Assembly (NCBI GenBank): GCA_949283255.1
Contig: CASDRS010000007.1
Location: 1 to 64,000 of the forward strand
Length of the DNA stretch: 64,000 nt
Direction: 5' to 3'
Source: an uncultured bacterium
Lineage (GTDB): Bacteria > Cyanobacteriota > Vampirovibrionia > Gastranaerophilales > Gastranaerophilaceae
The translations under genes and the position numbers were made by a program. Each line of letters opens with the position of its first letter. Position 1 is the first letter of the stretch. The notes beneath the pieces are model-generated. The model made no database searches. It was not told the DNA's origin and saw only the letters and a list, made by a program, of their open reading frames with translations. Below, in pieces: positions 1-64,000 of the stretch.

Positions 1-86
1 GCTCTATATGCCGCCAAAGCCTCGCCGCTCTTGCCGCTCTTTATACACAATTCACTTATTATACTGTTCTTTGTTGTTAGTTCCAT
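1..86 (-). CDS. 5' end of a gene running off the left edge
   Basis: On the minus strand an ATG at 86-84 opens a frame with no stop to base 1 (28 codons), beginning MELTTKNSIISEL and continuing with a Lys/Gly/Ala-rich hydrophilic stretch. A purine-rich AGGAAG lies just before the ATG. The plus-strand frame over the same bases gives a Cys/Phe/Leu-rich peptide that looks non-coding. The fragment is too short to assign a family. Bases 87-269 show only AT-rich intergenic sequence between this start and the divergent TPR gene. Confidence 0.4.
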   Translation of the reverse strand, partial: MELTTKNSIISELCIKSGKSGEALAAYR

Positions 87-269
87 TTCTTCCTACTACA
101 TCAATTACTCATATTTGTACGGGATATAAATCATTTTTCTTTAATAATTTTTGCAATCTTTTAAGATATTTTAAGAAATTATTAAATTATCGAGAGGATA
201 GGATATAAGATTATATACATTTTTTCATTCTTGTATTAATATATACTCGTTATAAACGAGGGCTTATAT

Positions 270-2402
270 ATGATAAAGAAGAATATAATTGCACTTATAA
301 GTTTAATGATATTAACTCAACCTGTGTTTGCAGATTTTAAGGAACATTTTGATCTTGGCACACAGTATCTTTCAAATTACCAATATTCAGGTGCAATTAC
401 AGAATTCAAAAGCGCCCTTAGAATTAACTATATGGACAACTCTGCAAGAGTACAGATAATTAACGCTTATCTTGCAAGAGGTCAACATTACGCAAATAAA
501 GAAAAAGACTGGTCAAAAGCTGCAGATGATTACAGAAGTGCCCTGTTCTACATGGTACTTTATCCGACAAAAAATACCAACCAAACAGCTTCTGCTGTTG
601 GCCCTGTAACACAAAATTTAAACACCTGTCTTAACATGCTAAAATTTGACAGGAGTCCTCAATCCAGATATAACAAAGCAAAAGAACTAAGAGCGGAAGG
701 TAATTTTTCTGCCGCAGCGTACGAGTTCAATCAGGCTTTGGGAGATAAGGATCTTATCAAAGATTGTTATACTCAAACCGGTGATATTATGAAGTTACTG
801 GGTAATGATCCAAAAGCTGCAGACTTTTACAGAAAAGCTATCTCAATCTCACCTTCAGATATAAACTTGCGTATTTCTTACGCAAAATTACTTGACAAAT
901 TGGGTTCAGAAGAAGCTGCTGTTGAGGAATATAATTATATTTTGACAAAGAGTGAAGGGAATAAAGATGTCTTATACTCCTTGGAACGTATTTACAAAAG
1001 AAAGCTTGAAAACAGCCCTTCTGATGCAGATTTGAACGCAAATTTGGGCGCGATATTACAAAAACAGGATAAATACGATGAAGCTCTCACATATTACAAA
1101 AAGGCAGAACAGCTAAATCCAGGTAATATTAACACAAGAGTAAATGTCGGAACACTTTATCAACAAAAAGGCGATTATAAAACTGCAATTATAGCTTATG
1201 ATTCAGTGCTAATACTCGACCCAAATAACATAAACGTAAATTTATACAAAGCACAATGCCTTGAGGCGACAGGGGACCATAAATCAGCTCAAGAGATATT
1301 TAAAAAGGTACTGTCACTTGATCCGTCAAATACGATTGCACAAAACGAGTTATTCAATTCAGCAAAAATGAGTATGACAACAGCTGAATTCATAGATTAT
1401 CTGAAGAAAAATTCGAATGGTGCTGACACCTCAGGGATGTTATATAATTACGCACTAGATCTGCATAAACAGAACAAACTTGATGATGCAATAACTGTTT
1501 ATAATAACATATTAAATAAGGATACAACAGGCGAAATTTACGTAAATATGGCAATAGCCCAAACACAGCAAAAAAATTACAACAATGCTTTGGAAACATT
1601 AAAAATTGCTCACAGCAAATTTCCTGAAAATCCGCTTATTGACAACGCAATTAAAGATATAAATAACACAATTTTAAATAACCAACTTGATACTGCAGCT
1701 AATTTTTATAACAACAAAGATTACCAAAATGCAATTGATACATACTTAAAAATACAACCGCCTACAGCAGACACAATGCTGGGTGTAGCATCTGCATATC
1801 AAAACTTAAACGATACACAAAATGCAATTACATACTACAAAAAGGCATTAGAACTTAAGCCGACTGACTCCGATATTGCATATTATATAGCAGCATTATA
1901 TGCAGACAGTGAAGACTACTCAAGTGCAGAAGCTTACGCTCAAAAAGCTCTACTTTTAAATAAAACAAACCAAAATGCGACAGATTTACTTGCAAGTATA
2001 AAGGAGCACAATATTGGACAGTCTTTACAAGATGCAATAAGCTACTTTGAAAATGAAAACTACGAAGCAAGTTTGCCGCTTCTAAACAAAGTAATAACTG
2101 CGGACGCAAACAACGCCTACGCTCTATATTATAGAGCTATGATATATGATTCACAAAAGAAATATAACGAGGCTATAGCTGATTATAAAAAAGCCTTATC
2201 AATTAACCCAACAGATTTGCAAATAATAAATTACATGCTAGGAGTAGATTACGATACTTTAGAAAAATATAAAGAAGCATACAATTATTATCTTGCATAC
2301 GCAAACTCAAGCGCTCAGGAAGATGAATACAAGACATACGCAAAATCCAGAGCGGAAGAATTAAAAGATTATGTTACAGCAACACCTTCAGCAAAAAAAT
2401 AA
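270..2402 (+). CDS. Exported TPR-repeat protein
   Basis: A 710-residue protein with an N-terminal signal peptide: basic MIKKN, a hydrophobic stretch, then an AD cleavage-like site near residue 21. Most of the rest is tetratricopeptide repeats, recognisable from recurring A..YY.KAL.L.P motifs, in two blocks around residues 25-370 and 390-690. TPR arrays act as protein-protein scaffolds, here predicted to be outside the cytoplasmic membrane. The start codon follows a GAGGG-type ribosome site. The 3' end overlaps the dihydrouridine synthase start by 32 bp, so the two are probably co-transcribed. The partner is not apparent from the sequence. Confidence 0.85.
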   Translation: MIKKNIIALISLMILTQPVFADFKEHFDLGTQYLSNYQYSGAITEFKSALRINYMDNSARVQIINAYLARGQHYANKEKDWSKAADDYRSALFYMVLYPTKNTNQTASAVGPVTQNLNTCLNMLKFDRSPQSRYNKAKELRAEGNFSAAAYEFNQALGDKDLIKDCYTQTGDIMKLLGNDPKAADFYRKAISISPSDINLRISYAKLLDKLGSEEAAVEEYNYILTKSEGNKDVLYSLERIYKRKLENSPSDADLNANLGAILQKQDKYDEALTYYKKAEQLNPGNINTRVNVGTLYQQKGDYKTAIIAYDSVLILDPNNINVNLYKAQCLEATGDHKSAQEIFKKVLSLDPSNTIAQNELFNSAKMSMTTAEFIDYLKKNSNGADTSGMLYNYALDLHKQNKLDDAITVYNNILNKDTTGEIYVNMAIAQTQQKNYNNALETLKIAHSKFPENPLIDNAIKDINNTILNNQLDTAANFYNNKDYQNAIDTYLKIQPPTADTMLGVASAYQNLNDTQNAITYYKKALELKPTDSDIAYYIAALYADSEDYSSAEAYAQKALLLNKTNQNATDLLASIKEHNIGQSLQDAISYFENENYEASLPLLNKVITADANNAYALYYRAMIYDSQKKYNEAIADYKKALSINPTDLQIINYMLGVDYDTLEKYKEAYNYYLAYANSSAQEDEYKTYAKSRAEELKDYVTATPSAKK

Positions 2403-3357
2403 ATCAGTCAAGGAATTAATCAAATCAAAAGTTTCACTTGCCCCAATGGCAGGAATAACGGATTATGTGCTAAGAAGCATGGTAAGAAGATACTCAAAAG
2501 ATGCTCTTCTTACAACAGAAATGATTAGTTCTGAGTTTTTGGCACAAGTAAAAGAAAGTGATATAACAAAAACAGATGAAAACCATCATCCGATAAACTT
2601 TCAAATCAGCGGACACAAACCATACTTGATGAAAGTTGCAGCAGAATATTTAACACCAAAAGCTGATATGATAGATATAAACATGGGTTGTCCCGTAAAT
2701 AAAGTAGTAAAAGGTCAGGATGGCTGTGCACTGATGAAAAACCCTTCTCTTGCGGCCGAGCTGGTTCAAGCGGTAAAAGAAGGAACAGATAAACCGGTAA
2801 GTGTAAAGTTCCGCCTTGGATACACATTTGATGAACTTAATTATGTAGAGTTTGGACAGCAAATGCAAGAAGCAGGAGCAGAATTCATAACAATACATGG
2901 AAGGACTAGATCACAATTTTACGCAGACAAAGCTGACTGGGGAAAAATAAGGGACCTAAAACGTAACGTAGATATTCCTGTGTTTGCAAATGGTGACGTT
3001 GTATCTATCGAAACGGCTGAACAATGTATCAATGAGTCTGAAGCTGACGGAGTTGCAATTGGACGTGCAGCCATGGGAGACCCAACACTTATATATAGAG
3101 TTGAACACTTTTTTAAGACAGGGGAACGGCTTCCGGTACCAACATTATCGGAAAAAATTAATATGATGAAAACTCACCTTGATGAAGAGATAACTCTTAG
3201 AGGAGAAAATGTTGGAATAAAATTTTTCAGAAAATTTTATCCGTTTTATATATCAGGTATAAGGAACGCAGCAAAAGTCAGATCAGTACTTGTTGTAGAA
3301 GAAAATTACAACAATATAATCAGCATATTTAATGAATTAATAAAAAATTACACTTGA
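2371..3357 (+). CDS. dus: tRNA-dihydrouridine synthase
   Basis: FMN-dependent reduction of uridine to dihydrouridine in tRNA D-loops. A 328-residue protein with the family landmarks in order: SLAPMAGITD near the N-terminus, MDINMGCPVNKVVK (its Cys is the family's catalytic acid), the ITIHGRTRSQFY block with GRTR, PVFANGDV, and GVAIGRAAMGDP at the phosphate-binding end of the TIM barrel. These resemble DusB. The first 15 residues are encoded inside the end of the upstream TPR gene. No better start with its own ribosome site is visible, so translational coupling is likely. Confidence 0.93.
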   Translation: MLQQHLQQKNKSVKELIKSKVSLAPMAGITDYVLRSMVRRYSKDALLTTEMISSEFLAQVKESDITKTDENHHPINFQISGHKPYLMKVAAEYLTPKADMIDINMGCPVNKVVKGQDGCALMKNPSLAAELVQAVKEGTDKPVSVKFRLGYTFDELNYVEFGQQMQEAGAEFITIHGRTRSQFYADKADWGKIRDLKRNVDIPVFANGDVVSIETAEQCINESEADGVAIGRAAMGDPTLIYRVEHFFKTGERLPVPTLSEKINMMKTHLDEEITLRGENVGIKFFRKFYPFYISGIRNAAKVRSVLVVEENYNNIISIFNELIKNYT

Positions 3358-3395
3358 TAAATAAACTTGAAGTGCTATTGTTTACGGAGAAGGTC

Positions 3396-3519
3396 AATAC
3401 TTCGGAATGTAGCGCAGTTTGACTCTGCCGACGAGAACGATTAAGTATCGTTCGAGGAGAGGTAGCACCGTAGGGGCGCTACAAGAAAAACAAAATACTT
3501 CGGAATGTAGCGCAGTTTG
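3396..3519 (+). repeat. Partial duplicate of tRNA-Pro 5' end plus spacer element
   Basis: A 26-bp sequence occurs at 3396-3421 and again, exactly, at 3494-3519, where it is the 5' flank and D-arm start of the tRNA-Pro gene. Between the copies lies a 72-bp GC-richer spacer with two hairpins: GAACGAT/ATCGTTC around 3438-3456, and GTAGC/GCTAC further on. The first copy is a truncated tRNA with no anticodon arm. The spacer shares GACGAGAAC, GTTCGAG and GTAGGGGC, in that order, with the units beside tRNA-Leu(UAG) at 30.4-30.8 kb. Confidence 0.75.
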
Positions 3520-3574
3520 GTAGCGCACCGTGTTCGGGTCGCGGGGGTCGCAGGTTCAAATCCTGTCATTCCGA
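3501..3574 (+). tRNA. tRNA-Pro (anticodon CGG)
   Basis: A complete cloverleaf. The acceptor stem CGGAATG pairs with CATTCCG at 3567-3573, followed by discriminator A. The D-stem is GCGC/GCGC. The anticodon stem CCGTG/CGCGG encloses loop TTCGGGT, giving anticodon CGG. The T-arm contains TTCAAAT. CCA is not encoded. A run of six T follows at once and also overlaps the stop codon of the convergent small gene, so it probably acts as the terminator. Confidence 0.95.
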
Positions 3575-3578
3575 TTTT

Positions 3579-3956
3579 TTAGTGTTTAGAAAATTTTTTA
3601 ATTAAAATTTTAAAAACCTTAGGAATGGCAGTGCCAATTCCAAATCCTACAAGGCTTGCTCCTGGGATAGGAGTAACAGCACCTGCAGCACCAAGAATAG
3701 CAGGCGGAACATCTTTTGCACGAATTTTTGTCTTAGAGATTGCTGCATAAAGTTTTACAAGGTAAGATTTTGTCTTGCCATAATCCCTGATCTGAGAGAG
3801 TCTTTTTCCATCATGCCACCCAACAGAAGCATTACCTTTATAATAATGAACAAAATCCTTAAACTCAGAACGAAGAGCTTTAGATTGAGTCTTTGTCATA
3901 TTTTTACAAGCTGAAAAATACTTTTGAGAATTTCCAATTTTAAAAAAACTTACCAT
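3579..3956 (-). CDS. Small protein with C-terminal glycine-rich hydrophobic segment
   Basis: A 125-residue basic protein without a signal peptide. Residues 1-85 are hydrophilic and Lys-rich. Residues 86-112 form a hydrophobic Gly/Ala/Pro segment containing ILGAAGAVTPIPG and GFGIGTAIP, and a Lys-rich tail follows. The PxPG...G...G pattern recalls the glycine-zipper block of the larger proteins at 50.1-52.5 kb, suggesting a distant relationship. Membrane insertion or oligomerisation through small-residue packing is possible. No known family is recognised. It is convergent with the tRNA-Pro gene. Confidence 0.65.
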   Translation of the reverse strand: MVSFFKIGNSQKYFSACKNMTKTQSKALRSEFKDFVHYYKGNASVGWHDGKRLSQIRDYGKTKSYLVKLYAAISKTKIRAKDVPPAILGAAGAVTPIPGASLVGFGIGTAIPKVFKILIKKFSKH

Positions 3957-4082
3957 GATTTTTCCCTACCATCATCTTACATTATTATAAAATAAAATTA
4001 GCTTCAAAAATTTCCTCTAATTGACTTAAATGTATATTTTTTATAAAATTTTAACGAAAAATGATGCCGAGGGATATGAAAT

Positions 4083-5315
4083 ATGAATAGTTTTGAAATA
4101 ATAAAAAATGCTGAAAAACAGCTCCAGAAACAATTTGAGATAATAGATGAAATCAGAGACTACAATCAGGAAAAAGTATTAGATGCATTTATAGAAAATA
4201 AGGTAGCACCAGAACACTTTTATACAGTTTCAGGCTATGGACACGATGACTTAGGCAGGGAAGTTTTAGACAAGGTTTTTGCAAGTGTATTTAAAACAGA
4301 AAAAGCTCTTGTAAGGATACATTTTGCATCAGGCACACACACTCTAGCGTGTGCATTATTTGGAAATTTGAAATACGGAGATAAGCTAATCTCAGTAACC
4401 GGAACGCCATACGATACAATGCAAGAAGTAATCGGCACAATGGGTGATGAAGAGACAAAGAGAGCATCACTCATGGGGAATGGAGTAATCTATGATGAAG
4501 TCACTTTGGAAGGCGACACCGTAGACTATAAAGGCATAAAAGCAAAAGTAGATTCAGATACTACAATGGTTTTAATCCAACGCTCAAAAGGATATTCAAC
4601 AAGAAAATCTTTAACTATTGATGAGATCGAAAAAATTTGTACAATAGTAAAATCTAAAAACCCTAACTGTATCTGCTTTGTTGACAACTGCTACGGCGAA
4701 TTTGTAGATAAAAAAGAACCAACGGAAGTTGGAGCAGATTTGATGGCAGGTTCACTAATCAAAAACCCAGGCGGCGGAATTGTAGAAGCCGGCGGATATA
4801 TAGCAGGTAAAGCACTTTTGGTAGAAAGAGCAGCGAACAGACTTACTGCTCCAGGAATTGGGTCAGAGGGTGGCGCAATGTTTAACCAACACAGATTAAT
4901 ATTTCAAGGTTTGTTCATGGCACCATCAGTAGTATCAGAAGCCGTTAAGGGAGCAGTATTGGCATCAAAAATATTTGATGAAATCGGATATGATTCATCC
5001 CCAAAATACTATGAAAAGCGTTCAGATATTATACAAAATATAACTTTTAATGCACCAGAACCTCTGGAGCAGTTTTGCCGTACAATCCAGTCACTATCAC
5101 CTGTAAACGGTTATGTAACACCGATTCCTGAATATATTCCAGGCTACGAAGACCAAGTAATCATGGCAGGCGGAACATTTATAGAAGGATCTACTATAGA
5201 GCTATCTGCAGACGGTCCAATGAGAGCTCCGTATGTTGCTTACATGCAAGGCGGTTTAAATTATGCCCATGTGAAAATAGCACTCAGAAAAATTTTGGAC
5301 AAAGTTAGTAAATAA
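4083..5315 (+). CDS. ynbB: PLP-dependent methionine gamma-lyase/aluminium-resistance (YnbB) family protein
   Basis: A 410-residue fold-type I PLP enzyme of the Met_gamma_lyase family, also annotated as aluminium resistance protein. Visible hallmarks are FYTVSGYGHDDLGRE near residue 45, the IHFASGTHT block, FVDNCYGEF as the strand carrying the PLP-pyridine Asp, and SLIKNPGGG, whose Lys should form the Schiff base. The C-terminus has ADGPMRAPYVAYMQGGL, typical of the family. The substrate is not established for the family and Cys/Met metabolism is inferred. The ATG follows GAGGG with good spacing. It is probably monocistronic. Confidence 0.88.
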   Translation: MNSFEIIKNAEKQLQKQFEIIDEIRDYNQEKVLDAFIENKVAPEHFYTVSGYGHDDLGREVLDKVFASVFKTEKALVRIHFASGTHTLACALFGNLKYGDKLISVTGTPYDTMQEVIGTMGDEETKRASLMGNGVIYDEVTLEGDTVDYKGIKAKVDSDTTMVLIQRSKGYSTRKSLTIDEIEKICTIVKSKNPNCICFVDNCYGEFVDKKEPTEVGADLMAGSLIKNPGGGIVEAGGYIAGKALLVERAANRLTAPGIGSEGGAMFNQHRLIFQGLFMAPSVVSEAVKGAVLASKIFDEIGYDSSPKYYEKRSDIIQNITFNAPEPLEQFCRTIQSLSPVNGYVTPIPEYIPGYEDQVIMAGGTFIEGSTIELSADGPMRAPYVAYMQGGLNYAHVKIALRKILDKVSK

Positions 5316-5500
5316 GCAGTTTTTCAAACAAATATTAACTTTTGTAAAGACAAATTAGACCGATATAACTAGTTCTTAAGGATTAGATAAAAAATTTAGA
5401 AGTAATAAGTTTATAAGAAAAAGTTTTTATGTTATGCTGTTATCGGCCCCAAATGGGTGGTGAAAGTTTGTATGTAGTATTAAAGAAGAAAGGGTAAAAT

Positions 5501-7192
5501 ATGACATTACCAAACGTAGCATATTTTTCAATGGAAATCGCTATTGACCAATCATTAAAGACATACTCAGGCGGTTTAGGATTTTTGGCAGGGTCACATA
5601 TGCTATCTGCAGGATATTTGCAAATGCCTATGGTCGGTGTAACTATGTTGTGGTCATACGGATATTATGATCAAAGAATTGCACACGATGGACAAGTTGA
5701 AGTTGCATATATCAGAAAATATTATGATTTTCTACAAGACACAAATGTATCAACAGAAGTTGACATTTTTGGAGAAAAAGTAAAGGTAAAAGCATTTTTA
5801 GTAAGACCGGAATTGTTCGGAACTTGCCCTGTATATCTATTAACAACTGATATCGAAGGAAACAGTGATTGGGCAAAGAGCATTTCTCATAAATTGTATG
5901 ATGGAAATGAAAAAATCAGAATCGCTCAAGAAACAGTACTTGGTGTAGCTGGTGTAAGAATTCTTCAGGCATTAGGATACAAATATGATTGTATTCATAT
6001 GAACGAAGGTCACGCACTTCCTGCAGCATTCGAATTGTTGAGACAATTCAACGGCGATTTGAATGAAGTTAAAAAACGTACAGTATTTACAACACACACA
6101 CCAGTTGCAGCTGGTAACGAAGTTCACTGGGTAGATACATTATTAGAAGGTGGATTCTTCGCTGGAGCTTCTCGTGAAACAGCAGTTAACTTAGGTGGAG
6201 AAAACTTCTCACTAACAGTAGCAGCATTAAGAATGAGCAGATTAGCAAACGCTGTATCTCAATTGCACGGACTTGTTGCTAACAAGATGTGGGAATGGGT
6301 TGATGGCAGATGCCCTATCAGAGCTATCACTAACGCTGTTAACCTTCATTACTGGCAAGATCCTAGAATGCAGTCAGCTAAGACTCCTGAAGAATTGCTT
6401 GCAGTAAAACGTGAAATGAAAGCTGAATTGTTCGAATATATTGCTAACACAGCAGGTAAGAGATTCAATCCTGATGTATTGACAATTACTTGGGCAAGAA
6501 GATTTGCAGATTACAAACGTGCTTGGTTAATTTTGATGGATAAAGACAGAATTAACAAGCTATTAGAAGAAAACAAAGTTCAAATCATCTTTGCTGGTAA
6601 ATTCCATCCGGATGATGTTATGGGTAAAGAAATGTTCAACAAATTGTTGAATCGTTCTCATACATTAAAGAACGTTGTAGTTCTACCTGGATATGAATTG
6701 GAATTATCAGGTATGCTAAAACGTGGTTCAGATATATGGTTGAATACTCCATTGAGACCATTCGAAGCATCAGGTACTTCAGGTATGTCAGCAAATGCTA
6801 ACGGTGCTTTGCACTTGTCAACTTATGATGGTTGGACAGTTGAAGGTACATTTGATGGTATCAACGGTTATACTATCGAGTATCCTGAACTTGATGACGA
6901 AATGCCTTGGGAAGAACGTCATTGGAAGGATCACGAATGTATGATGAATAAGATCGAAAACGAAATTATTCCTACATACTATGAAAACAAACAAGAATGG
7001 GCTCGTTTGATGAGACAAGCTATCAGAACTTCTGAAGCTTACTTCAATTCAGACAGAATGGTTATAGAATACTACAACAGATTGTATAAACCAATCGCTC
7101 ACGATGATTCAACTGCAGGAGAAACTAGAAAAGAAATGAAAATTTCTGAAACTCCAACATTTGATGCTTGGACATTCTCAAATATCAAGTAG
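5501..7192 (+). CDS. glgP: Alpha-glucan phosphorylase homologue (GT35, short type) lacking the PLP lysine
   Basis: A 563-residue protein of the short GT35 class, which releases glucose-1-phosphate from storage glucans. Family landmarks are AYFSMEIAI at the start, SGGLGFLAGSH, MNEGHA, TTHTPVAAGNE, WARRFADYKRAW (phosphate-site Arg/Lys), IIFAGKFHPDD, and WLNTPLRPFEASGTSGM. Directly after GTSGM the family has the Schiff-base Lys, but here the sequence is SANANG (TCA codon), so the canonical PLP anchor is absent. The gene favours GCT/CGT-type codons like the ribosomal genes at 58 kb, suggesting high expression. A strong AAAGGG ribosome site precedes the ATG. The 185-bp upstream gap holds a possible TATGCT -10 box near 5432. 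Either the enzyme is inactive or it works differently. Confidence 0.85.
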   Translation: MTLPNVAYFSMEIAIDQSLKTYSGGLGFLAGSHMLSAGYLQMPMVGVTMLWSYGYYDQRIAHDGQVEVAYIRKYYDFLQDTNVSTEVDIFGEKVKVKAFLVRPELFGTCPVYLLTTDIEGNSDWAKSISHKLYDGNEKIRIAQETVLGVAGVRILQALGYKYDCIHMNEGHALPAAFELLRQFNGDLNEVKKRTVFTTHTPVAAGNEVHWVDTLLEGGFFAGASRETAVNLGGENFSLTVAALRMSRLANAVSQLHGLVANKMWEWVDGRCPIRAITNAVNLHYWQDPRMQSAKTPEELLAVKREMKAELFEYIANTAGKRFNPDVLTITWARRFADYKRAWLILMDKDRINKLLEENKVQIIFAGKFHPDDVMGKEMFNKLLNRSHTLKNVVVLPGYELELSGMLKRGSDIWLNTPLRPFEASGTSGMSANANGALHLSTYDGWTVEGTFDGINGYTIEYPELDDEMPWEERHWKDHECMMNKIENEIIPTYYENKQEWARLMRQAIRTSEAYFNSDRMVIEYYNRLYKPIAHDDSTAGETRKEMKISETPTFDAWTFSNIK

Positions 7193-7215
7193 TTGATACA
7201 TAAAGAAATACAGAA

Positions 7216-7250
7216 AGAGGAACTTTAGATGGAAGGTTCCTCTTTTTATT
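7216..7250 (+). terminator. Rho-independent terminator of the phosphorylase gene
   Basis: AGAGGAAC at 7216-7223 pairs with GTTCCTCT at 7236-7243, extended inward by one G-T and two A-T pairs, with a 6-base loop. A T-rich tail follows. Confidence 0.88.
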
Positions 7251-7267
7251 TATGATAAAATCAAAAT

Positions 7268-9649
7268 ATGATAGAGAACTTGGAGCAATTAAAGCTCGCT
7301 ATAGATATAGAAATTAAGCATAGATATATTGATATAAGGGGAAAAGAGCAGTGTTTTTCGTCGTTCATTTGTAGTGAAGTAAAAAAATACAGTAAATCAT
7401 CCAAAAACAATCCTAAATGGCAAGTATTAAGAGAAACATTTGAGCATTACCCTTTTGCTTCTGTACCGGAGAGGCGCAGAGCAATAAATTTATTAGTAAA
7501 AATAGTAAAATCCGAACTTGAAATTACAAAGACAAAGACCAAAGAAGAAAGTACAAAAGAATTAAAAAATCCTAACGAAGTTGATGTAATGTATATAAAA
7601 GGGGTTGGTCCAAAAATAGCTTATATGCTGAATAAACTTGGTATACACACAGCAAATGACCTTATTTGTTATTTTCCAAGAAAGCATATAGATTATTCTT
7701 CAAGAACTTTAATAAGAGACTTGAGAGAAGGAGAGACAACGACAGTATTTGGGTACATTTCAGGCGTTTCAATATACAACACAACAAAAGGCTTATCTAT
7801 CACAAAGGTCATGGTAACCGATGAAAGTGGAAAGCTTGAACTGACATTTTTTAATGCAAAATCAAACAAATTTATGCAGGAGAGAATGCGCTCTCAGTTT
7901 CCAAAGAGTGCCGGTATAATGCTTTCAGGAACTGTAAAAAGAGACAATTACACAAACAGATTGACTTTTGACAAACCAACCTATTCGATAATGAGCGGAG
8001 AATTTTTAGCTGAAGGTAACAAAAATTTGAATCTGGCAAGAATCGTTCCTATCTATACTGTTTGTGAAAACTTAAACATAAAAACGCTTAGAAAAGCCAT
8101 TTACAACGCAATAGAACTTTATAAAAACAATATTATAAATGTTATACCTGATGAAATAAGAGAACGTCTTGGAATAATGGACAAGCGCATAGCCGTAGAA
8201 CAAATACATTTTCCTGAGACTATGGAAAAGCTTGAACAAGCAAGATTTAGCTTAATCTTTGAAGAATTATTTTTATTACAGTTAAAACTGATACGTCTGA
8301 GAGAAGAGAACAGCCACAAGTCGGCACTAGTACTAAAAATTAAAGAAAACGGACTTGTTCAAAATTTTATAAAGAGTTTACCATTTGAACTGACAGGAGG
8401 ACAAAAAAAGGCTGTTAACGAAATTTTGTCCGACTTAAACTCTGACAGACCTATGGCTAGGTTATTGCAGGGTGATGTTGGTAGCGGAAAAACAGTTGTT
8501 GCGAGCATAATGCTTTTGGCAGGTGTCGAAAACGGTTATCAGGGAGCTCTAATGGCCCCGACAGAAATACTTGCACAACAGCACTACAACAACCTTGTAA
8601 AATGGCTCACTCCTCTTGGGCTTAGTGTTGGTTTGTTTCTTGGTTCACAAGGAAAGAAAGTTAGAGAAAAATTTCAGCAAGACTTAAGAAACGGTCAAAC
8701 CGATATTGCAGTAGGAACACATGCTCTTATTCAAGACAACATCGATTTTAAAAATCTTGGAGCAATAGTAGTAGATGAACAGCACCGCTTTGGTGTAAAG
8801 CAAAGAAACGTATTAAAGAAAAAGTCATCAAATCCGCAAATGCTTACTATGACAGCGACACCTATACCAAGGACTCTTGCAATGACAGTACATGGTGATT
8901 TGGACTTAACCATAATAGACGAACTTCCAAAAGGCAGATTACCGATAAAAACCAGTCTTACAAGCTCCCATAGAGGAGTATATGAGCTTATTACAAAAGA
9001 AATTGAGGCAGGCCATCAAGCCTATGTAGTTTATCCGCTTATTGATGAAAGTGAAACTTTATCAGCAAAAGCTGCAACTATTGAAGCAGAGAAGCTCCAG
9101 AATGAAATATTCCCGCAATATAAAATCGGCTTGTTACACGGAAAGCTCAAAAATGATGAAAAAGAACAAGTAATGAAAGATTTTAAAGACAAAAAATATG
9201 ATATTCTTGTATCAACAACAGTTGTTGAAGTCGGAGTGGATGTCGAAAATGCAACAGTAATGGTTATAGAAAATGCTGAAAGATTTGGGCTATCGCAATT
9301 GCACCAGTTAAGAGGAAGAGTCGGCAGAAGTGCTCTACAATCATATTGTGTACTTGTTTCAGCATCAAAATCACAAGAGACAAGAGAACGACTCGGAATA
9401 ATGACACAGACAAATGACGGCTTTGTAATAGCGGAAAAAGACCTGCAATTGAGAGGACCTGGAGAATTTTTGGGAACACGCCAGAGCGGATTACCTGATT
9501 TAAAACTTTCAGATATAGTAAAAGATGCCAAAATTCTTGAATTAGCAAGACAAGAAGCCATAAACTTAGTTCAATCCGGTAAAATTAAAAATTATCCTAT
9601 ACTCGAAAAAGTAACATCACTAGAAATGTTTAGCGGTTTAGAAATATAA
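7268..9649 (+). CDS. recG: ATP-dependent DNA helicase RecG
   Basis: Branch-migration helicase that reverses stalled forks and processes Holliday junctions. A 793-residue protein: an unusual N-terminal extension of about 105 residues, then the wedge/OB region (IKGVGPKIAYMLNKLGI, YFPRKHIDY), the helicase core with Walker A GDVGSGKT, Walker B VDEQHRFG, TATPIPRTLA, and VVEVGVDV followed by QLRGRVGR, and the RecG C-terminal ERLGIMTQTNDGF...GPGEFLGTRQSG. No Shine-Dalgarno is visible. TAAAAT lies exactly 6 nt before the ATG, so a leaderless transcript is possible. Confidence 0.96.
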   Translation: MIENLEQLKLAIDIEIKHRYIDIRGKEQCFSSFICSEVKKYSKSSKNNPKWQVLRETFEHYPFASVPERRRAINLLVKIVKSELEITKTKTKEESTKELKNPNEVDVMYIKGVGPKIAYMLNKLGIHTANDLICYFPRKHIDYSSRTLIRDLREGETTTVFGYISGVSIYNTTKGLSITKVMVTDESGKLELTFFNAKSNKFMQERMRSQFPKSAGIMLSGTVKRDNYTNRLTFDKPTYSIMSGEFLAEGNKNLNLARIVPIYTVCENLNIKTLRKAIYNAIELYKNNIINVIPDEIRERLGIMDKRIAVEQIHFPETMEKLEQARFSLIFEELFLLQLKLIRLREENSHKSALVLKIKENGLVQNFIKSLPFELTGGQKKAVNEILSDLNSDRPMARLLQGDVGSGKTVVASIMLLAGVENGYQGALMAPTEILAQQHYNNLVKWLTPLGLSVGLFLGSQGKKVREKFQQDLRNGQTDIAVGTHALIQDNIDFKNLGAIVVDEQHRFGVKQRNVLKKKSSNPQMLTMTATPIPRTLAMTVHGDLDLTIIDELPKGRLPIKTSLTSSHRGVYELITKEIEAGHQAYVVYPLIDESETLSAKAATIEAEKLQNEIFPQYKIGLLHGKLKNDEKEQVMKDFKDKKYDILVSTTVVEVGVDVENATVMVIENAERFGLSQLHQLRGRVGRSALQSYCVLVSASKSQETRERLGIMTQTNDGFVIAEKDLQLRGPGEFLGTRQSGLPDLKLSDIVKDAKILELARQEAINLVQSGKIKNYPILEKVTSLEMFSGLEI

Positions 9650-9691
9650 AGTTTTGTAAAACAAAAATTTCAGGAAAAAGCAATTATTTAA

Positions 9692-9710
9692 ACTTTATAT
9701 ACTTTATATA
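9692..9710 (+). promoter_or_regulatory. Tandem ACTTTATATA promoter-like element
   Basis: Two overlapping copies of ACTTTATATA (9692-9701 and 9701-9710) end 27 nt before the ATG of the downstream lineage-specific gene. The same decamer or a one-base variant occurs at similar distances before the genes at 39966, 51538(-), 52511(-) and 63698. The upstream TATAAAGTTTTGTAAAA at 9645-9661 only weakly resembles the TGTAA-N7-TTACA dyad seen at three of those promoters. Confidence 0.55.
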
Positions 9711-9737
9711 TTTAAGAAAGAGTATAAGGAAACAACT

Positions 9738-10142
9738 ATGGTTCCAAGATGTATATTTATGCAACCGGGCTCTATTGGGGCAAGGTACAGCAACAATACA
9801 ACATACATTCAAAATAACTTCTTCGGAGGCAAATGTCCGCAAAATATCTGGAGCGGGTATCCAAGAGTTACGATGCGACCAATGTACTATCAAACTGGAT
9901 GTACGTGGGGAATGCCGTTCTACTCATATATGCCTGGTTTTGTACAAAATGCAATAACAAGATTTATGGGATTTAACCTTATTCAATCGATGATGAACTT
10001 AGGTAAAACCCCAACCCTTACACCGGGAACGCCTGAAACACCGGAAACACCTCAAACTCCGGAATCTCAATTGACGGCAGAAAACATGCACGCCAGTCAA
10101 GAAGAGCTCGACGAAGTTAACAACAAATACCAAACCAGCTAA
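9738..10142 (+). CDS. Lineage-specific Tyr/Met/Pro-rich protein
   Basis: A 134-residue protein of no recognised family. The first 85 residues are rich in aromatic residues, Met, Pro and Gly with four Cys (PRCIFMQPG, GGKCPQNIW, YYQTGCTWGMPFYSYMPGF). A Thr/Pro-Glu repeat then follows (TPGTPETPETPQTPES), and an acidic tail ends it. No signal peptide is apparent. In style it resembles the N-terminal part of the protein at 39.97 kb, and both genes have ACTTTATATA upstream. The gene is convergent with the VWA gene, with 6 bp between stops. Confidence 0.7.
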   Translation: MVPRCIFMQPGSIGARYSNNTTYIQNNFFGGKCPQNIWSGYPRVTMRPMYYQTGCTWGMPFYSYMPGFVQNAITRFMGFNLIQSMMNLGKTPTLTPGTPETPETPQTPESQLTAENMHASQEELDEVNNKYQTS

Positions 10143-10148
10143 AGCAAT

Positions 10149-10862
10149 TTAGCGATTCGGAATAATCTTTGCCTCAACCTGTTTTGAGGCTTTTGTGCTG
10201 TTTGTAAGACTTCTGGCAAGTTCAGCTGCAGTGTTTGCGGTATAAAATTTTCCGCCAGTAACAAGCGAAGTACACTGCAATTGTGCAAGATCATCTTCAT
10301 CTTCGATATTAAAAGCAATGACGTCTATATACACATCTTTCCTGATTTTTACAAGCTCCATAACAAACTTACAAGGACTTTCATCACAATTTTCACCACC
10401 ATCAGTGAGAAGAATAATATGCTTTTTCCCAGGGAACCCCATAAAATCGTATTTCACAGCTTGCTTAAGCGAATAAGTAATAGGAGTCATCCCCTTTGGA
10501 CTTGTTCTTGAAAGAGCATCTTCTATTGCAAAAGCATTTGAAGTAGTTATAGGCACAAGTAAAGACGAAGCTCTGCACGCATCAAACGGAGTAAAACCCA
10601 TTTTATGTCCATAAACTCTTAAACCGACAAAGCTTTTTGGATTAAGAGAGGGGAGAAGTTTTCTCATAGTATCAAGCATCATATCAACTTTACTCTCGCC
10701 ATCCAAATACTCAGACATTGAATTTGAAAAATCTAAAATAAACAACGTCCTCTCATCCGCAGTTTGAGATAATTTATAATTATCTGGAGAATAAACTCCG
10801 TAACTTTCTGCAAGGACAGGCAATGACACTATAAAAAAGCAAATCAACAAAAACTTCTTCAT
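10149..10862 (-). CDS. Exported von Willebrand factor A domain protein
   Basis: The start is set at the ATG giving MKKFLLICFFIVSLPVLAES, a clear signal peptide; the frame remains open upstream to a TTG near the previous gene, but that would bury the signal. The mature part is one VWA domain with the complete metal-binding MIDAS set: DFSNSMS (DxSxS), Thr in GMTPI, and Asp in LLTDGGENC. Four Cys in the mature domain could form disulfides. VWA domains bind proteins through a divalent metal; the ligand here is unknown. It lies directly downstream of the LD-carboxypeptidase gene on the same strand, so an envelope role fits. Confidence 0.87.
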   Translation of the reverse strand: MKKFLLICFFIVSLPVLAESYGVYSPDNYKLSQTADERTLFILDFSNSMSEYLDGESKVDMMLDTMRKLLPSLNPKSFVGLRVYGHKMGFTPFDACRASSLLVPITTSNAFAIEDALSRTSPKGMTPITYSLKQAVKYDFMGFPGKKHIILLTDGGENCDESPCKFVMELVKIRKDVYIDVIAFNIEDEDDLAQLQCTSLVTGGKFYTANTAAELARSLTNSTKASKQVEAKIIPNR

Positions 10863-10908
10863 AATAATATTATAATTATGAAGATAAAAACTAACATTAG
10901 CTAACAAG

Positions 10909-11787
10909 CTAATATACAGCTAATTCACCATCAAGAACGGAATAAGCACCATAAGGAAGCGTTTGTTTCTCCTCTTCATGCGAAAATTTAAATCCTCCAT
11001 AAGCCGGAACAGCCAAAACTTTTGATGTTTCAGAGAGCACCTCTCTTAACCACTCATCATCATCTACTCCTGTAAATTTGCCAAAAGCTATTCCTCGTAT
11101 ATTTTCACGGAATTTCTTTATATTAATAAGCTGATTAAACATTTTATCAATCTTATAAACGGGTTCATTAACATCTTCTGCAAAAAATATAAACCCTTCA
11201 TCAGGAATAAAATCAATTCCGCACAAAGATACGAGCGTCGCCAAATTACCCCCAAACGTAATTCCTTCAGCTCGACCCGGAAGATAAGTGTCCTCGGACA
11301 TATAAAAATTCCTTTGCCCTGACAACACATTGAAAAACGATTCTTCAGTCAATGAATTTGGCAACTCTGATGCAAAGTCGCTAACAGCCATAGGAGAAGA
11401 ATAAGTAATTAATCCTGAATGCTTTAGAAACATTGCGGACAAAGCCGTAACATCAGAATATCCGCAAAATATTTTAGGATTATTTTTAATTAATTCAAAA
11501 TCAATTAACTTTATAAGTCTAATAGCACCATAACCACCTCTGGCACAAACAATAGCCTTTACATTCTCATCAAGAAAAGCATTATGCAAATCTTCTACTC
11601 TTGAAGCATCATCTCCTGCAAGATACCTCTCAACGTCAAAAAGATGTTCAGCTAACTTAACCCTATACCCTTTTTTTTCGAAGTAAGACTTTGCAGCCAT
11701 TACAGGTTCAAATTCAACAGGCCCTGAAGTCGCAATTATTTCAATTAAATCACCACAAGAAAGCGGTCTAGGTTTAAGTAAATTCAT
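10909..11787 (-). CDS. ldcA: Muramoyltetrapeptide LD-carboxypeptidase (S66)
   Basis: Removes the terminal D-Ala from the tetrapeptide of recycled peptidoglycan. The 292-residue length is normal. Family features are ARGGYGAIRLI, the nucleophile Ser in GYSDVTAL, the Glu in FFAEDVNEP and the His in FKFSHEEE, which together form the S66 Ser-Glu-His triad. No signal peptide is present, consistent with a cytoplasmic recycling enzyme. The VWA gene follows on the same strand; dnaX is divergent, only 40 bp away. Confidence 0.92.
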   Translation of the reverse strand: MNLLKPRPLSCGDLIEIIATSGPVEFEPVMAAKSYFEKKGYRVKLAEHLFDVERYLAGDDASRVEDLHNAFLDENVKAIVCARGGYGAIRLIKLIDFELIKNNPKIFCGYSDVTALSAMFLKHSGLITYSSPMAVSDFASELPNSLTEESFFNVLSGQRNFYMSEDTYLPGRAEGITFGGNLATLVSLCGIDFIPDEGFIFFAEDVNEPVYKIDKMFNQLINIKKFRENIRGIAFGKFTGVDDDEWLREVLSETSKVLAVPAYGGFKFSHEEEKQTLPYGAYSVLDGELAVY

Positions 11788-11827
11788 AAATTTTCCTTTT
11801 TTAATTCTCTTCTGTTATAATAATACT

Positions 11828-13801
11828 ATGATGAATGAAAAATATATACCTTTGTACAGGAAATATCGTCCGCAAAGATTAGAAGAAATCGTCGGGCAAG
11901 AACATATAAAAAGGGCACTTAAAAACGCAATTACACAAAATAAAATTTCGCATGCATATCTTTTTACAGGGCCGAGAGGTACAGGTAAGACATCTACAGC
12001 GAGAATTTTTGCTAAATCACTAAATTGCGTAGAAGGACCAACGATAAATCCTTGCGGAGTTTGTGAAAACTGCGTTAACATAACAAACTCAGTTCCAATG
12101 GACGTTGTCGAAATAGATGCTGCAAGCAACAGAAAAGTAGAGGATGCACAGAACATTCTTGAAAAAGTTATGTACGCTCCCGTAAGCAGCCGCTACAAGA
12201 TATATATAATAGATGAAGTTCACATGCTCTCAAACACTGCCTTTAATGCACTATTGAAAACACTTGAAGAACCGCCGAAGAATGTTATCTTTATATTGGC
12301 AACAACTGAAGTTCACAAAGTCCTTGATACAATCAAAAGTCGCTGTCAAAGGTTTGATTTCAAAAGAATAACAACTGAAGATATCGTAAAACACTTGCGA
12401 TATATAGCAGATAAAGAAAGTATTAACATTACAGATGATGCCTTGCTTGCTATTGCTAAAAGCTCTGCAGGTGGAATGAGAGACAGCATAGCTCTGCTTG
12501 ACCAATTGAGCATACTTGACGGTGAAGAAGCGATTTCAACAGATGATATCAATAATTTACTCGGCAGAATTTCTTTTGATATACTATATAGCCTTGCAGA
12601 AGCTGTTGCTAATTCCAATCAGCAAGATGCAATAGAAATACTTGAAAAGATTTATAATTCAGGTAATGAGCCAACTCTAATTTTAACAAATTTACTGGAT
12701 TACTTTAAAAATCTGCTAATTGTAAAAAATTGCAAGCAAGAAATTGTTCAAGAGCTTACACAACTAAGTTCACCTCAAATTGATGAGCTAAAAAAACAAG
12801 CAGAAAAGCTGGAAACGCAGCAAATCACATTTCTAATAGATAAAACTTCTGATTACATAAAAGATGTAAAAAATTCAAATAATCCAAGGCTTTGGCTTGA
12901 AGTCGGTATAATAGATCTTGCAAACCTCACAGAAAACACTAAACTTCTTGATTTGCAAAATAGAATAACACAGCTTGAAAATGGAGCTCCCGTTCAAAGT
13001 TCTCAGGCAACAAGCAATTACAAAACACCGCCTGTCCCTGTGTCAACAATTCATAAAATAAAAGAACAGCTTGAAGAAAATCTTGCAAAATCTAAAATCA
13101 CTTCAGAAGCTAAAAAAACAGATATTCCACAGATAACAAAATCTGAGGTTAAACATACTGTAGAGGAAGAAAAAACACAAACTCCTGAGCCTACAGTTGA
13201 AAAGGTTACACAAACTGAAAAAGCTCTGGAAACTCAAAAAGAAGAAACACATCAAAGAAAAGATGAAGAAAATCACGATGACTTTTCTCCAATGCCTTCC
13301 TCTCAACCTCAAACAGTTTCTGACGGAAGTAATATTGCAGAACTTTGGGGACAATTACTTACAAATATTCAATCTGCCCCAACGAGAGCATTACTTAAGC
13401 AGTGGGCTAATCCTATAAAGTTACAGCCAGACGAAATTATTATAACAATTAAAAACGAGCTTCTACTTAACCAGTTTGTTTCCGGTAATAAGAAGAAAAT
13501 TTTGTCAGATGCGGTTGATTTGTTGTTTAATCAGACAAATTCAAATATAATTGTAAGACTCCCGCAAGCCGGCGATACACAAGTTAAACCGGTTACAAAA
13601 CAATCCACTGCGACGCCCAGGCAATTAACACCAAAAAACAACCCGCCAGAGCCAGAGCCTGACAATGAAGAAATTTACGCAGCCAAAAAGAACTTAGAAA
13701 AGTCTGAAAAAGACTTAAAAAAGCATACTACTAATGCTGCAAGCAGCTCAGATCAAGTTAACATGATTGTAGATCTATTTGACGGCAAAATAATAGACTA
13801 A
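11828..13801 (+). CDS. dnaX: DNA polymerase III subunit gamma/tau
   Basis: Clamp-loader ATPase and organiser of the replicative polymerase. A 657-residue protein: AAA+ module with Walker A GPRGTGKTSTAR, zinc-finger Cys in CGVCENC plus an upstream NC, the DAASNRKVEDAQ block, Walker B DEVHMLS, and sensor 1 ILATTEVHKV. A Lys/Glu/Thr/Pro-rich linker spans about residues 390-490, followed by a tau-like C-terminal domain (LWGQLLTNIQ). No Shine-Dalgarno is present. TATAAT ends exactly 6 nt before the ATG, implying a leaderless mRNA; the next codon is also ATG, so the start could be one residue later. Confidence 0.96.
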   Translation: MMNEKYIPLYRKYRPQRLEEIVGQEHIKRALKNAITQNKISHAYLFTGPRGTGKTSTARIFAKSLNCVEGPTINPCGVCENCVNITNSVPMDVVEIDAASNRKVEDAQNILEKVMYAPVSSRYKIYIIDEVHMLSNTAFNALLKTLEEPPKNVIFILATTEVHKVLDTIKSRCQRFDFKRITTEDIVKHLRYIADKESINITDDALLAIAKSSAGGMRDSIALLDQLSILDGEEAISTDDINNLLGRISFDILYSLAEAVANSNQQDAIEILEKIYNSGNEPTLILTNLLDYFKNLLIVKNCKQEIVQELTQLSSPQIDELKKQAEKLETQQITFLIDKTSDYIKDVKNSNNPRLWLEVGIIDLANLTENTKLLDLQNRITQLENGAPVQSSQATSNYKTPPVPVSTIHKIKEQLEENLAKSKITSEAKKTDIPQITKSEVKHTVEEEKTQTPEPTVEKVTQTEKALETQKEETHQRKDEENHDDFSPMPSSQPQTVSDGSNIAELWGQLLTNIQSAPTRALLKQWANPIKLQPDEIIITIKNELLLNQFVSGNKKKILSDAVDLLFNQTNSNIIVRLPQAGDTQVKPVTKQSTATPRQLTPKNNPPEPEPDNEEIYAAKKNLEKSEKDLKKHTTNAASSSDQVNMIVDLFDGKIID

Positions 13802-13839
13802 AGTAACACTGCTTTTATCTAGGATTATGCTGACAAAAT

Positions 13840-15798
13840 TTACGCAGCCATGTGCTTGTTAAGGAAATCTTTATTAGCATTAGCCAAGAATGAACTGTCA
13901 GAAGAATTACCAGCGCTACCAGCAGTTTTGGCATCACTACTAGCTTTGTCAGCAGTATCTACAGTTGCAGCTTTATCAGTTTTTGCAACTTTTTTGTTTT
14001 CTTTACCTGCAGCTGCAGCTTCCATTTTCTTTATTTCTTCTGCCATTTCTGCCTTAACCTGTTCTATAGTTTTTCCTTGTTCTTTAGCTAACTTAGCAAT
14101 TCTCTTTTCTTCATTAGCCTTAGACATCTTATCGTTAATCTTAGGCAAGTAGTAGCCGAGGAAAATACCTGAATATGCATAACCTACAAGCTGAGCAATA
14201 TTCAATACAGCCAATTTGCCTTTTAAAGAAGATCTGATATCCTTTGGTAAAGCCTTAGCAGCTTCAAGCAACTTGCCATAAGAAAGAGCCTTTCCGTCTT
14301 CTACAACTTTTATACCATTATTCTTAAGTGTTTCAAGTAAAACTTCATCTCTTGATTTAACAGAAGAATTCTTAATCCAGTTAATAACGCCTTTACCGGA
14401 ATTCTTAGTAATATTAATCAAATCTTTGTTCATTAATCTTGTAACACCCTTAGTAACAAGGCTTCCAAGTATCAATAAGTTTAAGAATCCGAGAGAGTCT
14501 TTAACAGCAGATTCTCTAAGTTCGTCTTTGTCTCTTGCAACCATCAAACGTGAAATAATAGTCATACCGTAAACAAACTTCAATTGGTTGATAGTTGGCA
14601 TCATACCCTTAAATTGAATTTTCGCTAAGAATCTGTTACCAAAAGCCTTTAATTTTTGAGAATTTGTTAAAACTTTGCTTGCTTCCTTAATAGCAGATTT
14701 TTTATCACCAATCATAATAGTAGATAAAGCACCTGCACCAAAGATAGCTGACATAGCAGCCTTCATAGCTAAGAATTTCTTTGACTTATCTCTTTTACGT
14801 CCAGGAACACCAGGGAAACCGTCACAACCAGTTTTCTTTCTTGTTAAGTACATATTTATAGGTTGTACTGACATACCGAATAAAGCCGCAAAGCCAAGAC
14901 CTGCAACTGAACGTGAAACATTCAATTTCTTCAAAGATTTTAATAAATCAACAGCCTCTGCACTTGCAGCTTGCTTGAAGCTCTTAACCGCTTCAGGTTT
15001 TCTGAATGCCTTAGTTACATTGTGAATATTTTCTATTAAAGTAGACAAAGTGTTGTCAGCTTGAAGAGGTTGACCTTTAAAGAATCCGTTAAGAACAACA
15101 CTACGTTCAGCACCAGTATCGGCAGCCATCAATGTCCTAATATAATTTACGTCTTTTGAGCCGATAATATCTTTTTTACCGTTTTTAATCAAATCTTCAT
15201 ATTTAGCTTTTACAAGAGCCTTAGTCTCGTCAGACAAAGAAACCATACCATCAAAAGCATCCGGACGAGAAGGATTATAGAATTTAATATTTGATAAAAC
15301 ATTATCTAAATAAGAACTCAACGGATCAGAAGAACCTGATTTCAAAGCATTAAACCAATGATCACCCAATATATTCAAAGTATCATTGTTAGCAAATATT
15401 TTGTGAGCCTTAAATTTATATGCTCTATTTAACCCCATAGCAAGAGCAGCACCTGCAGCAGTACCATATACACCTACCATAGCGTGGTTAAATGTACCTG
15501 TAGATTCTCTTCTACCAGTTTCCAAACCTGTAGCAATACCACGATGCCTTGTATCATAGTAAGTTCTCGGAACAACCATAGAACCTACATCAACAAGGTT
15601 AGCACCCCAAGCCTGATTTGTATCCAAAAATCTCAAAAAGACATTAGGAACAACCATAGCCGCTGAAAGAAAACCTGTAAATGCAGGACTATTTGCATTA
15701 GCGCTATAGCCGGAATTAGAGGTTGTATCTTTATCAAAATGTCTTAACTGTTGTTGTCTTTTCTGTTCAAATTGTGGGGTTATACGTTTAATTTCCAT
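13840..15798 (-). CDS. SPxFTG-motif membrane protein, paralogue of the upstream gene
   Basis: A 652-residue protein of no recognised family. It has no Sec signal, an SPAFTG motif at residues 37-42, and several hydrophobic/Gly-Ala segments (around 110-125, 290-310, 335-360 and 545-560). The last 80 residues are a charged coiled-coil (NEEKRIAKLAKEQGK) followed by an Ala/Lys/Ser low-complexity tail. It shares with the next gene SPxFTG, RRESTG, QPIN..(T)RKTG and DELRES.V.D. Paired, co-directional and only 12 bp apart, the two are probably co-transcribed and may form one complex. Function unknown. Confidence 0.8.
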   Translation of the reverse strand: MEIKRITPQFEQKRQQQLRHFDKDTTSNSGYSANANSPAFTGFLSAAMVVPNVFLRFLDTNQAWGANLVDVGSMVVPRTYYDTRHRGIATGLETGRRESTGTFNHAMVGVYGTAAGAALAMGLNRAYKFKAHKIFANNDTLNILGDHWFNALKSGSSDPLSSYLDNVLSNIKFYNPSRPDAFDGMVSLSDETKALVKAKYEDLIKNGKKDIIGSKDVNYIRTLMAADTGAERSVVLNGFFKGQPLQADNTLSTLIENIHNVTKAFRKPEAVKSFKQAASAEAVDLLKSLKKLNVSRSVAGLGFAALFGMSVQPINMYLTRKKTGCDGFPGVPGRKRDKSKKFLAMKAAMSAIFGAGALSTIMIGDKKSAIKEASKVLTNSQKLKAFGNRFLAKIQFKGMMPTINQLKFVYGMTIISRLMVARDKDELRESAVKDSLGFLNLLILGSLVTKGVTRLMNKDLINITKNSGKGVINWIKNSSVKSRDEVLLETLKNNGIKVVEDGKALSYGKLLEAAKALPKDIRSSLKGKLAVLNIAQLVGYAYSGIFLGYYLPKINDKMSKANEEKRIAKLAKEQGKTIEQVKAEMAEEIKKMEAAAAGKENKKVAKTDKAATVDTADKASSDAKTAGSAGNSSDSSFLANANKDFLNKHMAA

Positions 15799-15810
15799 AA
15801 TTACTTTCCT

Positions 15811-17586
15811 TTACGAATTAAAAAATGCTCCAAAAGCGGTCTTTTTTTTGTCAACGGGCATAAGACCTATGCCCTGTCCACCGGCGCCGGTTGATGCGGT
15901 AGCTGCTGCAACTTTGTTAGCATTGGCAGCTGCATTGTTCGTCGCAGCGGCGGTGGCGTCTGCCTTAGAGGCATTCGCGGCTCCCGTTGAATTACCCGCT
16001 GATTGATTTTGTGCATTTTGTGCAAGCATAGCTTTTCTAGCCTGCTCTCTCTTATTCGTTTGGATTCTGTTTATCAAAGGAATAAATACACCAAGTGAAA
16101 TTAATGAGAATGCAAGATTGCCTAATTGACATACAGAACGTAGATTTTCGGCTCTCTTGTTCGGCAACTCACTTGTTGATTTTAGTGCAGTGTGCTTAGT
16201 CCAGTGCCAGAATTTTTCAAATACATTGGCACCTTCTTTTAGAGGTTTCAAATCATTGATTAATTTTACACCTTCATCTTTATATAGCCATTCTATGAAA
16301 CTTGCAATACCCTTTGCTGCATAATCGCCCAAGAAATAAAAACTTGAGAATGTTGCAAGATCTCTAACAGTAGATTCTCTTAAATCATTAAAGTCTTCAG
16401 AAGCACCCATACGACTTGCAAATGTTGCAGTAGAAACAATTCTTGCCTGATCCATAGATGGGAAGAACTTTTTAAACTCTAACATACCAAAAGTAGGTAT
16501 TTTCATCATAGATAACCAAGACAAGCCAAGCATTGAGCCAATAGATATAAACTTCTGCTTTAATAACTTAGACTTTTCTTCTTTAGTTAAATGACGTTCT
16601 TCGTTATCATTGTATATTGGAGCACCCTTCTTGCCACCTGTCTTATGTGTAATCCATCTGTTAATAGGTTGAGCAGCCAAAGCCAAAGGTATAATAATTG
16701 ACAAACCGCCCAAACTCTTCCATTTAACAAGCTTTTGAGCCTTAGTAATATATTTACCGAATTCATCCGCTGATGATATACCTACATTCTTTGAATCATG
16801 AAGAACTTCAACAGAGTTCTTTAACAACGCTTCAAGAGAATTACCGAAATATTTACCATCAGGGTTATTCTTAGTAAATTTAATATTTTCTGATATGTGA
16901 GTTTTATCAACAATATTTGATATAGCCTTATTGATAGCTTTCTTATCAAGCTTACCTTCAGAATCAGCCATCTGACCTAAGTGAGTAAATATTTTATCAA
17001 ATGTTTCAGGATCAGACTTATAAATTTCAGCAAAAGATTTATCTATCTCTTTACCATCAACGCCCTTCAAATCAAGGAACATATTCTTTAAGGTATTAGA
17101 ATAATTTTCAGCACCACTTCCAAGATAGAAAGAATTTAAAGTTTTTAAAGTTTCTCTATCAGCCCAGTTGTGAGCAAGGTTAGAACCCTTACCCATAATC
17201 TTACCGCTCATAAGCATTGCAATCGGAATAACGAATGCTCCAGGTAAAATACAGTTGATAAACAAACCAGAACTTTCTCTGCGTAGAGCTTCAAAGCCTG
17301 CAAGAAAGTTAAACTTACGTTTTACCTTACCATTTTCATCTCTTATAACATTACCGTTTTCATCAGTTTGCTTTGAAGCAGCAACCGTTTCAATAATAGA
17401 ACGAGGAATTATCGCTGTTGACAAGTCCAAAACAGTAACGTTAACCATAGGTTCAGCTTCGCATCTTTGCATAGCACGAATTGCCAAGTCCGCAATACCA
17501 GTAAATGATGGACTTTGCTTATTATCCCTAACTTTCAATGGGGTATTATTTTTATCTACACTTGCTACGCTAACCTTTTGTATCAT
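15811..17586 (-). CDS. SPxFTG-motif membrane protein
   Basis: A 591-residue protein that leads the two-gene unit. It has SPSFTG at residues 25-30, preceded by a basic hydrophilic leader without a hydrophobic core. RRESSGLFI is followed by a hydrophobic segment near residues 115-132. Later come QPINRWITHKTGGKKG and DLRESTVRDL, then further hydrophobic stretches. The tail is Ala/Asn/Thr-rich low complexity ending KTAFGAFFNS. The conserved SPxFTG motif shortly after the start in both paralogues looks like a sorting or docking signal, which is inference. No enzyme motif is seen. Confidence 0.8.
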   Translation of the reverse strand: MIQKVSVASVDKNNTPLKVRDNKQSPSFTGIADLAIRAMQRCEAEPMVNVTVLDLSTAIIPRSIIETVAASKQTDENGNVIRDENGKVKRKFNFLAGFEALRRESSGLFINCILPGAFVIPIAMLMSGKIMGKGSNLAHNWADRETLKTLNSFYLGSGAENYSNTLKNMFLDLKGVDGKEIDKSFAEIYKSDPETFDKIFTHLGQMADSEGKLDKKAINKAISNIVDKTHISENIKFTKNNPDGKYFGNSLEALLKNSVEVLHDSKNVGISSADEFGKYITKAQKLVKWKSLGGLSIIIPLALAAQPINRWITHKTGGKKGAPIYNDNEERHLTKEEKSKLLKQKFISIGSMLGLSWLSMMKIPTFGMLEFKKFFPSMDQARIVSTATFASRMGASEDFNDLRESTVRDLATFSSFYFLGDYAAKGIASFIEWLYKDEGVKLINDLKPLKEGANVFEKFWHWTKHTALKSTSELPNKRAENLRSVCQLGNLAFSLISLGVFIPLINRIQTNKREQARKAMLAQNAQNQSAGNSTGAANASKADATAAATNNAAANANKVAAATASTGAGGQGIGLMPVDKKKTAFGAFFNS

Positions 17587-17950
17587 AATTCTTTAATCTT
17601 TTTTAACACTAATAATTATAGCAACACTACATTTATATTAAAAGCCCCGAATAAAAAAAATTGCCATTTAAACACTAAATGTAAAGGGAATATTAAGATT
17701 AGTTTTTAAATATTTTTATAAATTTATAGTATTTTTAGAAATTTTATTCTTTTTTTACGTTTTTATGGACGTTATTACGAACAACAAAGCGCAAAAACAC
17801 AAAATTATTGCCTGTCAGGAGTTTGTAAATATTTGTAACAAATACACTCGTAACTTGCTCTTGGTATGTACTTTATATATACAACTAAAAGAAAAAGCAT
17901 GCCCATAATTTAATTACATGATATAATTTGATAGATTAAAGGAGATAAAA
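17587..17950. other. 364-bp intergenic region with an orphan promoter-like pair
   Basis: It separates the divergent SPxFTG operon and rsmE. It contains TGTAA-N7-TAACA at 17824-17840 and ACTTTATATA at 17870-17879, the two parts of the element seen upstream of several lineage-specific genes, but with 29 bp between them rather than 26 or 36. A separate TATAAT near 17920 and AAAGGAG at 17940 serve rsmE. A 47-codon frame from 17765 has no ribosome site and is not called. The rest is AT-rich sequence without other structure I can support. Confidence 0.5.
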
Positions 17951-18700
17951 GTGCCTCATTTTTTTATAAAATCAACTGAAGTTGACGGTAATAAAATTAC
18001 AATAAATGATAATGAAACTTATAACCATATAGCAAAATCTCTCAGAATAAAAACAGGAGAGCCGTTGTTACTTATAGATGAAAACAAAATTCAATATGAA
18101 ACAACTGTGGAAGAGGTTACTAAAAAAGAAATACAGGTAAAAATAAATAAATCTTACAAATCAAAACGGGAACTTAATTTTCACCTGTATTTGGCACAAA
18201 GTCCGCTTAGAAGTGACGCTCAATCAACAATCATAGAGAAAGCCACAGAACTTGGAGCAAGCGGAGTTTACCCGATTTACACAGACAATTGTGCTCTAAA
18301 AAAAGATGTTATAGAAAAAAAGATACCTAAGTGGCAAAAAATTATGCAAGAAGCTTCAAAACAATGCGAAAGAGCTAATATTCCGACATGTTTTGAACTA
18401 ACAACAATGGAAGATCTTTTAAAGAACAACAAATTTGACTATATAATAGCATTTTGCGAAAGAGATGCTGATATGACTTTTAGAGATTTTATCTCTGATA
18501 AACCAGAACTGTTTAAAGAGTCAAAAGTTCTGGTCATCATCGGCCCTGAAGGCGGATTTTCACAAAAAGAATTTGACTTTTTCACAAACAACGCAATCCC
18601 GAAACTTACACTGGGAGATTTAATATTAAAAGCAGAAACAGCTGTTATAGTAGCTCTGGGAAACATTATCTATGAATACAACAATACTAAGCAAAATTAA
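17951..18700 (+). CDS. rsmE: 16S rRNA m3U1498 methyltransferase
   Basis: SAM-dependent N3-methylation of U1498 in 16S rRNA. A 249-residue SPOUT (trefoil-knot) protein with the N-terminal PUA-like part, LAQSPLRSDA, the IEKATELGASGVYPI motif, CERANIP, the SAM-binding knot VIIGPEGGFSQKE, and LTLGDLILKAETAV, all classic RsmE signatures. The start is GTG, supported by AAAGGAG 7 nt upstream. Its 3' end overlaps cca by 29 bp. Confidence 0.95.
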   Translation: MPHFFIKSTEVDGNKITINDNETYNHIAKSLRIKTGEPLLLIDENKIQYETTVEEVTKKEIQVKINKSYKSKRELNFHLYLAQSPLRSDAQSTIIEKATELGASGVYPIYTDNCALKKDVIEKKIPKWQKIMQEASKQCERANIPTCFELTTMEDLLKNNKFDYIIAFCERDADMTFRDFISDKPELFKESKVLVIIGPEGGFSQKEFDFFTNNAIPKLTLGDLILKAETAVIVALGNIIYEYNNTKQN

Positions 18701-20093
18701 AAATGATAAAATAATTTCAAAAATTGCAGAAACTTTTCCGAACACAAAAATCTATATTGTTGGCGGAACAGTCAGAGATTTTTTGATGGATATAACAAGC
18801 TACGATCGAGACATAATTGTATGTGATAAAGAGGCAAAGGATGTTGCAATAGAGCTACATAATGTCTTTGATTCAGCTTATGTTCCCTTAGACGAAGAAA
18901 ATAAAATTTATAGAATAGTGTTACATTCAAAAGAGGACGAAAACCACCAAAGTATGATTGATATTACCAATCCGATAGGTAATACACTCGAAGATGATTT
19001 AAGAAGAAGAGATTTAACAATAAATTCAATAGCTGTCGAAATCCACACAGGCGAGACTATAGACCTTTTTGGCGGAATTGCTGATATTAAAAGAAAAATC
19101 TTAAGCTACATTGAAGAAACAAATTTTGTCGATGACCCTCTAAGACTTTTAAGAGTGTATAGATTTCAAGCACTGTTAAATTTTTCGATTGATACTGAAA
19201 CATTACAGGCAATATGTAAATATGCAAAGCTTATAAACAAACCGGCAAAAGAAAGAGTTGCCTATGAGCTAATGAAATTGTTTAGCGGTAAATATACGCA
19301 CACAGCACTGCTTAATATGAATAAAACTTGGCTGCTTGAAGAAATTTTTCCAATAGTCAAAGAACTAAAACAAGTTCCGTCAAACACCCACCATCATCTT
19401 GATTTATTGCATCACAGCATTGAAACCGTTCGTCAAATACAAAATTTATACGATGAAGCTGATGATAGGGTAAAAGCACACCTTGATAAAGTTGACTTTG
19501 GAGGATTTTCAAGACTCACACACATAAAACTTGCAGGATTTCTTCACGATATAGGCAAGTTTTCAACTTGGACAATAGATGAAACCACAGGCCGCCACAG
19601 ATTTATTAAGCACGATGAAGTTGGCTCGAAACTGGTAAAACCAATACTAAAGAGTTTAACATTCTCAAACAAACAAATCACATATATCTCTGAAATGATT
19701 AAAAATCACATCTACCCGTCCCAACTGATGACAAGCAGCGAAGTTAACGAAAAAGCAATGACAAGATACCTTCGAAAACTCGGAGATAACACTGTGGATA
19801 ACATTATCCTTGCAAAGGCAGACAGGCTTTCTGCAAGAGGCGAAGCAATTACAAAAGAGATAATTGAAACTAACATCAACAACCTTGACAGATTGCTTGA
19901 TTTCTACTTCGATTCACTGGAAACACTAAAACCGCTCCCGAAATTGCTTGACGGAAACGAAATTATGCAAATACTAAATATCTCCCCATCACCAAAACTT
20001 GGAGAAATACTATCATCATTACACGAAGCACAACTTAACGGTGATGTAACAACAAAAGATGAAGCAATCACATTTGTTAAATCACATAAATAG
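18672..20093 (+). CDS. cca: tRNA nucleotidyltransferase (CCA-adding/poly(A) polymerase family) with HD domain
   Basis: A 473-residue class II nucleotidyltransferase that adds or repairs the tRNA 3' CCA. Order: the GGTVRDFLMD motif, catalytic DRD, LRRRDLTINSIA, the RLLRVYRFQAL neck/body, then an HD domain with FLHDIGKF. The tRNA-Pro here lacks a genomic CCA while both tRNA-Leu genes encode it, so this enzyme is needed at least for tRNA-Pro. Cyanobacteria-like lineages can split A- and CC-adding activities between two paralogues, so exact specificity cannot be settled from one gene. The start lies inside rsmE, suggesting coupling. Confidence 0.9.
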   Translation: MNTTILSKIKNDKIISKIAETFPNTKIYIVGGTVRDFLMDITSYDRDIIVCDKEAKDVAIELHNVFDSAYVPLDEENKIYRIVLHSKEDENHQSMIDITNPIGNTLEDDLRRRDLTINSIAVEIHTGETIDLFGGIADIKRKILSYIEETNFVDDPLRLLRVYRFQALLNFSIDTETLQAICKYAKLINKPAKERVAYELMKLFSGKYTHTALLNMNKTWLLEEIFPIVKELKQVPSNTHHHLDLLHHSIETVRQIQNLYDEADDRVKAHLDKVDFGGFSRLTHIKLAGFLHDIGKFSTWTIDETTGRHRFIKHDEVGSKLVKPILKSLTFSNKQITYISEMIKNHIYPSQLMTSSEVNEKAMTRYLRKLGDNTVDNIILAKADRLSARGEAITKEIIETNINNLDRLLDFYFDSLETLKPLPKLLDGNEIMQILNISPSPKLGEILSSLHEAQLNGDVTTKDEAITFVKSHK

Positions 20094-20144
20094 CTATTTA
20101 TACAAACAAATATACAAAAAATTTAATTATTAAAGTGCTAATTC

Positions 20145-21077
20145 TTAGCCCATTTGAGCGTTAGCACCACCAACAACTTCAACAATTTCCTGAGTAATAG
20201 CAGCTTGACGAGACTTGTTATACTCGATAGACAAAGTTGCTATCATCTTTTCAGCATTAGAAGTTGCAGCTGACATAGCAGTCATACGAGAAGCCAATTC
20301 ACTAGCTTGAGCTTCAAGCAATGACTGATAAATAATATTTGTTATATACATAGGAACAACTTTTTGTAAAATATGATGCATATCAGGTTCAAATTCCATC
20401 AACGGATCAACAACATTATCATGAAGTCTTTCGCTATCTTCAGTGATTGTCTTCAATGGCAGAACTTCCCATTCTTCAACAAAATAGCTCATCATATTTT
20501 TGAAACGAGTTGTCATAATTTCAATTTTATCAATTTTTCCGCTTACAAAATATTCAGCCAAATCTTCAGTTATAAGCTTTGCACCTTCAGCAGAAGGATT
20601 GGCTGCAACATTAATGTAAGACTTTACAATCTCACAATCATAACTCTTAACTCTGCGTTTAAGAGCTGAAAGTCCTTTTTGACCAATTATAAACAAATAA
20701 GTCTTGATACCCTTTGAAGAATACTCTTCGATACGGCTGATCGTTTTTCTAACAACATTAGCATTGTAAGCTCCTGCCAAACCCTTATTGGAAGAATTAA
20801 CCAAAAGCCCTACAGCCTTAATCTCACGAACCTTTAAAAGTGCAGGATAATTATCTACCGCAGACTTAATCTTAAGAGTTGCAGTACTAAAATCACCCAC
20901 AGAATTCAACAACTTTTTAAACATAGTATTCAAATTCTGAGTAAAAGGACGAGAAGCTTTTACAGTACTTTCTGCCTTTTTAACCTTTGCAGCAGCAACC
21001 ATTTTCATTGCTCTGGTAATTTTCTTTGTACTCTCTACACTTTTAATTCTGTTTTTAATATCCTTCAAATTCGCCAT
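20145..21077 (-). CDS. atpG: ATP synthase F1 subunit gamma
   Basis: Central rotor shaft of F1. A 310-residue protein beginning MANLKDIKNRIKSVEST and ending with RQAAITQEIVEVVGGA, both typical, plus ELASRMTAMSAATSNA in the C-terminal coiled coil. The roughly 35-residue regulatory insertion found in photosynthetic cyanobacterial and chloroplast gamma subunits is not evident between TTRFKNMMSYF and the MHHILQKVVPMYI region, where only a shorter acidic loop is seen. Last gene of the atp cluster; beta and epsilon are not in this window. Confidence 0.96.
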   Translation of the reverse strand: MANLKDIKNRIKSVESTKKITRAMKMVAAAKVKKAESTVKASRPFTQNLNTMFKKLLNSVGDFSTATLKIKSAVDNYPALLKVREIKAVGLLVNSSNKGLAGAYNANVVRKTISRIEEYSSKGIKTYLFIIGQKGLSALKRRVKSYDCEIVKSYINVAANPSAEGAKLITEDLAEYFVSGKIDKIEIMTTRFKNMMSYFVEEWEVLPLKTITEDSERLHDNVVDPLMEFEPDMHHILQKVVPMYITNIIYQSLLEAQASELASRMTAMSAATSNAEKMIATLSIEYNKSRQAAITQEIVEVVGGANAQMG

Positions 21078-21137
21078 AACTAATCCTTTGATATAATCGG
21101 GAGGAGAAAATTAAATTTCTCCTCCATATTAATTAAA

Positions 21138-22649
21138 CTAAAATGTTTTCTTAAAAGTTGCTATTGCATCTCTCAATGTCGACTTATCCTCATCAGAAAG
21201 AGCAGCACCACCATCTAGTTTTGCCATCAACTCTTTCAAATTACCGTTCAAATAAGCAAACAAATCCTTCTTAAATCTAGCAACATCTTGATTTGCGATA
21301 TCATCAAGCAAACCTTCGTTTGCCGCAAATAATATGCAAACCTGCTCAGCAACACTCAAAGGTGAATATTGAGGTTGTTTCAATACTTCAGTCAATTTTT
21401 CACCTCTCAGCAACTGTTTCTTTGTAGAAGCATCCAAATCGGAAGCGAACTGAGCGAACGCAGCCAATTCATTATACTGAGCCAAATCTAATCTCAACTT
21501 CCCGGCAACTTGTTTAATACCCTTAGTTTGAGCAGCACCACCAACACGGGATACTGAAATACCAGCGTTGATTGCAGGTCTTACACCAGCATTGAACAAG
21601 TTAGATTCCAAGAAAATCTGTCCGTCAGTGATTGAAATTACGTTTGTAGGAATGTAAGCTGAAACATCTCCTGCCTGTGTTTCGATGATTGGAAGAGCTG
21701 TAATACTACCACCGCCAAGTTCATCATTCAATTTTACGGCACGTTCAAGAAGTCTTGAGTGCAAGTAAAATACATCACCAGGATAAGCTTCACGTCCAGG
21801 AGGTCTCTTTAAAAGCAAACTCATTGCACGATAAGCCTGAGCGTGTTTACTCAAGTCATCATATACAATAAGAACATCTTTACCTTGTTCCAAAAATTCT
21901 TCACCAATAGCAACACCTGCAAATGGTGCGATATATTGTAACGGAGCAGACTCATTTGCTGTAGCTGAAACTATTATTGAATATTCCATAGCTCCGTGTT
22001 CTTCCAATGTTTTTGCAATCTGAGCAACGGTAGAAGCCTTCTGACCTATTGCAACATAAATACAAATTACATCTTTACCACGTTGGTTAATAATAGTATC
22101 AATCGCAATTGCAGTCTTTCCTGTTTGTCTATCTCCGATAATCAACTCACGTTGTCCACGTCCGATAGGAGTCAAAGCATCGATAGATGTTAACCCTGTC
22201 TGAAGTGGTTGGTGAACTGATTTTCTTGTAACAATACCAGGAGCTACACGTTCGATTGGACGAGTTTTTGTATATTCATACTCACCTTTTCCGTCCAAGA
22301 CCTTACCTGTAGGATCGACTATTCTGCCGATTAGTCCATCACCTACAGGAACTGACGCGATTCTTCCGGTTGTTTTTACTGTCATACCTTCTTTAATGTG
22401 GGTATAATCACCAAGGATTACGACACCTACATTATCCTCATCAAGGTTTAATGTAATGCCTAATGTATCCTTTCCATCGTCAAATACAACAAGCTCACTT
22501 GCCATAACATTGCGCAAACCGTAAATTCTCGCAATGCCATCACCTACTTCTATTACTCGACCGGTATTGGCAATTTCAGTTTGAATTTCGAAATTCTCAA
22601 TCTTACTTCTGATTATAGAGCTTATTTCATCAGGTTTAATAACTGCCAT
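21138..22649 (-). CDS. atpA: ATP synthase F1 subunit alpha
   Basis: Non-catalytic nucleotide-binding subunit of F1. The 503-residue length is standard. Walker A is [14 protein letters not shown], the Walker B region is [16 protein letters not shown], and the signature is [17 protein letters not shown]. It sits between delta and gamma, as in the cyanobacterial atp1 order. Confidence 0.98.
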
Positions 22650-22666
22650 AATTTCCTCTTTCAGTT

Positions 22667-23224
22667 TTATTTTAACATCAAACTTTTACTTAACTTATCG
22701 ATACGAGTCTTCAAACTCATATCAATAACATCATCATTTATCTTCACGGTAATACCTGCTATAATGTCGCTATCTATATTCCAAGTAGGCTGAACAGTTT
22801 TACCGAGTCTGGAATTTAGTTTTTCAACGATTCTGTTCTTATAATCTTCGTCCAATTCTACTGCCGAAACAACTGTAACAGGTTGAATATTTCTAAGATC
22901 ATTTAATTTATCTACAAAATCTTCATGAATTTCACTAAACTCAGCAATTCGTTTTTTATAAACCAATATTTTTAGAAAATAAATAAGATGTTCATCAATC
23001 TTACCCTTAAAAATATCCTCTAAAATATCCGTTTTAACTTCATCAGTAAACGATGGATTACAAAGAACCTCTCTCAAATCAGCAGATTCTGCCAAAGTAT
23101 CATCCACCAATTTTAATTCATCTGCTAACTTATCCAACGTCATAACACCATCATTACAAATTTGAATAAGAGCATCTGCATAATTCTTTGCTGCTAATGA
23201 AATATGTTCAACTGATTTATCCAT
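22667..23224 (-). CDS. atpH: ATP synthase F1 subunit delta
   Basis: Peripheral-stalk cap that joins the b subunits to F1 (OSCP type). A 185-residue protein with the family layout: an N-terminal helical domain ([13 protein letters not shown]), a central linker, and a C-terminal region with [19 protein letters not shown] and [24 protein letters not shown]. It lies 17 bp upstream of atpA and 3 bp after atpF. Confidence 0.93.
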
Positions 23225-23227
23225 AGT

Positions 23228-23737
23228 CTATAATTTCACCTTATCTAACTCGTTTATGCTTTCTTCAATATACTTTTTATGCAAATCAGGTTCGGCAACC
23301 AAACGAGATTTCACGTATTTTTTTGCAAGCTCAACAGAAGAGCGAGAAGTCTTATCTGTTAAAGACGCTATCAACGTTTTTTCTTCAGCATCAATAACTT
23401 TTTTAGTATTGTTTTTAATTTGCTGAAGCTTACGTTCAACACCCTCTGAGATAGATGCCGCAACATTATCAGCTTGTTTTGAAGCAAGTGTCAATACGCC
23501 TAAAATTTCATCATCAATGTGCTCAATTTTATGTTTCGCATCATCGAGATGTTTTCTAGCTTGTTCTCTAACCTGCTTTGAATTTTCTATAGCATCAACT
23601 ATATCATCTCTAAGCTTTTGAACTACAGTACCTACCTTTAGTTTCTGCATTACAATCACTGCCAAAACCAGAAGCACTATGAAATTAAACGTATTTGATT
23701 CTAATATTAAATTCCAAAAATTTGCTAATTCACTCAT
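23228..23737 (-). CDS. atpF: ATP synthase F0 subunit b
   Basis: Membrane-anchored peripheral stalk subunit. A 169-residue protein: a short periplasmic start, one transmembrane helix (FNFIVLLVLAVIVMQ, residues about 17-32), then a long charged coiled coil. The position right after the second b-type gene and before delta matches cyanobacterial b. Its start codon overlaps the stop of the preceding gene by one base. Confidence 0.9.
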   Translation of the reverse strand: MSELANFWNLILESNTFNFIVLLVLAVIVMQKLKVGTVVQKLRDDIVDAIENSKQVREQARKHLDDAKHKIEHIDDEILGVLTLASKQADNVAASISEGVERKLQQIKNNTKKVIDAEEKTLIASLTDKTSRSSVELAKKYVKSRLVAEPDLHKKYIEESINELDKVKL

Positions 23738-24195
23738 TATTTAACTCCGTTTAATAATGCTTCATCACGGATCTTGACGTCCATGCCCATAACCTTTGAC
23801 GCAATGCTTTCTGCCAAACCTACAACCTTTGAATCAAGTTCAGGTGTAGCTGAAGCTTTTTCCTGAGCCAAAGAATCTTTTTTAGCCTGAATTTCTTCTG
23901 CAGCCTTGTGAGACATATCATCAGTAAGGGACTTGCCTTTAGCGTTTTCACCTTCAATCCTTTCAGATATAATCTTTCTGGATTTTTTATCGGCTTCGCC
24001 CAAACGATTATCTCTATCCGCTAATATGCCCTGAGCATCGTCATCAAACTTCTTTGCATCATCATAGTTAGTGTCCAAAAGATTTTTTCTTTCATAGACA
24101 ACTTTAGTCAGTGGAACATAGAATATTCTATTCATAATTTCCACGAAAACTAAAAAACTGATTATAGACACCAAAAATGTTGCATTAAATTCCAT
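23737..24195 (-). CDS. atpF': ATP synthase F0 subunit b'
   Basis: Second, divergent b-type stalk subunit, 152 residues. A single N-terminal membrane helix (FNATFLVSIISFLVFVEI) is followed by the b' motif NRIFYVPLTKVVYERK and a coiled coil with many Asp/Lys/Ala. Having separate b and b' genes is typical of cyanobacteria, chloroplasts and some photosynthetic proteobacteria rather than most heterotrophs. It sits between c and b. Confidence 0.9.
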   Translation of the reverse strand: MEFNATFLVSIISFLVFVEIMNRIFYVPLTKVVYERKNLLDTNYDDAKKFDDDAQGILADRDNRLGEADKKSRKIISERIEGENAKGKSLTDDMSHKAAEEIQAKKDSLAQEKASATPELDSKVVGLAESIASKVMGMDVKIRDEALLNGVK

Positions 24196-24215
24196 AATGA
24201 CTTACTCTCCAAAAA

Positions 24216-24443
24216 TTACTTGCCTAACAACATGAACGCTACAACGAATGCATACAATGCACAAGCTTCAGAAAGAGCTGCACCAAGTAGGAAGAAACCG
24301 AAGGCCTTACCTGCAACTTCCGGCTGACGAGAAACAGCATCCATCAAACCTTTTGTAGCAAAACCGATACCAAGTCCAGCACCGATTGCACCAAAACCGA
24401 TTGCAATACCTGCACCTAATTGAGCTAATTGTAAATGTTCCAT
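24216..24443 (-). CDS. atpE: ATP synthase F0 subunit c
   Basis: Proteolipid of the rotor ring, 75 residues, two membrane helices joined by the polar loop with RQPE. Helix 1 contains the glycine-rich GAIGAGLGIG stretch. The ion-binding carboxylate is the Glu in GAALSEACALY. The Gln in helix 1 and the Ser/Thr after the Glu that mark sodium-binding rings are absent (Ile and Ala-Cys instead), so proton coupling is inferred. Confidence 0.97.
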   Translation of the reverse strand: MEHLQLAQLGAGIAIGFGAIGAGLGIGFATKGLMDAVSRQPEVAGKAFGFFLLGAALSEACALYAFVVAFMLLGK

Positions 24444-24482
24444 AATTTTTCTCCTTATATTAAACTCATAACTTTAATCGAA

Positions 24483-25172
24483 CTAGTGTTCTTCGCCTGT
24501 AGCAGATCCAATATAAGCAATTGTAAGCATCATAAATACAGTTGCTTGGATAAATGCTACCAATATTTCAAAAAGCATAATTGGCAACGGAGCAAAATAT
24601 GCACACGCACCCAATGCAATTGAAATTAAAATTTCACCTGCAAACACATTTGCAAAAAGTCGGATTGCCAAACTTAAAGGTCTGGTTACCATTTCCAAAA
24701 CTTCTACCAACGCCATTACAATACTTGTAAATGAAAAATCGTGTAAAAAGAATCTTGGACCTTTTTTCATAATGCCTGCACTTAAATAATATATCAAAAC
24801 AATAACAGCCATAGCTGCTGTCAAGTTGATATCATTTGTTGGAGATGCAAGTTCTCCTTGTTTTATATGAATTATTCTTAAAGGCAATTGACCCATAAGA
24901 TTAGCGAACAAAATAAACAAGAATAATGATGCTACAAGAGGCACGTGTTGTTTATTTTGTTCAGGAATCATCGTATCCATGGTGCCCCAGAAAAATCCCA
25001 TAATCTTTTCACAAAATGCTTGTAACTTACCGGGAACTATTGATAAATTTCTGGTTGCTACAAATGCAAAAATTATAAGACATATCATTGCAAACCACAT
25101 TGTAAAAATAGTATCTAAATTAAAACTCAATGTATGTCCGAATAATGAAGTTGTATAAATCCAATGTTCCAT
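24483..25172 (-). CDS. atpB: ATP synthase F0 subunit a
   Basis: Stator channel of F0, 229 residues, about five to six membrane helices. The essential Arg lies in SLAIRLFANVFAGE, and the preceding TRPLSL and the NLMGQLPL block are characteristic. First gene of the minus-strand atp cluster; no atpI-like gene precedes it. A GGGGAGAG ribosome site lies upstream of the ATG. The divergent neighbour is birA. Confidence 0.95.
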   Translation of the reverse strand: MEHWIYTTSLFGHTLSFNLDTIFTMWFAMICLIIFAFVATRNLSIVPGKLQAFCEKIMGFFWGTMDTMIPEQNKQHVPLVASLFLFILFANLMGQLPLRIIHIKQGELASPTNDINLTAAMAVIVLIYYLSAGIMKKGPRFFLHDFSFTSIVMALVEVLEMVTRPLSLAIRLFANVFAGEILISIALGACAYFAPLPIMLFEILVAFIQATVFMMLTIAYIGSATGEEH

Positions 25173-25196
25173 AGATTTCTCTCCCCTTACGCTGCT

Positions 25197-25225
25197 ATAG
25201 TATCACGAGAAAAAAAAAAGCGCAA
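25197..25225 (-). promoter_or_regulatory. Probable atp operon promoter
   Basis: On the minus strand TTGCGC (25225-25220), 17 bp, and TACTAT (25202-25197) precede the atpB start by about 25 nt. The spacing is right for a sigma-70 type promoter, although both hexamers deviate from consensus and the spacer holds a run of ten T. Confidence 0.5.
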
Positions 25226-25278
25226 ACATTTTTTTGTTTGAGGTAAAATATAGCACAGACGGGCTATTTGGAGAATAT

Positions 25279-26001
25279 ATGAAAAAAATTCACCTTGATG
25301 AAATTACATCTACAAACACATACGCAAAAGAAAATTCAGATACTCTTGAAGACAAATCTATCATATACACAGACCGTCAAACCGCAGGCAGAGGAAGGTT
25401 TGAGAGGAAATGGGTCGATCTGGGGAGTAGAAATTTATACATGACAATTTTTCTACGACTCGGACCAGAATTTAGAGAAAGCTATTCAAATCTTACACAA
25501 TATCTTTCGCTTGTTAACTGCAAAACTCTTGAAGAGTACGGGGTTATACCAAAAATTAAATGGCCGAATGATACTTTGGTTAACAACAAAAAGATTTCTG
25601 GCATTTTATCGGAAGCCATCTTTAGCGGAAACAGACTAAAAGCGATAATATTAGGCATTGGAGTCAACTTGAATGCAAACGTTAAAGATGTCAGAGCTAT
25701 CCCTGACCGAGTTGCAACTGCACTCAACATCGAAACTTCACAAGACATCGATAGGGACGAATTTTTGGATAAGCTCGTTTCAAACTTTTTTAAAGGTTAT
25801 GATAATTTTATTGAAAACGGATTTGAATCAATTAAAAAAGATTACATAGACCATTCAGTTCTTATTGGAGAAAAAATTACGATACAAGTGCTGAACAAAA
25901 AAATAAATGGCATATACAAAACAATTAATAATGACGGCACAATCAAACTTCTTACCCAAAAAGGTGAAGAAAATTTCTCTATTGGTGATATACTCGAGTA
26001 G
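25279..26001 (+). CDS. birA: Biotin--[acetyl-CoA-carboxylase] ligase
   Basis: Activates biotin as biotinyl-AMP and attaches it to carrier protein. The ATG at 25279 (MKKIHLDEITSTN) follows TGGAG and gives 240 residues; an upstream in-frame TTG is less likely. Motifs are the ATP/biotin loop TAGRGRFERKW, KWPNDTLVNNKKISGILSEA, and GIGVNLN. There is no N-terminal helix-turn-helix, so it is a group I ligase without repressor function. A tight GAGGGC-containing gap of 12 bp leads to the next gene. Confidence 0.94.
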   Translation: MKKIHLDEITSTNTYAKENSDTLEDKSIIYTDRQTAGRGRFERKWVDLGSRNLYMTIFLRLGPEFRESYSNLTQYLSLVNCKTLEEYGVIPKIKWPNDTLVNNKKISGILSEAIFSGNRLKAIILGIGVNLNANVKDVRAIPDRVATALNIETSQDIDRDEFLDKLVSNFFKGYDNFIENGFESIKKDYIDHSVLIGEKITIQVLNKKINGIYKTINNDGTIKLLTQKGEENFSIGDILE

Positions 26002-26013
26002 AGGGCTTATATT

Positions 26014-26538
26014 ATGAAGAAATTAGGAATACTAATAAATCCGAATTATACAGACATTTCTGCTGCAATAACAACATATTTTATAAGCAAGGGAGTTGAG
26101 GTTTGCAGCTTTGGAAATTTGGCTGAGATTAATCCTGATACTTTTGACATAATATTGCTTACAGATTACCAAAAAGAAATACCTTACAAATTAGAAGGGA
26201 AATTTTTTAACATACATCCATCTTTACTGCCAGCATTTTCAGAAGAAAATGCAATACTGAAAGCTTACAATAGCGGAGTAAAAATAAGCGGGATTACAAT
26301 AATTGACCCGATTAAAAACAATATAATTGCACAATACCCTGTTTTTATATCAAACCTCGCGCACTTTGACGAATTTAAAGATGAGATGATAGAAACAGCA
26401 ACTGAACTTGCAATTTCTGTTGTTGAAGCTCTGCTATCAGGTCAAATATTTGACTTTAAACTTAAAAAAGCTGAGTGTGGCAACGGACAAGCTTGCAATG
26501 GAAAATGTGGAGGATGCAAACATCATGAAACTAATTAA
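26014..26538 (+). CDS. Degenerate PurN-like formyltransferase-fold protein with Cys-rich tail
   Basis: A 174-residue protein. The central part matches glycinamide ribonucleotide formyltransferase: FFNIHPSLLPAFSEENAI and GVKISGITII. PurN normally has a third catalytic residue, an Asp in a GCTVHxV...LDxGP context; here that stretch is IDPIKNNIIAQYPV and the Asp appears lost or moved. The N-terminal phosphate-binding NxRGSN-type loop is also absent (ILINPNYTDIS). The C-terminus adds ECGNGQACNGKCGGCKHH, a plausible metal-binding tail. It overlaps the PurD-like gene by 14 bp. A regulatory or repurposed role is inferred. Confidence 0.7.
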   Translation: MKKLGILINPNYTDISAAITTYFISKGVEVCSFGNLAEINPDTFDIILLTDYQKEIPYKLEGKFFNIHPSLLPAFSEENAILKAYNSGVKISGITIIDPIKNNIIAQYPVFISNLAHFDEFKDEMIETATELAISVVEALLSGQIFDFKLKKAECGNGQACNGKCGGCKHHETN

Positions 26539-27613
26539 TGCATTAGTATATGGATACGGAGGAAGAGAATGTGCTTTGGCAAATGCTATTGCAGAATCTC
26601 CACTTATAAATAAATTGTTTACGCTGAGAGATTTTCATATTAACAACTCAGAAGTTATTGATATGAAAAACAAAAATTACAAAGAACAAGCCAAATTCAT
26701 AACCGAATGTGGAATTAATCTTGTAATTATATGCGACGAAAAAGCCTTATGTGACGGGATAACAGATATATTTAACAGAAATAACATTGCTGTTATAGGA
26801 ATTAACAAAACATTTTCTCAGTTGGAAAGCTCAAAGAGCTTTTCAAAGAAGTTTATGGATAAATACGGAATTAACAATACAAAAACCTTAACCGATAAAT
26901 CTGAAGTATACCCTCAAATGATAAAGGATAACGGGCTATGCAAAGGCAAGGATTGTCAGTATATAGTAAACACTCCAACCGAAAAATGTTCTGCAATAGA
27001 CAAGTTAAAACCTAAAAACCACTTAATAGAAGAATATTTGGAAGGTAAAAAAATATACGTAGTAACATACCTAACAGGAGACACTTTTACGAACTTTTTG
27101 CCGGTTGAAATAATAAATAACGGAAACACCGCAATATGTCCGGCGAATTTGAATGCAAACCAGAGACTTAAATTAAATGTATATTTATGCAAACTGGAAT
27201 ACGGTCTGAAACTTGAAGATGCAAATTTTAACGGATTTATCACATCGGAACTTGTCTGGGCTTATGACGGATGGTGCGTAGTCGAATATAACATAAGTCT
27301 TGCAAAACTTACGGCAGAAACCCTGTTAACACACATAAAAAGTGATATCATGGATACACTTTTAACAGGTTCAACACCTCAATATAAAGAAGAAACCTCC
27401 GCCACACAAATACTAAAAGCATCTCAAGAGCAAATCAATAAAGAAATAATAATACCGGAAAACAAGGATATAAAAAAATATTATGACTCAGTAAGATTTG
27501 TCAATAACACAATTATAAGCACAGGCAATTCGCTCATGAAACTGAGTACAAATTCAAAAAATCCGATAGATGATCTTCAAGCATACTGCTCAGGGATACA
27601 AATAAAAGACTAG
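26525..27613 (+). CDS. Degenerate PurD-like ATP-grasp protein
   Basis: A 362-residue protein starting MKLINALVYGYGGRECALA, which matches the PurD (phosphoribosylamine-glycine ligase) N-terminus. DNGLCKGKD corresponds to PurD's DGLAAGKG ATP-binding loop, and LIEEYLEGKKI to its EEFLxGEE strand. VVEYNISLAKLTAET replaces the metal/ATP block normally reading EFNxRFGDPETQ, losing Arg, Gly, Asp and Gln. The end (STGNSLMKLSTNSKN) corresponds to the PurD C-terminal domain. The start at 26525 is preferred over an upstream in-frame ATG because it restores the Rossmann-like N-terminus. Catalysis is doubtful. Confidence 0.7.
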   Translation: MKLINALVYGYGGRECALANAIAESPLINKLFTLRDFHINNSEVIDMKNKNYKEQAKFITECGINLVIICDEKALCDGITDIFNRNNIAVIGINKTFSQLESSKSFSKKFMDKYGINNTKTLTDKSEVYPQMIKDNGLCKGKDCQYIVNTPTEKCSAIDKLKPKNHLIEEYLEGKKIYVVTYLTGDTFTNFLPVEIINNGNTAICPANLNANQRLKLNVYLCKLEYGLKLEDANFNGFITSELVWAYDGWCVVEYNISLAKLTAETLLTHIKSDIMDTLLTGSTPQYKEETSATQILKASQEQINKEIIIPENKDIKKYYDSVRFVNNTIISTGNSLMKLSTNSKNPIDDLQAYCSGIQIKD

Positions 27614-27614
27614 A

Positions 27615-28901
27615 TTATTTGGCAAATCTTGAGCTAAAAGTATTTTTCTTAACCGGAGCATCTGAAACATTTATGCTGTCAAGTGGAGTAACAAAAGTCG
27701 GCTGAGGAAAATTATAGCTATATGCTCCGGCATCAAAAGACAATATTTTATTTAAAACCAATTTACCATCAGTTGATAAAGAAAGAGCTGAAATTGATTT
27801 GATAATAAAGTGTTTCTCATATTTCTCCAGTTGAATAACATAGTCAAAATTATTCAAAAGCCTTGCAGCTTGCTCAGGCTCACAAACATAATCACTACTT
27901 CTAACCAAGTTTTTGGAGAATAAACTAACTGCCTCATCAGGGGAATCTGCACAAACAGTAGCCCAAAAACCTTCACAAACCTGCATAGATTTTAATAAAA
28001 AACAATTAAACTCAACATCATCAACATCAGAGAATACAAACTTATCTCCTGCAAAAAGTAATGTCCTGATAAGCTTAACCTTTTCAGATTTGCTGATATT
28101 TCCGACACAATATCTTGCAACAGAGATATTATCAGTGTTAATAAGAGAATTATCCTCAAACAACACTGCACGCGCATCTGACTCAAGTTCATTTAAAATT
28201 GAATTAATAAATACAGTCTTTCCGCCATGAACCGGAGCCGAAACTAAAATATTAGAATTAGAGGCAATCAAGGACTTAAAGAATTTAGAAATTTCCTTAT
28301 CAAAAATTTGCTCTTCTTCTAAACATTCAAAATTAAAATATTTTCCTGACAATTTTTTGATAAAAAGCCTATTAGAAGAAACAGGCTCAGTTACAATAGT
28401 AACAAACAAATTACCAAATCTAAAAGATGTAACAGGCCCTTTAACTTTAGCAAATGTAAGCAATTTTTCAATTAAAGCCTCATATTGTCTGCTATCAAGA
28501 ATAACATCCGACTTTATTACATCACCGTTCAAATTAACATAAACTCTGTCAAAAGAATCAACAATAATAGCACTAATCTCATTTTTTGCAATCAAAAAAT
28601 CAAGCGGACCAAAGCCATAAACCATATTCAAAAAATGTGCTACTATCTGTTCCTTTTCAGCCTCGGTCAAAATTTTATTAGGAATCATTTCAGGAATTTT
28701 TACATTAATAAAATTCAAGATTAATTCCTTTTGCTCCTCTTCAGAATACTCAAACCAAACCGGAATAGAAGCAATTTTGGCAGACAAACAAGACGAAATC
28801 TCTCCACACAAAGATACTATCTCAGGTGTCATAACCGTCTTTCGCTCTTCATCGAGTTCAGGTAATAAATCAAATTGTTTCAATCTGTCTTTTAAAGCCA
28901 A
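27615..28901 (-). CDS. CpaF/TadA-like secretion ATPase, divergent
   Basis: A 428-residue protein related to type II/IV secretion and Flp-pilus ATPases. Layout: an N-terminal helical part, a middle domain (GFGPLDFLI, close to family GLGPLE), Walker A as APVHGGKT, and a Walker B region reading FVFSDVDDVEF where active CpaF proteins have VGEVRG. ATVCADSPDEAVSLF replaces the usual TVHANSP. Loss of the catalytic Glu motif and the His box suggests weak or no ATPase activity. It lies 3 bp downstream of the CpaE-like gene. No other tad/flp genes are in the window. Confidence 0.75.
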   Translation of the reverse strand: MALKDRLKQFDLLPELDEERKTVMTPEIVSLCGEISSCLSAKIASIPVWFEYSEEEQKELILNFINVKIPEMIPNKILTEAEKEQIVAHFLNMVYGFGPLDFLIAKNEISAIIVDSFDRVYVNLNGDVIKSDVILDSRQYEALIEKLLTFAKVKGPVTSFRFGNLFVTIVTEPVSSNRLFIKKLSGKYFNFECLEEEQIFDKEISKFFKSLIASNSNILVSAPVHGGKTVFINSILNELESDARAVLFEDNSLINTDNISVARYCVGNISKSEKVKLIRTLLFAGDKFVFSDVDDVEFNCFLLKSMQVCEGFWATVCADSPDEAVSLFSKNLVRSSDYVCEPEQAARLLNNFDYVIQLEKYEKHFIIKSISALSLSTDGKLVLNKILSFDAGAYSYNFPQPTFVTPLDSINVSDAPVKKNTFSSRFAK

Positions 28902-28904
28902 AAT

Positions 28905-30104
28905 CTAACTCCCGAAAAATCCGTCTAACTTATTCATATTATCAGCAGCAAACTTTTTAAGCAAATTATTTCTAAACACGCTGTCAGAAACATGCATCGC
29001 TAGATCACGATAACTCTGTGCAACATTAGATGAAGAATTAAGCTCGGAAAGCAAAACACCTTTGTTAATTGATGCCATAAGCGCAAAATAATTGTTAGGA
29101 ATCTTCCAATATATTTGTTTTTTCAACAATTTCACAACATCATCAACAGAAATCTCATCATTCTCCATATATCTGTTTATTAATACCTGAATTTTCTCAT
29201 CAGGATACCCAAGCTTTTCAAACAAATCTAAACATCTTTGACAATTTCTGAGCGCAGGCAAATTGACAATAGTAACTAAAAACACCAAATCAGAATAATC
29301 TAATGCCGTGATAGTCTTATCATCAAAATTCGCATCCGTATCAACTACGATATAGGAAAAAGTTTCCTTTAAGGCTTTTATCAAATTTGAGATTTGCTTT
29401 TTGGAAATTCCTTCGGCCTGTTTAAAATAAGGTGGATCCGCCAGAACATACAAACTTGTATTTTTATATTTTTCCATTGTTGATAACAAAAAATCCTTGT
29501 TCAAGGTATTTGAATTGTTCAACATGTAAGAAATATCAAAATTCGGAGACAAATTCATAAATGTTGTAATATCACCTAATTGAAAATTCAAATCAATAAG
29601 CGCAACATTTTCTTTAGTAATCTTTGCAAGCTCAAAAGCAAGATTACAAGCAATAGAAGTCTTACCGATTCCGCCTTTATTTGAAAATACAGTAATCATT
29701 TTACATTTATTCGGTTTTTGCTCTGGTTCAACATATCTCAAATAAATATTTTTCATGACCTGCACAAATTCATCCTTAAGCAAAGGATAAGAGAGAATTT
29801 CCTTAACTCCGAGGCTGACAGTCTTAACGATAAAATCAACCTCAGGATTTTCTTTCACTGCAACAATCACACACTCAGGAGCGTCAGCGACAACTTTTTT
29901 TATAAAATCCTCACCTAAAGCCCCATCATCAAAATCTACAATAAGAACCGATTTTGAAAGCGACGACAAAGTATTATACAATTCTGAGGAGTCAGAAAAT
30001 TCTTGAGACTCAAAATAACCGTCAAACTCCTTAAGATAAGCCTCCAACAAAACTCGAAGACGGTCATTTTTAGTAACAATAATCGCAGGAAATTTCTCAG
30101 CCAT
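28905..30104 (-). CDS. CpaE-like protein: receiver-like domain plus ParA/MinD ATPase
   Basis: A 399-residue protein. Residues 1-120 resemble a receiver fold (AIIVTKNDRLRVLLEAYL, LIVDFDD, VKEILSYPL). Then comes a deviant Walker A, FSNKGGIGKTSIACNLA, followed by ALIDLNFQLGDIT and YIVVDTDANFDD in the MinD/ParA manner. CpaE proteins localise Tad pilus machinery at a pole. The CpaF-like gene follows immediately, so the two are expected to work together. A 6S-like RNA gene ends 19 bp upstream on the same strand. Confidence 0.82.
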   Translation of the reverse strand: MAEKFPAIIVTKNDRLRVLLEAYLKEFDGYFESQEFSDSSELYNTLSSLSKSVLIVDFDDGALGEDFIKKVVADAPECVIVAVKENPEVDFIVKTVSLGVKEILSYPLLKDEFVQVMKNIYLRYVEPEQKPNKCKMITVFSNKGGIGKTSIACNLAFELAKITKENVALIDLNFQLGDITTFMNLSPNFDISYMLNNSNTLNKDFLLSTMEKYKNTSLYVLADPPYFKQAEGISKKQISNLIKALKETFSYIVVDTDANFDDKTITALDYSDLVFLVTIVNLPALRNCQRCLDLFEKLGYPDEKIQVLINRYMENDEISVDDVVKLLKKQIYWKIPNNYFALMASINKGVLLSELNSSSNVAQSYRDLAMHVSDSVFRNNLLKKFAADNMNKLDGFFGS

Positions 30105-30122
30105 ACCAAAATCCTTACATTT

Positions 30123-30300
30123 AAAAAAGCTCTAAGGGATGTGATTTTGTTACCTGCTAGGCTCGCAGGTGGGTGAGCGCCTTGGCAAATCCGTTTCCCA
30201 CTGGCGATAATTATATCGGTGGGTATACTTCAAAGCCTATGAGAGTCAACTCTCCCTATTAAAATAAATGTAGGAACAAAATTGAACACCCCTATAGAGC
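30123..30300 (-). ncRNA. ssrS: Structured small RNA, probable 6S RNA
   Basis: About 178 nt on the minus strand. The ends pair as a long interrupted rod: GCTCTA with TAGAGC, GGGG with CCC, ATTTTGTT with AACAAAAT, and CCT with AGG. The interior holds smaller hairpins, including ACCTGC/GCAGGT and CGATA/TATCG inside CCCAC/GTGGG. The 3' stem runs straight into six T, an intrinsic terminator. A complete promoter sits immediately upstream. Length, rod-like closing stem and opened centre fit 6S RNA, which binds RNA polymerase holoenzyme. No sequence-level match was made, so the identity is inferred, whereas the existence of an RNA gene is well supported. Confidence 0.65.
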
Positions 30301-30306
30301 AATAAC

Positions 30307-30335
30307 AGTATAACAGTTTACCCTGCAAAAAACAA
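30307..30335 (-). promoter_or_regulatory. Promoter of the 6S-like RNA
   Basis: Minus strand: TTGTTT (30335-30330), exactly 17 bp, TATACT (30312-30307). Transcription would begin about 7 nt later at G 30300, which is the first base of the closing stem. Confidence 0.8.
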
Positions 30336-30410
30336 TACCCCTTGAGGTAATATTAATTTTAGAAAATATATTTTTCGCACAAAAAGTTTCCAACTATTAC
30401 CTCTTTTTTA

Positions 30411-30767
30411 ATGGTGGGCATGAAGAGACTGTCTTGAGTCGCTCGCTATTAACGGCATTTCGGAACTGACCTACGTCAGCCCCTACAGCCTCAGCTCACT
30501 CCTCGCTCGAACTTGACAAGGCTCCGCCTTGTGGGAGTTCTCGTCTCTTTTGGGCAATAAAAAAGAAGTCATTAAGACTTCTTTTTAAATGGTGGGCATG
30601 AAGAGACTGTCTTGAGTCGCTCGCTATTAACGGCATTTCGGAACTGACCTACGTCAGCCCCTACAGCCTCAGCTCGCTCCTCGCTCGAACTTGACAAGGC
30701 TCCGCCTTGTGGGAGTTCTCGTCTCTTTTTGACAATAAAAAAAGAAGTCATTAAGACTTCTTTTAAA
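30411..30767 (-). repeat. Two tandem units of about 178 bp derived from the tRNA-Leu 3' end
   Basis: Units at 30411-30588 and 30589-30767 are almost identical. Each begins, in plus orientation, with the same 20 bp that form the CCA end and T-arm side of tRNA-Leu(UAG). About 130 bp of GC-richer unique sequence follows, with hairpins ACAAGGC/GCCTTGT and TGAC/GTCA, and then a copy of the tRNA terminator hairpin AAAGAAGTC/GACTTCTTT. Both therefore repeat the pattern tRNA 3' end - terminator - insert beside the intact gene. They carry no believable protein. The skeleton GACGAGAAC-GTTCGAG-GTAGGGGC (minus strand) also occurs next to tRNA-Pro. Bases 30345-30410 hold nothing further I can support. Confidence 0.85.
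30735..30764 (-). terminator. Terminator after tRNA-Leu(UAG)
   Basis: AAAGAAGTC (30741-30749) pairs with GACTTCTTT (30755-30763) around a 5-base loop. On the minus strand it is followed by seven T. A second copy lies in the adjacent repeat unit near 30560-30586. Confidence 0.85.
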
Positions 30768-30768
30768 A

Positions 30769-30850
30769 TGGTGGGCATGAAGAGACTCGAACTCCCATGC
30801 TTTCGCACTAGTTCCTAAGACTAGCGTGTCTACCATTCCACCACATGCCC
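30769..30850 (-). tRNA. tRNA-Leu (anticodon UAG)
   Basis: The acceptor GGGCATG/CATGCCC is followed by discriminator A and an encoded CCA. The anticodon stem CTAGT/ACTAG surrounds loop CTTAGGA, giving TAG. A short variable arm (GCG AAA GC-type) and T-arm GGAGTTCGAGTCTC complete a class II tRNA. The 3' 20 nt are reused in the adjacent tandem units. Confidence 0.95.
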
Positions 30851-30939
30851 AAATTTAATTTTCAATCAGCCTGCCTGCTTCTCACAAACAAACCGTATTA
30901 TTAAATTACCCTAAACAAGACTGGATGTCAATAAAAATA

Positions 30940-31356
30940 TTATTGAAATAAAGGTTTCCCAAACATATAAATTTGTATAGCACCCAAGTCTCTTTGCCAA
31001 GGCGTCTCTACATTTCTGTCGGAATTTACCAAATTCACGAAAAACAAATTCATATCAGCTTTTAATTTTGCTTTACTCTTGAACATCGTTTTCGTTGTAT
31101 GAACAAATTTCAAATAGATATCACCGGAATATGTCTTCAAAACTAAATAATCCGTGCCTTCCTGTGTTTCTATATCAACGTAGCGAATCTCACTTTTATA
31201 AAATCTTTCTTTTATTTTCGGCTTTTTGTTCCAATAAGTTTTTTCTAATACATAACACGTATTCCCTACACATTTTAACTTCTTTAAAGGAGCTGAACTG
31301 ACTACGCCCATCAAAGCAAATATGCAAATAATTAATATAACAAAAAAATATTTCAT
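30940..31356 (-). CDS. Small exported protein of unknown function
   Basis: A 138-residue protein with a clear N-terminal signal or anchor (MKYFFVILIICIFALMGVVSSA). The mature part is Lys-rich with one close Cys pair (KCVGNTCYVLE) that could form a disulfide, and contains mixed beta-type sequence such as DYLVLKTYSGDIYLKF. No family is recognised. It stands alone; 135 bp separate it from the upstream ABC ATPase gene. Confidence 0.75.
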   Translation of the reverse strand: MKYFFVILIICIFALMGVVSSAPLKKLKCVGNTCYVLEKTYWNKKPKIKERFYKSEIRYVDIETQEGTDYLVLKTYSGDIYLKFVHTTKTMFKSKAKLKADMNLFFVNLVNSDRNVETPWQRDLGAIQIYMFGKPLFQ

Positions 31357-31491
31357 AAAAAGTCCTTAATAAATGCAGCCTCTTAAAAGTCATCCAACCC
31401 AAATAAGTTTCTATTACTATTGTAACATTTATTAAGATTTTTATGTATATATTAAGATACAATGTAAACAAACGTTAAGAAAATATAACAA

Positions 31492-32445
31492 TTACTTTTC
31501 CAAAAAACAAGCACATAAATGCCCTGAACGAACCTCACAAGAAGCAGGAACTTCTTGAGAACACGGTTCAAAAGCATACTTACATCTTGGATGAAATCTA
31601 CACCCTGTTATATCTTGCTGAATAGATGGAGGCTGTCCTGCAATAGTCTCCAAACTTTTACCCCTATTTTCAGGAATAGAATTTAACAGAGCTTTTGAAT
31701 AAGGATGCAAAGGACTCTTGAAAAATTCCTTAGCGGGAGCACTTTCAACAATTCTTCCGGCATACATAACTGACACATATTCAGCATACTCCCTAACTAA
31801 AGCCAAATCATGAGTTATCAACAAAACCGCAGTATTTCTCTCATTTTTAATTTTAGTTATTAAATCCATTATTTGAGCCTGTATAGTTACATCCAATGCT
31901 GTCGTAGGCTCATCTGCTATCAAAACCTCTGCGTTACAAGCCAACGCCATCGCAATTATAGCTCTTTGTTTCATTCCGCCCGAAAGCTCATGCGGATAAG
32001 ACTGCATACGCGCGCTTGCACAAGGGATTTGAACGGCTTCCAAAGCTTCTATAGCTTTTTTCTTCGCCTCAACACCTCTTAAGGCCTGATGTATTTTTAT
32101 AACTTCCAACAACTGATCACCTATAGTAAACAAAGGATCTAAAGAAGTCATTGGGTCTTGAGGAATCAATGCAATCTTTTTGCCTCTGATTTTTTGCATT
32201 TCTCGATTTGAATACTCAAGCAAATTAGCTCCACCATAATTAATCACACCCGAAGTGATACGAGCCCTTTTTGGAAGCAATCCTAAAATACTCATTGCAC
32301 TAAGAGTCTTTCCACAGCCTGATTCGCCAACAAGAGCGTGAGTTTTTCCTGCTTCAAGAGAAAAAGACACATCCCACAAAGCTTGCCGAAAACCGCATTC
32401 CAAATCAAAACCTAAACCAAGTCCCTTTACATCGATAATATTCAT
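31492..32445 (-). CDS. Oligopeptide/dipeptide ABC transporter ATP-binding protein (OppD/DppD type)
   Basis: The ATG at 32445 gives 317 residues (MNIIDVKGLGLGF); the open frame extends 22 codons further from a non-supported start. Walker A is GESGCGKT, the Q-loop region is IPQDPMTSLDP, the signature is LSGGMKQR, Walker B is LIADEPTTALD, and the switch is ITHDLAL. The C-terminal GCRFHPRCKYAFEPC is the Cys motif typical of Opp/Dpp ATPases. No permease or binding-protein gene is adjacent. TATAAT ends exactly 6 nt before the ATG and no Shine-Dalgarno is present, so a leaderless mRNA is likely. Confidence 0.92.
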   Translation of the reverse strand: MNIIDVKGLGLGFDLECGFRQALWDVSFSLEAGKTHALVGESGCGKTLSAMSILGLLPKRARITSGVINYGGANLLEYSNREMQKIRGKKIALIPQDPMTSLDPLFTIGDQLLEVIKIHQALRGVEAKKKAIEALEAVQIPCASARMQSYPHELSGGMKQRAIIAMALACNAEVLIADEPTTALDVTIQAQIMDLITKIKNERNTAVLLITHDLALVREYAEYVSVMYAGRIVESAPAKEFFKSPLHPYSKALLNSIPENRGKSLETIAGQPPSIQQDITGCRFHPRCKYAFEPCSQEVPASCEVRSGHLCACFLEK

Positions 32446-32603
32446 AAGCACATTATACAACAGAATGCTCAATTTTGAATAGAACAACTGAACAATTACC
32501 AATTGTAACAAAATCTTAACAGAAGAGATAAAATATTAAAGAACCGCACCAAATAAGCCGTTAACAGTAGAGTAACGAAATTGAAAGGAAAAAGACACTT
32601 ACT

Positions 32604-34895
32604 ATGGGAATGGCAGCATCACAAGCTAGATTATTATCAATTACCTCTCGTATGTCTGACAACGAACTGAGAGCGCAATTGATTAATAATGCAAAAATGA
32701 GACTCACTACTGACAGTTCAAAAATCAGTGATGAGTATATTGCTGCTTTAAACCAGACACAGTTAATGTTTAGCAACTTTGATACAGTAGGAAATGAACA
32801 ATATCAAGATTTAACATTTAATTCATTGACAGCATACAGTTCTTATAACAACCAATATGGTATTGTTAACAGTGCTGGAGAATTGTTAGTATCAGGAACT
32901 GATGCAGCAAACTTTGAAAAAGCCGGCAATCTTGAGAATTTCCTAGAATTATACGGATTAACAAAAGATACAACATACTTTGAAAAGAACAAACTTGATA
33001 CAGTTGGGTATTATGATGATTTTGGGGTATGGCAAGATCTTGGAGTAACCATGGGAGATATGCAAGACATCTACGAAGGTAACGTAGACAGTAAAGGTAT
33101 TGAGCACTATGGATATGAAGAATCTCTAAACTCCGCTGAATATTCTGCATATGAAAGCCTTGTAAACGATTATAGAACCGCTAAGACAGCTTATAAAACA
33201 ACAATTACAGAACAAATGAACAATTTCATGGATGGTACTTTAGCAGTAAGCGGTAGTACCTTAATGGCTGGCGGTAAAAACTTTGAAACATTATACAATG
33301 AAGTTAACTCACTGCAATTGAATGCAGACGGAACATTTGATCACGGAACCATTGACAAATACAGAAATTACATGAAAGAATTAATGGGTCAATTAGGGGT
33401 TAATCTTGATGCTGGAGCTTCTGCATCGAAATTCCTAAAAGAAGACACAGGAAACGTATTTGTAAATGGTATAAAGAGTAACTACATTCTTTGTAATTCA
33501 AGCAATATTGGTCAAGCCGTATCCGAATACAGCTATTCACCAAAGACATACGGATATGCAAAAGTTGACGATAACGGGAATATCGTAGGTGTAATTACAA
33601 ACACTAGCGGACTTGCTTACGTAACAGAACAACCTGACTCTGTACTTAGTGGAACAGAAGCTTACATTGACGGACTTGGCACAAGATATATCTATAACAC
33701 ACCGGTTATAGGTTCTGATACGTATAATAAAATAAAAATTCCTGATGACGAATACTCTTATAAACCTCTTTACTATTACGAAGTAGATGCATCAAAATAT
33801 GATGCAAGCAAGGGCTTTACACGTCTTGAGGGTACAGAAACAAAATACTATATGTATGCAACAACAGATTCATACGAAGGCAACCAAAACGACCTTATCC
33901 CGTATGAAATAACTGATATACTTGGAAATTCTAATCCTTGCATCATTGAAAAGACAACTATATTAGATGATGAAGGTGCATTAGATGCTTTGAAATATAT
34001 GTATGATTACTTTAAAAATAATGCTCTGATAAACCTCGATGAGCAAGTATTCCTAAAAAATGACCCAACAGCAAGCGAACAATATAAAAAATATACAGAA
34101 GCCGCAAAAAATCTAGCAGAATTTATTTATGGTAAAACAAATGCAGCAGAGATTTCGCCAATATATTATGATTACTTAGATGATCCAAGCTGGGTATTAT
34201 CAGAAAACCACGCTTATCAAACTCTAAGCTATGATTATACATACACACAAAAAGACGAAAACGGTAATGAAACAGAAGTAACAAAACAATTTGTAAGCCA
34301 AGACATAGACAGGACACACTATAATCCATATACATTCCCTACAACCACAACACCGGTTACAGTCACAGAAATTGGCGGAGTTGAATACCCTGTTAGCTAC
34401 CAAGCTGTAAAAGATGTCTTCTTAATCGAATGCATGTTAGAGCATTACGGGGAACCAAATTATACTTGGATAGATAAAAATAATCCTGACGAAAATGCAG
34501 ACGCAAAAGCTCAATGGTATACAAACTTATACCAGAGAATGGAGGAAGGATACAAAGAAATTCCAACTAATCTAATGGGCAGCCAAGAATGGATGCAATT
34601 TGCATTTGAGAGCGGATTGGTACATATGGAACAGGTAGATAAATCAAACAAATGGGTTTCTACAATGTATTCAAACTGTAGTAACATTACAGAAAGTACC
34701 GTTGATGTAGATATAACAGTTGCAGAAGCAAAATACAACAGAGAAATGAACAAAATTGAAGCAAAAGATAAACAATATGATCTTGAGCTTAAGAATATAG
34801 ATACAGAACACAATTCACTACAAACCGAATATGATTCAATAAAATCGGTAATAGATAAAAACGTAGAACGAAACTTCAAGATGTTCCAAGCATAA
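32604..34895 (+). CDS. Large lineage-specific protein with ASQARLL N-terminus and C-terminal coiled coil
   Basis: A 763-residue protein with no Sec signal. It opens MGMAASQARLLSITSRMSDNEL, an amphipathic motif I associate with predicted surface or secretion-substrate proteins of uncultured gut lineages; this is recollection, not a search. Residues about 70-690 are rich in Tyr, Asp, Asn and Thr. The last 70 residues form a charged coiled coil (EAKDKQYDLELKNIDTEH) ending NFKMFQA. Helical ends around a globular centre recall flagellar or type III secreted proteins, but no secretion genes are nearby. An AAAGGAAAA ribosome site precedes the ATG. Confidence 0.8.
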   Translation: MGMAASQARLLSITSRMSDNELRAQLINNAKMRLTTDSSKISDEYIAALNQTQLMFSNFDTVGNEQYQDLTFNSLTAYSSYNNQYGIVNSAGELLVSGTDAANFEKAGNLENFLELYGLTKDTTYFEKNKLDTVGYYDDFGVWQDLGVTMGDMQDIYEGNVDSKGIEHYGYEESLNSAEYSAYESLVNDYRTAKTAYKTTITEQMNNFMDGTLAVSGSTLMAGGKNFETLYNEVNSLQLNADGTFDHGTIDKYRNYMKELMGQLGVNLDAGASASKFLKEDTGNVFVNGIKSNYILCNSSNIGQAVSEYSYSPKTYGYAKVDDNGNIVGVITNTSGLAYVTEQPDSVLSGTEAYIDGLGTRYIYNTPVIGSDTYNKIKIPDDEYSYKPLYYYEVDASKYDASKGFTRLEGTETKYYMYATTDSYEGNQNDLIPYEITDILGNSNPCIIEKTTILDDEGALDALKYMYDYFKNNALINLDEQVFLKNDPTASEQYKKYTEAAKNLAEFIYGKTNAAEISPIYYDYLDDPSWVLSENHAYQTLSYDYTYTQKDENGNETEVTKQFVSQDIDRTHYNPYTFPTTTTPVTVTEIGGVEYPVSYQAVKDVFLIECMLEHYGEPNYTWIDKNNPDENADAKAQWYTNLYQRMEEGYKEIPTNLMGSQEWMQFAFESGLVHMEQVDKSNKWVSTMYSNCSNITESTVDVDITVAEAKYNREMNKIEAKDKQYDLELKNIDTEHNSLQTEYDSIKSVIDKNVERNFKMFQA

Positions 34896-34935
34896 AAAAA
34901 GGTTCCTAAAAGAAAATAAAAGGAACCTTTTTTAT
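34894..34935. terminator. Bidirectional terminator
   Basis: AAAAAAAGGTTCCT (34894-34907) pairs with AGGAACCTTTTTTT from 34921, with a 13-base A-rich loop. It serves both the large plus-strand gene and the convergent flavoprotein gene. Confidence 0.88.
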
Positions 34936-34954
34936 TTATAAAATTAACAAACTA

Positions 34955-36328
34955 CTATCTAGAACAAATAACTCTTGCAGCTTGAACACCTGAAGCAGAA
35001 GCCTGAATCAAACCTCTTGTAACACCGGCACCATCACCTATTGCAAACAGATTTTTTACACCCTCAGTTTCCAATTCATTTGTCAACTTAACTCTAGCTG
35101 AATAGAATTTAACTTCAATACCATATAATAAAGTATATCGCGAAGCTGTACCAGGAGCAATTTTATCAAGAGCATAAAGCATCTCAATAATACTTGTCAT
35201 CTGTCTGTAAGGAATAACCAAACTCAAATCTCCAGGAGTAGCACAACTCAAAGTAGGAGTTAAAATGCTTGCCTTAATTCTTTCAGGAGTAGATCTGCGC
35301 CCGTCTAAAAGATCACCGAAGCGTTGAACCAAAATTCCGCCACCAAGCATATTAGCAAGACTTGCTATATGCTGACCATACTGAATAGGTTCCTTAAAAG
35401 GTTCAGTAAACTTTTCACTTACCAACAAAGCAAAATTTGTATTATTAGTAGTTTTTTCAGCATAACTATGACCATTAACGGTAGCAATACCATTATAATT
35501 TTCCTGAACAACTTCTCCGTTAGGGTTCATACAAAAAGTCCTAACTTCATCACCAAATGTTGGAGAATGGTAAACTAATTTTGATTCATACAATTTAGAA
35601 GTTAAAGGCTCAAAAACCGGAGCTGGAAGCTCAACACGAACACCAACATCAACAGCATTATTAACCATACCGATTTTATTTTTGCTAAATTCCTTAGTAA
35701 GCCAATCCGCACCTTCACGTCCAGGAGCGATAATTGTATACTCGGCACGAATTTCTTCACCGTTATCAAGAACCAAGCCTTTTACCTGTTCACACTCAAC
35801 AATCAAATTTTTTGCAGAGACATCATTGCGAATTTCAATTTTCTTTTCCAAATAATCCTGCATATTTTTCAATACATTAAGACTTCTTTCAGTTCCCAAA
35901 TGACGAACAGGAGAATGTACCAACTTTAATTCAGCAAGAGAAGCCATTCTTTCAATTTCGCGAAAAACTTTCATATCAGTCCCAAATACTTCTTCAGTAG
36001 CACCGAATTTCAAATAAAGCTGATCAGCATACTCAATCAAATCTTCAACTTTTTCACGAGACATATAATCATCCAAATGTCCGCCAACATCAGGAGTTAA
36101 CGTAAGCTTTCCGTCAGAAAACGCACCTGCTCCGCCCCAACCGCATAACAGTCCACACTTTTTGCAGTTAGGACACTTTGCATAACCTTCTCTCAAAAGA
36201 CACTTTCTCTTTTCAATCCTATCACCTTTTTCAATTAAAATAACTTTCCAGTCAGGTTTCAGTTTAGTAATCTCTAAAGCTGCAAATATACCAGCAGGGC
36301 CTGCTCCAACTATTGCTACGTTATACAT
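34955..36328 (-). CDS. FAD-dependent dehydrogenase (COG2509-like)
   Basis: The ATG at 36328 (MYNVAIVGAGPAG) follows GAGG and gives 457 residues. The Rossmann GxGxxG dinucleotide motif is at the N-terminus. A Cys cluster CPNCKKCGLLCGWGGAGAFSDGKL is characteristic of the uncharacterised FAD-dependent dehydrogenase family, and IAPGREG plus NLFAIGDGAGVTRGL form the second FAD contact. The four Cys suggest a metal or iron-sulfur site. The family's reaction is not established. It lies downstream of thyX on the same strand, 81 bp away. Confidence 0.85.
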   Translation of the reverse strand: MYNVAIVGAGPAGIFAALEITKLKPDWKVILIEKGDRIEKRKCLLREGYAKCPNCKKCGLLCGWGGAGAFSDGKLTLTPDVGGHLDDYMSREKVEDLIEYADQLYLKFGATEEVFGTDMKVFREIERMASLAELKLVHSPVRHLGTERSLNVLKNMQDYLEKKIEIRNDVSAKNLIVECEQVKGLVLDNGEEIRAEYTIIAPGREGADWLTKEFSKNKIGMVNNAVDVGVRVELPAPVFEPLTSKLYESKLVYHSPTFGDEVRTFCMNPNGEVVQENYNGIATVNGHSYAEKTTNNTNFALLVSEKFTEPFKEPIQYGQHIASLANMLGGGILVQRFGDLLDGRRSTPERIKASILTPTLSCATPGDLSLVIPYRQMTSIIEMLYALDKIAPGTASRYTLLYGIEVKFYSARVKLTNELETEGVKNLFAIGDGAGVTRGLIQASASGVQAARVICSR

Positions 36329-36409
36329 TATTAATTCCTCATAAATTACACACAACCAGAAAAATATACACTAAACATATTTTAAATAAAAGAGTTTGTG
36401 AAGAATTTG

Positions 36410-37108
36410 TTAAACTCCAGCCAACTTAGGCTTTCTTCCGCAAGATTTATCCTCATCACAAAAACCGAGTCTTTCACACTTCGGAACCAAATAAGGTTTC
36501 AACCAAGCCTCTTCAGCAACCAAAGCATCACACATTTCTTTAACTAATAATCTTATTTCATACTGTGCTCTGGTACACAATCTCAAATTTGCCAAATGAA
36601 TCATCTCACGCAAATTCAAACTTGCAACCATAGAACTTGCTGTAGCGTTAGGCAAAACAGCTCTCGCATCTTCTGCAGGAATACCAGCCTCGATAAATTC
36701 CTGATACTTGTCAGAAATTTCACCCATAAATGAAACAAATTTTTCTTTTAATTCAGGATTTTTTTCAATAGTCGGAGGAATAATAAAGTCGAACTGCCCT
36801 TTTTCCTTAACATATCTCTGAGACTTTTGAGAAAAAGACATATGTCTGTGACGAACCAACTGATGAGTACAAGCTCTTGATACATTAGCAATAGCAAAAG
36901 TAACCTGTATATGCTCAATAGTTGAATAATGACCTGATGAGATTACCCTCTCTATAAGCTTTAACATTTTTTCTTCATCATCCGTACTATTATAGATATT
37001 AATCGGATAATCAGCACTATAGCAAGTTCTACACGCTGTATATACAGTCTTCAACATATTATTTGGCTTTGATATTAAATTAACAACAGGTTTATTATTA
37101 TTACTCAT
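36410..37108 (-). CDS. thyX: Flavin-dependent thymidylate synthase
   Basis: Converts dUMP to dTMP using methylene-tetrahydrofolate and reduced FAD. A 232-residue protein with the diagnostic motif RHRHMSFSQKSQRY (RHRxxSxxxxSxR). Further family features are STIEHIQVTFAI, ARAVLPNATASSMVASLNLREMIH split over the active site, and RAQYEIR. A GGGGGAT ribosome site is present. The C-terminal CDEDKSCGRKPKL tail carries extra Cys. Confidence 0.96.
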   Translation of the reverse strand: MSNNNKPVVNLISKPNNMLKTVYTACRTCYSADYPINIYNSTDDEEKMLKLIERVISSGHYSTIEHIQVTFAIANVSRACTHQLVRHRHMSFSQKSQRYVKEKGQFDFIIPPTIEKNPELKEKFVSFMGEISDKYQEFIEAGIPAEDARAVLPNATASSMVASLNLREMIHLANLRLCTRAQYEIRLLVKEMCDALVAEEAWLKPYLVPKCERLGFCDEDKSCGRKPKLAGV

Positions 37109-37179
37109 CTCTATCCCCCTACTTTAAAACTTATTATATATTAATTAAGCTCCGGAAGCCATCAATTTACATTTTGCAA

Positions 37180-37214
37180 TAAAAAAGCACTGCATTAATC
37201 AGCAGTGCTCTTTT
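37180..37214 (-). terminator. Terminator of rpmE
   Basis: AGCACTGC (37186-37193) pairs with GCAGTGCT (37202-37209), loop ATTAATCA. On the minus strand a run of six T follows the stem. Confidence 0.88.
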
Positions 37215-37230
37215 AATATAAATTAAAAAC

Positions 37231-37431
37231 TTACTTGTTACCGTAACGTTTGTTAAATCTTTCAACTCTACCTTCAGAGTCAAGGATTTTTTGTTGACCG
37301 GTATAGAATGGGTGACACTTGTTGCAAATTTCAACAGTGATGTTGTCAACTACAGAACCGGTTTCGATTTCGTTACCGCAAACACATTTGATAACTGTTT
37401 TCTTATAATCTGGATGAATTCCGTCTTTCAT
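37231..37431 (-). CDS. rpmE: 50S ribosomal protein L31
   Basis: A 66-residue zinc-containing (type A) L31: [20 protein letters not shown], then [13 protein letters not shown], with Cys at positions 16, 18, 37 and 40. The intact CxC...CxxC set means the zinc-ribbon form rather than the Cys-free stress paralogue. It is flanked by its own terminator, and an AAAGAGGT ribosome site is present. Confidence 0.97.
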
Positions 37432-37532
37432 TTTTAAACCTCTTTCTTTATGCTCAAGATTCCAAACTTGATATTATAATTCGACTGATAATATGCTAGC
37501 ATACACATAAAATAATCGCAAGAGGCAAATTA

Positions 37533-37946
37533 TTATCTCTTAACAATCGACTTGATAATATCAGAGAACCAAGGTAAATACGAATACATTCCTAAAAATG
37601 CGGTAACTGTCATATATATAATTACAGAATATAAAAATATCTGCATAATAGAATATCCGTATAGAATAGGAGCGTTAAAAAGAAAAACTAACTGAGCTAC
37701 AGGAGTATTGATAAACGGCACATGAGTAATAACCTCATACAACCACCAAAAAATATAATTACAAATAACATATCCTAAGCTCAAGAAAATTGATAAATAG
37801 CAATGATATGAAGTAAATCTGGTAGGAGCAGACTTCGTCAGCTGTCCTATCAGAAGCCAAACGAACCCAGCAAGTCCCATCGTGGGGTAAGTAAGACCTG
37901 AAACAATACGTTCTATTACATAAGGTTGATGAGATTCATCATACAT
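37533..37946 (-). CDS. Small polytopic membrane protein, possibly Tic20-like
   Basis: A 137-residue protein with about three to four hydrophobic helices (LAGFVWLLIGQL, CYLSIFLSLGYVICNYIFWWLY, FLYSVIIYMTVTAFLGMY). The motif RFTSYHCYLSIFLSLGY recalls the cyanobacterial Tic20/DUF4870-type pattern of R..HxxQSI followed by helices, but the match is loose. It lies 6 bp downstream of a TPR gene and is probably co-transcribed with it. Confidence 0.65.
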   Translation of the reverse strand: MYDESHQPYVIERIVSGLTYPTMGLAGFVWLLIGQLTKSAPTRFTSYHCYLSIFLSLGYVICNYIFWWLYEVITHVPFINTPVAQLVFLFNAPILYGYSIMQIFLYSVIIYMTVTAFLGMYSYLPWFSDIIKSIVKR

Positions 37947-37952
37947 ATTTAA

Positions 37953-39014
37953 CTATACCTTCTCGTTATTTCTCTTTTTATCAATATATTCATCAAGAAC
38001 CTGTTGATAAACAAGCTTGTGCTCATCATTATCAGGCTCAAGCTTTATAGCCGCTCTATAAGCAGCGATAGCTTTTTCGATATCACCTTGCAAATAATGG
38101 CCGTTACCTAAAAGCAAATAAGTTCCAGCATCATTCGGAGCAAACTGTAAAGTCTTTTTATACAAATTTACAGCCTCATCAAGACGTCCCATATTTGCAT
38201 ATAAATTAGCTAAAAGTTGGTATGCATTAACTTTTTTCGGTTCAATATTAATAGCTTTTTTATACATTTCAATTGCCATATCATATTCACCAAACTCAGA
38301 AAGGGAAATAGCATAACAAATATAAGCTCTATAGTTATTCCCTTCCATAGCAAGAGCTTTTTCAAAATAAGAATAAGCTTTTTCTCTTTCCTTCATAAGA
38401 GTTAAAGTATTACCAATACAAATAGCAACAATTTTATTATCTAGATTTAGAGCAAAAACCCTCTTGTACAATTCAAGCGCTGTCTCATAATCGAACAACT
38501 TAAAGCAAACATTACCCATATCAACTAAAGCGGTAATATTTTCAGGATCAAGTGATAATGCTTTTTCATAATAAGCTTTTGACTCAATATAATCCTCATT
38601 ATCCTGATAAAGAAGCGCAATAGCGTTGTAAATTTCAGGATTAACAGAATTCAAATCAACAGCTCTATTATAGTAAAATAAAGCTTTAGAAAAGTTTTTC
38701 CACTCAGCAAAAACGTTACCGATATTGTAATATATCAAATAATTCTTAGGATTTATATCCAACGCACGGTTGTAGTAAGAAAGAGACTTACGAAAATCCT
38801 TCTCATAAAACCACATTGTCCCCATTCCAACAAGAGCCTGGACATCATTAGGATCAATTGCCAAAATACTTTCAAGAACAGACATTACTTTGTCATAATC
38901 CTGCATTTCCATATACAATCTTGAAAGCTTGTGATAATTAGAAAGCTCCTTAGGATCTTTTGACATAGCTACAATAGTTTCATTAATCTGCTTCTCTAAT
39001 TCTAGTTTTTCCAT
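37953..39014 (-). CDS. TPR-repeat protein (cytoplasmic)
   Basis: A 353-residue protein composed almost wholly of about nine tetratricopeptide repeats (KALSLDPENITALVDMGN is one typical unit). No signal peptide is present, unlike the TPR protein at the left end. It lies between rsfS (26 bp upstream) and the membrane protein gene in one apparent operon. A scaffold role is inferred; no catalytic domain is present. Confidence 0.88.
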   Translation of the reverse strand: MEKLELEKQINETIVAMSKDPKELSNYHKLSRLYMEMQDYDKVMSVLESILAIDPNDVQALVGMGTMWFYEKDFRKSLSYYNRALDINPKNYLIYYNIGNVFAEWKNFSKALFYYNRAVDLNSVNPEIYNAIALLYQDNEDYIESKAYYEKALSLDPENITALVDMGNVCFKLFDYETALELYKRVFALNLDNKIVAICIGNTLTLMKEREKAYSYFEKALAMEGNNYRAYICYAISLSEFGEYDMAIEMYKKAINIEPKKVNAYQLLANLYANMGRLDEAVNLYKKTLQFAPNDAGTYLLLGNGHYLQGDIEKAIAAYRAAIKLEPDNDEHKLVYQQVLDEYIDKKRNNEKV

Positions 39015-39040
39015 AATTTATCTCTCTCTTTTAAACAACA

Positions 39041-39439
39041 TTATCTATCATACGTTTTATAATCTTTTGATAACTCTTTCCATTCGTCTTCTGATACACT
39101 GAAAGCGTTATTCCAGAATTTTTCAATAGCATAAGTTTCGCGCTCTTCTTTATGCAAAATATGAACAACAACATCTCCATAATCAAGCAAATTCCAACGA
39201 TTACGAGCATCACTTTCAACTCTTACCGGCATACGATCAAGTTGTTTTTTTACCTGATCCTTAACAGTCTCCATCAGCGCCTTGACGTGAGGAGTAGAAT
39301 CGCCTGTAACAATAACGAAATAATCTGCTAACGACGAAACATGCCCTATGTTCAAAATTGCAATATTTTTACCAAGCTTGTCATCTAAAAACCTGGCTAT
39401 AATACACGCAAACTGTTTTGAATCCATATCATTAATCAT
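39041..39439 (-). CDS. rsfS: Ribosomal silencing factor RsfS (Iojap family)
   Basis: Binds ribosomal protein L14 and blocks subunit joining under starvation. The ATG at 39439 (MINDMDSKQFACIIAR) follows AGAGAGGT; the earlier in-frame TTG overlaps the promoter -10 box and is rejected. The resulting 132 residues carry SSLADYFVIVTG, the family centre, and RWNLLDYGDVVVHILHKEERE, the most conserved RsfS stretch. Confidence 0.95.
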   Translation of the reverse strand: MINDMDSKQFACIIARFLDDKLGKNIAILNIGHVSSLADYFVIVTGDSTPHVKALMETVKDQVKKQLDRMPVRVESDARNRWNLLDYGDVVVHILHKEERETYAIEKFWNNAFSVSEDEWKELSKDYKTYDR

Positions 39440-39459
39440 TATAACCTCTCTTACAGGCA

Positions 39460-39488
39460 ATTATAACAAATTTTAAAGAAATTAGCAA
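39460..39488 (-). promoter_or_regulatory. Promoter of the rsfS-TPR operon
   Basis: Minus strand: TTGCTA (39488-39483), 17 bp, TATAAT (39465-39460). The predicted start lies about 14 nt before the rsfS ATG, leaving room for AGAGAGGT. Confidence 0.75.
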
Positions 39489-39556
39489 CAAGACGAGTAA
39501 AAGCCAAATTAACATCCAGCATGCCAACAACCATAGTAGCTTGAAAACAAGACCAC

Positions 39557-39648
39557 ATGCCTCAGATTTGGCACAAATCTGAAGGTAAACCGCAGGTCTT
39601 AATGAGAGAAATTTCTCGAATTTAGACCTGTGTGTGAAAGTATGGCAT
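39557..39648. ncRNA. Three-way-junction structured element, possible small RNA
   Basis: A 92-bp segment closes on itself: ATGCC (39557-39561) with GGCAT (39644-39648). Inside are two perfect hairpins, CAGATTTG/CAAATCTG with a 3-base loop, and CAGGTCT/AGACCTG enclosing the palindrome GAGAAATTTCTC. Joining strands carry AAGGTAAACCG and TGTGTGAAAGTAT. It lies between the tRNA-Leu terminator and the rsfS promoter and is outside both transcripts' expected limits. Strand is unresolved. It matches no riboswitch or ribozyme consensus I could recall. It may be an RNA or a small palindromic insertion. Confidence 0.45.
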
Positions 39649-39674
39649 AAAAAAAAGACCTTATTCAGGTCTTT
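39648..39674 (-). terminator. Terminator after tRNA-Leu(UAA)
   Basis: AGGTCTTT (39667-39674) pairs with AAAGACCT (39654-39661) around TATTC. On the minus strand it runs into eight T. Confidence 0.85.
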
Positions 39675-39676
39675 AG

Positions 39677-39766
39677 TGGTGCCCTTGGCCAGACTTGAAC
39701 TGGCACCGAGGTTGAGCCCCGATTGGATTTTAAGTCCAACGCGTCTACCGATTCCGCCACAAGGGC
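39677..39766 (-). tRNA. tRNA-Leu (anticodon UAA)
   Basis: Acceptor GCCCTTG/CAAGGGC, discriminator A and encoded CCA. The anticodon stem TTGGA/TCCAA encloses CTTAAAA, giving TAA. A long variable arm (CGGGGCTC...-type) confirms class II, and the T-arm contains GTTCAAG. Confidence 0.96.
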
Positions 39767-39775
39767 AAATTAATT

Positions 39776-39804
39776 ATTATAATTTACAAAACCAACTGCT
39801 ACAA
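39776..39804 (-). promoter_or_regulatory. Promoter of tRNA-Leu(UAA)
   Basis: Minus strand TTGTAG (39804-39799), 17 bp, TATAAT (39781-39776), ending 9 bp before the tRNA 5' end. Confidence 0.7.
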
Positions 39805-39919
39805 GCCATACACAATTGGCACAAGCTTTATTTTAATAAAAACAATTTTGATTGTCAATCAGAAATTTTACACACGCAAATATTAAGTTTTTTTAACTAT
39901 TAAACAGCCAAAATAGCAA

Positions 39920-39947
39920 ATATATAAAGTATGAATACTTTATATAT
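39920..39947. promoter_or_regulatory. Perfect 13-bp palindrome containing ACTTTATATA
   Basis: ATATATAAAGTAT at 39920-39932 and its exact inverse at 39935-39947 are separated by GA. The right arm supplies ACTTTATATA, 19 nt before the ATG of the EF-hand gene. The palindrome presents the same box on both strands; the minus-strand copy faces the tRNA-Leu gene. Confidence 0.6.
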
Positions 39948-39965
39948 ATAATTGAGAGGACAAGT

Positions 39966-40826
39966 ATGAGTTCAGGATATTGGCAAGGCGTACTAAACAG
40001 ATTACCTAATTTCTTGTTACAGACTTCTGCAATGTGTTTCACGGCAGATGCACTAACAAGGAGCTGTAGACATCCGCATTTTATGTACAGCATATTTCCA
40101 CCAATGGGAACATATATGCCGTACAGGTCTTTTATGCCATATCAAACGTATATGCCTTATCAGCAATATACTCCATACCAGACATATACACCATACCAGC
40201 AGTATTCACCATACATGTCACCATACCCGACAGCTCCAGGTATGAGTCCTAGTCCTATACTGCAAACATTTACTGATGCCGGAAAAGTTGAGGATTCTCA
40301 ATCAACAAATCTTGGTGAACATTTGGTAACCGCACCGGAAACAGAATTTGTATCAGAGCAATGGAAAGAGCTTGATCAAAAAAAGAATTTAACACCAACT
40401 GAGAATATAAAACTGCACAGCAAATATAACGATTTTATAGGAAATCTTGCAAAATCATTTACTTCATTTATAGACAAGAGTAACGCGGGTGATAAAGACG
40501 GTTATATTTCAAAAGAAGAATTCAAAACCTACTATGCAAGCCAGCTTGCAAAACAGAACAGTACACAAGAAGAAATAGATAAACTAAAAGCAGAAGCAGA
40601 CAAGATATTCACAAGCCTTGACTTAAGCAAAGAAGGAAAGCTTGACTGGAAAGAACTGTCTTCATTCTTAGCACTAGCGGATGCATCTGGCACTAACGGG
40701 AAATATGACGGAACTATAAAAAATGAAGACATGCTAAAAGCATTAAAAACTGTAAAAGATGGCGGTATAACAACACAAAACAAATTAAAAGAAAACTACA
40801 ACAACATCTTTAACAGATTATCTTAA
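39966..40826 (+). CDS. Tyr/Pro hexapeptide-repeat protein with EF-hands
   Basis: A 286-residue protein. Residues about 45-90 contain roughly six tandem Y-x-P-Y-Q-x hexapeptides (YMPYQQYTPYQTYTPYQQ). The C-terminal half has EF-hand-like calcium loops: a canonical DLSKEGKLDWKE, and two longer variants at DKSNAGDKDGYISKEE and DASGTNGKYDGTIKNE. No classical signal peptide is present. Tyr/Pro repeats with calcium sites suggest a surface or matrix protein whose assembly depends on calcium; this is inference. GAGAGG precedes the ATG. The csaB gene is convergent, 5 bp away. Confidence 0.8.
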   Translation: MSSGYWQGVLNRLPNFLLQTSAMCFTADALTRSCRHPHFMYSIFPPMGTYMPYRSFMPYQTYMPYQQYTPYQTYTPYQQYSPYMSPYPTAPGMSPSPILQTFTDAGKVEDSQSTNLGEHLVTAPETEFVSEQWKELDQKKNLTPTENIKLHSKYNDFIGNLAKSFTSFIDKSNAGDKDGYISKEEFKTYYASQLAKQNSTQEEIDKLKAEADKIFTSLDLSKEGKLDWKELSSFLALADASGTNGKYDGTIKNEDMLKALKTVKDGGITTQNKLKENYNNIFNRLS

Positions 40827-40831
40827 AGCAG

Positions 40832-41848
40832 TTATTTTAATATCTTGTCAAATTCAGTCCAATCAAAAGTTTTTGTTTTAGCATAATTCAATAAATCTTC
40901 GGATTTTAACGCTTTTAATCCGTTAAATGCCTCTTCAAAATCTTCGTCAGCAGAGATAGTAAGTAGTGGCAAGAAGGCTTCATAAGCTAGTTTAGCAACC
41001 TTTGCATCATAATTAATCGCAATAGTAGGAACTCCTGTTTTTATCGCGACCAAAACAGCATGAAACCTCATCGCAATCATATAATCCAACTTTGAAATAC
41101 GAATAATCATATCGTTTTTGGAAATAGAATGCACAATTTCCGTCTCAATTTCAGGGTAAAGTTTTTTCAACATACGCTCAAAATGACGGCTAATATCCAT
41201 ATCAAGAGCATTCTGAAAAACATATAATTCAATTTTTTTATGAGCAAATTCTCTAACAACAATATCTGCAAGACGCTGCAAAAATTCATCATTCAAAGTT
41301 TTGAAAGCCCTCAATTGGATACCGACAGCACCTTCAGATTTATTACGAGGAAGATCAATAGAAAAAACAGGATCACTTACAACCTGAGCATTAATTCCCC
41401 AACTCTGGAGCATTTCGCAGCTTTTTTGATCTCTAACAGTGACTAAATTACACTTTGAAATAAGATTTCTGACAATCTTTTGCGAAATATCTTTTTGTAA
41501 AGGTCCAATACCCTGAGCAAAAATTATAACTTGTTTTCCGAAAAACTGAGCAAGCCAAATCACAAAAGAATAATACAAAAGGCTTTTCAAACTTGTAACA
41601 TCCTGCAAAAGACTTCCACCACCAGATATTAGGACATCACAATTTTTTATGGCAAAAATCAATCCTAACAAGTTAAAATTTTTAACAGCCTTTACCTGAT
41701 AACTATAAGCCGTTTTTTTAGGATTGTGAGAAAGTACCGTAATATCAGCATTAATACGATGCAGATGATCAATCAAGACAGACAGAATTGCCTCATCACC
41801 AAAATTATCATAACCGTAATACCCGGAGAGAACAACCTTCTTTGCCAT
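40832..41848 (-). CDS. csaB: Polysaccharide pyruvyl transferase (CsaB family)
   Basis: Adds ketal-linked pyruvate to a cell-wall polysaccharide, in Gram-positives and cyanobacteria a docking site for SLH-domain proteins. A 338-residue protein: GYYGYDNFGDEAIL at the start, LISGGGSLLQDVTS, IFAQGIGPL, RDQKSCEMLQ, and the late AMRFHAVLVAIKTGVP motif, all CsaB hallmarks. No SLH-domain protein is seen in the window. It is followed upstream on the same strand by the KDG kinase gene with a 2-bp gap, so it may belong to that operon. Confidence 0.92.
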   Translation of the reverse strand: MAKKVVLSGYYGYDNFGDEAILSVLIDHLHRINADITVLSHNPKKTAYSYQVKAVKNFNLLGLIFAIKNCDVLISGGGSLLQDVTSLKSLLYYSFVIWLAQFFGKQVIIFAQGIGPLQKDISQKIVRNLISKCNLVTVRDQKSCEMLQSWGINAQVVSDPVFSIDLPRNKSEGAVGIQLRAFKTLNDEFLQRLADIVVREFAHKKIELYVFQNALDMDISRHFERMLKKLYPEIETEIVHSISKNDMIIRISKLDYMIAMRFHAVLVAIKTGVPTIAINYDAKVAKLAYEAFLPLLTISADEDFEEAFNGLKALKSEDLLNYAKTKTFDWTEFDKILK

Positions 41849-41850
41849 AA

Positions 41851-42801
41851 CTAATTATCACCTTTCTTTAAAATTGCAATAACATCGGAAGCATAAGGAA
41901 TAGACTTAACCGCGCCAAGCCCTCTAGCCTGAAGCCCTGCCGCTACAGAAGCTAATCTGGCAGCTTCACAAGGGTTGTAGCCCTGAGTAATGCCGTACAA
42001 AAATGCCCCGTTGAAAGTATCACCTGTACAACTGGTATCTACTACATCCTCAGACTTTGTATAAAAATCTACAAAAGTAATACTTCCGTTGTAACCGACA
42101 TAATACCCGCCCTTTTCTGGAGATTTCAGGACAACTATTAATATTTCCTTATCCCAAATCTTTTTAATAATATTTTCAACCGAATCGAGTTCCAAAATAC
42201 TAACAGCATCATATTTAGTATTCATAAACAGAATATCCAAATTCGGAGCCAATTCGTTAAAATTTTCTCGTGCATTTTCAGGAGTGCTGATAGCAGCAGA
42301 ATAATTTGGATCATAAGCCGTCATAACACCATTTGAATGAGCAACCTCAAACATTTTGGCAACAGCTTCTTTTGCAGACAATGACAAAGATTGAGTAATA
42401 CCGCTGGAATAAACCATTCTTGCAGATTTAACATAATCTTCTGAAATATCATCAATAGAGATTTTAGCTGGAGCAATCTTTTTTCTGTAATATACAAATT
42501 CCTGTTCACCATCAGCAGATTTTGAAACAAAATAAATTCCATTCTGCTCATTAGCAACCTTAACCTGAGAAATATCAAGACCTTCGGCTTGCCAGCTGTC
42601 CATCAAAAAATCTTTAAAAGCATCATTACCGACTCTGGTAACAAATCCGACTTTTGCGCCCAATCTTGAAGCAGCAACAGCAGATACTAAAGTATCACCG
42701 CCGTAGTACTTGTTAAAAACTTCTGCTCTTGCAAGATTTGTATCACTAGAGAGCTCAATCAAACTTTCGCCAATAGTAATAATATCTAACTGTTCTTCCA
42801 T
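41851..42801 (-). CDS. kdgK: PfkB-family sugar kinase, probable 2-keto-3-deoxygluconate kinase
   Basis: Phosphorylates a sugar acid, most likely KDG, to give KDPG. A 316-residue ribokinase-fold protein with GGDTLVSAVAASRLG near residue 35 and the C-terminal DTSCTGDTFNGAFLYG. The anion-hole motif usually reads DTTGAGD; the variant here keeps Thr, Gly and the catalytic Asp. The gene is 1 bp from the KDPG aldolase gene, which supports the substrate call. Confidence 0.85.
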   Translation of the reverse strand: MEEQLDIITIGESLIELSSDTNLARAEVFNKYYGGDTLVSAVAASRLGAKVGFVTRVGNDAFKDFLMDSWQAEGLDISQVKVANEQNGIYFVSKSADGEQEFVYYRKKIAPAKISIDDISEDYVKSARMVYSSGITQSLSLSAKEAVAKMFEVAHSNGVMTAYDPNYSAAISTPENARENFNELAPNLDILFMNTKYDAVSILELDSVENIIKKIWDKEILIVVLKSPEKGGYYVGYNGSITFVDFYTKSEDVVDTSCTGDTFNGAFLYGITQGYNPCEAARLASVAAGLQARGLGAVKSIPYASDVIAILKKGDN

Positions 42802-42802
42802 A

Positions 42803-43411
42803 CTAACCTTTTAATTCCGCAACTATAGACTTAGCGCGACTTGTAATCTCAGAATAAGAGAAACCTTCATAGAAATCTCGACCTACACCAACTGCGAAAG
42901 CACCTGCTTTAATATAAGCAGAAACTTCATTCAATTTAACATTCCCTTGAGGCAATATTTTTAAGAAAGGCATTGGCCTTAAAATATCTTCAACATACAA
43001 AACCCCGCCCATTGCAGTTACCGGATATAATTTTATTAAAGGAATACGAGCTTTCCACGCATTATAAGCTTCATTAGGAGTAGATGCTCCGGCAATGAAA
43101 GGAATTTGCTTATCCTTTGAAATCTTTACCAAATTCATGTGAAATATCGGGGATGAAAAAATCTTTGCACCGGAACTCAATGCAGCATTAGCCTGCAAAG
43201 AGGTTATGATTCCACCCGCACAAACAGTAGCAAATTTTGAAACTTCCTCAATAGCATCATAAACTTCTACTGACTCAACATTAATTTCCATAATTTTAAT
43301 ACCGCCAGCAGCCAAAGCCTTAGCTGTATCAATAACTTCTTGAGCTTTTTTACTCCTTATAATAGGGAAAATTTTTTCTTCCCCAAGCAAATCAATTAAA
43401 CTTTTATTCAT
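42803..43411 (-). CDS. eda: 2-keto-3-deoxy-6-phosphogluconate (KHG/KDPG) aldolase
   Basis: Splits KDPG to pyruvate and glyceraldehyde-3-phosphate. A 202-residue TIM barrel with catalytic Glu in IMEINVESVE, ICAGGII-like VCAGGIITS, FIAGASTPNEA, and Schiff-base Lys in LIKLYPV. First gene of the probable operon eda-kdgK-csaB. Together with the kinase it forms the lower Entner-Doudoroff/uronate route; no dehydratase gene is nearby. Confidence 0.92.
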   Translation of the reverse strand: MNKSLIDLLGEEKIFPIIRSKKAQEVIDTAKALAAGGIKIMEINVESVEVYDAIEEVSKFATVCAGGIITSLQANAALSSGAKIFSSPIFHMNLVKISKDKQIPFIAGASTPNEAYNAWKARIPLIKLYPVTAMGGVLYVEDILRPMPFLKILPQGNVKLNEVSAYIKAGAFAVGVGRDFYEGFSYSEITSRAKSIVAELKG

Positions 43412-43470
43412 AATCTATCCTTTTTTTCAAATTTATTATATCATAAATAAAAGGGGATATAAAAACAAAC

Positions 43471-45423
43471 ATGAAAATATTTAAATCAAAAGGCTTTCTT
43501 ATAAGATCATTTTTCTTACATCTGTTTTTATCAATTGTAGTAGTACTTTTAACCTGGGCGTTTTTAGAACCCTTTGCATACAATTTTATGATGAAATACT
43601 TCTCCGCAACAAGAGAAGGTTCTAAGGATATTGTAATAATAGCAATTGACGACAAATCCATATCATATCACAGATGGCCTTGGCCACGCGAATATTACGG
43701 GCAAATCATGGATTATCTTAATTCATATTCTAAAACGAAAGCTATAGGGTTTGATGCACTTATACAGGTTTCCGACAAAGAAAATTTAGCATCAGATGAT
43801 GAATTCTACAGATATGTAAAAAGCACAAAGAACCTTGTTGTAGGATTCAGCCCGCTACCGAGAAAAGTTTTTGATGACACAAGAACAAGCAATTATAATC
43901 AAAAGTTCTATAACAAATTTAAAGTTAATGTAGATTTGCCGTATCAATTATATGATTATGGTGCATTTACAAGCATTTCAGAATTTCCGGATAAATATTT
44001 TAATGCTGTAAGAGAGACAGGTTCTGTAAATGTAACAACAAACTCTACCGGCTATGTTACATTTATGAATCAGGCAATATCAGTAGATAACAACTACTAC
44101 CCATCACTTGCACTCAGAATGTACATGCATATTAATAATTCACATAAACTTACAATTTATCCTGATAAAATTATAGTAGATAAAACAAACTTGACTATAC
44201 CAACGGTAGCGACCAGTAAAGGTCTCCAGAATTATCTGAGATACTATAAGTTTTATAAAGATACGGAATACACCCACAAAAAATACTCGGCTTCAGATGT
44301 TTTAAGATCATATATCGCAATTAAAAACGGGCAAAAACCTATTATTGACCCGAGTGAATTTGATGGAAAAATTGTGTTTATAGGAGCAAATGCAAAAGCT
44401 GCAGCACTCGGTTTAGAGGATGCCCTGCCTAGCCCGATGCTGAATAAACATCCCGGAGTTGATATACAGGCAACAAACTTAGATAACCTTATGAACAATG
44501 ACTTTATGAAGAGCACCGGAGCTCTTCAGGATATATTTACTCTTGTTCTGATATCAATACTGACTTTCATATTAATAAGTAAATTTTCATTTTTAGTATC
44601 TCTAATATCACTTATAACAGTTGCCGTTGCATACTTTATTTTCACTATATACTGCTATAGGCACGGAATTGCAGTTACGGTCGTTACACCGCTTGCAATA
44701 CAAGCGCTTACAACAATATTCGGCTACTCATACAGGTTTATACTTGAGGGCAAAAATAAAGAAAAAATAAAGCAAGCCATGGGAAAATATCTTTCTCAAG
44801 ATATTATGAAAAATGTTGTACAAAATATTGATGACATAAAACTTGGCGGGAAACGTGCAAACGTAACCGTATTATTTGCTGATATAAGAGGCTTCACGAG
44901 CATGAGCGAAAAAATGACTGCTGAAGAGGTCTCCAAAATACTAAACGAATACTTTACGGAAATTGAACCGATAATTACAAGCTACAACGGGGTAATAAAC
45001 AAGTTTATCGGAGATGCCGTTATGGCAATCTTCGGCGAACCAATACAAGATATCAACCATCCTGTAAATGCCGTAAAATGTGCTTATGCAATGCTTAAAA
45101 AGGTAGATGAACTGAGAGATAAATGGCTTTTTGAAGGTAAACCGAAAATTGAAATCGGCATCGGAATTAATTCAGGGGAAGCTTTTGTCGGAAACATAGG
45201 TTCAGAAAAACGTTTAGAATATACCGTAATAGGCGATACTGTCAACCTTGCAAGCAGGATTGAAAGTTATAATAAAGTCTATCACACCAACTTTTTAATA
45301 AGCAGTTCTACTTACTCCTACGTAAGCAACATCGCTGACGTAATTAAAATAAGCGAAGTAACAATTCGCGGCAAATCAAAGAAAATGGACATATACGAAG
45401 TTCTAAGATTAAGCGGAGATTAA
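43471..45423 (+). CDS. cya: CHASE2-domain class III adenylate cyclase
   Basis: A 650-residue membrane receptor cyclase. An N-terminal membrane helix (residues about 12-32), an extracytoplasmic CHASE2 sensor domain (about 45-340, with IVIIAIDDKSI and WPWPREYYG), three consecutive membrane helices (about 350-425), and a cytoplasmic cyclase domain. The latter has VTVLFADIRGFTSMSE (metal Asp), NKFIGDAVMAIFG (second Asp and adenine-selecting Lys) and EYTVIGDTVNLASRIE (purine Asp, transition-state Asn/Arg). The Lys/Asp pair favours ATP over GTP. GGGGAT precedes the ATG. Confidence 0.93.
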   Translation: MKIFKSKGFLIRSFFLHLFLSIVVVLLTWAFLEPFAYNFMMKYFSATREGSKDIVIIAIDDKSISYHRWPWPREYYGQIMDYLNSYSKTKAIGFDALIQVSDKENLASDDEFYRYVKSTKNLVVGFSPLPRKVFDDTRTSNYNQKFYNKFKVNVDLPYQLYDYGAFTSISEFPDKYFNAVRETGSVNVTTNSTGYVTFMNQAISVDNNYYPSLALRMYMHINNSHKLTIYPDKIIVDKTNLTIPTVATSKGLQNYLRYYKFYKDTEYTHKKYSASDVLRSYIAIKNGQKPIIDPSEFDGKIVFIGANAKAAALGLEDALPSPMLNKHPGVDIQATNLDNLMNNDFMKSTGALQDIFTLVLISILTFILISKFSFLVSLISLITVAVAYFIFTIYCYRHGIAVTVVTPLAIQALTTIFGYSYRFILEGKNKEKIKQAMGKYLSQDIMKNVVQNIDDIKLGGKRANVTVLFADIRGFTSMSEKMTAEEVSKILNEYFTEIEPIITSYNGVINKFIGDAVMAIFGEPIQDINHPVNAVKCAYAMLKKVDELRDKWLFEGKPKIEIGIGINSGEAFVGNIGSEKRLEYTVIGDTVNLASRIESYNKVYHTNFLISSSTYSYVSNIADVIKISEVTIRGKSKKMDIYEVLRLSGD

Positions 45424-45516
45424 ACCATTATAAGTCTGACTGTCAGCTACTTGTAATTATTTTATGTCCCTTATATAATTAGAACAATAGTACGAATATA
45501 AATAGGGGATTATATT

Positions 45517-47043
45517 ATGACAAAGAGAGTATTATTGTGTATTATGGATGGTTGGGGAATAAGCAAAAATCACCCCGAATATGATGCAACTAAACTTGCA
45601 CACGCAGAAAATGTAGTAGGCTTAGAAACAAAATATCCATCAATAACAATTCACGCAGACGGCGAATATGTAGGCTTGCCTGCAGGACAAATGGGTAACA
45701 GTGAAGTCGGTCACCTTAATCTTGGAGCCGGAAGAATTGTTTACCAAGATTTATCAAGAATTAACAATGCCATCAAAGATGGTTCATTCTTTAAAAATGA
45801 AAAATTCTTAATGGCAATGGAACATGCTAAAAAGAACAATTCAGCACTTCATATTTTTGGTTTGGTATCAACAGGCGGTGTACACTCTTCATTAGATCAC
45901 TTGTTGGCACTAATTAAAATGGCAGCTCAAGAAGGTTTAACTAAAGTATATGTACATGCTTTCCTTGACGGACGTGACACACCACCTCAGAGCGCTTGCA
46001 CATTCTTAGAAAAAGTAGAAGAAGAATTAAAGAAATATAACCTTCCACCGATTGCAACCATTATCGGAAGATACTATATAATGGACAGAGACAATCGTTG
46101 GGAAAGAGTTGAAAAAGGCTATAACGCTCTATTATTTGGTGAAGGTGAAAAAGCATCATCAGCTTGCGAAGGTGTTAAAGCATCTTATGCAAGAGGTGAT
46201 AATGATGAATTTGTACTTCCTACTGTTATCGGCGGCGAAGAAAGCAGAATTCACGATAATGATGCCATCATATTTATTAACTTCCGACCTGATAGAGCAA
46301 GAGAAATCTCTAAGGCTATTAACTTTAAAGATTTTGACGGATTTGAAAGAAAGAAAGTTCTTAAGAATATTTGCTACATAACAATGACAAGCTATAACGA
46401 AGACTTTACATTCCCTGTAGCATTTCCAAAAGAACACCTTGCAAATATATTGGGAGATGTTTTGGAAGCAAACGGAATCCACCAATTCAGGACCGCTGAG
46501 ACAGAAAAATATGCACACGTTACATTCTTCTTTAACGGCGGAATAGATGAACCTCAACCTCACGAGACAAGAGTACTTGTTCCATCTCCAAAAGTTGCAA
46601 CATACGATATGCAACCTGAAATGAGTGCTCCCGAAGTTTGTCAAAACGTATTGGATGCAATTAAGAAACCTGAATATCAATTTATATTGGTAAATTTTGC
46701 AAACCCAGATATGGTTGGTCACACAGGAGTAATCGAAGCTGCAACAAAAGCTTGCCACGTAGTTGATGAATGCGTTGGTAAAATTGCGAAAGCGTGTGAA
46801 GAAAACGGCATAATAATGTTGTTAACAGCTGACCACGGAAATTCAGAAGTTATGGTAAATCCTGAAACAGGAAAACCTCAAACAGCTCACACAACAAACA
46901 AAGTTCCGTTTGTATTAATCAACGCTCCTGCTGATATGAAATTAAAAGAAGACGGTGCATTATGCAACATTGCACCAACAGTACTTCAATTATTAGATAT
47001 CAAAAAACCGGCTGAAATGACAGCTGATTCGCTTATCAAGTAG
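45517..47043 (+). CDS. gpmI: 2,3-bisphosphoglycerate-independent phosphoglycerate mutase
   Basis: Interconverts 3- and 2-phosphoglycerate with two manganese ions. A 508-residue alkaline-phosphatase-superfamily protein: LLCIMDGWGIS, nucleophile Ser in GQMGNSEVGHLNLGAG, HAFLDGRDTPP, FINFRPDRAREIS, and metal ligands in NFANPDMVGHTG and TADHGNSE. AGGGGAT precedes the ATG and a strong terminator follows, so it is monocistronic. Confidence 0.97.
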   Translation: MTKRVLLCIMDGWGISKNHPEYDATKLAHAENVVGLETKYPSITIHADGEYVGLPAGQMGNSEVGHLNLGAGRIVYQDLSRINNAIKDGSFFKNEKFLMAMEHAKKNNSALHIFGLVSTGGVHSSLDHLLALIKMAAQEGLTKVYVHAFLDGRDTPPQSACTFLEKVEEELKKYNLPPIATIIGRYYIMDRDNRWERVEKGYNALLFGEGEKASSACEGVKASYARGDNDEFVLPTVIGGEESRIHDNDAIIFINFRPDRAREISKAINFKDFDGFERKKVLKNICYITMTSYNEDFTFPVAFPKEHLANILGDVLEANGIHQFRTAETEKYAHVTFFFNGGIDEPQPHETRVLVPSPKVATYDMQPEMSAPEVCQNVLDAIKKPEYQFILVNFANPDMVGHTGVIEAATKACHVVDECVGKIAKACEENGIIMLLTADHGNSEVMVNPETGKPQTAHTTNKVPFVLINAPADMKLKEDGALCNIAPTVLQLLDIKKPAEMTADSLIK

Positions 47044-47050
47044 AACTTAC

Positions 47051-47085
47051 AAAGCTGACGGTTAGCATTAACCGTCAGCTTTCTT
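47051..47085 (+). terminator. Terminator of gpmI
   Basis: AAAGCTGACGGTTA (47051-47064) pairs perfectly with TAACCGTCAGCTTT (47069-47082), 4-base loop, followed by a short T-containing tail. Confidence 0.88.
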
Positions 47086-47108
47086 ATAAGAAAGAGAAAA
47101 AGAGAGAT

Positions 47109-50078
47109 ATGACAACAACAAATGCTTTAAATATAGATTTTTCGATTAAAAAAAATAACGTAGACGAATTATTTTTTAACCTTTCCGAAAATCCTGACGG
47201 GTTTAAGAATAAAGATTTTCGTTATACGCTCAGCCTGATATATCAGACTATCGAAGATGAATTTAAAGATGTATTTGTAAGTCCTCATTCACCTGCCAGA
47301 AATACAGATTTTTTTCTTGTAAATGAAGGCGGAAAATTATCTTTCTTTATTACCCCAACAAACAATTTTGAATATTATTTAAAATCAAAAGGTTCTCTAT
47401 TCAGATTTCGTTCGCAAGTAATGGGCGAACATGTCGGATACGCAATGAGCCTTGATTTGGTTATGGACTACTTTGGCGGATTTGGCGACATTATAGAGAT
47501 GGACTCATTAACTCCAACATTCATTTATATGAATGCTCTTGCACACTTTGTAATGAAGCTGATAGAAAAATTATATTTTATACCTGTTGTAAAAACAAAA
47601 GGTTCTATGTTCAAAATTGTTTATGAACCTATTATTCCAAACCAGCAGGTTGCAAGAATAATTAATCAGTTCGAAGAGAATGTACCTGATAACTTGTTCA
47701 TAAAAGGCGAAAAACCGAATAATTTTGTGAAAGATTTTATCTATAACTACCTGAACTACGTAATATATAAGTTTTTAAGTATAAAAGCTTACAAATTTAA
47801 GGATGTAAAATCCGGAACATATATGATAAAAGATCTTGAACAAAGATCAATGATGAGGGGCATTGATATTGCCGAAAACATAGCACAATGGTTTGATGAA
47901 CTATATTTAGGTAAATATGACGTAATCCCGTTCTTCAAGATAGAAAAAGTTGAAGATGAATTGTTCCGTTTAAAAGTCCACATCAAAAACAGAAAGACAG
48001 GTGAAAGCGTATTAATTGACGATTTGTACCACGAAGATACAATTTTTGGTGCAAATTCATCAGATATTGCAAAAATTGTAGAGAAACAACTCAACTATGC
48101 AATCAGATATATGCCTGAGTTGGAAGATTTATTTGAAGATGAAGAAAAGCTTGCACTTGACCTTAACTTGAATGAGGTTTACAAAATAATAACGCAAACC
48201 GCATATTACCTACAAAAAGCACAGATTGATGTAATACTTCCAAAAGAACTGGTTAATATAGTAGTACCAAGAGCTTCAATTAATGCAAAAGTAAAAGCTT
48301 CAAGATCTAAGGATTTGGCAGATATCTTTAACAATACAGCATCTACAAAAATGTCATTGGATGACATACTTGATTTTTCATACGAAATTGCGATAGGTAA
48401 TGAAAAAATTTCAGTAGAAGAGTTTAACAAACTTGTAGAAAACAATAACGGCTTAATAAAATACAAAAACAAGTATGTTTTGATAGATAAAGAAGAAAGC
48501 AAAAAAATATTTGAACAAATAGCAAAAGCTAACTTCAAATCTCTATCAAGAATGGAACTTATCCACGCATCAATGTCAGGTCAACTTGCACAATATGATT
48601 TTGACTATGATGCAGCGTATGCAAGAATTATACAAGATTTTACAAAACCTGTAAATGTAACACCTCCAAAAACCTTAAACGGAGAACTTCGACCATATCA
48701 ATTAACAGGCTTAAAATGGTTATGGACAAACGTAACTAAAGGCTTTGGAGTATGTATGGCTGATGATATGGGGCTTGGTAAAACAATACAAGTAATAAGT
48801 CTTATATTAAAACTTAAAGAAGAAGGAAAATTAAAGAAACCGACATTAGTAATCTGTCCGACAACCTTAATCGGTAACTGGATGAAAGAATTACAAATGT
48901 TTGCACCGACTTTGGATGCGGTCGTATACCACGGAATGGAACGTAAATTAGAGGTTAACCATGACGTAATTCTTACGACATACGCAATTATGAGAATTGA
49001 TGTTGAAGAATTAAAGAAACAACAATGGGGAATGGTAATTGTTGACGAAGCTCAAAATATCAAAAACCCTGATACAGCCCAGACTCTGGCAATTAAAACA
49101 TTAAAAGCAGATACTAAAGTTGCAATGACAGGTACCCCTGTTGAAAACAGATTAACCGAGTTGTGGAGTATATTTGACTTTATTAACCAAGGATACTTAG
49201 GAAGTTTGAAAGAATTTCAAAAGAGTTATGCTATTCCTATTGAAAGATTTAAAGAGACTTCAAGAGCCGCAAAATTAAAAATGTCAGTATCACCATTTGT
49301 ATTGAGAAGGTTAAAGACAGACAAGCACGTAATCTCAGACTTGCCGGAAAAAATGGTGCTCAACGAGTACTGTTATTTATCAAAACCTCAAGCAGTACTG
49401 TACGAAAAGACCTTAAACGAAATGATGGAAAAGATAAGCGAATTTTCCGGCATAAACAGACGAGGAAACATCTTCAAACTCATTACAGCATTAAAACAGA
49501 TATGCAATCACCCATATCAATTCTTGAAATCCGGAGAAATGAGCAGAGAACTTTCAGGAAAAATGGATAAATGTATATCCACAGTCCAAAGTATTCTGGA
49601 TAATGGTGAAAAAACTCTTATATTTACACAATATAAAGAGATGGGCGATATTCTGTGCAAAGTAATAAATGAAGAATGTAATACTGATCCGTTATTCTTC
49701 CATGGCTCACTTACAGTGGCACAAAGAGAAGAACTTATAAATAAATTCCAAACTGATGATGACACAAAAATTATGATTTTGTCACTAAAAGCAGGCGGAA
49801 CAGGATTAAATTTAACAAGTGCAACAAATGTAATCCACTACGATTTATGGTGGAACCCTGCAGTAGAAGAGCAAGCAACTGACAGAACCTACAGAATCGG
49901 TCAAGATAAAAATGTAATGGTTCACAGAATGATAACACTTGGCACTTTTGAGGAAAAAATCGATGAAATGCTAAAGGCGAAAAAAGAACTTGCTGATTTA
50001 GCAGTATACGAAGGCGAAAAGATTATCACAGAACTTTCTGATGAAGAAATCTACGAAATCTTTACACTATCAGCTTAA
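47109..50078 (+). CDS. SNF2-family DNA/RNA-dependent ATPase (helicase-like)
   Basis: A 989-residue protein. Roughly 500 N-terminal residues have no recognised catalytic motif. The SNF2 core follows: LRPYQLTGLKWLW, Walker A ADDMGLGKTIQ, VDEAQNIKNP (DEAQ box), TGTPVENRLTELWSIFDF, then the second lobe with IFTQYKEMGDIL, LSLKAGGTGLNLTSA, DLWWNPAVEEQATDR and YRIGQDKNV. These proteins translocate along DNA to remodel bound proteins, RapA/HepA being examples. Its stop overlaps the convergent glycine-zipper gene by 4 bp. Confidence 0.93.
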   Translation: MTTTNALNIDFSIKKNNVDELFFNLSENPDGFKNKDFRYTLSLIYQTIEDEFKDVFVSPHSPARNTDFFLVNEGGKLSFFITPTNNFEYYLKSKGSLFRFRSQVMGEHVGYAMSLDLVMDYFGGFGDIIEMDSLTPTFIYMNALAHFVMKLIEKLYFIPVVKTKGSMFKIVYEPIIPNQQVARIINQFEENVPDNLFIKGEKPNNFVKDFIYNYLNYVIYKFLSIKAYKFKDVKSGTYMIKDLEQRSMMRGIDIAENIAQWFDELYLGKYDVIPFFKIEKVEDELFRLKVHIKNRKTGESVLIDDLYHEDTIFGANSSDIAKIVEKQLNYAIRYMPELEDLFEDEEKLALDLNLNEVYKIITQTAYYLQKAQIDVILPKELVNIVVPRASINAKVKASRSKDLADIFNNTASTKMSLDDILDFSYEIAIGNEKISVEEFNKLVENNNGLIKYKNKYVLIDKEESKKIFEQIAKANFKSLSRMELIHASMSGQLAQYDFDYDAAYARIIQDFTKPVNVTPPKTLNGELRPYQLTGLKWLWTNVTKGFGVCMADDMGLGKTIQVISLILKLKEEGKLKKPTLVICPTTLIGNWMKELQMFAPTLDAVVYHGMERKLEVNHDVILTTYAIMRIDVEELKKQQWGMVIVDEAQNIKNPDTAQTLAIKTLKADTKVAMTGTPVENRLTELWSIFDFINQGYLGSLKEFQKSYAIPIERFKETSRAAKLKMSVSPFVLRRLKTDKHVISDLPEKMVLNEYCYLSKPQAVLYEKTLNEMMEKISEFSGINRRGNIFKLITALKQICNHPYQFLKSGEMSRELSGKMDKCISTVQSILDNGEKTLIFTQYKEMGDILCKVINEECNTDPLFFHGSLTVAQREELINKFQTDDDTKIMILSLKAGGTGLNLTSATNVIHYDLWWNPAVEEQATDRTYRIGQDKNVMVHRMITLGTFEEKIDEMLKAKKELADLAVYEGEKIITELSDEEIYEIFTLSA

Positions 50079-51538
50079 ACAAGATTACCTAACGCCCAAG
50101 GTGACTGGAAGTCTTGAGGCATAAAATTAGTATTATTTCCGCCTTGATCATTAATTCGCTCAATAAACTTCAGCATAGTAGCCGCTAAAGGTGATGTTTG
50201 CTGCTCTTCTTGACCAGTTTGACCTTGTGCCATCGCCGTATCAGGATTTTGATCTCCTTGCGAAACTTGCTGGGCTTGAGATTCTTGCTCAGCTGCATCT
50301 AATTCACTTTGCAAATCCTCAAGCAAACTAGGATCATCCTCAAGAATATTATCAATAGAAGAAACAGCCTTATCATAACGTTCTTTAACAACAGGATTTT
50401 TAAGCTCAGGAACTTCCTGACCTTTAGCTTTAGCTTCCTGCTCAGCCTTAATAGTCTGAGCAATAGCAGCAGCAGATTGAGTAACTAGTCTCTTTCTTGC
50501 ACCTGAATGATACTTAGCCTTTAAAGCTTCCAACTTAGCTGTTTTAGTTCCAATCTTATCAGCTTCAGAAACATCGCACCCAAGAGCTTTATGGGTTAAC
50601 TTACCTAATCCCCAGCTTAAGAAGCCACCTATAACAGCACCTGCGATACCACCGACAATATTCCCCAAAACAGGAACAGCCGTACCGACAGCAGTTCCGA
50701 TAGCTGCACCAGCTTTCATACCAGCAACAAAACCAACGGCCTCAGCGGCAGCAACTCCGGAAGATTTTGCAATCTCTTTAACCATAGCCTTATTACCACC
50801 TGCCGTTTTTGCAGCTGCAAATTTTTCATAATCAGCAGCTACTGAAAGGACAGCAAAAGCAGCATGCCCCTTTGCAAATCTACCAACATTTCTTATAATT
50901 TTTGAAGTTGATGCTAAACTTTTGACAGCAGTATTTGCAGCTCGAACACCTGTAACTGTTTGAGCTGTATTTTTAACCTTACCTAATAATGTAGTAGGAC
51001 GCAAATTGCCTTTAAACTTAGCTTTATAAGCTGCAAGTTTTGCTTCAGCAAAAGCTTGCTTAAATTCTTTCAATTTTTTAGCCTGAGCAGCACCTTTAAG
51101 CGTTTTCGCTTCATCAAGAAGTTTTCTTGCTCGCTTAAAATATCTTGCCTTAAATGCCTGTTGTCTAATTTGAGCCTGCTGTGCAGTAGTTAGCTGTCTA
51201 AATTCGGTATTTGACATAACGGTAGATGTCGGTAACTGCTTTGACAAATCTTTTATTTGATTATATCTCCACGCATTCTTAAACATATCCCACTTTTTGG
51301 ATGCCTTAACTGCATTTCGCATCTCCAACTGCCTTCTTAATTTAGTAAACTTTGAAGGCTTATTCTTACTGAACATCTCTATGACTTTTTCGCCACCGGA
51401 TTTAAAAAGGTGAAGACCTGAACCCATGGCACCATTCATCAGAACACCATCAGTAAATGACATATAGTCTGTATTTACATTATAAGTATTCAGATATAAT
51501 GCTAAATTATAGTAATCTTTATAATCACTATTAACCAT
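50075..51538 (-). CDS. Lineage-specific protein with glycine-zipper segment (larger paralogue)
   Basis: A 487-residue protein without a signal peptide. Residues 60-230 are highly basic, Ala/Lys/Arg-rich helices. A Gly/Ala zipper near 265-315 contains GMKAGAAIGTAVGTAVP and GGIAGAVIGGFLSWGLGK, followed by CDVSEADK. A charged coiled coil and a Gln/Glu-rich tail end the protein. Its PVxGxIxGG...K...SE block aligns with the smaller neighbour encoded upstream, suggesting duplication. Glycine zippers drive helix packing in membranes, as in pore-forming toxins and outer-membrane lipoproteins, but no function is claimed. It has the dyad plus CTTTATATA promoter. Confidence 0.75.
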   Translation of the reverse strand: MVNSDYKDYYNLALYLNTYNVNTDYMSFTDGVLMNGAMGSGLHLFKSGGEKVIEMFSKNKPSKFTKLRRQLEMRNAVKASKKWDMFKNAWRYNQIKDLSKQLPTSTVMSNTEFRQLTTAQQAQIRQQAFKARYFKRARKLLDEAKTLKGAAQAKKLKEFKQAFAEAKLAAYKAKFKGNLRPTTLLGKVKNTAQTVTGVRAANTAVKSLASTSKIIRNVGRFAKGHAAFAVLSVAADYEKFAAAKTAGGNKAMVKEIAKSSGVAAAEAVGFVAGMKAGAAIGTAVGTAVPVLGNIVGGIAGAVIGGFLSWGLGKLTHKALGCDVSEADKIGTKTAKLEALKAKYHSGARKRLVTQSAAAIAQTIKAEQEAKAKGQEVPELKNPVVKERYDKAVSSIDNILEDDPSLLEDLQSELDAAEQESQAQQVSQGDQNPDTAMAQGQTGQEEQQTSPLAATMLKFIERINDQGGNNTNFMPQDFQSPWALGNLV

Positions 51539-51573
51539 GTTTCAATAATTCCCCGAATTATATTCCCCGTATA

Positions 51574-51626
51574 TATATAAAGATTTATTAGAGAATAAAA
51601 ATGCTTTAATGTAACAAAATGTAACA
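51574..51626 (-). promoter_or_regulatory. Dyad plus CTTTATATA promoter of the larger glycine-zipper gene
   Basis: Minus strand: TCTTTATATA at 51583-51574, ending 35 nt before the ATG. Two TGTTAC copies 10 bp apart (51625-51620 and 51615-51610) form TGTTA-N7-TTACA. The gap from GTTACA to the box is 36 bp for the far copy and 26 bp for the near copy. The far copy overlaps the preceding gene's terminator stem. Confidence 0.55.
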
Positions 51627-51652
51627 GCTCAATAATAATTTACTGAGCTGTT
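51623..51652 (-). terminator. Hairpin terminator of the smaller glycine-zipper gene
   Basis: AACAGCTCA (51623-51631) pairs with TGAGCTGTT (51644-51652) with a 12-base loop. There is no strong T-run after it on the minus strand (ACATTTTG), so termination may be partial. Confidence 0.55.
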
Positions 51653-51677
51653 ACTTATAAATTATGAAATTTAAGTT

Positions 51678-52511
51678 TTATGCGACTGTATCATATTTAT
51701 GCATTAAATCCGGATTTTGCATCATTGCCATCTGTAATTGCTGGAGCATAAACTGATCAGCATTCATACCGCCTTGAGCAAAAATATTTGTAGAACCGGT
51801 ATCAAATCCGCCAGCTTGAGCAACTAGCTTTTTCTTTTCCTCCTCTGCTGCAGCTTTCTTTTCGGAGAAACTCTTACCAACAATTTTACTTGTCAGCCAT
51901 TCACCAACCAAACCACCGATGATACCACCAACAACAGGAATAGGACACAAAGCTTGACCTATACAGAAACCGGCCATACTACCTGTAGCTCTGGCACCTG
52001 CCTTTACAAACTCAGCCGCTCCATCAACAATACCACCGTCTTTATCAAACGTTGCTTTCAATATATTTGGAGTTTCAAATGCCATGAACAAAATAGAACC
52101 GATTAAAGGCATTCTTTTACTCAAAGCTTTTCCAACACCCTTAATGCTACCCCACAGTCCGGATTTTCCTGCAGCTTTTGCTGCAGTTGCACCGTTTAAC
52201 CAGCCATCCTTAAGACTTGTAGGAATATCCATCAAGTTCTTTTTCATCGCTTTAAAGAACCCGCCCTCAGTACGAATTAAATCACTGTTATGTTTTTCTG
52301 AAGCTTTAAATGCATTTTTAAGTTTGGTCCAGAAATTTTTATATCCCGTACCTCCTACATACTTTCCATCAGCACCTTTTACACCACGAACAGCTTCTTT
52401 TAAAGTTTTCTCAAAAACTTCTCCACCTGTACCCAGTGCAAAATCCGGTGCCATTTTCAAGCCACGCTTTGCATAATTCCACACTCTGTTTAAAGTTACT
52501 GGATTAATCAT
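51678..52511 (-). CDS. Lineage-specific protein with glycine-zipper segment (smaller paralogue)
   Basis: A 277-residue protein without a signal peptide. Residues 1-130 are basic and Gly-rich. A first hydrophobic stretch, MPLIGSILFMAFETPN, follows, then a glycine-zipper pair (GSMAGFCIGQALCPIPVVGG and GLVGEWLTSKIVG), then SFSEKKAAAEEEKKK and a Met/Gln-rich tail (FMLQQLQMAMMQNPDL). The zipper-SEK arrangement parallels the larger paralogue encoded downstream. Two Cys flank the zipper. Unknown function; it is controlled by the best example of the shared dyad promoter. Confidence 0.75.
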   Translation of the reverse strand: MINPVTLNRVWNYAKRGLKMAPDFALGTGGEVFEKTLKEAVRGVKGADGKYVGGTGYKNFWTKLKNAFKASEKHNSDLIRTEGGFFKAMKKNLMDIPTSLKDGWLNGATAAKAAGKSGLWGSIKGVGKALSKRMPLIGSILFMAFETPNILKATFDKDGGIVDGAAEFVKAGARATGSMAGFCIGQALCPIPVVGGIIGGLVGEWLTSKIVGKSFSEKKAAAEEEKKKLVAQAGGFDTGSTNIFAQGGMNADQFMLQQLQMAMMQNPDLMHKYDTVA

Positions 52512-52564
52512 AACTTGCCTACCTTCAAATTAAATTAATAAACTAACCTTTTAACTACCTTACC

Positions 52565-52627
52565 TATATAAAGTATTTTTTTTCATCCGAATTGCGCAAA
52601 GTAAATATTGTGTAACAAAACTTTACA
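52565..52627 (-). promoter_or_regulatory. Dyad plus CTTTATATA promoter of the smaller glycine-zipper gene
   Basis: Minus strand: perfect TGTAA-N7-TTACA at 52627-52611, 36 bp, then ACTTTATATA at 52574-52565, which ends 53 nt before the ATG. If the last six bases are the -10 box, the dyad centre lies near -60. Confidence 0.6.
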
Positions 52628-52716
52628 AACAAAATTTTAATAAAGAATTATCCTGCTAACTATTCCCCAACATTTATTTTTCTGATAAAATGGACTAAAA
52701 ACAAAGAGAGGGATAT

Positions 52717-53760
52717 ATGCTAAAAAGAATTTTTACATTTAAGAATATAATATTTTTAATTCTGGTATTAATATTACTTTCGATATTACCAAAAATAGTT
52801 AATATCTTGTTATTATTCTTTGCTGCATACGTAATAGCCTGTGCACTTAACCCTTACGTCGTAAAAATGCAAAAATATATGGGCAGAAGTGTAGCATCTA
52901 TTGTTGCGGTGGTATGCAGTTGTGTCGCAATATTTGCATTATTTATCCCAATTTTAATCATGACATACAAGGAAGTCAGTACGTTTTTGTTTAATCTTCC
53001 GCAAAAAATTGTTACACTTATCAACTATTTAAATTCAACAACAATATTTGGCAGAAAACTTTCAGACATAATTACAATTAACAACATCTTTGCAAACAAA
53101 GCTGATCTGGCAGGAAATCTCGTAAACCAATCCTGGAACTTCACAATGGGATTGTTTGAAGTTGCGGTTATTGTTGTTGCTCTAATGATGATCGTCTACT
53201 ATTTACTTGTTGATAAAGATTACCTGCGCCAAAAATTCATAGAATTTTTCCCACAAGATATAAAATTAAAAGCAAGCCAAATATTATCAACAATAAGCAA
53301 CAAAGTCGGCGGTTATGTCGGAGCTCAAATCTTATCAATGGCAGCTGTAGGTATCATGACAACAATATTTTTAACCCTCATGGGAATTGATTATTCACTG
53401 CTTTTGGGTTTAATTACAGGTATCTTAGACATCGTTCCTTTAGTTGGTCCGACTATCGCAGTTGGTATCATACTACTTGTTGCGTACCCGTTTAGCTTGA
53501 TTAAGTTTATACTTATCATTGCAGCCTTTTTACTTGTCCAACAACTTTCAAATTACATTGTAAGACCTATAGTCTTTGGTAAATATATGAAATTACACCC
53601 GCTGATGATATTTCTTGCACTGTTTTTGGCACAGCAATTTCTCGGTTTCTGGGGCGTAATCCTCTCACCAGCTATAGCGGCAACAATTTGCGTATTAATT
53701 GACGAATTATACCTAAATCAGATTAATACAGCAGATAATGAGGCTAGCGAAAATGAATAA
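52717..53760 (+). CDS. AI-2E family transporter (PerM/UPF0118)
   Basis: A 347-residue membrane protein with about eight helices: a cluster of three or four at the N-terminus, a central amphipathic region with LFNLPQKIVTLINYL, then SNKVGGYVGAQILSMAAVGIMTT split across helix 5, and GLITGILDIVPLVGPTIA, the family's most conserved motif. The family exports diverse small molecules or exchanges ions; the substrate cannot be told. GAGAGGGAT precedes the ATG. It overlaps the radical SAM gene by 8 bp. Confidence 0.93.
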   Translation: MLKRIFTFKNIIFLILVLILLSILPKIVNILLLFFAAYVIACALNPYVVKMQKYMGRSVASIVAVVCSCVAIFALFIPILIMTYKEVSTFLFNLPQKIVTLINYLNSTTIFGRKLSDIITINNIFANKADLAGNLVNQSWNFTMGLFEVAVIVVALMMIVYYLLVDKDYLRQKFIEFFPQDIKLKASQILSTISNKVGGYVGAQILSMAAVGIMTTIFLTLMGIDYSLLLGLITGILDIVPLVGPTIAVGIILLVAYPFSLIKFILIIAAFLLVQQLSNYIVRPIVFGKYMKLHPLMIFLALFLAQQFLGFWGVILSPAIAATICVLIDELYLNQINTADNEASENE

Positions 53761-55294
53761 GTCGGAAACTTTGCTATATAAACCGACTACCAAAAAAAAT
53801 TCAGATTGCAATATCTGGATGGCATTTCCGGGTCCAGAAGGATTTGCTCTCTCATCATTAGGTTACCTCTGGTTATTCAAAAACTTAGATGAAATTGATG
53901 ACATTAATATTGAGAGAATATATTCGGAAACTGAAGCCACTCACATCAAACCTGATGAAGTAAATTTTATGGGATTTTCATTCTCATTTGACACGGACTT
54001 CCTTACAATTTTTTCTATGCTTGAAAAATATAAAATTCCGCTACGCTCAAGAGACAGAATTGAGAATTATCCTTTCATATTTGCAGGAGGACCTGTTGTC
54101 AGTGCTAATCCTGCACCTTATGAAGACTTTTTTGATTTCTTTATCATAGGAGACGGGGAAGACGTAAATCTTCAAATAATTTCAATATATAAAGAAAATT
54201 CACATTTATCAAAGCCGGAAATATTGAAATTAATTTCTAAAATTGAAGGAGTTTACGTTCCAAAAGTCACAACTACAAAAGTAAAAAAATTAACCAAAAA
54301 GCTTACGGAATGCATTTATACTCCAATTTTAAGTGAAAAATCATTTTTCCCGAACACTTTTATAATGGAAGTTGCAAGAGGGTGTGCAAACCGTTGCGGA
54401 TTTTGTATAGCGTCATATCTGAATCTACCGCTTAGATTTATGCCTTACGAAGATTTGATTAAGACAATAGATTTAGGGTTACAACACACAAATAAAATAG
54501 CGCTTTTGGGAGCGCAATTGAGTGCTCATCCTAAGTTCGAGCAAATTTGCAAATACATATATAATAAAATTCAAAATGGCGACCATATCGAAATGAGCGT
54601 TTCCTCACTAAGAGTAGATGCAATTACTCCTGAGATTATGCAAACACTTGTAGCATGCGGGCAGAAAAATATCACACTGGCAGTAGAGGCTGGCAGTGAA
54701 AGACTAAGAAAAGTCATAAACAAAAACCTGACAAAAGAACAAATCTTTAAAGCTGCAGAAATTGCAAAAGATGCGGGTCTAAAAGGCTTCAAATTCTATG
54801 GTATGCTTGGACTTCCGACCGAAACTATGCAAGATATAGATGAGATGATTAACCTTGCAAAAGAGCTAAAACAGAAATATAAAGGGTTTGACATATCATT
54901 CGGATTTTCAACATTTGTACCAAAACCTAATACACCATTTCAATGGTGCGGTAGAGAAAGTACAAAAATTCTTGAAGAAAAAAGCTCATATATAAAAAAA
55001 GAAATGCATAAGTTAGGCGTAACAGCAACGATTTCCAGCGCAAAGTGGGATTACTGGCAAGCAGTACTTTCAAGAGGGGACAATTCTTTTGGAGACTTTA
55101 TTGAAGACACTTACAGGTTTGGCGGCAAACTTGGGGCATTCAAAAAATCAGCCAAGCTTCATAATATAAATACAGATTACTATGCTTGCGAAAATTGGAG
55201 CTTTGAGACACATTTACCTTGGGATTTTATTGACATAAAACCAGGAAAAGACTTTTTAATTAATGAAAACAAAAGATTACTAAATCTTAGCTGA
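53753..55294 (+). CDS. B12-binding-domain radical SAM protein
   Basis: The ATG at 53753 (MNKSETLLYKP) follows GAGG within the preceding gene; an ATG 15 nt earlier is possible. A 513-residue protein. The N-terminal part has a cobalamin-domain-like fold (MGFSFSFDTDFLTIFSML, FAGGPVVSANPAPYEDF, IGDGED), and the radical SAM core has CANRCGFC (CxxxCxxC) preceded by VARGC. NITLAVEAGSERLRKVINK and GLKGFKFYGMLGLPTE are typical of the TIGR03960-like group. Substrate unknown. Confidence 0.9.
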   Translation: MNKSETLLYKPTTKKNSDCNIWMAFPGPEGFALSSLGYLWLFKNLDEIDDINIERIYSETEATHIKPDEVNFMGFSFSFDTDFLTIFSMLEKYKIPLRSRDRIENYPFIFAGGPVVSANPAPYEDFFDFFIIGDGEDVNLQIISIYKENSHLSKPEILKLISKIEGVYVPKVTTTKVKKLTKKLTECIYTPILSEKSFFPNTFIMEVARGCANRCGFCIASYLNLPLRFMPYEDLIKTIDLGLQHTNKIALLGAQLSAHPKFEQICKYIYNKIQNGDHIEMSVSSLRVDAITPEIMQTLVACGQKNITLAVEAGSERLRKVINKNLTKEQIFKAAEIAKDAGLKGFKFYGMLGLPTETMQDIDEMINLAKELKQKYKGFDISFGFSTFVPKPNTPFQWCGRESTKILEEKSSYIKKEMHKLGVTATISSAKWDYWQAVLSRGDNSFGDFIEDTYRFGGKLGAFKKSAKLHNINTDYYACENWSFETHLPWDFIDIKPGKDFLINENKRLLNLS

Positions 55295-55847
55295 TATAAT
55301 ATCTGTTTTCAGCCTTTAATTTTTCATACACCTCTTTGTCTCTATACTTAAAAACCTTAGCAGGATTTCCACCTGCAATTGCAAGAGGAGGAATATTGCC
55401 ATGCACAACCGCTCCGCCTTGAATAATTGCACCCTCGCCAATGTGAGTTCCGGGCAACAACGTAACTCTTGCGCCAATCCAACAAGCATCCTCAACAACA
55501 ACATCTTTATCAATCCAAGTATCATCAAACGGAATCATATTACCAAGATAATTATGATTACCTGTAAGGACAAGCAAATCTTCTCCCACAGCACAATAAG
55601 ACCCTATCTCAAACTTACTCGGACCTAAAACTCTAATATTACCAAGGTGAACATTTTCATGAATAATAGTTTGCTTAGTTACATAAGCATTACCACCAAG
55701 TTTTAGACCTTTGCCAACATAAGCTGCACGCCGTTTTACATGCAATAATGCCCAGATATGCCTCAAATACATTTTTACTTTATATCTGGAATTATTAATA
55801 TTTGGAATAAAAGCGCAAATTATTTCAACAAAAATTTTCCAAAACAT
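55287..55847 (-). CDS. Hexapeptide-repeat (left-handed beta helix) acyltransferase
   Basis: The ATG at 55847 follows TAGGAG and yields 186 residues; the frame extends further upstream without support. AFIPNINNSRYKVKMYLR resembles the N-terminal linker of polysaccharide O-acetyltransferases. The rest is hexapeptide turns (HENVHLGNIRVLG, IGARVTLLPGTHIGEGAIIQGG, VVHGNIPPLAIAGGNPAKVF). The His in LTGNHNY is a likely catalytic base. Cell-surface glycan acetylation is likely. The 3' end overlaps the convergent radical SAM gene by 8 bp. Confidence 0.88.
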   Translation of the reverse strand: MFWKIFVEIICAFIPNINNSRYKVKMYLRHIWALLHVKRRAAYVGKGLKLGGNAYVTKQTIIHENVHLGNIRVLGPSKFEIGSYCAVGEDLLVLTGNHNYLGNMIPFDDTWIDKDVVVEDACWIGARVTLLPGTHIGEGAIIQGGAVVHGNIPPLAIAGGNPAKVFKYRDKEVYEKLKAENRYYIS

Positions 55848-55975
55848 ATCAGATACTACTCCTAAGATACTATTCCATAGTATAATACAATAAAGATATC
55901 GTTTTGTAAATACTATATGTAATACAATATTAAACATATATTAATAACAAAAAGTAAAATATAATATTAGTTATT

Positions 55976-56140
55976 ATGAAAGAATTTAAACCTACAAAGC
56001 AAGAGAAAACTGTAATAAGCGTCCGCCTAAGCTTAAAAACATTACAGGAAATAGAACAATTATCACAAAAAACTGATATAAGCCGAAATGAGCTTATAGT
56101 TCAGTGTATTGAGTTTGCACTAAGCAATTTTAAAGGTTGA
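55976..56140 (+). CDS. Short ribbon-helix-helix (CopG/Arc-type) DNA-binding protein
   Basis: A 54-residue protein: basic start MKEFKPTKQEK, then beta strand TVISVRLSLK, helix A TLQEIEQLSQKT, the turn DISRNELI, and helix B VQCIEFAL. This is the full ribbon-helix-helix pattern of small dimeric repressors. TATAAT lies 10 nt before the ATG and no Shine-Dalgarno is visible. Its stop abuts the stop of the convergent phosphatase-like gene. No toxin gene is next to it, so an antitoxin role is not supported. Confidence 0.8.
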   Translation: MKEFKPTKQEKTVISVRLSLKTLQEIEQLSQKTDISRNELIVQCIEFALSNFKG

Positions 56141-56761
56141 TTATAGAGGAGTATAATCCGAATAAATTAAGCTCTTCCAACTTTCAAAATAACTGATTTG
56201 AGTAGCAGAACCTGTTTTAATATATATGTGCTGCAAAGATGAGTGAGGTATATCCAATGCATCAATAATCGCAGCTTTTATAACGTCAGGATGAGTTACA
56301 ATAATAACTCTGTTCCCTGTGTTATCGGCAACTATTTCGTTAATTTTAGCTGATACTCTTGCAACAAATTCGCTCACACTCTCAGCATCCTCAGGAGTCT
56401 TTTTCTCAGGCTCATAAATTAATTGATGCAAAAGTTCAGGAGTTTTAACTTCAACCTGTTCAAAAGCCATCCCGCTAAAGGAACCGCAATTTCTTGCAGG
56501 AAGCTCAATAACCTCAAACAATTTTTTATAAATCTTGGAAACATACTTGGCAGTCTGAACACATCTTGCAGCAGATGAAGTATAAATTCTGTCATTTTTT
56601 ACTCCACGCAATTTTAAAAACTGGCAAATCTTTTCAACTTCCTCAACTCCATTTTCATTAAGAGGAGGGTAATTATCTTTATCTGAAAATCTGTTTTCTT
56701 CCGAATATATAGTCGCACCGTGCGAAATAAAAGTTATCTTACATTTTCTATCAAAATACAT
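56141..56761 (-). CDS. Histidine-phosphatase-fold protein with altered RHG motif
   Basis: The ATG at 56761 (MYFDRKCKITFISHGAT) gives 206 residues. Overall phosphoglycerate-mutase-like layout: the N-terminal strand, PPLNENGVEEVEKI, IYTSSAARCVQTAKYVS (phosphate-binding Arg kept), GSFSGMAFEQVE, and VIIVTHPDVIKAAI (second His kept). The catalytic RHG at the N-terminus reads SHG, losing the first Arg, and the second SHG reads THP. Catalytic His is retained. Reduced or altered activity is likely. The start lacks a clear ribosome site. Confidence 0.78.
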   Translation of the reverse strand: MYFDRKCKITFISHGATIYSEENRFSDKDNYPPLNENGVEEVEKICQFLKLRGVKNDRIYTSSAARCVQTAKYVSKIYKKLFEVIELPARNCGSFSGMAFEQVEVKTPELLHQLIYEPEKKTPEDAESVSEFVARVSAKINEIVADNTGNRVIIVTHPDVIKAAIIDALDIPHSSLQHIYIKTGSATQISYFESWKSLIYSDYTPL

Positions 56762-56839
56762 AATTTTAATCCTTTTTTTACATTGTATCATAAATTTTAA
56801 TTTTGTTGTAATATGAATGGATGAGAGAGGAGTTAAATT

Positions 56840-57331
56840 ATGAGAGGAAAAGCATTTAAATTTGGAGACAACATATCAACAGACCACATAGCACCGGGCA
56901 GACTCTTTCACCTGCGATCAAATTTACCTGAATTTGCAAAGCATGTATTAGAAGATGCAGATCCTGAGTTTGCATCGAAAATGAAACCGGGCGACTTCGT
57001 TGTAGCAGGTTCAAATTTTGGTTTGGGTTCCTCTCGAGAGCACGCACCTCAAATAATAAAAATTGCAGGAGTAGGCGCAGTTATAGCAAAGTCATTTGCA
57101 AGAATTTTCTACAGAAATGCAATAAACATAGGTCTTTTAGCAATTGAATGTGATACTGACGGAATAGATGCAGGAGACGAATTGGACCTTGATATCGAAA
57201 AAGGTATATTAACAGACCTGACAAATGGCGCAATTATTCCAATAGAACCGCTACCGCCTGTTATGATAAAAATGCTCAACGACGGCGGACTTGTCGAACA
57301 TATCAAGAAAAACTGCGGATTTAAGCTGTAA
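56840..57331 (+). CDS. leuD: 3-isopropylmalate dehydratase small subunit (LeuD/HacB-like)
   Basis: Swivel subunit of an aconitase-superfamily hydro-lyase. A 163-residue protein of the short (archaeal-type) class: AFKFGDNISTDHIAPGRL, AGSNFGLGSSREHAPQ (substrate loop), SFARIFYRNAINIGL, and LDIEKGILTD. Which substrate it serves (isopropylmalate, homoaconitate or a relative) depends on the large subunit, not present in the window. GAGAGGAG precedes the ATG. Confidence 0.88.
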   Translation: MRGKAFKFGDNISTDHIAPGRLFHLRSNLPEFAKHVLEDADPEFASKMKPGDFVVAGSNFGLGSSREHAPQIIKIAGVGAVIAKSFARIFYRNAINIGLLAIECDTDGIDAGDELDLDIEKGILTDLTNGAIIPIEPLPPVMIKMLNDGGLVEHIKKNCGFKL

Positions 57332-57366
57332 AAATCACAGTCAGCTTAGTATAAGTTAAGATTTAG

Positions 57367-57605
57367 TTGACATTAGAGCATACTCGTAGTTAAATTAGAC
57401 TATGCACTAGTGCCGAAATTTTCGTGCTGGATAATTAAAGCACTCAGTGATAGGTAAAGCAGGGACGTAGGAACAGAATTTGAACAGTCCTAAATAGCAA
57501 ATAAAAAGTTCAAATATGTTTGGCAGTTCCGGTCATAATCAGAATGCGTAAGGGTTTTGGATTTATGATCTTTACCGTTGGTAGAAAAGAAAAAAGGAGA
57601 AAAAA
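57367..57605 (+). promoter_or_regulatory. rpsL promoter and about 200-nt leader
   Basis: TTGACA (57367-57372), 17 bp, TTAAAT (57390-57395) forms a strong -35 with a modest -10. The resulting leader of about 200 nt is not coding and has a run of possible hairpins around 57410-57580. Its AAAAGGAGAAAAAA just before the ATG is the ribosome site. Such a long leader before rpsL suggests regulation by a ribosomal protein, though no known r-protein leader motif was recognised. Confidence 0.6.
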
Positions 57606-57992
57606 ATGCCTACAATTAATCAGCTTGTACGTTCAGAACGTAAAAAGCTTACAGACAAAACAAAATCTCCAGCTTTGATGAATTGTCCTCAAAGACGTGG
57701 AGTATGTACAAGGGTTTACACAACAACCCCTAAAAAACCAAACTCAGCTTTGAGAAAAGTTGCCAGAGTAAGATTAACAAACGGATTTGAAGTTACTTCA
57801 TATATTCCGGGTATCGGCCACAACCTTCAAGAACACAGTGTTGTTCTTATCAGAGGCGGCAGGGTAAAAGACCTTCCAGGTGTTCGTTACCACATCGTTA
57901 GAGGTACCTTGGATACAGCTGGTGTTGCTAACCGTACACAAAGCAGATCTAAATATGGTGCTAAGAAAAATGCTAAAGGAGGTAAGAAGTAA
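57606..57992 (+). CDS. rpsL: 30S ribosomal protein S12
   Basis: A 128-residue decoding-centre protein. [30 protein letters not shown] (the Lys that mutates in streptomycin resistance is wild type), [30 protein letters not shown] and [10 protein letters not shown] are all canonical. Its stop overlaps the rpsG start by one base. Confidence 0.99.
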
Positions 57993-58462
57993 TGTCAAGA
58001 CGTTCTAAACCGGCTAAACGTATTCCGTTAGCTGATCCGGTATATAACAGCGTTGATATTTCTAAATTTATCAACAGAATTATGAGACGTGGTAAGAAAT
58101 CATTAGCTGAAAAAATCTTCTACGCTACTTTAACAAGAATCGAAGAAAGAACTAACGAAAAGGCTTTGGAAGTATTCCAAAAAGCTATGACAAACGCTAC
58201 TCCTTTATTGGAAGTTAAAGCTAGACGTATCGGTGGTTCTACTTACCAAGTACCTATCGAAGTTAAGGCTGACAGAGGTTTCGCTCTTGCTTCATCTTGG
58301 TTAATCGAAGCTGCTAAAAAACGTGGTGGAAAATCTTTCATCGACAAATTGACTAATGAAATTATCGATGCTTCAAACGGCACAGGTGCTGCTTGCAAGA
58401 AGCGTGAAGATACCCACAAAATGGCTGAAGCTAACAAAGCTTTCGCTCACTACAGATATTAA
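57992..58462 (+). CDS. rpsG: 30S ribosomal protein S7
   Basis: A 156-residue primary rRNA-binding protein: [21 protein letters not shown]-like FINRIMRRGKKS, VKARRIGGSTYQVPIEV, and KREDTHKMAEANKAFAHYRY. The usual next genes, fusA and tuf, are missing: a terminator and an opposite-strand gene follow. Confidence 0.99.
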   Translation: MSRRSKPAKRIPLADPVYNSVDISKFINRIMRRGKKSLAEKIFYATLTRIEERTNEKALEVFQKAMTNATPLLEVKARRIGGSTYQVPIEVKADRGFALASSWLIEAAKKRGGKSFIDKLTNEIIDASNGTGAACKKREDTHKMAEANKAFAHYRY

Positions 58463-58484
58463 TTTTTTAATTGATATACAAGAA

Positions 58485-58520
58485 AAGAAGATTTCCGATT
58501 ATCGGGAATCTTCTTTTTTC
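58485..58520 (+). terminator. Terminator after rpsG
   Basis: GAAGATT (58487-58493) pairs with AATCTTC (58507-58513), with T-G and CCG/CGG pairs inside, followed by TTTTTT. It ends the rpsL-rpsG unit. Confidence 0.9.
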
Positions 58521-58547
58521 TATGTATTCTCCTCAATAATAAACACC

Positions 58548-60140
58548 TTATGGAACAAAATTGATATCATCTTCAGGAATTGAAATAAGTTTTATTCCGT
58601 AAATTGAGCTAAGCGTAGAAGTAATAGACGGATTAATCTTAGGCTGGCAATTTGAGAAAAATATGGTTTTTACGCCAAGATTTTTCAGCGCAATCATATG
58701 CGATAATGCCGTCACATCACACTTAGTTATGAAAAAGGCTATTTTTTCTGAATCTATCGGAATATTTTTAAACAACTTGTTAAGAAGCGGATAAATCATC
58801 GGAAGAGAGCTTGCAAGATTTATATATGTACAATTATCTTTTGGCAAAGAATACGAAAAAGATATTACATAATCTTTTTTACCTGCAAGTTTCATAAGCT
58901 TTTCAAAATATCCGTCCTGAGAGTACGTTTGAATAGTAGGTCCAACTATAATCAATCGTTCTATCTCTCCTGACGAGAATTTTGATGATAAATTTTTGCA
59001 AAGCTCATCAAATTCATCTGCATCATACCCAACAACCTCAGCCGGAAACTCACGGCCCTTAGCAAACCCTTTTGCATTTTCTGCAGACTTAATCAGTGCA
59101 GAATAATCCTGATTTTTTACAGGCACAACCCCTTTAGGTAAAACTGAGGATGTCGTAAACAATCGTCCTCTATATAAATACTCGGTATTTACATTAGAAT
59201 TTCTGGTGAGCAGTATAGCACCTGGGAACGTTGCAAAATCAAAAACACAATTTCCGCTACAAGTGCCATAATGCCCTTTTAGATTTTCATAACTTTTAAA
59301 TTTTTCAAAAGTATGAGCTACAATAAGCTCGTCATGCGTATAAACATCTATATCTTTACCTTTTACGGCTTCCAAAACATTATTTAAATCTAAAAGACTT
59401 TCCCCAGAAACCAATATTGCCTTACCCTTTGTTGTAGAAAGAGAGACCTCCGACAAGCATACAGCACCAAAATATTTATTTTGAGCGGTTGCAAGCTCTC
59501 CTATAAGCTTTTTATCAAGTTCTGCAAGTGTCTTTATGTTATTTTTTAGTTTTTCAAGAGAAGCCCTCGAATGGTTTAAAAGCTCCAATGCTGTCAAAAT
59601 TTTTCTGACATATTCCTTTACTTCACAAGAATAATCCATCAACTTTGCAACATTTACAGCAACACTTTTTGCTACAGCAAGCAGAATATCTGCCATGTTT
59701 TTCTGCAGACGAGGAGTCTTCTTATATTTAGTTAAAAAGGCTTTTTCGCCAAGCGACATAATCTGCGATAAATTCATCTGAGGCGTAATTATCAATGAAC
59801 TTTTTAACTCTTTAGACGTAACATTGTTCTCTCCGCACAAATTAATATATCTCTGTCTTGAAGTTATCACGTGATAATAAACCTTCGACACCATATTCAA
59901 AAGCTGTTCATCATTATAATCCGTAGATGAAATCACTGTGGACAAAGCCTCAATTATAATATTACTTTCAACGGAGCAGTCCTGTCCAAAGTTTTCTAAC
60001 TGAAGAATATAATATGCAAGTTGCCTTAAACATATTACAATAACTTCCTGCAAAGCCGAGATACTCGGCGGTATTGAACATGACCCCTTTGACACACATT
60101 CATCATACTCAAAATTATCTGAAAAAAAATTATATAACAT
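58548..60140 (-). CDS. Hybrid-cluster protein homologue without cluster ligands
   Basis: A 530-residue protein whose layout follows HCP/hydroxylamine reductase (prismane): ISALQEVIVICLRQLAYYI near the start, a helical N-terminal half, then IDVYTHDELIVAH, FATFPGAILLTRNSN, and YRGRLFTTSSVLPKGVV. HCP binds its hybrid Fe-S-O cluster through a His, two Glu and four Cys. Here the His context VSGHD reads VSGES, the TxNC Cys reads RNSN, and the GCDG, ACGK and GQC Cys positions are not recognisable. Only the Glu in THDE remains. The N-terminal CxxC set is also reduced to C-x5-C. It is translated after a glutaredoxin-like gene 13 bp away. Probably not a redox enzyme of the usual kind. Confidence 0.75.
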   Translation of the reverse strand: MLYNFFSDNFEYDECVSKGSCSIPPSISALQEVIVICLRQLAYYILQLENFGQDCSVESNIIIEALSTVISSTDYNDEQLLNMVSKVYYHVITSRQRYINLCGENNVTSKELKSSLIITPQMNLSQIMSLGEKAFLTKYKKTPRLQKNMADILLAVAKSVAVNVAKLMDYSCEVKEYVRKILTALELLNHSRASLEKLKNNIKTLAELDKKLIGELATAQNKYFGAVCLSEVSLSTTKGKAILVSGESLLDLNNVLEAVKGKDIDVYTHDELIVAHTFEKFKSYENLKGHYGTCSGNCVFDFATFPGAILLTRNSNVNTEYLYRGRLFTTSSVLPKGVVPVKNQDYSALIKSAENAKGFAKGREFPAEVVGYDADEFDELCKNLSSKFSSGEIERLIIVGPTIQTYSQDGYFEKLMKLAGKKDYVISFSYSLPKDNCTYINLASSLPMIYPLLNKLFKNIPIDSEKIAFFITKCDVTALSHMIALKNLGVKTIFFSNCQPKINPSITSTLSSIYGIKLISIPEDDINFVP

Positions 60141-60153
60141 AAAACTATACCTA

Positions 60154-60384
60154 CTATTTTAAACTTTTAACGTAATCAATAATTACATCAGACTCATACA
60201 TTCTCGTATTTTTATCTGTATCCACAAGAAAAGGCACTTGCGCAATTTTCCCCAAAGAAATCAATTCATCAAAATTCTTTTTAATAGAAACATCTTTCAA
60301 AACCAAATCAATCCCTAAATCATTACAAGCAGATAAAACCTTTTGACAATACGGACAAGTCGGCGAATAATATAATTCAAGCAT
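60154..60384 (-). CDS. Glutaredoxin-like thiol protein
   Basis: The ATG at 60384 follows AAGGAG and gives 76 residues: MLELYYSPTCPYCQKVL with the CPYC dithiol active site, QVPFLVD with the cis-Pro, and YESDVIIDYVKSL, the glutathione-site helix of the Grx/GST-N family. It reduces disulfides or glutathionylated proteins. First gene of a two-gene unit with the HCP homologue. Confidence 0.9.
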   Translation of the reverse strand: MLELYYSPTCPYCQKVLSACNDLGIDLVLKDVSIKKNFDELISLGKIAQVPFLVDTDKNTRMYESDVIIDYVKSLK

Positions 60385-60507
60385 AATAACAATCTCCTTA
60401 TACAAAGGCATTATCAATTGAAAGTGCAAAGTTGTCATTACCCGAAGTAATTATTTTAATTAAAAGCTTACTTGCTAAAGATAATTGTTTATAATAAAAT
60501 GCAAAAT

Positions 60508-61626
60508 ATGAAAAATATATTATTTGTTTTCGGGACGAGACCAGAAGTCATAAAATTAGCACCGGTTATTTTGGAACTTAAGAAATATCCGGATAAGTAT
60601 AACGTGATTATATGTAATACAGAACAACAAAAAGAACTATCCAACCAAACACTTGGATATTTCAATTTAAAAGCAGACATTAATCTTGGCTGCATGAAGC
60701 CAAATCAAACTTTGTTGGAAATTCAGACAAGAATTTTAACTGCACTTAATCCTGTATTTGCCGAGAACAAAATTGATGCAACAATTGTACAAGGCGATAC
60801 AATGACAGTATTGTGCGGAGCTCTTGCAAGCTTCTATAATAAAATTCCTGTATTTCACGTAGAAGCAGGTCTCAGATCATATGATATTTACGAGCCGTTT
60901 CCTGAAGAAGTCATGCGCCAAATGACATCAAGAGTTGCAGATTTGCATTTTGCACCAACAGAGAAAAACAGAGGCGCTCTTTTAAAAGAAAATATATCTG
61001 CAGACAAAATTCATATAACAGGTAACACAGTTATAGATGCACTATTCTGCCTATCGGAAGAAACATTAAACAAAGCCGGCGAGTTTTACAAAAATGAAGG
61101 TATTCCTATTGATGACAAGTTAGTCTTAATAACAGCACATCGTAGAGAAAACCATGGCGAAAGAATTGATAGGATAATAAAGGCTATTACTTACTTGGCT
61201 GAAAAATACACAGACCATACCTTCGTAATACCGGTGCATCCAAATCCAAATGTAAAAGAAAAAATTCATACAAGACTTGGGCACATTAAAAATATAAAAT
61301 TATTAACACCACTTGATTACCCATATCTTGTTTATCTAATGAAGAATGCTAAACTTATATTAACTGATTCAGGCGGAATACAAGAGGAAGCTCCATCATT
61401 CGGATGTCCAACCCTTGTTATGAGATATGAAACCGAACGTCAAGAAGGTATAGATGCAGGAGTTTCAGTGTTAGTTGGAGCAGATTACGATAAAATTGTT
61501 TCTCTTAGCGAAAATATTCTTTCAGACAAGAAAGAAAATACTCGTTTAAAAGCTCAAAACCCTTATGGTGACGGCACATCAGCTAAAAAAATAGAAAAGA
61601 TTATAGCAGACTATTTTAATATATAA
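60508..61626 (+). CDS. wecB: UDP-N-acetylglucosamine 2-epimerase (non-hydrolysing)
   Basis: Makes UDP-ManNAc for surface glycans. The ATG at 60508 (MKNILFVFGTRPEVIKLAP) gives 372 residues, normal for WecB. Motifs are VEAGLRSYDIYEPFPEE, the HRRENHG stretch with the catalytic/allosteric His-Arg set, and TDSGGIQEEAPSFG with GIDAG near the end. No Shine-Dalgarno is visible; TATAAT and an overlapping TAAAAT lie 7-12 nt upstream, so a very short leader is likely. Two earlier in-frame starts are within that promoter. Confidence 0.95.
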   Translation: MKNILFVFGTRPEVIKLAPVILELKKYPDKYNVIICNTEQQKELSNQTLGYFNLKADINLGCMKPNQTLLEIQTRILTALNPVFAENKIDATIVQGDTMTVLCGALASFYNKIPVFHVEAGLRSYDIYEPFPEEVMRQMTSRVADLHFAPTEKNRGALLKENISADKIHITGNTVIDALFCLSEETLNKAGEFYKNEGIPIDDKLVLITAHRRENHGERIDRIIKAITYLAEKYTDHTFVIPVHPNPNVKEKIHTRLGHIKNIKLLTPLDYPYLVYLMKNAKLILTDSGGIQEEAPSFGCPTLVMRYETERQEGIDAGVSVLVGADYDKIVSLSENILSDKKENTRLKAQNPYGDGTSAKKIEKIIADYFNI

Positions 61627-61674
61627 TAAACTATTTGTTTTTTATTTTTATTTAGTAAATTTGCGCATAAGAAA

Positions 61675-61700
61675 ATCCGCCCTATTATGAGCGGATGATT
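61675..61700 (-). terminator. Terminator of the prohibitin operon
   Basis: GCGGAT (61696-61691 on the minus strand reads ATCCGC) pairs with ATCCGC at 61675-61680, 10-base loop, followed on the minus strand by TTTTCTT. Confidence 0.7.
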
Positions 61701-61726
61701 AAGGATTATTAAGGTTTATTTACATA

Positions 61727-62557
61727 TTATCTTTTTGTTCCAGAATTAAGTCCGATAAAAGGAACTGTATCTCCCAACATATAAACAGGTAATACACCGT
61801 TCCACTTTTGTACAGCTTCATACTGAACAAGAGCTTTGTTCTTTGCTAAAGCGTCAGATCTAATTTTCATAGAACGAGCCTCCGCTTCAGCTGATATTAT
61901 TTTTTGTTTAGCCTCTTCTTGAATTTGAACAGTTCTGTTTTTAGCTTTCAACGCTTCTTGCTCAGCAGTTACTTTACTCTCAATAGCCTGCTCAAAAACT
62001 TTTGAATAATTTATGTCAGTAATTTGAAATCCTGTTACATTCAAATATTTAGACTCAAGCTGTCTCTGTAACTTACCGACAATATCACTGGTTGCGGCTT
62101 CTCTGTTAGCCACCAAATCTTGAGCGTTCCACTTGCCGATAACATCTTTTATGGTACCTTCAACTACAGGCATGAGAATTGTATTTACATAGTCTGTACC
62201 TACCTCTCTATACATTTTGTATGCATTTTGCGGTTGAAGATTATAATTTATGACATAAGATATTCTAGCCTGCTGAATGTCTTTAGTGTAAACTTCTGTA
62301 CTCATATAAGTTTTCTGAGTTTTAACATTCATATTCTTAATTTTTGAAATAAACGGTGTAACAAAATGGACACCTTCTGTAAAACTTTGAGGAGAAACTT
62401 TACCTAAAGTAACTTTTACGCCTCTTTCACCGACTCCGACAATGGCAATAGGATTAAAAATAAGAAGGAACATTACCACCAACACTATCACTAACACAGG
62501 AGTAGCAAGTGCTTTCTTATCAAAATCAAACTCATTTTTATTCATCATCTTCGTCAT
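61727..62557 (-). CDS. Prohibitin/SPFH-domain membrane protein
   Basis: A 276-residue protein: one N-terminal membrane helix (TPVLVIVLVVMFLLIFNP, about residues 20-38), then an SPFH domain (VGVGERGVKVTLGKV, EGVHFVTPFISKIKNMNVKTQ, REAATSDIVGKLQRQL) and a coiled coil of Ala/Glu/Lys (TAEQEALKAKNRTVQIQEEA) that assembles ring oligomers. Such proteins organise membrane proteases or lipid domains. TAGGAGAG precedes the ATG. Last gene of a three-gene operon. Confidence 0.93.
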   Translation of the reverse strand: MTKMMNKNEFDFDKKALATPVLVIVLVVMFLLIFNPIAIVGVGERGVKVTLGKVSPQSFTEGVHFVTPFISKIKNMNVKTQKTYMSTEVYTKDIQQARISYVINYNLQPQNAYKMYREVGTDYVNTILMPVVEGTIKDVIGKWNAQDLVANREAATSDIVGKLQRQLESKYLNVTGFQITDINYSKVFEQAIESKVTAEQEALKAKNRTVQIQEEAKQKIISAEAEARSMKIRSDALAKNKALVQYEAVQKWNGVLPVYMLGDTVPFIGLNSGTKR

Positions 62558-62571
62558 AATTAAAAACTCTC

Positions 62572-62763
62572 CTATATAAGTCCTGCAAACGATGCCAATA
62601 CATAACCTAATACAATTATCAAAATTAGAAGCGCAAACCCATTTAGAATAATCTTACCGTGTTTCTTATAAAGATTAACATTAAACAAGAAACTAACTAT
62701 AATTATCACAAGATTAACACATATAATGATTGATAATAACAAAAGTAAGATTCTAACAGCCAT
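62572..62763 (-). CDS. Small membrane protein with two helices
   Basis: A 63-residue hydrophobic protein with helices at about residues 3-27 and 38-62, joined by a basic loop NVNLYKKHGK. AGGAAT precedes the ATG. It lies between the AMIN-like and prohibitin genes with gaps of 21 and 14 bp. Family not recognised; an accessory role to its membrane neighbours is inferred. Confidence 0.7.
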   Translation of the reverse strand: MAVRILLLLLSIIICVNLVIIIVSFLFNVNLYKKHGKIILNGFALLILIIVLGYVLASFAGLI

Positions 62764-62784
62764 CGTAATTCCTAATCCTCATCT

Positions 62785-63435
62785 TTATCTGTTGGCAACT
62801 CTTTGTAAATGTCTTATTGTGTCTGCACGTCTGATTGCCTGCTTCATCCTAGGATTTTTAACCTTGTAGTCAATACTTGGAATTGTCAAAAGCTCACGTC
62901 TATAGTTTTTGTACATTGCAATTTCTCTATCACGCATATTCTTTTGAACAGCTTCTTTTACCTTTGCTCTAGGATCAACCTTAATTTCTCTTGATTTAGC
63001 GAATATAAAGCATAACACCAAACCCGCAAAGACACTCCAACAAATTGTATTTTTAGACACCTTGTCAGTTACAACAATTGGAGCTGAGGCAGGAGTGTCA
63101 AATATGATATTTGCACTTGAGATATTTTTACCCTGAACATAAACTTTTATCTCGTTACTGCCAACATTTTCTACAATTACACCATTTGCGGCAGATGTAT
63201 TTTTGTAAACTGTTGATATCTCATCTGAAGTTGTTAACCCTTTGATATCAAGAACAATTTTATTGCTATTTTCTACCACACGCTTTACTGATGCAACAGC
63301 ATCTGATCTTAAAATTATGTTATATCCGCTGCCAGTACCTTCAAGAACTACGGTATTTAAAAAATTATCAGCCGCATACGCACTTGAAAAAGCCGCAAAC
63401 AAACATATTATCAATGTCAAAAGTATTTTTTTCAT
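62785..63435 (-). CDS. Exported/anchored protein with AMIN-like domain
   Basis: The start at 63435 gives signal peptide MKKILLTLIICLFAAFSSAYA; the frame continues upstream without support. The mature part, about residues 25-130, looks like an AMIN domain (repeating beta strands: YNIILRSDAVASVKRVV, NKIVLDIKGL, EIKVYVQGK), a module that binds peptidoglycan or targets to the cell wall. A second membrane helix (CWSVFAGLVLCFIFA) and a strongly basic 60-residue cytoplasmic tail follow. First gene of the prohibitin operon. Confidence 0.7.
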   Translation of the reverse strand: MKKILLTLIICLFAAFSSAYAADNFLNTVVLEGTGSGYNIILRSDAVASVKRVVENSNKIVLDIKGLTTSDEISTVYKNTSAANGVIVENVGSNEIKVYVQGKNISSANIIFDTPASAPIVVTDKVSKNTICWSVFAGLVLCFIFAKSREIKVDPRAKVKEAVQKNMRDREIAMYKNYRRELLTIPSIDYKVKNPRMKQAIRRADTIRHLQRVANR

Positions 63436-63597
63436 CTCTCTAATTTCCCTAATCCTTTTCACACTCCTAGCATAAAGGTTTACAAACGCTAAGTCATCAA
63501 TCAATCGGATAAAATTTATCAACCACTAGATTGATATTAGGAACAAAAAACAGGATGTATAAGGATATTCAATTAAAAATCAAGTAGATTTTAAATA

Positions 63598-63660
63598 TGT
63601 AAACAAATGTTACAAAAAATAAGCATGCTGAAATTCAAAAAAAAATAAAACCTTTATATA
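63598..63660 (+). promoter_or_regulatory. Dyad plus CTTTATATA promoter
   Basis: Perfect TGTAA-N7-TTACA at 63598-63614, exactly 36 bp, then CCTTTATATA at 63651-63660, which ends 37 nt before the ATG at 63698. Spacing is identical to that upstream of the gene ending at 52511. Confidence 0.6.
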
Positions 63661-63697
63661 AATGTAAGACACGAGAGATGATATTAAGGAGTTTGAA

Positions 63698-64000
63698 ATG
63701 AACAGTATTAACACAAACAAATCAAGTAATTTAAATCAAACGACTGCAAAAAAGACAAAAGAAACCGTAGAAACAGCTGGTTCATTGGCAATGAATAACA
63801 CCCCATTATTTGCGGTACCTGTATACAATTACGATATGTTCATACCAACAAACCCATTTTCATTAAATATAGATTTCAGCAGCTACTCTGCAGAAGGTCA
63901 AGAAAATTTAGCTAGTAACACAGGATTTTTACAAGGATTTGCAAATGCAATGTCTACAATTAACAGCTTCAACGGAGGCGCATCATTTGGTGGCGCTGGC
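63698..64000 (+). CDS. Lineage-specific protein, 5' part (runs off right edge)
   Basis: The ATG follows TTAAGGAG. The first 101 residues are visible: a Ser/Asn/Thr/Lys-rich start (MNSINTNKSSNLNQTTAKK), then a Phe/Tyr/Asn/Pro region (FAVPVYNYDMFIPTNPFSL), and a Gly/Ser/Phe stretch entering the edge (NGGASFGGAG). No signal peptide and no known family. Its composition and promoter link it to the proteins at 9.7, 40 and 50-52.5 kb. Confidence 0.75.
   Translation, partial: MNSINTNKSSNLNQTTAKKTKETVETAGSLAMNNTPLFAVPVYNYDMFIPTNPFSLNIDFSSYSAEGQENLASNTGFLQGFANAMSTINSFNGGASFGGAG

Follow-up and report, generated by a model that had tools for sequence, protein, structure and literature searches.

Gene-less units of about 180 bp behind a tRNA-Leu(UAG) gene and their relatives: a probable family of mobile cassettes at the 3' ends of tRNA and tmRNA genes

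The window analysed here, a 64,000-nucleotide stretch of a contig from an uncultured bacterium of the order Gastranaerophilales, contains a tRNA-Leu(UAG) gene followed by two units that each end in a copy of the 3' end of that tRNA. How do such units arise, and do they belong to the tRNA or to an element that has settled behind it? TRF places an array of period 178 bp at 30402-30787, with 2.2 copies and 97% matches; its score of 730 far exceeds any other in the window. An independent repeat search of the window found the same array, bearing out a previous sequence-only reading that had described two near-identical units of about 178 bp at this tRNA 3' end. The host gene, on the minus strand at 30769-30850, is intact, with the CCA encoded (ARAGORN; Rfam tRNA, 57.3 bits). 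Read on that strand, the tRNA is followed twice by a terminator-like hairpin, a GC-richer stretch of about 130 bp and a copy of the tRNA end, again as described. The proximal unit 1 (30590-30768, 179 bp) and the distal unit 2 (30412-30589, 178 bp), both on the minus strand, are adjacent and 97% identical. Both are also matched by R1, the covariance model introduced below (30593-30729, 131.7 bits, and 30415-30551, 129.7 bits).

Comparison with the host revealed two further host-matching segments in each unit, arms (i) and (ii), that the sequence-only reading had overlooked. In unit 1 the terminator-like hairpin behind the tRNA, AAAAGAAGTC-TTAAT-GACTTCTTTT (30740-30764), is followed by arm (i), AAGAGACGAGAACT (30714-30727), which is the reverse complement of host positions 52-65 with TC changed to GA (12/14). 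Next come the apical hairpin ACAAGGC-GGA-GCCTTGT (30694-30710, helix 3 of the model), arm (ii), AGTTCGA, which equals host positions 52-58 (30685-30691), and a core ending in CTCAAGACA (30608-30684). The unit closes with copy (iii) of tRNA positions 59-76 (30590-30607), which is exact, with 14/14 matches over 59-72. The parts of unit 2, all likewise on the minus strand, are its terminator-like hairpin (30560-30586; inverted repeat I6, also seen in the fold), arm (i) (30536-30549), the apical hairpin (30516-30532), arm (ii), again equal to host 52-58 (30507-30513), the core (30430-30506) and an exact copy (iii) of 59-76 (30412-30429). The copied tRNA end had been put at 20 bp; the copy is there, but its length is 18 nt (59-76, GTCTCTTCATGCCCACCA), and the A in front of it equals A58. 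Similarly, the suggestion of a tRNA-derived element holds for the arms and fails for the core, which is not tRNA-derived.

The locus folds with a z-score of -8. Apart from chance matches, the Rfam search returned just the tRNA and a 6S RNA below threshold here, and the RtT model (RF00391) had no match in window positions 29000-32000, even at E up to 5. No integrase was found and no gene fits within or beside the units, in agreement with the earlier reading. The 6S RNA-like sequence lies directly behind the array at 30125-30303 on the minus strand (RF00013, 38.3 bits, below the gathering score of 46.4), and in each of the 12 relatives inspected a 6S-like RNA adjoins the same gene. Elsewhere, the window has a short tandem repeat with units of 18/36 bp at 40137-40214.

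The search of the genome and its relatives for the core, which the sequence-only reading had proposed, led to related cores behind many tRNAs. Partial relatives of the core were returned by a DNA search of 57 relatives, and most of the loci fetched adjoin a different tRNA or a tmRNA. The covariance model R1 was built from seven units at five kinds of tRNA (Leu, Gly, Lys, Ala) and has matches in 246 of the 286 genomes and 43 of the 50 genera of the window's order, often with at least 10 units per genome. The window's own genome has eight strong and two weak R1 matches, all ten downstream of same-strand tRNAs. A same-strand tRNA or tmRNA lies upstream of 94 of the 108 R1 matches inspected, usually at 15-61 bp or one to two unit lengths further, while several of the other 14 have tRNA or tmRNA 3' ends missed by ARAGORN, contig edges or further units. 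In all there are 26 host labels (Leu, Ser, Lys, Met, Tyr, Gly, Asp, Val, Ala, Thr, Gln, Arg, Asn, His and tmRNA).

In a model-free check, all 40 tRNAs of the window's genome were scanned for a copy of their own positions 59-72 (at least 12/14) within 420 bp downstream, with the upstream side as control. Such a copy was found downstream of 7 of the 40 and upstream of none, and six of the seven are units. The unit behind tRNA-His(GTG) (L052, about 1551-1980) has an unrelated core and is not matched by R1. Since it nevertheless carries GATGAGAACC, GGTTCGA and the tRNA-end copy, the arm plan is independent of the R1 model. At tRNA-Val(GAC) (L038, minus strand) the tRNA 3' end and its flank form a 160-bp direct repeat without arms (i) and (ii), which may represent another type of duplication or a unit in decay. 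In a few units the arms and the host disagree: copy (iii) of the tRNA-Arg(TCT) unit (L035, about 1552-1850) resembles tRNA-Arg(CCT) and not its own host, so that this unit was possibly caught between hosts, or the host gene was replaced later. Long insertions or tandem pieces lie inside the cores of units at L013 (about 1320-1600) and L127; these could be nested cassettes.

Across these units the plan is constant: a complement of the host T-arm with a fixed TC to GA change (arm (i), otherwise complementary to host 52-65), a hairpin, host positions 52-58 (arm (ii)), the core, and host positions 59-76 (copy (iii)). Arm (ii) agrees with the host at positions 52-53 in 67 of 69 well-defined units, including 15 of 16 with AG hosts and one with a CG host, and it follows TTCAA hosts in both cases (2/2). 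Position 51 equals the host in only 20 of the 69, which is the chance level, and the unit sequence departs from the host after A58. Among 31 distinct arm sets, the pairing of (i) with (iii) amounts to 86%, as against 70% with mismatched hosts. The GA opposite G57A58, a tandem G.A, is present in 30 of the 31, the single TTCAA set having CA/AA. Two-sided changes were found in 24 of 29 pairs of the predicted fold, and 94.8% of cells are paired; shuffling lowers this to 79.2%, and slid partners to 42% or less. The fold is favoured in both respects by an alignment that had been fitted to the model. Several units have a copy whose CCA end is not that of the host, and the difference runs in both directions; an exchange of tRNA ends would account for this better than a target duplication of fixed length. 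Arrays often end, on the side away from the tRNA, in a unit cut inside or just behind arm (i), as at tRNA-Arg(CCT), tRNA-His (where L052 has a truncated second unit besides the full one) and tRNA-Gly(GCC) of the window's genome and at the E. coli tRNA-Ser (L301, L302). A truncated distal unit is expected if new units enter next to the tRNA.

The cores also bear on movement. Median core identity is 0.70 between units at the same tRNA in different genomes, 0.70 between unrelated pairs and about 0.99 between tandem neighbours. Cores that are 94-98% identical were found at tRNA-Ser(GGA) (L055, genus g49), tRNA-Leu(CAG) (L119, g6) and tRNA-Leu(GAG) (L114, g39), and their arms follow the respective host, the difference between TTCGA and TTCAA included. 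Near-identical cores with host-fitted arms are what horizontal movement between tRNAs predicts; they ask for either a templated refit or a fast adaptation of the few arm positions. In one relative (G006) with the same 6S-like neighbourhood as the window, tRNA-Leu(UAG) is empty and the tRNA-Ala beside it is followed by a unit, and in another (G009) tRNA-Leu(UAG) is also empty. Movement and host fitting of the cassettes are well supported.

The plan extends beyond the order. The pattern GGGAYGAGAACC-N3..18-GGTTCGA, scanned over 84,980 species, gave at least 119 stretches. Among the matches listed, 61 of 89 (80 loci) have a tRNA or tmRNA on the same strand at most 700 bp upstream, and 38 of those 61, by our count from the listing, have a copy of the host end of at least 12/14. 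By record title the 38 belong to Beta- and Gammaproteobacteria, Bacteroidota (Sphingobacterium, Mongoliitalea and Flavobacteriales), Verrucomicrobia, Lentisphaeria, Omnitrophota, Gracilibacteria and Neomarinimicrobiota. The same plan thus occurs in at least six phyla, where, the pattern itself fixing arm (i) and part of (ii), the independent evidence consists of the tRNA position and copy (iii) only. The cores are unrelated between lineages. Carriage by phages or viruses was considered and rejected: viral contigs held no exact match to the window type, phage records held none at all, and of 14 matches to the general pattern in viral contigs two look genuine (L320, L322), lying beside a tRNA or tRNA end. 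The viral-contig matches lie mostly inside gene-like sequence and so show what chance matches look like. Of 39 plasmid records that matched, 35 are typed as non-mobilizable; several are chromosome-sized and some are 160-311 kb.

In E. coli, the tyrT-tyrV locus provides an occupied and an empty site. Among the E. coli genomes listed, 4, 3, 2, 1 or 0 RtT features are found there. A strain without units reads CCA/TCTCAAGCATTACC, whereas an occupied strain reads CCA/TAATTC...unit...AATCCTTCCCCCACCACCA/TCTCAAGCATTACC, so that the flank of the empty site resumes exactly behind copy (iii). The allele without units could also be an excision through the 19-bp repeats, a loss rather than a gain. The E. 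coli tRNA-Ser locus has arrays of differing length, with a terminator in each unit; in strains without units (L299, L300) another insertion, with a DUF4942 gene, occupies the same tRNA end, and units and islands may compete for this site or share it. When R1 was run on the 3.5-kb E. coli locus, one RtT unit came first, weakly (14.5 bits, E 5e-4 for the locus), and the other three had E values of 0.05-0.34. Common descent of the E. coli and window units is plausible, though not proven. The sequence-only reading had pointed to the pattern that site-specific insertion leaves at the 3' end of a tRNA, and this is supported by the empty site and variable unit number at tyrT-tyrV and by the core relatives behind many tRNAs of the window's order. 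Its counter-proposal of a simple old duplication, with a fixed unit number and no copies elsewhere, is contradicted by the same observations.

Whether the units act as DNA or RNA is hinted at by their loops. In window-type cores, hairpins with stems of at least 5 mostly have 3-nt loops (42 of 66). GNA triloops number 23 and 30 in two sets, as against 0.6 and 0.9 in shuffles, while GNRA tetraloops number 1 and 0, and G.U makes up about 3% of paired cells by our own tally, with one constant G.U pair left out. C(GNA)G triloops are exceptionally stable in DNA, and RNA favours GNRA and UNCG tetraloops. The loop types and the scarcity of G.U pairs thus hint at a function as single-stranded DNA. A hammerhead-like core, considered for the tandem G.A next to the P1 stem, was rejected, as the hammerhead C3/U4 are absent.

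Taken together, the units are probably a mobile, non-coding, structured cassette whose insertion site is the T-loop/3' end of tRNA and tmRNA genes and which is moved in trans. This reading draws on the order-wide spread, the association with tRNAs and the host tracking; on near-identical cores at different tRNAs in different genera; on the exact empty site, the range from 0 to 4 units and the variable tRNA-Ser arrays in E. coli; and on the recurrence of the plan in at least six phyla, the enrichment of GNA triloops and the few G.U pairs. Against it, neither a mobilising enzyme nor a circular or excised form was found, the E. coli polymorphism may reflect loss instead of gain, the arms at tRNA-Arg(TCT) do not fit, and R1 responds only weakly to E. 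coli. The cassette proper would be the apical hairpin plus the core, and its insertion would leave the tRNA intact and place the cassette between it and a second copy of 59-76, an arrangement like attL/attR. Tandem arrays would result from repeated insertion at the tRNA or from recombination between units, and units would disappear when they are excised through the 18-19 bp repeats or truncated at the far end. In the predicted fold, arms (i), (ii) and (iii) form a three-way junction with a T-stem-like helix, a tandem G.A over G57A58 and the apical hairpin, from which the core would emerge exactly between A58 and N59. Such a junction would imitate a T-arm and, as single-stranded DNA, might be recognised by a trans-acting enzyme, the cassette being non-autonomous and joined between A58 and N59. 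We infer the single-stranded intermediate, the enzyme and the order of insertions from these features. No candidate gene predicts the units: Y1 transposases (PF01797) are absent from the window's genome and most of the element-rich relatives tested, although E. coli, among the control genomes, has a Y1 gene; reverse transcriptase genes show no correlation with units; and tyrosine recombinases occur in all 24 genomes tested, so that none of the three discriminates.

The most serious alternative is that the units are a structured RNA serving the host, either a released small RNA or a trailer that affects how the tRNA transcript terminates, folds or is processed at its 3' end; arm (i) could pair with the tRNA T-arm or with (ii)/(iii). 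The strong compensatory changes (24 of 29 pairs), the low fold z-score, the constant position on the tRNA strand close behind the tRNA and the Rfam entry of the E. coli RtT as a Cis-reg RNA would all suit such a role. We nevertheless consider it unlikely, given that only about 7 of the 40 tRNAs in the window's genome have units, that E. coli strains without tyrTV units exist, that cores are unrelated between lineages and have DNA-like rather than RNA-like loops, and that a terminator usually precedes the unit. If the tRNA end had simply been duplicated in place together with the region behind it, adjacent window units that are 97% identical would be accounted for, and unequal crossing-over can change array length; such duplication may still explain local copy number. 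As a full explanation it was rejected and is the least credible, owing to the related cores that accompany many other tRNAs, in this genome and in others, each with arms fitted to its host, and to the near-identical cores at different tRNAs.

Two known kinds of mobile DNA might also have left such units. They could be remnants or small satellites of integrase-driven islands that recombine at the block from the tRNA T-loop to the 3' end. The identity block of tRNA-targeting tyrosine integrases runs from the T-loop to the tRNA end, as does the 18-19 bp block seen here; tyrosine recombinases are present throughout the genomes tested, and islands use the same E. coli tRNA-Ser, where the DUF4942 gene adjoins. 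What makes this origin improbable is that the units keep one small size and plan at 26 kinds of host within a single order, that no integrase lies beside them and that integrase sites leave the host fitting of the internal arms (i) and (ii) unexplained. A miniature element of the IS200/IS605 or REP kind, with a Y1 (HUH) transposase in trans cutting 3' of TTCGA, would explain the join exactly behind TTCGA and the DNA-type hairpins, and it implies no target duplication of fixed length; E. coli does have a Y1 gene. We regard it as similarly improbable, since Y1 is missing from the window's genome and most element-rich relatives, units also occur where none was found, and a tRNA-end copy on both sides is not typical of such elements.

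No description of such a cassette family was found in the open literature, outside which lie the classic tyrT papers in subscription journals, and gene-less cassettes of about 180 bp at tRNA and tmRNA 3' ends appear to have gone almost unnoticed. The classic tyrT work comprises Egan and Landy in 1978, Rossi and others and Altman and others, both in 1981, and Boesl and Kersten in 1991. If the mobile-cassette reading is correct, the long-known and puzzling tyrT repeats of E. coli would belong to a family of selfish or satellite DNA that spans phyla, and many tRNA-end fragments and variable tandem arrays would be explained by an element that fits itself to any tRNA. Since E. coli strains differ in having from 0 to 4 units, this reading would also open the old question of the tyrT repeats to tests in laboratory strains. 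A bolder version, which is possible though rather doubtful, sees gene-less mobile DNA across many phyla that re-tailors itself to each tRNA by a templated step at the T-loop, with RtT as one member. Such a step would yield three host-derived arms, a complement of 52-65 and copies of 52-58 and 59-76, and if it exists, any tRNA could be used without damage to the tRNA.

Among known systems, RtT (RF00391; rttR, tpr) shares the plan, having tandem units of 175-178 bp in the same orientation behind the tRNA, an arm (i), GGGGAAGGATGAGAACCTT, that complements the T-arm with the same TC to GA change, an arm (ii), AAGGTTCGA, a core and a copy of positions 58-76. It differs in core sequence and in a short loop where the window has the ACAAGGC hairpin; its model does not match the window, and no window counterpart of the tpr reading frame was noticed. 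The IS200/IS605 and REP-type hairpin elements are likewise small and rich in hairpins with DNA-type loops and join beside a fixed TTCGA, whereas the target of the cassettes is the tRNA T-loop, their arms are fitted to the host and they have no consistent Y1 partner. Integrative elements at tRNA 3' ends, with a tyrosine integrase and attL/attR, share the intact tRNA at one end and the tRNA-end copy at the other, and at E. coli tyrT-tyrV native flank follows the attR-like copy, while the window shows only the repeat. Unlike them, the cassettes are gene-less, measure about 180 bp, take any tRNA as host and carry internal arms fitted to that host.
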